Source: Deltaproteobacteria bacterium RBG_13_61_14 (lineage in GTDB: Bacteria; RBG-13-61-14). Taken from it: a stretch of DNA of 21,410 bases. The notes beneath the pieces were generated by a model, which saw only the letters and a program-made list of their open reading frames with translations, was not told the DNA's origin and ran no database searches. Positions 1-21,410 of the stretch are shown one piece after another. Numbering within the stretch: the first letter of the stretch is position 1; each line of letters begins with the position of its first letter. The DNA lies in contig MGQK01000113.1 in assembly GCA_001797815.1 (NCBI GenBank), forward strand, positions 1 through 21,410. The letters run 5' to 3'. The position numbers and the translations under genes were made by a program.

Positions 1-101
1 TAATGAGATTGGTTTTGCTTAACCCTCATTTTACCATCGGGAGGCCTTCTCTTAGCGATCTCGCGGCTTCATGATATCAGAGCTTCACTTTACACATAAG
101 G

Positions 102-129
102 CAGTAAACAGTGCACAGTGGACAGTAAT
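102..129. repeat. Heptamer array CAGTNNN x4
   Basis: CAGT recurs at 102, 109, 116 and 123, exactly every 7 nt (units CAGTAAA, CAGTGCA, CAGTGGA, CAGTAAT). The first four bases are invariant and the last three vary. Confidence 0.8.
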
Positions 130-139
130 TCAAGTTGAT

Positions 140-159
140 GACAGACAGGAATGTCTGTC
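140..159. repeat. Perfect 8-bp hairpin with GGAA loop
   Basis: GACAGACA (140-147) and TGTCTGTC (152-159) are perfect inverted repeats around GGAA, which fits the GNRA tetraloop pattern. A run of C follows. It resembles, in its GACAG/CTGTC ends, the two palindromes at 17562-17584 and 19301-19323, so it may be a divergent member of the same REP-like family. There is no T-tract, so a terminator role is unlikely. Confidence 0.75.
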
Positions 160-196
160 CCCCTCCAGGAAGAGTTCACGGTTGATGGTCTTCCCC

Positions 197-217
197 GACC
201 TGCGACCTGCGACCGAC
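197..217. repeat. Heptamer array GACCTGC x3
   Basis: Three consecutive 7-nt units: GACCTGC (197-203), GACCTGC (204-210) and GACCGAC (211-217). The period matches the neighbouring arrays although the motif is unrelated. Confidence 0.75.
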
Positions 218-221
218 AGTT

Positions 222-297
222 CCGCGACCGGGGTGGCTTCGGCCGAGAGCTCCCTTCGGTCTGAGCCTCAGGGTCGAAGACAGCCGAACGGTCGCGG
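222..297. repeat. Nested inverted repeats
   Basis: CCGCGACCG at 222-230 is the exact reverse complement of CGGTCGCGG at 289-297. Inside lies a compact compound hairpin: CTTCG (254-258) pairs with CGAAG (275-279), and CTGAG (261-265) pairs with CTCAG (267-271). No protein is encoded across it. Function unknown. Confidence 0.6.
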
Positions 298-313
298 CTA
301 CTATCCTCTCGAT

Positions 314-341
314 ATACGAAATACAGAATACGAAATACAAT
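314..341. repeat. Heptamer array ATACRAA x4
   Basis: Units ATACGAA (314-320), ATACAGA (321-327), ATACGAA (328-334) and ATACAAT (335-341) follow each other with a 7-nt period. The array abuts the hexamer array that starts at 341. Confidence 0.8.
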
Positions 342-370
342 TCACGTTCAGGTTCACGTTCAGGTTCAAG
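341..370. repeat. Hexamer array TTCACG/TTCAGG x5
   Basis: TTCACG, TTCAGG, TTCACG, TTCAGG and TTCAAG follow in direct tandem. This is a 6-nt unit with a 12-nt higher-order alternation. It is the only array here that is not heptameric. Confidence 0.85.
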
Positions 371-395
371 GGAAAGAAGCCCTGAAATTGGTTGG

Positions 396-416
396 CGGTT
401 CACGGTTCGCGGTTCC
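396..416. repeat. Heptamer array CGGTTCN x3
   Basis: CGGTTCA (396-402), CGGTTCG (403-409) and CGGTTCC (410-416): six invariant bases plus one variable base, with a 7-nt period. Confidence 0.8.
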
Positions 417-428
417 CGGCGGAAAGAA

Positions 429-449
429 TTTTCGATTTTAAATTTTACA
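429..449. repeat. Heptamer array TTTTNNA x3
   Basis: TTTTCGA (429-435), TTTTAAA (436-442) and TTTTACA (443-449) follow with a 7-nt period. Confidence 0.65.
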
Positions 450-467
450 TTGGGGATTAACGGAAAG

Positions 468-502
468 ATTCAAATCCAAAATCTAAAATTCGAAATCCAA
501 AA
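468..502. repeat. Heptamer array TYYRAAA-like x5
   Basis: Five consecutive 7-nt units: ATTCAAA (468-474), TCCAAAA (475-481), TCTAAAA (482-488), TTCGAAA (489-495) and TCCAAAA (496-502). The units are close variants in a strict 7-nt register. Confidence 0.75.
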
Positions 503-529
503 TCACCGGCCCCTGCCACCCTGGGACCT

Positions 530-646
530 GCTTAGTGCTTCGATTCGCAAATACGATGACATATCATTTCTGCTTGCTCGATGAGTTTGCTCACTCAGCA
601 CTAAGTCCTGAGTAAATAAGTTCGTCATCGAACTTATGAATCGAAG
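530..646. repeat. Multi-stem palindromic element
   Basis: Several exact inverted repeats are packed into about 117 nt. CTTAGTGCT (531-539) pairs with AGCACTAAG (597-605). CTTCGATTC-N7-CGATGAC (538-560) pairs with its reverse complement at 624-646. ACTCAG (593-598) pairs with CTGAGT (608-613). The right arm also folds on itself as ATAAGTTCG (616-624), a TCAT loop, and CGAACTTAT (629-637). Some pairings exclude others. It could be a MITE or REP-type element or a structured RNA downstream of the gene ending at 682. No transposase or clear T-tract terminator is present. Confidence 0.6.
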
Positions 647-681
647 GACTTGGGTTCGCAGTTGGCGGCTTTGGGAAACTT

Positions 682-1812
682 TTAATAGGCTTGCAGCTCG
701 ACCAGGGTGGTCTTGTCCTTCTTGAAGACCACGAAGCGGTTGTCCTCGGTGACCTGGACGTCCCGGACCACGTCCTCGACCCCTTCCCGCCACCGCACTT
801 TGCGCTCCGGGATCCAGACCAGGATCAGCGACCATTGCAACTGGTTTTCCTGGCCGAAGATAAAGAGGCTGCGGTTGTCGCGGGAAAGGTTCATGAGCAA
901 GGGCTTGGAAAAGCCCAGGGTGAAAAGGGGCTTAAGCTCGGGTCCGGCGGTGAAGAGCTCGGCGGTGCGATAGACGCGGACCTGATGATCGGGCGTGGCA
1001 TAGGCGAACATGGAGCCGTCGGGCGACACGCTTCCGCTGATCCCGGGCATCGGCACCTTTTTCAGGGCGGTGCGGCTGATCAGGAAAAGCTCCTGGGCCT
1101 GGGGCCCGCCGAGAAAACGCCCGGCGAGTAAGACCTCGGCGTCATCCGAAAGAGCCAGGACCCGCATGTTGCGGCCCATGTCCCAGACCTGCCGGCCTTG
1201 CGGATCAAAGAGCAGGCCGGAGACCGAGTCGAACAGGTAATGCTCTTCGGGATCGAACATGACATGCCAGAGGTAAATTTCTTTTTCCCAGAGCAGATTC
1301 AGGTTCTGGTCATAGACCTTGGTGGTCTTTTCAAAGGGGTCGCCGAAAAGGATGAAGCGGCCGGAGGGGCTGAGCCGGCTGGTGTTGTAGCGGTAAGGGT
1401 TCTTTTTGACCCAGACCAGGTTGCCGGCGCCGTCCACCAGATACACGTCCAGGTCGAGCAGGTTGGTGTGCCGCCGCGGCTCGAGGTTGGTCTGGAACAG
1501 GACCCGCTGGCCGTCCCAGGAGATTCCGCCGCCGCCGATGTATTTCCAGCCCCGGCCCTCGCCCATCTTCCAGACCTGTTTGCCCTCGGCCCCTTCATAC
1601 CAGACGTGCTCCTGGGAGTGGAACATCACCTGGCCGGTGCGGCGGGCCAGGTAGAAATTCTGGATCTCTTCGGTAACGCTCTCCCGCCAGACCACCTTGG
1701 GCCAGTTGCCGCGGGGAGCACGGTCCGGGTTCTCTTGCTTGCGGGCCCAGGCCAGCGCCGCGGCGACGAGCAGCAGGCCGGCCAGCCACCGGTATTTTCT
1801 CATCATCCTCAT
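682..1812 (-). CDS. Secreted beta-propeller-like protein, function unknown
   Basis: The 376-residue product starts with basic residues followed by a hydrophobic stretch (about residues 7-22), which fits a signal peptide or N-terminal anchor. The rest alternates short beta-like segments with repeated phrases such as SPSGRFILFG, SPDGSMFAYA and TEDNRFVVF. This is the style of WD40/PQQ-like propellers and of proteins that compare stored values along a track. No catalytic motif is visible. Three in-frame ATGs (1812, 1806, 1803) compete: a GGAG about 9 nt upstream of the one at 1806 favours that start, but the first is kept here. It is transcribed away from the PIG-L gene, with only 67 nt between them. 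I do not recognise a named family. Confidence 0.75.
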   Translation of the reverse strand: MRMMRKYRWLAGLLLVAAALAWARKQENPDRAPRGNWPKVVWRESVTEEIQNFYLARRTGQVMFHSQEHVWYEGAEGKQVWKMGEGRGWKYIGGGGISWDGQRVLFQTNLEPRRHTNLLDLDVYLVDGAGNLVWVKKNPYRYNTSRLSPSGRFILFGDPFEKTTKVYDQNLNLLWEKEIYLWHVMFDPEEHYLFDSVSGLLFDPQGRQVWDMGRNMRVLALSDDAEVLLAGRFLGGPQAQELFLISRTALKKVPMPGISGSVSPDGSMFAYATPDHQVRVYRTAELFTAGPELKPLFTLGFSKPLLMNLSRDNRSLFIFGQENQLQWSLILVWIPERKVRWREGVEDVVRDVQVTEDNRFVVFKKDKTTLVELQAY

Positions 1813-1844
1813 CCGCTCCTCATCCTAACAAGCTTGGCCAAGCA

Positions 1845-1873
1845 TTGCAAACGCGAGTTGGAGTTGTTAAGAT
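1845..1873 (+). promoter_or_regulatory. Candidate sigma70-type promoter of the PIG-L gene
   Basis: TTGCAA (1845-1850) and TAAGAT (1868-1873) are separated by 17 nt; each matches the -35/-10 consensus at 4 of 6 positions. The expected transcription start falls at about the ATG at 1880, which would give a leaderless or almost leaderless mRNA. No good Shine-Dalgarno precedes that ATG. Confidence 0.35.
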
Positions 1874-1879
1874 CGAGCC

Positions 1880-2713
1880 ATGTTCCGCTACCTGGACCTG
1901 AGCGCCGGCCAGGAGTTCAAAAGCCCGGAGCCGCTGTTTCCGGGCTGGAGTCCGGAGAAGGAGCGGGTGGCGGTCTTTTCTCCCCACGACGATGATGCCC
2001 TGCTCGGCGCCGGCTACCTGATCCTGGCCATGCTCGCCGAAGGGGCGGCGGTGGACCTTATCATTTTTTGCGACGGACGGGCCGGCTACTCCCGGCCGGA
2101 AGCGCGGGAGAGCATCATCGTCCGCCGTGGGCAGGAAACCCGGAAGGCCTACCAGCGCCTGGGCCTCCCGCCGGAAGCGATCCAGCGGCTGGACCTGCCC
2201 GACTTCAGCGTGCCCCATTACCTGGGATGGAAATTGCCCGGCGGGGGGGAAGGTCTCTTCGCCCGGTTGATCCCTCTGCTCCGGCGGCTGCGGCCGACCC
2301 GGCTCTGCCTGCCCAACGGCTGGCGGGAACACCTGGACCATACCGGGGTGTATCAGGCCGGGGTGTTTTTCGGTCCGCAGGTGGGCGACGCGATCCTCGC
2401 CGATTGGGGCCGAGCGCCGGCGGTGCGAAGCGTGCTGGTCTATTCGGTGTGGGGCGATTTCCCGCCGGCCGCGGCCGGGAGCCGGGAGCTGCGGGCCGAC
2501 CGGGCCATCCTGGCGCCGGCGGAAGTGGAGGAGCGCGTCCGCCAGTGTTTGCAGGAATTCGCTTCCCAGGCGGAGGTGATCGCGCCACTGGTGCAGGCCC
2601 GCTCGCTCCGCCTGGACCAGGGCCGGGCGCTGGAGCTCTACCAGACCCTGGATCCCCGGCCGGCCCTGGACTATCGCCCTTACTGGCCGCGGGTCCGGGC
2701 CTTGCTCAAATGA
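1880..2713 (+). CDS. PIG-L family deacetylase (LmbE-like)
   Basis: The 277-residue protein resembles the LmbE/PIG-L family, zinc-dependent N-acetyl-sugar or related deacetylases. The N-terminal metal motif reads FSPHDDDALLGAG (His36, Asp38, Asp39), against the usual PHPDDE. The metal-binding His, the following acidic pair and the glycine-rich tail are kept, whereas the Pro and Glu are replaced. A second motif, EHLDH (His151, Asp153, His154), fits the family's HxDH zinc and catalytic site. No signal peptide is seen, so it is probably cytoplasmic. The substrate cannot be told; cell-surface sugar or thiol-cofactor precursors are family possibilities. It lacks a convincing Shine-Dalgarno. A candidate promoter lies directly upstream, and the histidine kinase gene follows after 62 nt on the same strand. 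Confidence 0.85.
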   Translation: MFRYLDLSAGQEFKSPEPLFPGWSPEKERVAVFSPHDDDALLGAGYLILAMLAEGAAVDLIIFCDGRAGYSRPEARESIIVRRGQETRKAYQRLGLPPEAIQRLDLPDFSVPHYLGWKLPGGGEGLFARLIPLLRRLRPTRLCLPNGWREHLDHTGVYQAGVFFGPQVGDAILADWGRAPAVRSVLVYSVWGDFPPAAAGSRELRADRAILAPAEVEERVRQCLQEFASQAEVIAPLVQARSLRLDQGRALELYQTLDPRPALDYRPYWPRVRALLK

Positions 2714-2737
2714 GGCTTTTCCCCTGGCTTCGCCGCC

Positions 2738-2766
2738 TTGCCTGCCGTGAAGGGCAATGATACAAT
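2738..2766 (+). promoter_or_regulatory. Candidate sigma70-type promoter of the histidine kinase gene
   Basis: TTGCCT (2738-2743, 4/6 match) and TACAAT (2761-2766, 5/6 match) are exactly 17 nt apart. Transcription would start near 2773, only about 3 nt before the ATG at 2776. The gene has no clear Shine-Dalgarno, so leaderless translation is plausible. Confidence 0.45.
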
Positions 2767-2775
2767 TGTAAGCCA

Positions 2776-4836
2776 ATGAGCGATATTTTTACCCTCTTTT
2801 TCCGGCTGCGCCGGGTGATCACCCTGCTCATTACCGGGCTGGCTCTCGCCGTCGGCTTCCTGGCCAATCGAGCCGACCTCCCGTGGATCGCCGCGATCTG
2901 CCTCCTGGAAATGGTTGTGAACCAGCCCTATCTCTTGAGCCGGCGCTGGAAGGACCGGCCCGAATTCCAAGCCCGGATCCATCTCCTCGGCGATGCCCTG
3001 CTCTATACGGCCCTGATCCATTTTTTCGGCGGGATCTCCAGCGGTCTCTTCGGCGCCTGTTACTTCTTTATCATCTTTTCCGCGGCGGTCACCATGCGGC
3101 CGCGGGTGGCGAGTTTGATCGGGATCTTTTGCTTCTCCTGCTTCCTGGGACTGTTCCTGCTCGAGGAGTTCCAGGTTCTAGCCCGCCAAAATCTGATCAA
3201 TATCGAATTGCCCTTAAGCCTGAAAATTATCACCCTGCTCATCGCCGCCGCCCTGTTTGCCGGCACCGGACTGATCGGGGTATCTTTCGCGCGGCTGTTC
3301 CGCAACCAGTCCAAACAAGTCTCCGAGTCCGAAGTCCGCTACCGGGGCATTTTCGAGAGTTCCAGCGACGGGGTCTTTATCCTGGATCTCGAGGGAAGGG
3401 TGGTGGCGGCCAACCAGGCCCTGCTAGACTTGGGAGGGCGCCGTTTGGACCAAGTAGTGGGTAGTTCTTTTCTTGGGTTCTTGAAAGAGGAAAGCGTGGA
3501 CGATGCCGCGGCCCTGTATCAAAATGTGCTGCAGGGCGAACGGGTTGTGGCGCGGGATCTGGCCATGACCTTGAGCAACGGCCGGCAAGTGGTATTGGAG
3601 ATCAGCGTGGCTCCGATGAGCGTCCATCAGCAGATGGTGGGAATGGTCGGGATCGTCCGCGACGTCACCGAGCGCAATAAGATGGAATCGCGGCTGGAGC
3701 GCTACGCGGAGGACCTGGAAGAGCGGACCGCGGAGCGCACGCTGCAACTGTTGGACGCCAAGACCCGCTACCAGGGCCTGTTCGAGAACGCGGCGGTGCC
3801 TCTGGCCTGGCTGGACCGGGAAGGGAAGTTTTACTCGGTGAACCAGGAAATGGCGGAGCTCCTGGGCCTGGACCCGGGCCGGCTCATGACCTGCCGGTTG
3901 CTGGACCTGTTGGCCTTGCCCCAGGACCAAGTTCGGGTGGCCGAATGCTTGACCGGCCTGTCCTCGGCCGAGGACTCCGCCGGCCCGCTCGAAGTCGCGC
4001 TGCGCCGGTCGGACGGCCCGATCCGCACCGCCGAGCTGTATATTCACCTCGATCCCAATCAGACCCATGTCCTGCTTTCCGCGATTGACATCACCCGGCG
4101 CAAGGAGATCGAAAAGGAACAGCAGGCCCTGCACAGCCAACTGATCCAGGCCGAGAAGATGGCCCTGGTGGGACAACTGGCCGCCGGCGTCGCCCATGAG
4201 GTGAACAATCCGCTCACCGCCATCTCCTACTATGCCCAGACCTTGTCCCGCGCCTACGAGAAAGGCGGGGTGCCGACGGATGCCCACGAAAAGTTGCGCA
4301 AGATCGAGGAGGGGGCGGAACGGATCCAGCAGCTCCTGGCCAAGCTCCTGGCCTATGCCCGGCCGCAGGCCGAGGAGCGGCAGAGAGTGCATTTGAATCA
4401 GGTGGTGGACCAAGCCCTGGATTTTACGGAGCATGAACGGGAACGCCGTCCCCGGCTGGCGATCAAGAAGGAGTTCTGGCCGGAGCTGGCCCCGATCCTG
4501 GCCGATCCCAACCAGATCCATCAAGTGGTGGTCAACCTGCTGATGAATGCCTTCGAAGCCATCGGCGAGAACCCGGGCGAGATCTGTCTGACCACCCGGC
4601 CGACCGCGTCGGGAGTGGAACTGGTCTGCGTGGATAACGGAGAAGGCATCCACCCCCGCGACCTGCCCCGGATCTTCACTCCCTTCTTCACCACCAAGGC
4701 CGCGGGCCGGGGCACGGGTTTGGGCCTGGCCATTGTCAAGCGCATTGTGGAGGACCACGGCGGCAAAATCCGGGTCGAATCGCGGCACGGCCGCGGCGCC
4801 ACCTTCTTCGTCCACCTCCCCGGCGCGGAACCCTGA
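2776..4836 (+). CDS. Membrane-bound PAS-domain sensor histidine kinase
   Basis: The 686-residue protein has a hydrophobic N-terminal region with about six membrane segments (residues ~10-175). Two PAS-like domains follow (~190-300 and ~330-440), joined by a charged coiled-coil-like linker. The dimerisation/phosphoacceptor domain carries the H-box AAGVAHEVNNPL with His474. The ATPase domain shows the N-box NLLMNAFEAI (~587), DNGEGI and GRGTGLGLAI, so all catalytic boxes look intact. The layout is that of NtrB/AtoS-type kinases, which usually pair with an NtrC-like activator. No response regulator lies in the window, so it looks like an orphan here. The sensed signal cannot be inferred. A near-consensus promoter sits immediately upstream. 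Confidence 0.93.
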   Translation: MSDIFTLFFRLRRVITLLITGLALAVGFLANRADLPWIAAICLLEMVVNQPYLLSRRWKDRPEFQARIHLLGDALLYTALIHFFGGISSGLFGACYFFIIFSAAVTMRPRVASLIGIFCFSCFLGLFLLEEFQVLARQNLINIELPLSLKIITLLIAAALFAGTGLIGVSFARLFRNQSKQVSESEVRYRGIFESSSDGVFILDLEGRVVAANQALLDLGGRRLDQVVGSSFLGFLKEESVDDAAALYQNVLQGERVVARDLAMTLSNGRQVVLEISVAPMSVHQQMVGMVGIVRDVTERNKMESRLERYAEDLEERTAERTLQLLDAKTRYQGLFENAAVPLAWLDREGKFYSVNQEMAELLGLDPGRLMTCRLLDLLALPQDQVRVAECLTGLSSAEDSAGPLEVALRRSDGPIRTAELYIHLDPNQTHVLLSAIDITRRKEIEKEQQALHSQLIQAEKMALVGQLAAGVAHEVNNPLTAISYYAQTLSRAYEKGGVPTDAHEKLRKIEEGAERIQQLLAKLLAYARPQAEERQRVHLNQVVDQALDFTEHERERRPRLAIKKEFWPELAPILADPNQIHQVVVNLLMNAFEAIGENPGEICLTTRPTASGVELVCVDNGEGIHPRDLPRIFTPFFTTKAAGRGTGLGLAIVKRIVEDHGGKIRVESRHGRGATFFVHLPGAEP

Positions 4837-4944
4837 CTTTTCCGCTGACCCCCTTCCCCGCTCCACTCGAGCCCCTGCCTGGTCGCCGAAAGGTTAGTGA
4901 AAACTGAAATCCGTGCTAAATTAAAATTAGAGGTGGTTCTCACG

Positions 4945-5259
4945 ATGGGTCATGAACAGGTGGCAGCATGCGGGATTTCCTGCGATGCCTGCGGTCTGGT
5001 AGAGAAAGGGCTTTGCACCTATTGCGGGCCCGGCGATTCCGAGGCGGCCCGGGCTAAGCTGGCATACCAGCGGAATTTGTCCGGCGGGTTGGCGTGCCCG
5101 GTCCTGACTTGCGCGGTGATGAACAAGATTCCTTTTTGCATGAGGGACTGTCCGGAATTCCCCTGCGAGCACTACGAGTCCCCCCTGACCGGCCATCCCT
5201 ATCCTTTTTCCTCGTCCTATTTAGACCAACACCGGCGACAAGGTAAGGGAAAGAAATAG
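4945..5259 (+). CDS. DUF3795-type cysteine-rich protein
   Basis: The 104-residue product is dense in cysteines: an N-terminal CGISCDAC block followed by CTYC, then CPVLTC and CMRDCPEFPC. This matches the DUF3795 pattern (CGLxCxxC ... CxxC ... CxxCxxFPC), a small family suspected of binding metal or Fe-S but without a known function. The start at 4945 is preferred: AGAGGTGG lies about 9 nt upstream and puts the Cys motif close to the N-terminus, as in the family. An upstream GTG at 4897 would add 16 basic residues and is less likely. It sits 108 nt after the kinase gene and 33 nt before the BNR gene, and may share a transcript with the latter. Confidence 0.8.
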   Translation: MGHEQVAACGISCDACGLVEKGLCTYCGPGDSEAARAKLAYQRNLSGGLACPVLTCAVMNKIPFCMRDCPEFPCEHYESPLTGHPYPFSSSYLDQHRRQGKGKK

Positions 5260-5266
5260 CTCCTTC

Positions 5267-5283
5267 CCTCCCTTGAAAGGAGG
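5267..5283 (+). promoter_or_regulatory. Possible Shine-Dalgarno-sequestering hairpin
   Basis: CCTCC (5267-5271) can pair with GGAGG (5279-5283), which is the Shine-Dalgarno of the GTG-start gene at 5293. The loop is 7 nt. Pairing would hide the ribosome site. The stem is only 5 bp, so the effect may be weak. Confidence 0.35.
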
Positions 5284-5292
5284 ACCCGACCC

Positions 5293-6303
5293 GTGACCGC
5301 GATCCTGTTGGCCTTGAGCCTGGCGGCGGCCCCCGAGTTCCAGACCGAATTGATCTTCGCTCCCACGCCAGGGCTTCCCATGAACCATGCCTCCAGCGTC
5401 CTGGTCCTGCCCGACGGCGAGGTCCTGTGCGCCTGGTATGCCGGCTCCCGCGAAGGCGCCCGCGACGTCAAGATCTACCTGAGCCGGCGCGACACCGAGA
5501 TTGGCCGCTGGTCCGCGCCGAGGGTGATCGCCGACACCCCTAACCGCTCCGAAGGCAACCCGGTGCTTTACCTGGACGAGCAAGGCACCCTCTGGCTCTA
5601 CTTCGTCACCATCCACGGGCTGAACTGGGCCTGGGCCAAGATCAAGGTGCAATCTTCCAGCGACGCCGGCCGAACCTGGGGCCCGGTGACGGTCCTCGGC
5701 CCGCCTTTCCCCAAGCGCGGCTGGATGACCCGCAGCCACCTCCTGCGCCTGGCCGACGGCCGTCTTTTGCTCCCGCTCTACGACGAGCGGCACTGGCGCT
5801 CAATCTTCCTGGTCTCGGACAACAACAGCGAAAGCTGGCGCCTCTCCGGCGAGATCGGCACCCGGCCCGGCAACTTGCAGCCCTCGGTGGTGCAACGCCC
5901 GGACGGCTCCCTCCTGGCACTGATGCGCCACCACGGCAAGCCCGGCCGGATCTGGAAGTCGGTCTCGGCTGACCAGGGCCAGACCTGGTCCCCGGCCGAG
6001 CTCCTCGAGCTGCCCAACCCCAACGCCGGGATTGACCTGGCCCAACTGCCCAACGGCCACCTCGCCCTGGTCTTCAACCACTCGGCCCAGCGGCGCACGC
6101 CCTTGTCGGTGGCGCTTTCCGAGGACGGCGGCCGGACCTGGCCCTTTATCCGGGACCTGGAGACCGCGCCCGGCGAGTACTCTTACCCTTCCCTGGCTGT
6201 CTCTGCCGACGGCGCCCTTCACCTTACCTACACCTGGAAACGCGAGAGCATCAAGTATGCGGTAATGAATGAGGAATGGATTCGGGAAGGCAGCCCACCG
6301 TAA
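5293..6303 (+). CDS. BNR-repeat sialidase-like protein
   Basis: The 336-residue protein contains four Asp-box-like motifs of the sialidase beta-propeller: S123-DAGRTW, S175-DNNSESW, S225-ADQGQTW and S276-EDGGRTW. The overall phrasing (NHASSVLVLPDGEVLCAWYAG, GNPVLYLDEQGTLWLYF) is that of the BNR_2 / exo-alpha-sialidase-like family of bacteria. A short hydrophobic N-terminus (residues 2-13, ending AAA) could be a signal peptide. Whether it is a true sialidase is unclear; many members act on other glycans or have no assigned substrate. The GTG start is supported by GGAGG 9 nt upstream. It converges on the end of the dsr gene block with only 15 nt between stop codons. Confidence 0.85.
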   Translation: MTAILLALSLAAAPEFQTELIFAPTPGLPMNHASSVLVLPDGEVLCAWYAGSREGARDVKIYLSRRDTEIGRWSAPRVIADTPNRSEGNPVLYLDEQGTLWLYFVTIHGLNWAWAKIKVQSSSDAGRTWGPVTVLGPPFPKRGWMTRSHLLRLADGRLLLPLYDERHWRSIFLVSDNNSESWRLSGEIGTRPGNLQPSVVQRPDGSLLALMRHHGKPGRIWKSVSADQGQTWSPAELLELPNPNAGIDLAQLPNGHLALVFNHSAQRRTPLSVALSEDGGRTWPFIRDLETAPGEYSYPSLAVSADGALHLTYTWKRESIKYAVMNEEWIREGSPP

Positions 6304-6318
6304 TCCGAGAATGCCGTT

Positions 6319-6990
6319 TCAGGCGCAAGAGGAAAGAAAGTCACGAAGCCAGCGCAGGGAGAACCGGAGCTGCTCGGCCGGATCACCGGAAAGCGGGAGG
6401 GAAAGGCGGCGGCCGAATTCTTCCAGATCATAACAGGCCGAAAAAAAGAGAGCTCTTGGCTCGGCATCCAGGACCGGGCCTTGCATCACCCGGGGATGAA
6501 AACAGGCCTGGTAAAAAAGTCGGCCAAGCTTCAGGTAAGGGTCCGGGCACTGGTCCTGGAGCCATTCCCGAACCGTCCACGGTTTTTTCTCGCCATGCCC
6601 CAAGCAATGCGGCTCCTGGATGAACAGGAAGCGATCCTCGCCGGCCCCGCCTCCTGCTTGCGCGCTCATTAGCCCCAAGGGATAGAGCCGGCAGGCCAAG
6701 GGCCGGTCGGAGTAGATCGTGCAACCCGCGGGCGAGACGAACGGGCAGGAATTCTTCTCGTCATCCTGCATGCGCAGGAAGATCAGGGGCAGGCGCGCCC
6801 GCTCGCCGAAAGGCGTATCGGTCCAGCGATCCCGGAACGCCTGGACGGAAAGCCCCAGGCGCGGGGGCAGGCGTAAAAAGTCATAGGGGGTCAGGAGCAG
6901 GTCCAGGTCCGAGCAGCAGGCGGCGAAGCAGGCGAGCTCCGGCCGGCAGTGAAAAGGAAAGGAATCATCCGGGCAGAGAGAAGGAGGCAT
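6319..6990 (-). CDS. YkgJ-family cysteine cluster protein
   Basis: The 223-residue protein has the N-terminal pattern CRPELACFAACC followed by a D-rich, TPYDFLRL segment. Further on are CPF...GCTIYSDRPLACRLYPLG and several C-terminal cysteines. This fits the YkgJ/UPF0153 family, thought to bind zinc or an Fe-S cluster, with no settled function. The ATG at 6990 is preferred over the TTG just before it; no strong Shine-Dalgarno is visible. It starts 25 nt after dsrP stops on the same strand, so it is likely the last gene of the dsr transcript. This position invites a link to Fe-S or heme protein maturation, which is inference only. Confidence 0.85.
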   Translation of the reverse strand: MPPSLCPDDSFPFHCRPELACFAACCSDLDLLLTPYDFLRLPPRLGLSVQAFRDRWTDTPFGERARLPLIFLRMQDDEKNSCPFVSPAGCTIYSDRPLACRLYPLGLMSAQAGGGAGEDRFLFIQEPHCLGHGEKKPWTVREWLQDQCPDPYLKLGRLFYQACFHPRVMQGPVLDAEPRALFFSACYDLEEFGRRLSLPLSGDPAEQLRFSLRWLRDFLSSCA

Positions 6991-7015
6991 CAAGAACCAT
7001 GATGCCGGAAAAAGT

Positions 7016-8173
7016 TCAGGCTGCCAAGTCCTCCCGCACCCCGATGGCGATCTTGTAGAGGACGGTGATAATGAAGCAGCCGATGGCGTAAATGCCGAGC
7101 GAGATCAGAAGCTCGGGCGCGGTCGGCGCATACTCGGTCACTTTCTCCAGGGGCGAGGGGATGAAGCCGCCGACCACCAGGCCCAGGCCCTTATCAATCC
7201 AGGCGGCGAAGAACACGGCTAGGCAGGCCGCGGCCAAGATGGGCTCCTGCCGGCGGGTGGCGGGATTGAGCAGGAGCAGGATGCCGATGGCGGCCAGGAT
7301 CATGGAGATCCACATCCAGGGCACCAGCTTGCCATGTCCTTCCAGCCCGAAGAAGAGATATTCCAGCGAGGCCATGTGCCCGGGGATCTGGCTGTAAAAG
7401 GCGGTGAAGAATTCGAGCCCGAGGAAAAAGACGTTGAGGATCATGGCGTAAGTGACGATCTGGGCGAGCTTCTGCACCGGTTCTTTGCCGGCGTCGAAAC
7501 TGGAAACGCGCTTGAGGATCAGGATCAGGAGGATGAGGAGCGAAGGTCCGGAGGCAAAGGCCGAGGCCAAAAAGCGGGCTGCCATGATCGCGGTCAGCCA
7601 CAGGTGCCGGCCGGGGATCCCGGCGTAGAGGAAGGCGGTGACGGTGTGGATGCTGACGGCCCAGGGGATGGAGAGGTAGATCAGGGGCTTGACCCAGGCT
7701 GGCGGCGGGAGCTGTTTGCTTTCCGCGTCGAGGGTGGTGAAGCCGATCACCAGGTTGAGCAACAAGTAACCCATGAGCACGGAGAAGTCCCAGAACATGA
7801 CCGAGTTAGGGGTGGGGTAGAGGATCACGTTCATCACCCGGGCCGGCTGCCCCATGTCCACGAAGACAAAAAGCATGCACATGCTCACCGCGGCGATAGC
7901 GAGGAACTCGCCGAGGATGGTGATCTTGCCGAAGAGCTGGTAATGGTGGAGGTAGTAAGGCAGGACCACCATCACCGCGGAGGCCGCCACTCCGACTAAA
8001 AAGGTTAGCTGGGCGATGTAAAAGCCCCAGCTCACGTCGCGGCTTAAGCCGGTGATGCCCAGGCCGTCGCGCAGTTGCCAGAGGTAGCAGAGGAACCCGA
8101 CGCCGATAATCGCGGCAAGGAAGAAGAGCCATCCCCAGTATTTCCGGCTTCCGGTCAAGAGCTTTTCTAACAT
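7016..8173 (-). CDS. dsrP: DsrP, NrfD-like membrane quinol subunit of DsrMKJOP
   Basis: The 385-residue product is highly hydrophobic with about ten membrane segments and typical NrfD/PsrC-family phrasing, for example [17 protein letters not shown] near residue 45. DsrP is the integral membrane partner of the Fe-S protein DsrO and is thought to exchange electrons with menaquinone. The ATG at 8173 is chosen because GAGGTGG lies 2-8 nt upstream of it. The in-frame GTG at 8179 overlaps that site. The gene follows dsrO after 7 nt. Length and the dsrMKJOP order agree with the family. Confidence 0.95.
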
Positions 8174-8175
8174 GG

Positions 8176-8182
8176 CCACCTC
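8176..8182 (-). promoter_or_regulatory. Ribosome binding site that decides the dsrP start
   Basis: GAGGTGG on the minus strand overlaps the dsrO stop codon. The GAGG core lies 5 nt before the ATG at 8173, which makes that ATG a better start than the GTG at 8179. Confidence 0.6.
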
Positions 8183-8948
8183 ACACCAGGTAATAAATCA
8201 TGGGCTGGGTCCCCAGCTCGGGCTTGCGCCGGATGCTGAATTGATCGCCCAGCAAGGCCCGCACCTCGGAACCGGGGTCTTCCAGGTCCCCGAAGACCAG
8301 GGCTTTATCCTTGCAGGCCTCGACGCAAGCCGGGATCAAACCCTTGGCCAGCCGCTCCTCACAGAAGGTGCATTTTTCCGCGACGCCCTTGGTCCGAGCG
8401 GGAAACTCGGGGTTAAGCTCCGCGATCCGGGGCCGGGGGTCCAGCCAGTTAAAGCTGCGCGAGCCGTAAGGACAGGCCGCCATGCAAAAGCGGCAGCCGA
8501 TGCAGCGGTGGTAGTCCATCATCACGATCCCGTCCGGCCGTTTGAAGGTGGCTTTAGTGGGACAAACCCGGACACAGGGAGGATTGACACAGTGGTTACA
8601 GAGCACGGGCACCGCCTTGCCCTTCAGGCTCTCTTCCAGGTAAAGGTTTTCCTGGCCGGGGAAAGCGTTCTCAAAGGGTTCGGTCCAGATCCACTTGACC
8701 TCGTGGCGGGGGTCGGGCATGGCCGGGACATTGTGGATCCGGTGGCAGGCGACGCGGCAATCGTTGCAGCCTTCCCGGCAGGCCCGGAGGTTGATGACCA
8801 TGCCCCAGCGCTTGCCGAGCAGGGCGCCGGGCCGCGGAGCCACCCGCGACAAGTCCGCCTGGGCCAGCGACCTAAGCGCCGGGGCCAGCCCGATACCGGC
8901 CAGGGAAAGCCCGGCCAGCTTGAGAAAGTCTCGTTTGTTAAACGGCAT
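8181..8948 (-). CDS. dsrO: DsrO, periplasmic ferredoxin-like Fe-S subunit
   Basis: The 255-residue protein begins with a Tat-type signal, [10 protein letters not shown], followed by a hydrophobic stretch ending near SLAQA, so export as a folded Fe-S protein is expected. The twin-arginine is Lys-Arg here. The mature part has four cysteine clusters typical of DsrO/PsrB-like proteins: [38 protein letters not shown] and [20 protein letters not shown]. It would relay electrons between DsrJ and DsrP. The start at 8948 (TGATG overlap with the dsrJ stop, GGAGAAG upstream) is preferred over an upstream in-frame start inside dsrJ, because the Tat motif then sits at the N-terminus. Confidence 0.95.
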
Positions 8949-9331
8949 CACTTCTTCTCCTCGGGGGCGAGATGGCAGTCCCAACAGTAGGGTGTCACCG
9001 CCGAGTAGTTATGGCATTTGTCGCAGAACTCGGTCTTGCGGGAGTGGCAGCGGACCAGGCAGGTCTGGGTCAGGCTCATGTCCCAGAGCCGGCCGTCGCC
9101 GGCGGTATAGACGCGGTCGCCGTTACGGATCACGGAATCGCGCCAGGAGTTGAGCAGGGTCATGTGGCCGGACCGCATGTATTCGGTAGGCTCAATGCAC
9201 TTCTTTTCCTCGGTGCCGGTCTTGAGCTCGGGCGGCGCGGCCGAGCCGCGGGCCAGGTTGTATAAGACCGGGCCGGCGAGGATGGCCAGGAAGAGAAGAA
9301 GCCCGGCGAGAATTTTTGCCTTGTCGAACAT
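8948..9331 (-). CDS. dsrJ: DsrJ, triheme cytochrome c
   Basis: The 127-residue protein has one N-terminal membrane anchor (residues ~7-25) and a small periplasmic domain. Two standard heme sites are CDKCH (Cys103, Cys106, His107) and CWDCH (Cys116, Cys119, His120). The first site reads CLVRCH (Cys91, Cys95, His96), a CXXXCH spacing, confirmed codon by codon. Cys45 in KKCIEPTEYM fits the conserved cysteine proposed as an unusual heme ligand in DsrJ. The ATG overlaps the dsrK stop as TAATG, with AGGAGG about 10 nt upstream. DsrJ is the periplasmic electron port of DsrMKJOP. Confidence 0.95.
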   Translation of the reverse strand: MFDKAKILAGLLLFLAILAGPVLYNLARGSAAPPELKTGTEEKKCIEPTEYMRSGHMTLLNSWRDSVIRNGDRVYTAGDGRLWDMSLTQTCLVRCHSRKTEFCDKCHNYSAVTPYCWDCHLAPEEKK

Positions 9332-10944
9332 TATGCCGCATCCTCCTTCCGGGCCAGCGGTTGACCGCGCAGGTCGGTGGTCCGCTCTTTTTCGCCTTTC
9401 ATCACCAGGGCGTTGGCGAGAAGCTCGTGGACCCCGCCGACCTCCACCCCCGGCGCCCAGTATTCCATGAGCGGGCTTAGGGTGGCCTTGTCAATGGCGC
9501 ACATGCAGACGAGCAGGTTCACGTCGTGTTTCTCGCGCACGTAGCGGACGGCGTTGGCGCGGGGGAACCCGCCCCGCAGCCGCATCTCCAGGTTCTCGTC
9601 GGTGCCGATGCCGGCGCCGCTGCCGCAGCAGAAGGTGCGCTCGCGGATGGTGTTGGCCGGCATCTCGAAGAAGTTGTTGCAGACGTTGCGGATGATGTAG
9701 CGGGGCTCTTCGAGCAGGCCCATGGCCCGGGCCGGGTTGCAGGAGTCGTGGTAGGTGATCCGCCAGTGGTCGTTGCGGCTCTTGTCCAGTTTCAGCTTAT
9801 TATTTTTGATCAGGTCGCTGGTGAACTCGCTGATGTGCACCATCTTGGTGGACCGGGCGTTGTCGAACCGGGTGCCGGTGATCGGCGAAACCGGCTCTTC
9901 CAGGAAATCGGCCGGGCCGTTCATGGTGTCCATATACTGGTGGATGACCCGCCACATGTGGCCGCACTCGCCGCCCAGGATCCACTTGACCTTGAGCCGC
10001 TTGGCCTCGGCGTAGATCTTGGCGTTGAGCCGCTTGATCATCTCGTGGGAATGGAACAGGCCGAAGTTGCCGCCCTCGGAGGCGTAGGCGCTCCAGGTGT
10101 AATCGAGCCCGATCTCGTGGAACAGGGCCAGGTAGCCGAGCAGGGTGTAATAGTGGGGCTGGGCGAAGTAGTCGGCGGAAGGGGCCACGAACAGGATTTC
10201 CGCGCCCTTCCGGTTGAGCGGCGCCTCCACCCGGACGCCGATCAGGTCGTGCAACTCATCCGCCGCGAAATCAATCGAGTCCTTGAACCCGTGCGGCTGC
10301 ACGCCGAGGTGGTTCCCGGTGCGGAGGCAGTTGGCGGCCGGCTCCGCGATCCAGTTGATGCTGACCCCGATCAGGTTGAGCAGTTCCCGGGCCATCATGG
10401 TGATCTCCGCGGTGTCAATCCCGTAGGGACAGAACACCGAGCAGCGCCGGCATTCGGTGCACTGGTAGAAGTAGTAGAACCACTCCTTGATCACATCCTT
10501 GGTCAGCTCCCGGCCGCCGGCCAGCTTGCCCAGGATCTTCCCGGCCGCGGTGAAATCATTGCGATAGACCGAGCGCAGGAGCTCGGCCCGCAAGACCGGC
10601 ATGTTCTTGGGGTCGCCGGAACTGATGAAGAAGTGGCACTTGTCGGCGCAGGCGCCGCAGCGGACGCAAATGTCCATGAAGATATGGAAGGAGCGGTATT
10701 GCTTCAGCCGCTCGGCCATACCCTTGAGGATGATCTCTTTCCAGTTTTCGGGCAGGTGCCAGTCCGGGTTCATGGGCTGCCACTTGCCGTTTTCGGGGAG
10801 CGAGAGGTAGCGGAGCTTTTCCGGGAGGGCGGCATAGTTGAAGGTGCCCTTCTTGAACTCCACCGCGGGGTCCATCCAGTTCTTGCGGGGCGGGGTGAAG
10901 CTGACCCGCGTCAAATCATCCTGCTTGGGAACATTCTCGGACAT
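9331..10944 (-). CDS. dsrK: DsrK, HdrD-like catalytic subunit of DsrMKJOP
   Basis: The 537-residue cytoplasmic Fe-S protein has two [4Fe-4S] ferredoxin motifs, Cys93/96/99/103 and Cys162/165/168/172. Its C-terminal half is heterodisulfide-reductase-like, with ECGHMW, HDSCNPAR, FCCGSGAG and CMCAIDK, the CCG-type motifs that hold the special catalytic cluster. DsrK is proposed to reduce the DsrC trisulfide. The start at 10944 is chosen over 11007: AAGGA lies 6 nt upstream, and the longer form would reach 61 bases into dsrM. An alternative ATG at 10950 overlaps the dsrM stop but sits directly against the ribosome site. Confidence 0.95.
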   Translation of the reverse strand: MSENVPKQDDLTRVSFTPPRKNWMDPAVEFKKGTFNYAALPEKLRYLSLPENGKWQPMNPDWHLPENWKEIILKGMAERLKQYRSFHIFMDICVRCGACADKCHFFISSGDPKNMPVLRAELLRSVYRNDFTAAGKILGKLAGGRELTKDVIKEWFYYFYQCTECRRCSVFCPYGIDTAEITMMARELLNLIGVSINWIAEPAANCLRTGNHLGVQPHGFKDSIDFAADELHDLIGVRVEAPLNRKGAEILFVAPSADYFAQPHYYTLLGYLALFHEIGLDYTWSAYASEGGNFGLFHSHEMIKRLNAKIYAEAKRLKVKWILGGECGHMWRVIHQYMDTMNGPADFLEEPVSPITGTRFDNARSTKMVHISEFTSDLIKNNKLKLDKSRNDHWRITYHDSCNPARAMGLLEEPRYIIRNVCNNFFEMPANTIRERTFCCGSGAGIGTDENLEMRLRGGFPRANAVRYVREKHDVNLLVCMCAIDKATLSPLMEYWAPGVEVGGVHELLANALVMKGEKERTTDLRGQPLARKEDAA

Positions 10945-10946
10945 GG

Positions 10947-11936
10947 TCATTCCTTTTCCAGCGGAAGTCCGGCCGCTCGCATCTTTTCCCGGAAGTCGTC
11001 CTCCCACTCCTCGTAGGTATGGACCTTGACCGGGTAATCCCAGGGATTGAGGTGCCGGACCATCCGGTTGTTATTGGCCAGGTTGCGGGTGGGGCTGAGG
11101 AAAATGCCGGGCATGTGCAGGAGCTTGCTGAAGGGGAAATAAGCCAGCAAGGCGCTGACCAGGAAGAGGTGGACGTAAAAGACGATCCCGATCCCTTCCG
11201 GGAGCGCGGGTTGGAAGCTGACCAGCCCCATGGCCAGCTCCTTGACGGTCCTGACATCCACCTTGGTGAAGTAGCGCATGAGCACGCCGGAGCCGGCGAT
11301 GGCCAGGAGCAGGAACAGGGCGAAGTAATCCGAGGGCTGGGAGATGTAGCGGATCGCGGGGGAGAGGATCCGGCGGAGGAAGAGGTAACCCAAGGCGGCG
11401 AGGATGACCAGGTCGGTGAGGTAGAGCCCGGGCACGCCGATCTGGAAAAAGGCGTCCAGGCCCTGGAGCAGCGGGACAAAAGGCGCGACCGGCTCGGTGA
11501 AGAAGCGGAGGTGCCTAAGCAGGATGACCAGCAAGGAATAATGGAAGGCGAGCGCGCCCATCCACAGGAGCTGGTTATCGCCGTAAACCAGGCGCTGGTC
11601 GCGCCAGGCGGCCTTGCTGTTGCGGAAGAGCGACCGGAAGAGCAGCACCTCCAGGGCCATCCGGCCGAGCACCTCCAGGGTGCCGGCGGGGTTCTCCAGC
11701 CGGCTGTGCTTGATCCAGGGCAAGGATTTCTGCTGGCCGCAGGTGGTCGTGATCCGGAAAGGCACGGGCGAGCGCGCCCACTTCACCACCCGGTAAACGA
11801 TCCCGACCACGAACACGATCAGGGCCGCGTAAGGGAGGGCGATCCCGAACAGCGTCTTCCCGGCCGGCCCGGCCGCGCCGACCGTGGCCAAGAGCACGAG
11901 CAGGACCACCGCCAACAACGAATAAAAAGCGTTCAT
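10947..11936 (-). CDS. dsrM: DsrM, membrane cytochrome b (NarI-like)
   Basis: The 329-residue protein has about six hydrophobic membrane segments: residues 1-25, 30-50, then four more between ~120 and ~285, the region with nitrate-reductase-gamma-like phrasing. Several histidines within or next to these segments (such as FHYSLLVILLRHL) are candidate heme b ligands. DsrM takes electrons from menaquinol and passes them to DsrK. AAGG is located 5 nt before the ATG. It is the first gene of the tightly packed dsrMKJOP run and is separated by 71 nt from the RsbRD-type gene upstream. Confidence 0.95.
   Translation of the reverse strand: MNAFYSLLAVVLLVLLATVGAAGPAGKTLFGIALPYAALIVFVVGIVYRVVKWARSPVPFRITTTCGQQKSLPWIKHSRLENPAGTLEVLGRMALEVLLFRSLFRNSKAAWRDQRLVYGDNQLLWMGALAFHYSLLVILLRHLRFFTEPVAPFVPLLQGLDAFFQIGVPGLYLTDLVILAALGYLFLRRILSPAIRYISQPSDYFALFLLLAIAGSGVLMRYFTKVDVRTVKELAMGLVSFQPALPEGIGIVFYVHLFLVSALLAYFPFSKLLHMPGIFLSPTRNLANNNRMVRHLNPWDYPVKVHTYEEWEDDFREKMRAAGLPLEKE
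10951..10955 (-). promoter_or_regulatory. Ribosome binding site that decides the dsrK start
   Basis: AAGGA on the minus strand lies 6 nt upstream of the ATG at 10944 and directly abuts the ATG at 10950, so 10944 is favoured. It sits inside the last codons of dsrM. Confidence 0.55.
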
Positions 11937-12007
11937 GAACCTTGACCTCGTTCCCGGTTATTTCCCTGACCTTTCCCGGCCTGCCGCCGGCGCCGCCTCC
12001 GGGCTTC

Positions 12008-12511
12008 TCACTTGCCTCGGTCTCGCGCCAGCATCCGGAGCGCGACCTCGTTGCCGGCCCGCAGCTCTTTGACCCGGATCTCGAAAATCTGCTCGCGGCA
12101 TTGCATGAACAGGTCAAAGGCGAGCAGGGCAACCTGATCAATGCGCGCTTCGAACTCCAGGAGTTCCTTTGCGATTTGCCCTTCCCCCGCCGCTTTCCCC
12201 AACTCCTCGCGGATCACCGGCTTGAGCAGAAAAATGAAGCCGATCGCCTGGGAAGGGGAAAAATCCTGGACCGAGCGGATGCGGACCACGCCGTCGAGCA
12301 AGGTCCGGAGCCGGTCCGGCCTCATTTCCGTGAGCATCTCGCCGAACACGGACTGAAGCACTTGCGCGATGGTGGACCCCACCGGGTTGGCAAAGGGGTC
12401 CTTCTCCTCCCTCAGAAACCGACCGGCGTCCGCCGGATAGGTGGCCAGAGTGAGGTGGCCCCATTGCTGGACGATAGCACCGCGTTTTTCGAGCAGAAGG
12501 TCGCGAAGCAT
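12008..12511 (-). CDS. RsbRD N-terminal domain protein of the dsr cluster
   Basis: The 167-residue helical protein has the RsbRD N-terminal domain pattern: a leading LLxxKRxxIVxxW, then TYPAD, and KDPFANPVGSTI. Non-heme globin-like domains of this kind occur in stressosome proteins, but here no STAS domain follows. Sulfate reducers commonly carry a gene of this family just upstream of dsrM, so the position is conserved, although the role is not established. Regulation or assembly of DsrMKJOP is a reasonable guess only. AAGGAT lies about 10 nt before the ATG. The ferredoxin gene ends 47 nt upstream. Confidence 0.85.
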   Translation of the reverse strand: MLRDLLLEKRGAIVQQWGHLTLATYPADAGRFLREEKDPFANPVGSTIAQVLQSVFGEMLTEMRPDRLRTLLDGVVRIRSVQDFSPSQAIGFIFLLKPVIREELGKAAGEGQIAKELLEFEARIDQVALLAFDLFMQCREQIFEIRVKELRAGNEVALRMLARDRGK

Positions 12512-12558
12512 TTGCCCGATCCTTGCGCTGATCGCGCCGCTTAAGTCCTCGAAACGGG

Positions 12559-12744
12559 CTAGATCTCGTCAACGGTGACGAGCTGGTTGGGGCAGGCCTC
12601 GACGCAGCTCATGCACCCCGCGCAATCATCCACATTCTGGACGGTGCATTTGCCGTCCACCAGGACCAGCACGCTGCTCGGGCAAATGTTCACGCACTCC
12701 TCGCACCCGTCGCACTGCTCCGTGTTGATAATGATCTGATACAT
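12559..12744 (-). CDS. 2[4Fe-4S] ferredoxin
   Basis: This 61-residue protein has two classic cluster motifs, CDGCEECVNICP and CAGCMSCVEACP, in a bacterial 8-iron ferredoxin fold. It is cytoplasmic and likely a soluble electron carrier. Small ferredoxin genes are frequent companions of dsrABDN in sulfate reducers, where a role in feeding DsrAB or DsrN chemistry has been suggested but not shown. AGGTAGGGAG provides a fair ribosome site. A 208-nt GC-rich spacer separates it from dsrC. Confidence 0.93.
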   Translation of the reverse strand: MYQIIINTEQCDGCEECVNICPSSVLVLVDGKCTVQNVDDCAGCMSCVEACPNQLVTVDEI

Positions 12745-12952
12745 CGAACTCCCTACCTTCTCCGTCGGGATGGCCGAGGCCTTACCGCCGGCCCCGCCTT
12801 TTCCACGCTGTGGTCCACTGCCGGTTCCGGCCCTCTTCCCGCATACGGGTCGCTCTCGCGCCGGCCGGACCTCCGAGCCAAGCCGCGGACAAGACTACCC
12901 TATGCTCCAGCGCCTGGCAAGATGCCGGCCCCGCGGGGTCGAGAGCATCCGC
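12745..12952 (-). other. Spacer between dsrC and the ferredoxin gene with competing hairpins
   Basis: This spacer holds no gene I can support. Directly after the dsrC stop lies a nested inverted repeat, GATGC (12921-12925) with GCATC (12945-12949) around CCCCGCGGGG (12929-12938). Alternative pairings share the same bases: ATGCTC (12902-12907) with GAGCAT (12943-12948), and GGCA (12916-12919) with TGCC (12923-12926). No T-tract follows on the minus strand. The 13-mer CCGGTTCCGGCCC (12821-12833) also occurs in the dsrD-dsrA spacer at 17146-17158. Confidence 0.55.
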
Positions 12953-13270
12953 TCAGACGCACCCGGTGGGCTTGGGCAGGCCCGCCACCTTGCAGGCGCC
13001 TTTGGCCGGGCCGCTGGGGAAGAGCTCATACATGTGCTTGAGGTCGCACTGGGTCTCTTTGCAGAGCTTGCGGATCATGGGCGCGATCTGGAACTTCAGG
13101 TAATATTCGCGGATGTAGTTCACCACCCGCCAGTGCTCGTCCAACATCTGTTCCACGTGCTCGGTCTTGGCCAAATCCTCGGCCACCGCCTTATCCCACG
13201 CCTCCGGGTCCTGGATGAACCCGTCCTCATCAATCTCCATCTCTTTTCCGCCTAAATTCACCTTTGCCAT
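12953..13270 (-). CDS. dsrC: DsrC sulfur carrier protein
   Basis: The 105-residue protein ends with the flexible DsrC arm GACKVAGLPKPTGCV. It has Cys93 and the penultimate Cys104, separated by ten residues, both at the positions known from Desulfovibrio DsrC. These two cysteines carry sulfite-derived sulfur as a trisulfide, formed at DsrAB and reduced by DsrK. It is therefore a genuine DsrC rather than a TusE or RspA relative. AAGGAGG lies 6 nt before the ATG (13277-13283), the strongest ribosome site in the block. The gene sits inside the dsr operon between dsrN and the ferredoxin, with a hairpin on each side. Confidence 0.97.
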   Translation of the reverse strand: MAKVNLGGKEMEIDEDGFIQDPEAWDKAVAEDLAKTEHVEQMLDEHWRVVNYIREYYLKFQIAPMIRKLCKETQCDLKHMYELFPSGPAKGACKVAGLPKPTGCV

Positions 13271-13283
13271 AGTTAACCTCCTT

Positions 13284-13300
13284 GGGGGCCAACCGCCCCC
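13284..13300 (-). promoter_or_regulatory. Hairpin directly upstream of the dsrC ribosome site
   Basis: GGGGGC (13284-13289) and GCCCCC (13295-13300) form a perfect 6-bp GC stem with a 5-nt loop. It ends one base before the AAGGAGG of dsrC. No U-run follows in the transcript direction, so a terminator is unlikely. It could block 5' exonucleases or mark a processing site, raising dsrC mRNA over its neighbours. Confidence 0.5.
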
Positions 13301-13306
13301 GCTCGT

Positions 13307-13312
13307 TTTATA
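13307..13312 (-). promoter_or_regulatory. Possible -10 element before dsrC
   Basis: TATAAA on the minus strand matches the -10 consensus at 5 of 6 positions and overlaps the end of dsrN. No recognisable -35 lies 16-18 nt upstream, so a separate dsrC promoter is only a possibility. Confidence 0.2.
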
Positions 13313-14804
13313 CTTTACTGATTAGCCCTGACTTGGCCGCGAGATAAAATCCCGCCTCCAAATCCTCTTTCCTGCTATAACCGAGCGATGCCGTTGGGCT
13401 TCCGGGTCTATCTTCAGCGCCGAGGCGGTCCCTTTGATAGACCCGGGCCCGAGCCACGATCCCTTCGGCCCAGGCCCGATGCCCCAGCGCATGGACATGA
13501 GAATACGTTGCCAATACATTGTGCTTGGTGATCCCGTCCCGCTTGCCGTCAAATCCCTGGCCGCGCTGGAGGCGGAAGGCGAAACCCAGGGATGCTTCCT
13601 GCCAGGACTGGACCCGGGAATAGTGAAACTCATGGCCCCGCAGCCGGGTCCCGACCGGGAAAAATGGGTTCTCGGCCTCGACCGCGAATTCGGTGTAGCC
13701 ATGACCCTGCGGCCGGGCCGAAAAGCTGAACGTGATCGGCAGCGCCCCGGCCATGGGGAAGGTCCGGCCCTGGAAAGTCAGGCTCTCGCCCAGAAAAAGC
13801 ACCCCCCCGCATTCCGCATAGACCGGCAAGCCGGCCGCCACCGCCTCCCGCACCGAGGTTCGGAAGCTCTGGTTCGCGGCCAGGGCCGCGGCTTGGGTTT
13901 CCGGAAAGCCGCCGCCGAGGTAGAGCGCGTCCAGATCGGGCAGGGCCGGATCGGTGAGCGCGTTCACCTCGATCAAGCGGGCGCCCCGTCTGGCCAAGGC
14001 TTCCAGGTTCTCCGGGTAATAGAACTGGAACGCGGCATCGCGGACCACCCCGATCCGGACCGGCGGCCCGGAAAGGGGAGCCGCGAACTCGGCGGTCGGC
14101 GGCTCGGCCGCAAAGAAAGTCGCGGATTGGGCCAGGGTCTGAAGCGCATCCAGGTCCAGGTATTGCTCCGCGGCCCGGGCCAGGGTGGCGATCACCCGAC
14201 GGGCTTCCGGATGTTCCGCACTCGGAAGCAAGCCCAAATGCCGCTCCGGCAGCTCGATCCCGGACAAGGAGGGCACGGCCCCCAGCACCGGGATCCCGCA
14301 TTCCGCTTCGATGCACTGCCGCATGAGCTTCTCATGCCGCGAGCCCGCCACCCGGTTGAGGATCACTCCCCGCAGGGGCAACCCGGGCTCCAGGTGCTGG
14401 CAGCCCAGGACCAGGGCGGCCGCGGTCCGGGTGGTCTTGACTGCATCCACCACCAGGACCACCGATACATCCAGCAGCCTGGCCAATGCCGCGGTGCTGT
14501 AGGTGCCGCGCTGGTCCAGGCCGTCAAATAAGCCGCGGTTGCCTTCGATCACCGCCAGACCCGGATACCGGGTCCGCTCGGCAAAACAGATCCTCACCGC
14601 CTGGTCCCCCATCAAGAAGCTGTCCAGGCTGGAACAGGGTTCGCCCGCGGCCAGGGCCAGCCAGGCGGCATCAATGTAGTCGGGGCCCTTTTTGAAAGGG
14701 ATCACCCGGATGCCCCGGCTGCGCCAGGCCGCGATCAGAGCCAAGCTCAGCGCGGTCTTGCCCCCGCTGCCCCGAAGCCCGGCGATGAGGATGCGCCCTT
14801 GCAT
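13308..14804 (-). CDS. dsrN: DsrN, CbiA/CobB-type siroheme amidase
   Basis: The 498-residue protein matches cobyrinic acid a,c-diamide synthase. The N-terminal P-loop reads GLRGSGGKTALS, followed by EGNRGLFDGLD. The C-terminal glutamine amidotransferase half has the nucleophile motif YAECGG and a late GHEFHYS motif. In dsr clusters this family is DsrN, which is thought to amidate siroheme to the siroamide found in some DsrAB. No other corrin-synthesis gene is nearby, which favours the DsrN role over cobalamin synthesis. GGAGGG precedes the ATG, 14 nt after dsrB ends. Confidence 0.93.
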   Translation of the reverse strand: MQGRILIAGLRGSGGKTALSLALIAAWRSRGIRVIPFKKGPDYIDAAWLALAAGEPCSSLDSFLMGDQAVRICFAERTRYPGLAVIEGNRGLFDGLDQRGTYSTAALARLLDVSVVLVVDAVKTTRTAAALVLGCQHLEPGLPLRGVILNRVAGSRHEKLMRQCIEAECGIPVLGAVPSLSGIELPERHLGLLPSAEHPEARRVIATLARAAEQYLDLDALQTLAQSATFFAAEPPTAEFAAPLSGPPVRIGVVRDAAFQFYYPENLEALARRGARLIEVNALTDPALPDLDALYLGGGFPETQAAALAANQSFRTSVREAVAAGLPVYAECGGVLFLGESLTFQGRTFPMAGALPITFSFSARPQGHGYTEFAVEAENPFFPVGTRLRGHEFHYSRVQSWQEASLGFAFRLQRGQGFDGKRDGITKHNVLATYSHVHALGHRAWAEGIVARARVYQRDRLGAEDRPGSPTASLGYSRKEDLEAGFYLAAKSGLISKV

Positions 14805-14818
14805 ACCGATCCCTCCGC

Positions 14819-15880
14819 CTACCCCGTATACTTGAACTGGGCCGTGCTCCGGAAGGTGTCGTAAGACAGGGTGAAGTCGTCAATGTGCTTGTCGGTGAAC
14901 GGGATCTTGGTCACCTCGAAGAAGCGCTCCCAGCCGATCCGCCCGATCCACTCGCCCATCCGCTCGTGCTTGCGGGCGCCCTTGGCATAGCACTCGACGA
15001 TGTTCTTGACCGCGTCCACCACTTCCGGCCAGCGCGGCGGGTGGTTGGGGATGAAGGGGATGGCCAGTTTGGAAAAGGCCGGCCCGCTCCGGGCGTTGCT
15101 CACCTTGCCGCCGACCCAGATCGAGATCCCGTCGCCCTCCGGGTCCATCAGGGGCAGGGCCGGGCAAAGCGTGTAGCAGTTGCCGCAATACATGCAGCGC
15201 TCCTCGTTGATCTGCACGCCCTTGGTCTTGGGGTCGGGCCGGATGGCCAGGGTCGGGCAGGCGGCGATGGTGGTCGGCACTTCGCAAATCTTGGGCACCC
15301 TCTCGTTGTCCAACGAAGGCGGCAGACGATGGATGCCCAGGATCGAGATATCCGAGAAGTGCACCGCGCCGCACATGTTCAGGCAGCAAGCCAGCGCGAT
15401 CCGGAGCTTGCCCGGCAGCTTCATGGCGATGAAGTGGTCGTAAAGCTCGTCCATCACCGCCTTGACCGGGCCGGAGGCGTCGGTGGCCGGGGTATGGCAA
15501 TGCACCCAGCCCTGGGTGTGGACAATGCTGGTGATACTGTGGCCGGTTCCGCCCACCGGGTAGCCCCGCTGCTTGAGGTCCTGGAGCAGCGGCTCCAAGT
15601 TGTCCTTCTTGTCGAGCAGGAACTCGACGTTGTGCCGGCTGGTGAAGCGGAGATAGCCGTCGCAGAACTTTTCGGCGATGTCGCAATACTCCCGGATCCG
15701 GTCGGTGCAGACCAGGCGGGCGCCGCCCACCCGGACCGAGTAAAGCTTGTCCCCGCCCTGGGCCACGTGCATGAGCACGCCGGGCTGGAGGATCTCATGG
15801 TATTTCCATTTGCCATAGTTCCTCGCAATGATCGGAGGAAGCATGGTGTGATAATCTGGAGGTCCAATATCCGTCGGCAT
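14819..15880 (-). CDS. dsrB: DsrB, beta subunit of dissimilatory sulfite reductase
   Basis: The 353-residue protein carries the siroheme-[4Fe-4S] ligands Cys128, Cys165, Cys166 and Cys170. Their spacing (37, 1, 4) is the one I recall for the catalytic beta-subunit cofactor of Desulfovibrio DsrAB. A ferredoxin cluster follows (Cys229, 232, 235, 239), and the phrase [15 protein letters not shown] is typical of DsrB. Together with DsrA it reduces sulfite by four electrons, giving the DsrC trisulfide. The start at 15880 is fixed by AGGAGAGGAG upstream and by TDIGPxxY near the N-terminus. A longer frame to 15937 would overlap dsrA by 40 bases. Confidence 0.97.
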
Positions 15881-15887
15881 GGTTCTA

Positions 15888-15897
15888 CTCCTCTCCT
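15888..15897 (-). promoter_or_regulatory. Ribosome binding site that decides the dsrB start
   Basis: AGGAGAGGAG on the minus strand lies just after the dsrA stop and 7 nt upstream of the ATG at 15880. It argues against the upstream in-frame start within dsrA. Confidence 0.7.
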
Positions 15898-17097
15898 CTA
15901 GGCAGACTTCGGCTTCTGAGGCACTTCTTCCGGCCACCAGAAGAAATAAGGGTTGGCGCGGGGGGTCCGGATCATCTGCGGGATCGGCTTAATGCCCATC
16001 TCCTTGAGGAACACCCGCATGCCCACGCGCTCGATCAGTTCGCCCACGCGCTCGCGCATCTTGCCGTTTTCGTCCCACCAGTCCCAGATTTTCAAGGCCA
16101 GGTCCTTGATCGGTTGATACGGCTTTTCCATCTTGAGGAAGGGGATCAACACCCAGGAGATCATGGCCCCTTTCAGGATGGGCGCCTTGCCCCCGATCAG
16201 GATTGTCGCGCCCTTATCCTTGCCCGGGGCCAGGGCCTTGGGCATCAGGTTGATGCAGTGCATGCACCGGGAGCACTCCTTGTTGTTGATCTTCAGTTCC
16301 TTCTTCTTCTCGTCCCAGCTCATGCAGCGGGTGGGGCACAACTCCACCACCTCTTCCTGGATGTCCAACTTGCCCGCGTATTCCTTGACCGCGCCGGGAT
16401 CCATCTGGATATTATCCCGCCAGGTGCCGATAATCGAGAGGTCGGCCCGGGCAATCGCGGCCACGCAGTCGTTGGGGCAGGCGCTGCACTTGATCTTGAA
16501 CTTGTAGGGCCACATCGGCCGGTGGAGCTGCATCTGAAAGGTGTGGGTGATGTCGTTGATGGCATCCAGGCTGTCGTAGCAGGCCCACTCGCACCGGGCC
16601 GGGCCGACGCAGGCGCTGGGGGTGCGCAGGGCCGAGCCGGAGCCGCCCATGTCAAACCCTTTCTCCGACAGCTCGTCGAAGCAGGGCTGGAGATTGTTGG
16701 TGGTGGTGCCGAGCAGGATGATGTCGCCGGTGGACCCGTGGAAGTTGGTCATGCCGCTGCCGTATTTGTCCCAGATGTCGCAGATCGTGCGCAGGGCCTT
16801 GGTGGTGTAGAACCACCCGGTGGGCATGTTGATGCGCATGGTGTGGCAGTGCTCCACCCCGGGGAAGAGGTCGGGCCGGTCCGAGTAACGGCCGATCACG
16901 CCTCCGCCGTATCCCTTCACGCCCACGATCCCGCCGTGTTTCCAATGGCCGATCCTTTCCTTGTAGGACAACTCCAATTGCCGCAGCAGATCGCGGGACA
17001 TCGCCTTCTTCTGCCCGGCCATCTTTAAGTCCTTGACAAAGCTCGGCCACGGTCCCTTTTCCAGTTCGTCCAGCAAGGGGGTTTCCGATTGTGCCAT
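15898..17097 (-). CDS. dsrA: DsrA, alpha subunit of dissimilatory sulfite reductase
   Basis: The 399-residue protein opens with [16 protein letters not shown] and has [21 protein letters not shown] and [10 protein letters not shown], all characteristic of DsrA. The alpha-subunit cofactor cysteines are Cys163, Cys169, Cys207 and Cys211 (spacing 6, 38, 4, as I recall for Desulfovibrio). A ferredoxin domain follows, with CPTRC and [15 protein letters not shown]. It is about 40 residues shorter than Desulfovibrio vulgaris DsrA, mainly in the ferredoxin-domain approach and the C-terminus, but no key residue is missing. AAGGA lies 8 nt before the ATG. dsrD is encoded upstream, after a 175-nt spacer, not downstream of dsrB. 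Confidence 0.98.
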
Positions 17098-17272
17098 GTT
17101 TAATTCCTTTCTTTCTCTGGAATTGACTCCGATTCACTCTCCCGGCCGGTTCCGGCCCGGCGCACGCTCGCGCACCAGGCCCTCACCGGCGGGGGCTTTC
17201 CCTTGGCCCGGGATCGGCCCGGCGAGGCCCGGGCCGAACCGCTTCCGCTCTCCTGATGACGCCCTTTCCTCC
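17098..17272 (-). other. GC-rich palindromic dsrD-dsrA spacer
   Basis: No gene is seen. Several short GC palindromes crowd this leader of dsrA: GGCCGG (17144-17149) with CCGGCC (17152-17157), the GCGCACGCTCGCGC stretch near 17160, and repeated GGCCCGGGCC-like words near 17206-17235. The 13-mer CCGGTTCCGGCCC (17146-17158) recurs in the dsrC-ferredoxin spacer. They may be RNA structures that tune dsrA expression. No promoter is clear. Confidence 0.45.
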
Positions 17273-17542
17273 TCACGCTTTCTCTTCACCTTCCTCCGGA
17301 TGATCCTCGGCCTCATGCCGGTATTTCTCAAACTCTTCTTTCAGCATCAAGTAGGTGGTGCTTCCGCTCGACCAATAGGCCAGAATCCCGTCATCAAGCA
17401 TTTTCTGGGAGCAAACCTTGACCTCCGACCGCGGAAACTGGGGCAACTCGTTGACCACCTCCTTGATATACAGCTTCTTCTTGCCCTTTTTCAAGTTCTT
17501 TTGAAAGACTTCCAGAATCGCCGCTCTCATTTCCTCGCTCAT
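17273..17542 (-). CDS. dsrD: DsrD, winged-helix activator of DsrAB
   Basis: The 89-residue protein matches DsrD through LYIKEVVNELP, REV-like spacing before the second helix (SEVKVCSQKML) and the diagnostic YWSSGSTTYL near residue 57. DsrD has a winged-helix fold but acts as an allosteric activator of sulfite reduction by DsrAB. It is a marker of the reductive pathway. Its acidic C-terminal tail (residues ~76-89) is longer than in Desulfovibrio. AAAGGAGG precedes the ATG. A REP-like palindrome sits only 20 nt upstream of the start. Its position before dsrA is unusual, since the common order is dsrA-dsrB-dsrD. Confidence 0.96.
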   Translation of the reverse strand: MSEEMRAAILEVFQKNLKKGKKKLYIKEVVNELPQFPRSEVKVCSQKMLDDGILAYWSSGSTTYLMLKEEFEKYRHEAEDHPEEGEEKA

Positions 17543-17561
17543 CTCTGCCTCCTTTAATCGT

Positions 17562-17584
17562 GGGACAGGTTTGTAACCTGTCCC
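17562..17584. repeat. REP-like palindrome, copy 1
   Basis: GGGACAGGTT (17562-17571), loop TGT, AACCTGTCCC (17575-17584): a perfect 10-bp stem. It lies between dsrD and the FAD/rhodanese gene, immediately upstream of the dsrD ribosome site. The flanking TCGTGG and the core match the palindrome at 19301-19323 with only a few differences. There is no T-tract on either side. Confidence 0.8.
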
Positions 17585-17593
17585 CGCTCGAGT

Positions 17594-19294
17594 TCAGGCG
17601 CTAACCCGGGACCACCATGATACCCCGCCCTCCAGAAACTTCACCCGGGAAAATCCTTGGCCCTTCAGGATCCGGCAAGCCTCGTAGGCCCGGACCCCGA
17701 TCTGGCAGACGCAAATAATCTCTTTATCCTTGGGCAGCTCCTGGCTCCGCCGGCGCAGTTCGGGCAAGGGGATGCGAACCACCCGCTCGTCCCCGAACTT
17801 CTGGCTCTCGATCTCCTTGGGGTTACGCAGGTCGAGCCAGACCGCCTGGTCCTGCGCCAAGAGCTCCCGCGCCTGGGCCGCGGTCACAACCTCGGCCAGG
17901 CCGCTCCGCTGGTTGCGGACGATGTTCCCGGCATGGGCCACCGCCTCGATCGCCGTGGCGAAAGGCGGCGCGTAGCACAGGTCCAAGGCCCCAAGATCAT
18001 CCACCGTCGCGCCGAAGCGGAGCGCGGTCGCGATCACGTCCACCCGCCGCACCACGTCGCCCGGGCCCACCACCTGCGCGCCCAACACCCGGCCGCTCCC
18101 GGCATCCGCCAGGATCTTGACCAGGATCGGCCGGCCGCCGGCCATGTAATGCGACCGGTCCACCGAGGGCGCGATCCCGACCACCGGCTGAAAACCCAGG
18201 TTCCTCGCCTCGGCCTCGGTAATCCCGGTCCGGGCCAGGTTGATCCCCAGGGTCCGGAGCACCGAAGTGCCCACGATCCCGTCGAACTTTTCCCGGCCGG
18301 CGGTGAGGTTGTCGCCGATCACCCGGCCCTGGCGGTTGGCGGTCGAGCCCAGCGGAGCGTAAACCTTGCGGCCGCTGATCCGGTGCAGGACCTCCACGCA
18401 GTCGCCGCCGGCAAAGATGTTCGGATCGTCCGTGCGCATGAACTCGTCCACTGCGATCGCGCCGGTCTCGCCCAATTTCAGCCCGGCCGAGCGGGCCAGC
18501 TCCACGTTCGGCTTCACCCCCACCGCCACCAGCACCGCGTCGGCTTCTATCTCCCCGCGATCGGTAATAACCTTGGCCACCTTGCCCTCGCCGTCGCCCC
18601 GGATCTCTTTCACCCGCTCAAGAAGCCGCAGGGCGACTTTTTCCTCCCGGAGCACGTTGGCCACGTAACGGGCGACATCCGGGTCCACCATCCCGGGCAG
18701 AACCTGGTCGGCCATCTCCACCATGGTGGTCTCCACCGCCTGAGCGCCGAAGGCATCCGCCACTTCCAGGCCGATCCGGCCGGCGCCGATAATGGTTACC
18801 CGGTCGGCCTCGCCGGCCTCGATCAACTGCAGCAGACCCTGGGCATCCTCGGGCCGGCGCAGGGTGAAGACGTTTTTCAGGTCCGCGCCCGGGAAAGGCG
18901 GGACCACCGGAGAGGCTCCGGTAGCCAGCACCAGTTGATCGTAGGCCACGGTCTCGCTCTCGCCGCTTTGCAGGTTCTTGACCCGGACCTGCTTCTGCGC
19001 CGGGTCCACCGCTTCCACCAACATGCCGGTGCGCACGGTAACGTCTTTCACGGCGTGGAAAAACTCGGGATCGCGCAGGTCGCCCGAAGAGGTGGTCATC
19101 AAGCCGTCGAGCACCTTGACCGCGCCGGCCAGGTAATAAGGCAGCCCGCAGCCGGCATAGGAGATGTAGCGGCCGCGCTCGAAGATGATGATCTCCGCTT
19201 CCGGGTCGCGCCTCCGGGCGCGCGCCGCGGCTTTAGGCCCGCAGGCCACGCCTCCCACGATCACGATCTTTTGTCTCTTTTCTTTTCCTGCCAT
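17594..19294 (-). CDS. CoA-disulfide/persulfide reductase with C-terminal rhodanese domain
   Basis: The 566-residue protein is a single-cysteine flavin disulfide reductase. It has an FAD-binding IVIVGGVACGPKAAA motif, active Cys49 in SYAGCGLPYY, an NAD(P)H-binding IIGAGRIGLEVA, the second FAD motif NIFAGGD, and the dimer-interface CYAPPFA with the family tyrosine. The last ~100 residues form a rhodanese domain with active loop CQIGVR (Cys530). This architecture is that of CoADR-Rhd and Npsr enzymes, which reduce CoA disulfides, CoA persulfides or polysulfide with NAD(P)H. It is not DsrL. No Shine-Dalgarno precedes the ATG; a palindrome ends 6 nt upstream instead. A matching palindrome lies beyond its stop. 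A role in handling sulfane sulfur next to DsrAB/DsrC is inferred. Confidence 0.93.
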   Translation of the reverse strand: MAGKEKRQKIVIVGGVACGPKAAARARRRDPEAEIIIFERGRYISYAGCGLPYYLAGAVKVLDGLMTTSSGDLRDPEFFHAVKDVTVRTGMLVEAVDPAQKQVRVKNLQSGESETVAYDQLVLATGASPVVPPFPGADLKNVFTLRRPEDAQGLLQLIEAGEADRVTIIGAGRIGLEVADAFGAQAVETTMVEMADQVLPGMVDPDVARYVANVLREEKVALRLLERVKEIRGDGEGKVAKVITDRGEIEADAVLVAVGVKPNVELARSAGLKLGETGAIAVDEFMRTDDPNIFAGGDCVEVLHRISGRKVYAPLGSTANRQGRVIGDNLTAGREKFDGIVGTSVLRTLGINLARTGITEAEARNLGFQPVVGIAPSVDRSHYMAGGRPILVKILADAGSGRVLGAQVVGPGDVVRRVDVIATALRFGATVDDLGALDLCYAPPFATAIEAVAHAGNIVRNQRSGLAEVVTAAQARELLAQDQAVWLDLRNPKEIESQKFGDERVVRIPLPELRRRSQELPKDKEIICVCQIGVRAYEACRILKGQGFSRVKFLEGGVSWWSRVSA

Positions 19295-19300
19295 TTTCGT

Positions 19301-19323
19301 GGCACAGGTTTTTAACCTGTGTC
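19301..19323. repeat. REP-like palindrome, copy 2
   Basis: GGCACAGGTT (19301-19310), loop TTT, AACCTGTGTC (19314-19323): eight Watson-Crick pairs plus one G-U and one G-C pair. It shares the TCGTGG flank and the ACAGGTTT-TAACCTGT core with the copy at 17562-17584. It fills the gap between the dsrK-like stop and the FAD/rhodanese ATG, where a ribosome site would be expected. Confidence 0.8.
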
Positions 19324-19332
19324 CTTAAAAAA

Positions 19333-20940
19333 TTAATGCCATTCCCACTCGATGAAGCCCGGCTTCACTTCGGTCATGGCGTTCACGATCAACTCCACCA
19401 GCCCGCCGTAAAGGATCCCGCACTTCTCAAAGGCGTTGTAATGGAAGAGCAGGTCCCGAAGCTGGCCCTTGCAGTTGCTGCACGGCGCGCACAGGTATTT
19501 CTTGGTCTCGGGCCGGAGGTCATCGGAGAAAGCGTTGAGCACCTGCTGGAACTTCTTGCGGCCGGCGACGTTGAACCGCCAATGGGCGAAATTGTAGGGG
19601 CTCATGATCGCGAAGCCGGAGCCGCCGCCGCAGCAATAATTATACACCCCGTGCGGGGTCATCTCCCGGAACTTGGGCGCGATCTTGCGCAGGATCCGGC
19701 GCTGGGGCTCCACGATTCCCATCAAGCGCACCATGTTGCAGGGGTCGTGGAGCGTCACGGGAAAGTCGTTGCGCGAGGGATCCAGCTTGATCCGGCCGCT
19801 CATGACAATGTCCTCCAGCAGGGTCATCGAGCTTTCCCGCGGGATGTTGAGGTCGCCGGTCAGCACCCGGTCGGCCACCACGGTCAGCGCCTTGTGGGCG
19901 TGGCCGCATTCGCCGATCACGATCTTTTTCACCTTGAGCTTCTTGGCCGCCTGGACGTGTTTGATCGCCACCTTGGCCAGCATGAAGTCGTCATACCAAA
20001 GCCCGTAGTTGATCGCGTCGTAAGCCACCACGTCGCTGGACAGGGTCCAACTGACCCCGGCGGCCTCCAGGATGACCGCAAAAGCGCCCGGGTTCTCGGG
20101 CCAGGCCATGATCTCGCCCGCGTTGTGGATGAGCAGGATGTCGGCGCCCTCCTTGTCCCAGGGAGTCTTGATGGTCATCCCGGTCTTTTCGCTGGTGTCC
20201 TCGTCAATGAAGTCAATGTTGTCCTTGACCACCAGCGGGGTCATGCCGGTGGAAGACCCGACCTTGAGCTGGAGCGCCGCGCCTTTTTCGTGCAGCTCCT
20301 TGGCGGCGATGCCCAGCTCCTGGCTGAAGAGCTTGCGGATCTCGTGGGCGATCAGCCCGTTGTCCACCCCGATCGGGCAGGTCTGGGCGCAGCGCCGGCA
20401 GAGGTTGCAGCGGTAGGAAAGCTCGGCCAGCCGCGCCACCGTGGTCCAGTTCAGGTCAATGTCGCCGTGGGCCCATTTGCCGAAATACTTCCCGCCCGGC
20501 TTGAGATACTTGTAGTAGATGCGGCGCAGGATCTCGGAGCGGTAAGTGGGCCGGTAAAGCTCGTTGCCTCCGCTGGCCTCGAAAACGTGGCAGGCGTCCG
20601 AGCAGGTCTGGCACTTGGCGCAGTGCTCCATGGAGAGGAGGAAGGGTTGGAGGAAGGTCCAGTTGTTCTCCTTGGTGAAGAGCTTGGAAAGCCCGCTCAG
20701 GAACTTGCGGACCAGCTCCTGCTCTTCGGCCTTGCTCTTGGGCTTGGGGATGCCCACGGCCACGGTATCATCCAGGCTCGCTTCCACCGCGTCCTTGGTC
20801 TTCTGCGTGAGCGGCGGCCAGGCCGGGATGTTCTCCGGCTGGTTGTAGGGCGCCGGGAGCGGCGGCAGGTCCGCCGGGTCCAGGTGAATCAGGGGATCCG
20901 AGGGCTTGCTGACATCTTCGACTTTGAGCTTGGTTCCCAT
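19333..20940 (-). CDS. Second DsrK-like HdrD-type Fe-S subunit
   Basis: The 535-residue protein has the DsrK plan: two [4Fe-4S] motifs (Cys107/110/113/117 and Cys178/181/184/188), then ECGH, HDPCNMVRLMG, YCCGGGSG and CAPCSNC in the heterodisulfide-reductase-like half. It is clearly diverged from the DsrK at 9331-10944, with a longer, proline-rich N-terminus, so it is a paralog rather than a recent duplicate. The upstream gene encodes a matching DsrM-like membrane subunit. Such stand-alone DsrMK pairs are known in sulfate reducers and are the only DsrMK in Gram-positive ones. GAGGAG lies about 11 nt before the ATG, partly inside the upstream gene. Confidence 0.92.
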   Translation of the reverse strand: MGTKLKVEDVSKPSDPLIHLDPADLPPLPAPYNQPENIPAWPPLTQKTKDAVEASLDDTVAVGIPKPKSKAEEQELVRKFLSGLSKLFTKENNWTFLQPFLLSMEHCAKCQTCSDACHVFEASGGNELYRPTYRSEILRRIYYKYLKPGGKYFGKWAHGDIDLNWTTVARLAELSYRCNLCRRCAQTCPIGVDNGLIAHEIRKLFSQELGIAAKELHEKGAALQLKVGSSTGMTPLVVKDNIDFIDEDTSEKTGMTIKTPWDKEGADILLIHNAGEIMAWPENPGAFAVILEAAGVSWTLSSDVVAYDAINYGLWYDDFMLAKVAIKHVQAAKKLKVKKIVIGECGHAHKALTVVADRVLTGDLNIPRESSMTLLEDIVMSGRIKLDPSRNDFPVTLHDPCNMVRLMGIVEPQRRILRKIAPKFREMTPHGVYNYCCGGGSGFAIMSPYNFAHWRFNVAGRKKFQQVLNAFSDDLRPETKKYLCAPCSNCKGQLRDLLFHYNAFEKCGILYGGLVELIVNAMTEVKPGFIEWEWH

Positions 20941-20941
20941 C

Positions 20942-21410
20942 TTACTTCATCTCCTCGGTGACGATGTCCACCCAGTTCTTGCGGCCGTCGGCCTTGAGGT
21001 GCGGGGCGGACCAGGTCACCGGCGCTTTCACCAGCTCCTGGATTTTCGCCTCCAGCTTGGAGCCGCGCAAGTTGGGCTCATCGTCCCAGCGCACCGTGTG
21101 CCAGGTGAACCATTTCATGAAGAAATGCGACATATGGGTCAGGGGCACGTAAGCGATGAGCAGCGAGACCAGGACGATCTCGGCTCCCACCACAACGCTC
21201 CCCACCGGCGCCGCCAGGTCGAGCGAGAGCAGGCTTTGCAGGTAGCCGCGGGCCAGGGCAAAGTCGCGGTCCGCGGCCAGGCTCGCCAGCAAGGTCACGC
21301 CGAACGCCGCGAGAAAAATAGCGAGGTTGAAGAAATGCGCAGGAGAGGCGTAGTTGCGGAAATCGGGATTGGCGAGCCGGCGGTGGAGCAGCGCGGCCGC
21401 GCCCAGGAGG
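20942..21410 (-). CDS. Second DsrM-like membrane cytochrome b (partial)
   Basis: The reading frame stays open to the right edge, so only the C-terminal ~155 residues are present; the true start lies outside. A GTG at 21298 is internal, not the start. Two or more hydrophobic helices are visible, with AHFFNLAIFLAAFG and IVLVSLLIAYVPLTHMSHFF, the NarI-like gamma-subunit pattern whose histidines can ligate heme b. A soluble tail follows (WDDEPNLRG...). It ends one nucleotide before the dsrK-like gene. It would feed electrons from menaquinol to that subunit. Whether further genes of the cluster lie upstream cannot be seen. Confidence 0.85.
   Translation of the reverse strand, partial: LLGAAALLHRRLANPDFRNYASPAHFFNLAIFLAAFGVTLLASLAADRDFALARGYLQSLLSLDLAAPVGSVVVGAEIVLVSLLIAYVPLTHMSHFFMKWFTWHTVRWDDEPNLRGSKLEAKIQELVKAPVTWSAPHLKADGRKNWVDIVTEEMK

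Follow-up and report, generated by a model that had tools for sequence, protein, structure and literature searches.

The locus and its spacer

The window, which is the whole 21,410-nt stretch of DNA analysed here, comprises positions 1–21,410 of contig C113 within a 4.74-Mb draft genome. Its genes encode DsrA, DsrB, DsrO and DsrP, all above the NCBIfam cut-offs, as well as a DsrK-like protein, and the host organism is therefore likely a sulfate reducer, as judged from this gene content. At the start of the contig lies a spacer (1–681) that ends at the 3' end of a minus-strand gene. The 376-aa product of this gene had no match in NCBIfam, and a search of the window against Rfam 15 at the gathering score matched no known RNA family. 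The features of the spacer and its border are:

1–681: spacer, from the contig start to the 3' end of the minus-strand gene
77–101: apparent remnant of a Y1_Tnp element end
102–129, plus strand: CAGTNNA heptad array, three units followed by CAGT (lag-7 segment 102–126, TRF period 7)
196–217, plus strand: GACCTGC heptad array, 2.7 units (lag-7 segment and TRF)
310–341, plus strand: ATACRAA heptad array (lag-7 segment and TRF)
341–368: 6/12-nt repeat TTCACGTTCAGG, 2.3 copies (TRF and lag analysis)
390–419, plus strand: CGGTTCN heptad array (lag-7 segment and TRF)
427–504: whole inverted AATCNRA element, 78 nt (32 + 14-nt loop + 32), read in register
427–458, minus strand: left arm AATTTTCGATTTTAAATTTTACATTGGGGATT, 32 nt, its outer part being the TTTTNNA array
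459–472, no strand: loop AACGGAAAGATTCA, 14 nt, between the arms
473–504, plus strand: right arm AATCCAAAATCTAAAATTCGAAATCCAAAATC, 32 nt, the TYYRAAA array
531–651: palindromic element of about 121 nt, with 27-nt arms at 534–560 and 624–650
682–1812, minus strand: 376-aa gene, bounding the spacer with its 3' end

Segment 77–101 (TCAGAGCTTCACTTTACACATAA) matches the 5' end of a Y1_Tnp (PF01797) element, L298, at 22 of 23 bases and directly precedes the CAGT array; it appears to be what is left of such an element end. The Y1 elements L288–L302 have inverted ends, GGGGTCAGNNCT...CTGACCCC, and carry heptads just inside the 5' end, the word differing from element to element.

A 7-nt period in the spacer

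The preliminary description of this DNA had reported six stretches with a 7-nt period between positions 102 and 502 and had named a comparison with shuffled sequence beforehand as one of the checks that could refute them. All six are present. Autocorrelation at lag 7 over 102–502 was 0.401, compared with 0.249 in dinucleotide shuffles (z = 7.2), a level reached by none of 500 shuffles; lag 14 gave z = 4.0 and lag 8 was flat (z = −0.2). The summed lag-7 score of 1–681 was 76 (dinucleotide shuffles: mean 0.24, maximum 10), which rules out a chance origin. Six lag-7 segments (102–126, 196–214, 310–338, 390–419, 428–451 and 472–504) account for the signal, TRF assigned period 7 to five of the six stretches, and segments at other lags were limited to 6/12 and the harmonic 14. 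The period had been called strict: lag 7 is indeed dominant, but the 6/12-nt repeat at 341–368 lies in the same spacer and the period is therefore not strictly 7 all the way through. This exception is a TTCACG/TTCAGG hexamer array with a 12-nt period, and GTTCAC hexamers recur in L032 and L074.

The motifs had been taken to be six unrelated ones. TTTTNNA (429–449) and TYYRAAA (468–502) are mutual reverse complements and form the two arms of the inverted element at 427–504, so the spacer holds five families, not six. In addition to the lag-7 segments 428–451 and 472–504, genome-wide pattern matches support the left arm at 427–445 on the minus strand and the right arm at 472–497 on the plus strand. 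The arrays in the spacer have just 2.7–4.7 units each, and the strength of the case rests on the genome-wide and cross-phylum data, not on these copies.

Heptad arrays across the genome

The spacer is not the only one of its kind. In 400 kb of unselected DNA from the same genome, intergenic arrays scoring 11 or more numbered 31 at lag 7, 22 at the harmonic lag 14, 11 at lag 8 and 0–8 elsewhere, placing tandem 7-nt intergenic units far above chance. The claim that different motifs have one period in common, rather than stemming from one decayed family, is borne out directly behind the 735 stop codons of long ORFs, where 36 arrays occurred at lag 7 and 0–1 at each other lag from 4 to 12. These positions alone yielded 19 consensus heptads, and many words recur in other spacers, which rules out a single decayed repeat family. 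Words seen include AAATCNR, AAGYCTA, CAGTNNA, ATACGNA, CGACCTA, GATTGCG, GACACYT, GAAGGGT and GGTTCAC, among others, and the word can drift within one array (L042:11911). Arrays of AAATYNR gave 124 matches in the genome, compared with 5 for the reversed control pattern.

Relatives of the spacer arrays are found among these. The array at 102–129 belongs to the ACAGTGN family, which recurs across the genome, also as inverted pairs; the GACCTGC array has relatives in CGACCTA/GTAGGTC arrays, including an inverted pair at L043:4750; the ATACGNA family recurs as inverted pairs in L041, L070, L071 and L074; and the GGTTCAC family, a relative of the CGGTTCN array, recurs in the same genome. We tentatively regard the spacer as a cluster of members of this genome-wide class, in which its four arrays without a partner would be single arms or remnants.

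Array length is narrowly distributed. Unselected arrays have a median of 32 nt and a peak at 30–33 nt, about four heptads, and AGGC-type arms, as read from the sequence, span 30 nt (four heptads plus AG). Counted in whole heptads, AATC arms of the own genome have four units in 25 cases and five in none, and those of other phyla four in 99 and five in 11; arms that degenerate units interrupt are also counted under two and three units in this tally. Neighbouring arms stand in a fixed order, a GATT-arm followed by an AATC-arm, in 16 of 17 pairs in the own genome. The same order was seen in 115 of 125 pairs in other phyla, which had been found with a pattern of that order, so that only the own-genome count is unbiased. 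Of 16 own-genome pairs, 6 had a 14-nt loop and 3 a 21-nt loop; among pattern matches across the whole own genome, the loop was 14 nt in most of about 19 elements, the window copy included. A loop that is a multiple of 7 is not a universal rule (11 of 16 in the own genome, just 26 of 115 in other phyla). Own-genome loop sequences are mostly unrelated, and a conserved element sequence was accordingly not found in this genome.

Position, strand and fold

Of 42 array clusters, 25 touch a gene 3' end within 8 nt, compared with 9.9 upon random placement in the same spacers (maximum 19 in 1000 placements); gene 5' ends were touched by 5 clusters, with 9.5 expected. The position test was based on 47 clusters with called neighbours, and the gene calls are our own uncurated ORF scoring. 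The window copy sits 177 nt from the nearest stop codon (682–684) and does not adjoin it. In other phyla the 3'-end excess is weak (29 versus 21.1 at random, maximum 31), and convergent spacers (18) outnumber divergent ones (6). On the sense strand behind stop codons, G exceeds C in 40 arrays and C exceeds G in 5, a rule that holds in nearly all of the 19 consensus heptads. In another array-rich genome, G031, the arrays are unpaired and the strand rule is opposite (6 versus 1). At L093 of that genome, AGAAGACAGAAGACAGGAGACAGAAGA heptad arrays recur about 1 kb apart with shared flanks.

Thirty-one inverted heptad pairs gave a mean fold z of −5.8 for both strands; because complementary arms were the criterion for choosing them, the z-scores are partly selected. 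The window copy folds no better than its shuffles (z = −1.1 and −1.3). Variable arm positions pair in 14 of 52 cases, versus 34% with shuffled partners, which is not above chance, so fine pairing is not maintained; nor was compensatory change seen at these positions. Within arms, adjacent units resemble each other less than random units do (23% versus 35%). Together, these two observations indicate that the core and the spacing are kept, rather than every base pair or recent unit copies.

Stop-codon traps, in which a heptad containing a stop would run through every frame, were rejected, all three frames being closed in 8 of 46 arrays behind stops, versus 15.8 for column-permuted heptads. The G+C-rich stem and T run of an intrinsic terminator were not found in the AATC arms, which read as A+T-rich; a right flank of TTCTTT is present in some AATC copies only.

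Arrays in other organisms

A scan for the inverted AATC pattern covered 84,980 bacteria and archaea, each species being represented by one genome. Pairs occur in at least seven phyla: Cyanobacteria, Chloroflexota, Acidobacteriota, Nitrospirota, Bacteroidota, Planctomycetota and Proteobacteria. Among the matches listed are Nostoc, Calothrix-like and other Cyanobacteria, Oscillochloris, Anaerolineae, Acidobacteria, Nitrospira, Deltaproteobacteria, Geobacter, Saprospiraceae, Flavobacterium, Planctomycetes and one Alphaproteobacterium. AATC-type arrays were seen in isolates and near-complete genomes of other phyla, and the reversed control pattern gave no matches in 14 array-bearing genomes. In a Nitrospira MAG (G065), 193 element matches in 2.9 Mb comprise AATC inverted pairs with a conserved loop (GAGGATATTAAGATTCCTC). 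This was the only genome where we found a conserved element sequence, and given its many copies and conserved loop, the element behaves there as a separate repeat family.

Among 30 Flavobacterium species, 17 have an AATCTAA-type pair in the spacer before the gene whose product begins MKYYIVIP, and 13 have an AATTCCA/TGGAATT pair at the same place in this orthologous spacer. Supported branches of the flank tree require at least five changes between the two types. Some of these changes, e.g. in L255, may reflect interspecies recombination of the spacer. Arms can also be kept while loops differ (L253, L256, L259 and L261).

Comparison with known repeats

The preliminary description knew of no named element that places several motifs next to one another. 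This was nearly right, but close parallels have been published (PMC4679880, PMC4692102). Rehm et al. 2015 (PMC4692102) described GGGNATC and GGGGA(T/C)T repeats in Xanthomonas and Nostoc; in that study, heptameric repeats are stated to be over-represented in bacteria, and the length of DNA held by the polymerase is offered as a guess at the cause. Common to the Xanthomonas GGGNATC arrays and ours are 7-nt units with constant and variable positions, intergenic location and mostly four units, and in 70–75 cases neighbouring GGGNATC arrays lie on opposite strands (PMC4692102), like the inverted pairs here. The GGGNATC system is one G-rich family per genome and has been studied as a G-quadruplex former, whereas a single genome here holds at least 19 consensus heptads, most of them incapable of forming quadruplexes, and additionally shows a fixed loop and a strand rule behind stop codons. 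When motifs were compared by eye with the published words (GGGNATC, GGGGAYT, TAACTGA and STRR), GGATTGC-type arrays came near GGGGATT.

The STRR repeats of heterocystous cyanobacteria (Calothrix PCC 7601) are, as here, tandem and intergenic with several heptanucleotides per genome, three different ones as cited in PMC4692102. The inverted four-unit architecture present here is not described in the STRR accounts consulted. TAACTGA repeats of marine Beggiatoaceae, Cyanobacteria and Bacteroidetes (MacGregor 2015, PMC4679880) are likewise intergenic heptamers scattered over distant phyla and are mixed with other heptamers in Microcystis and Elizabethkingia; these immediately precede start codons as direct repeats (169 sets, with one indirect repeat), whereas ours are inverted pairs behind stops. 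In Geobacter metallireducens, four or five tandem heptanucleotides or four octanucleotides form paired opposite-strand sites at variable distance and have been called putative regulator sites (PMC2700814). These differ in their motifs (GGACCGG, MTYCTGA, GTTGCTYN), in their octamers and in being partly intragenic, and no stop-codon rule is given for them.

Relative to this open-access literature, the combination of many words per genome with one common geometry, place and strand rule appears to be new, as does the alternation of words at an orthologous site.

Interpretation

REP and REPIN elements, which go with RAYT transposases, are short dispersed intergenic foldbacks, often paired, for which effects on transcript 3' ends have been proposed. 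Our reading, offered as plausible rather than established, is that the arrays are gene-end foldback elements of this REP-like kind whose conserved feature is geometry, not sequence. They share hairpin formation with REPs, as far as the selected pairs above are representative, and differ in having heptad-array arms, no conserved REP sequence and, unlike REPs beside RAYTs, mostly Y1 genes without an adjoining array. The basic part is an arm of about four 7-nt units (30–33 nt); arms are often paired in inverted order around a short loop and lie preferentially right behind stop codons. Since the arms are inverted pairs, foldback is possible on either strand, and in RNA the pair could serve as a bidirectional 3'-end hairpin that, like REP elements, terminates transcripts or protects their 3' ends. 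Both the unit and the four-unit length might be set by a putative factor or enzyme that advances 7 nt at a time as it reads or copies DNA or RNA. The heptad word would be replaceable because fold and spacing weigh more than sequence, an idea supported by the two families at one orthologous Flavobacterium spacer. Position, strand and symmetry are best accounted for by a foldback role at 3' ends, a reading that we consider plausible. Against it stand the poor fold of the window copy and its distance from a stop codon, the fine pairing that is not maintained, the opposite strand rule in G031 and the many arrays, four of them in this spacer, that lack a partner. It is more doubtful that the heptad arrays of the many phyla form one gene-end class, with conserved geometry, freely exchanged words and a putative factor that reads or builds in 7-nt steps. 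If geometry is indeed the conserved feature, sequence-similarity searches would miss the class, which would explain why just single motifs have been named so far.

Two alternatives are unlikely. In the first, neutral minisatellite turnover, polymerase slippage that favours 7-nt steps both creates and renews arrays, whatever their word, and these are tolerated between genes. This would account for the many words with one period, the intergenic location and the word drift within an array, and heptamer over-representation in many bacteria, with slippage as a proposed cause, is cited in PMC4692102. It predicts a falling spread of unit numbers, not the peak at four with five nearly absent, and it predicts neither fixed-order inverted pairing nor a 14-nt loop nor the strand rule at gene ends. 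That adjacent units are no more alike than random ones also speaks against recent unit duplication. The preliminary description had suggested slippage or templated filling-in; as the whole story this is disfavoured, because slippage alone does not predict such specific constraints as a ceiling of four units, inverted order and the G>C rule behind stops.

The second of these improbable alternatives holds that the arrays are non-autonomous and mobile, resembling REPINs or MITEs, and are moved in trans by a transposase, possibly Y1, with one mobiliser for each heptad family. Fixed size and sharp ends speak for mobility, as do an element on C20, of which an inverted duplicate, loop and about 17 nt of flank included, lies at a distance of 3.4 kb, and the many copies with one conserved loop in Nitrospira G065. 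Y1_Tnp genes number 19 in the own genome, and two tandem heptads were found at the ends of 12 Y1 elements (lag-7 identity 0.68, versus 0.14–0.37 at other lags). Against this, the heptads at Y1 ends mostly differ from array heptads, no four-heptad array lies closer than 2 kb to most of the 19 Y1 loci (flanking ones occur at L287 and L304), and no target duplications were identified. The loops of most own-genome elements are unrelated, which speaks against recent copying of whole elements. Nor does Y1 copy number track array number, Nitrospira G065 having 2 Y1 genes and 193 element matches, and Y1 transposase dosage was not supported as the cause of the arrays.

The omega repressor, a plasmid-encoded ribbon-helix-helix protein, binds unspaced 7-bp heptads. 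By analogy, a dimer could sit on each 7-bp unit and spread over four units, and the constant cores with variable positions in fixed phase (AATCNR, CAGTNNA) and the four units with inverted neighbours would suit such protein-binding arrays. This is distinctly less probable than either of the foregoing: the 19 or more consensus heptads of one genome would call for many proteins, an identical AATC word turns up in at least seven phyla, and the arrays lie behind stop codons, not at promoters. Least credible of all is that the second arm serves as a Rho utilisation site by giving regularly spaced YC in C>G RNA behind the stop: right arms do carry 4.5 YC per 28 nt (versus 0.9 in left arms; C 6.9 versus G 2.3), with CC and TC the most enriched dinucleotides relative to column-permuted heptads, but the signal comes chiefly from two families, the descriptor spacing of YC is 9–13 nt (PMC9160355), not 7, and the hairpin would sequester the second arm in the first.

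A further repeat in the spacer

The palindromic element at 531–651 shares the spacer with the heptad arrays. It has 35 matches in the own genome, and seven other copies are 97–100% identical over at least 120 nt; by this near-identity, it appears to be a recently spread MITE-like hairpin.
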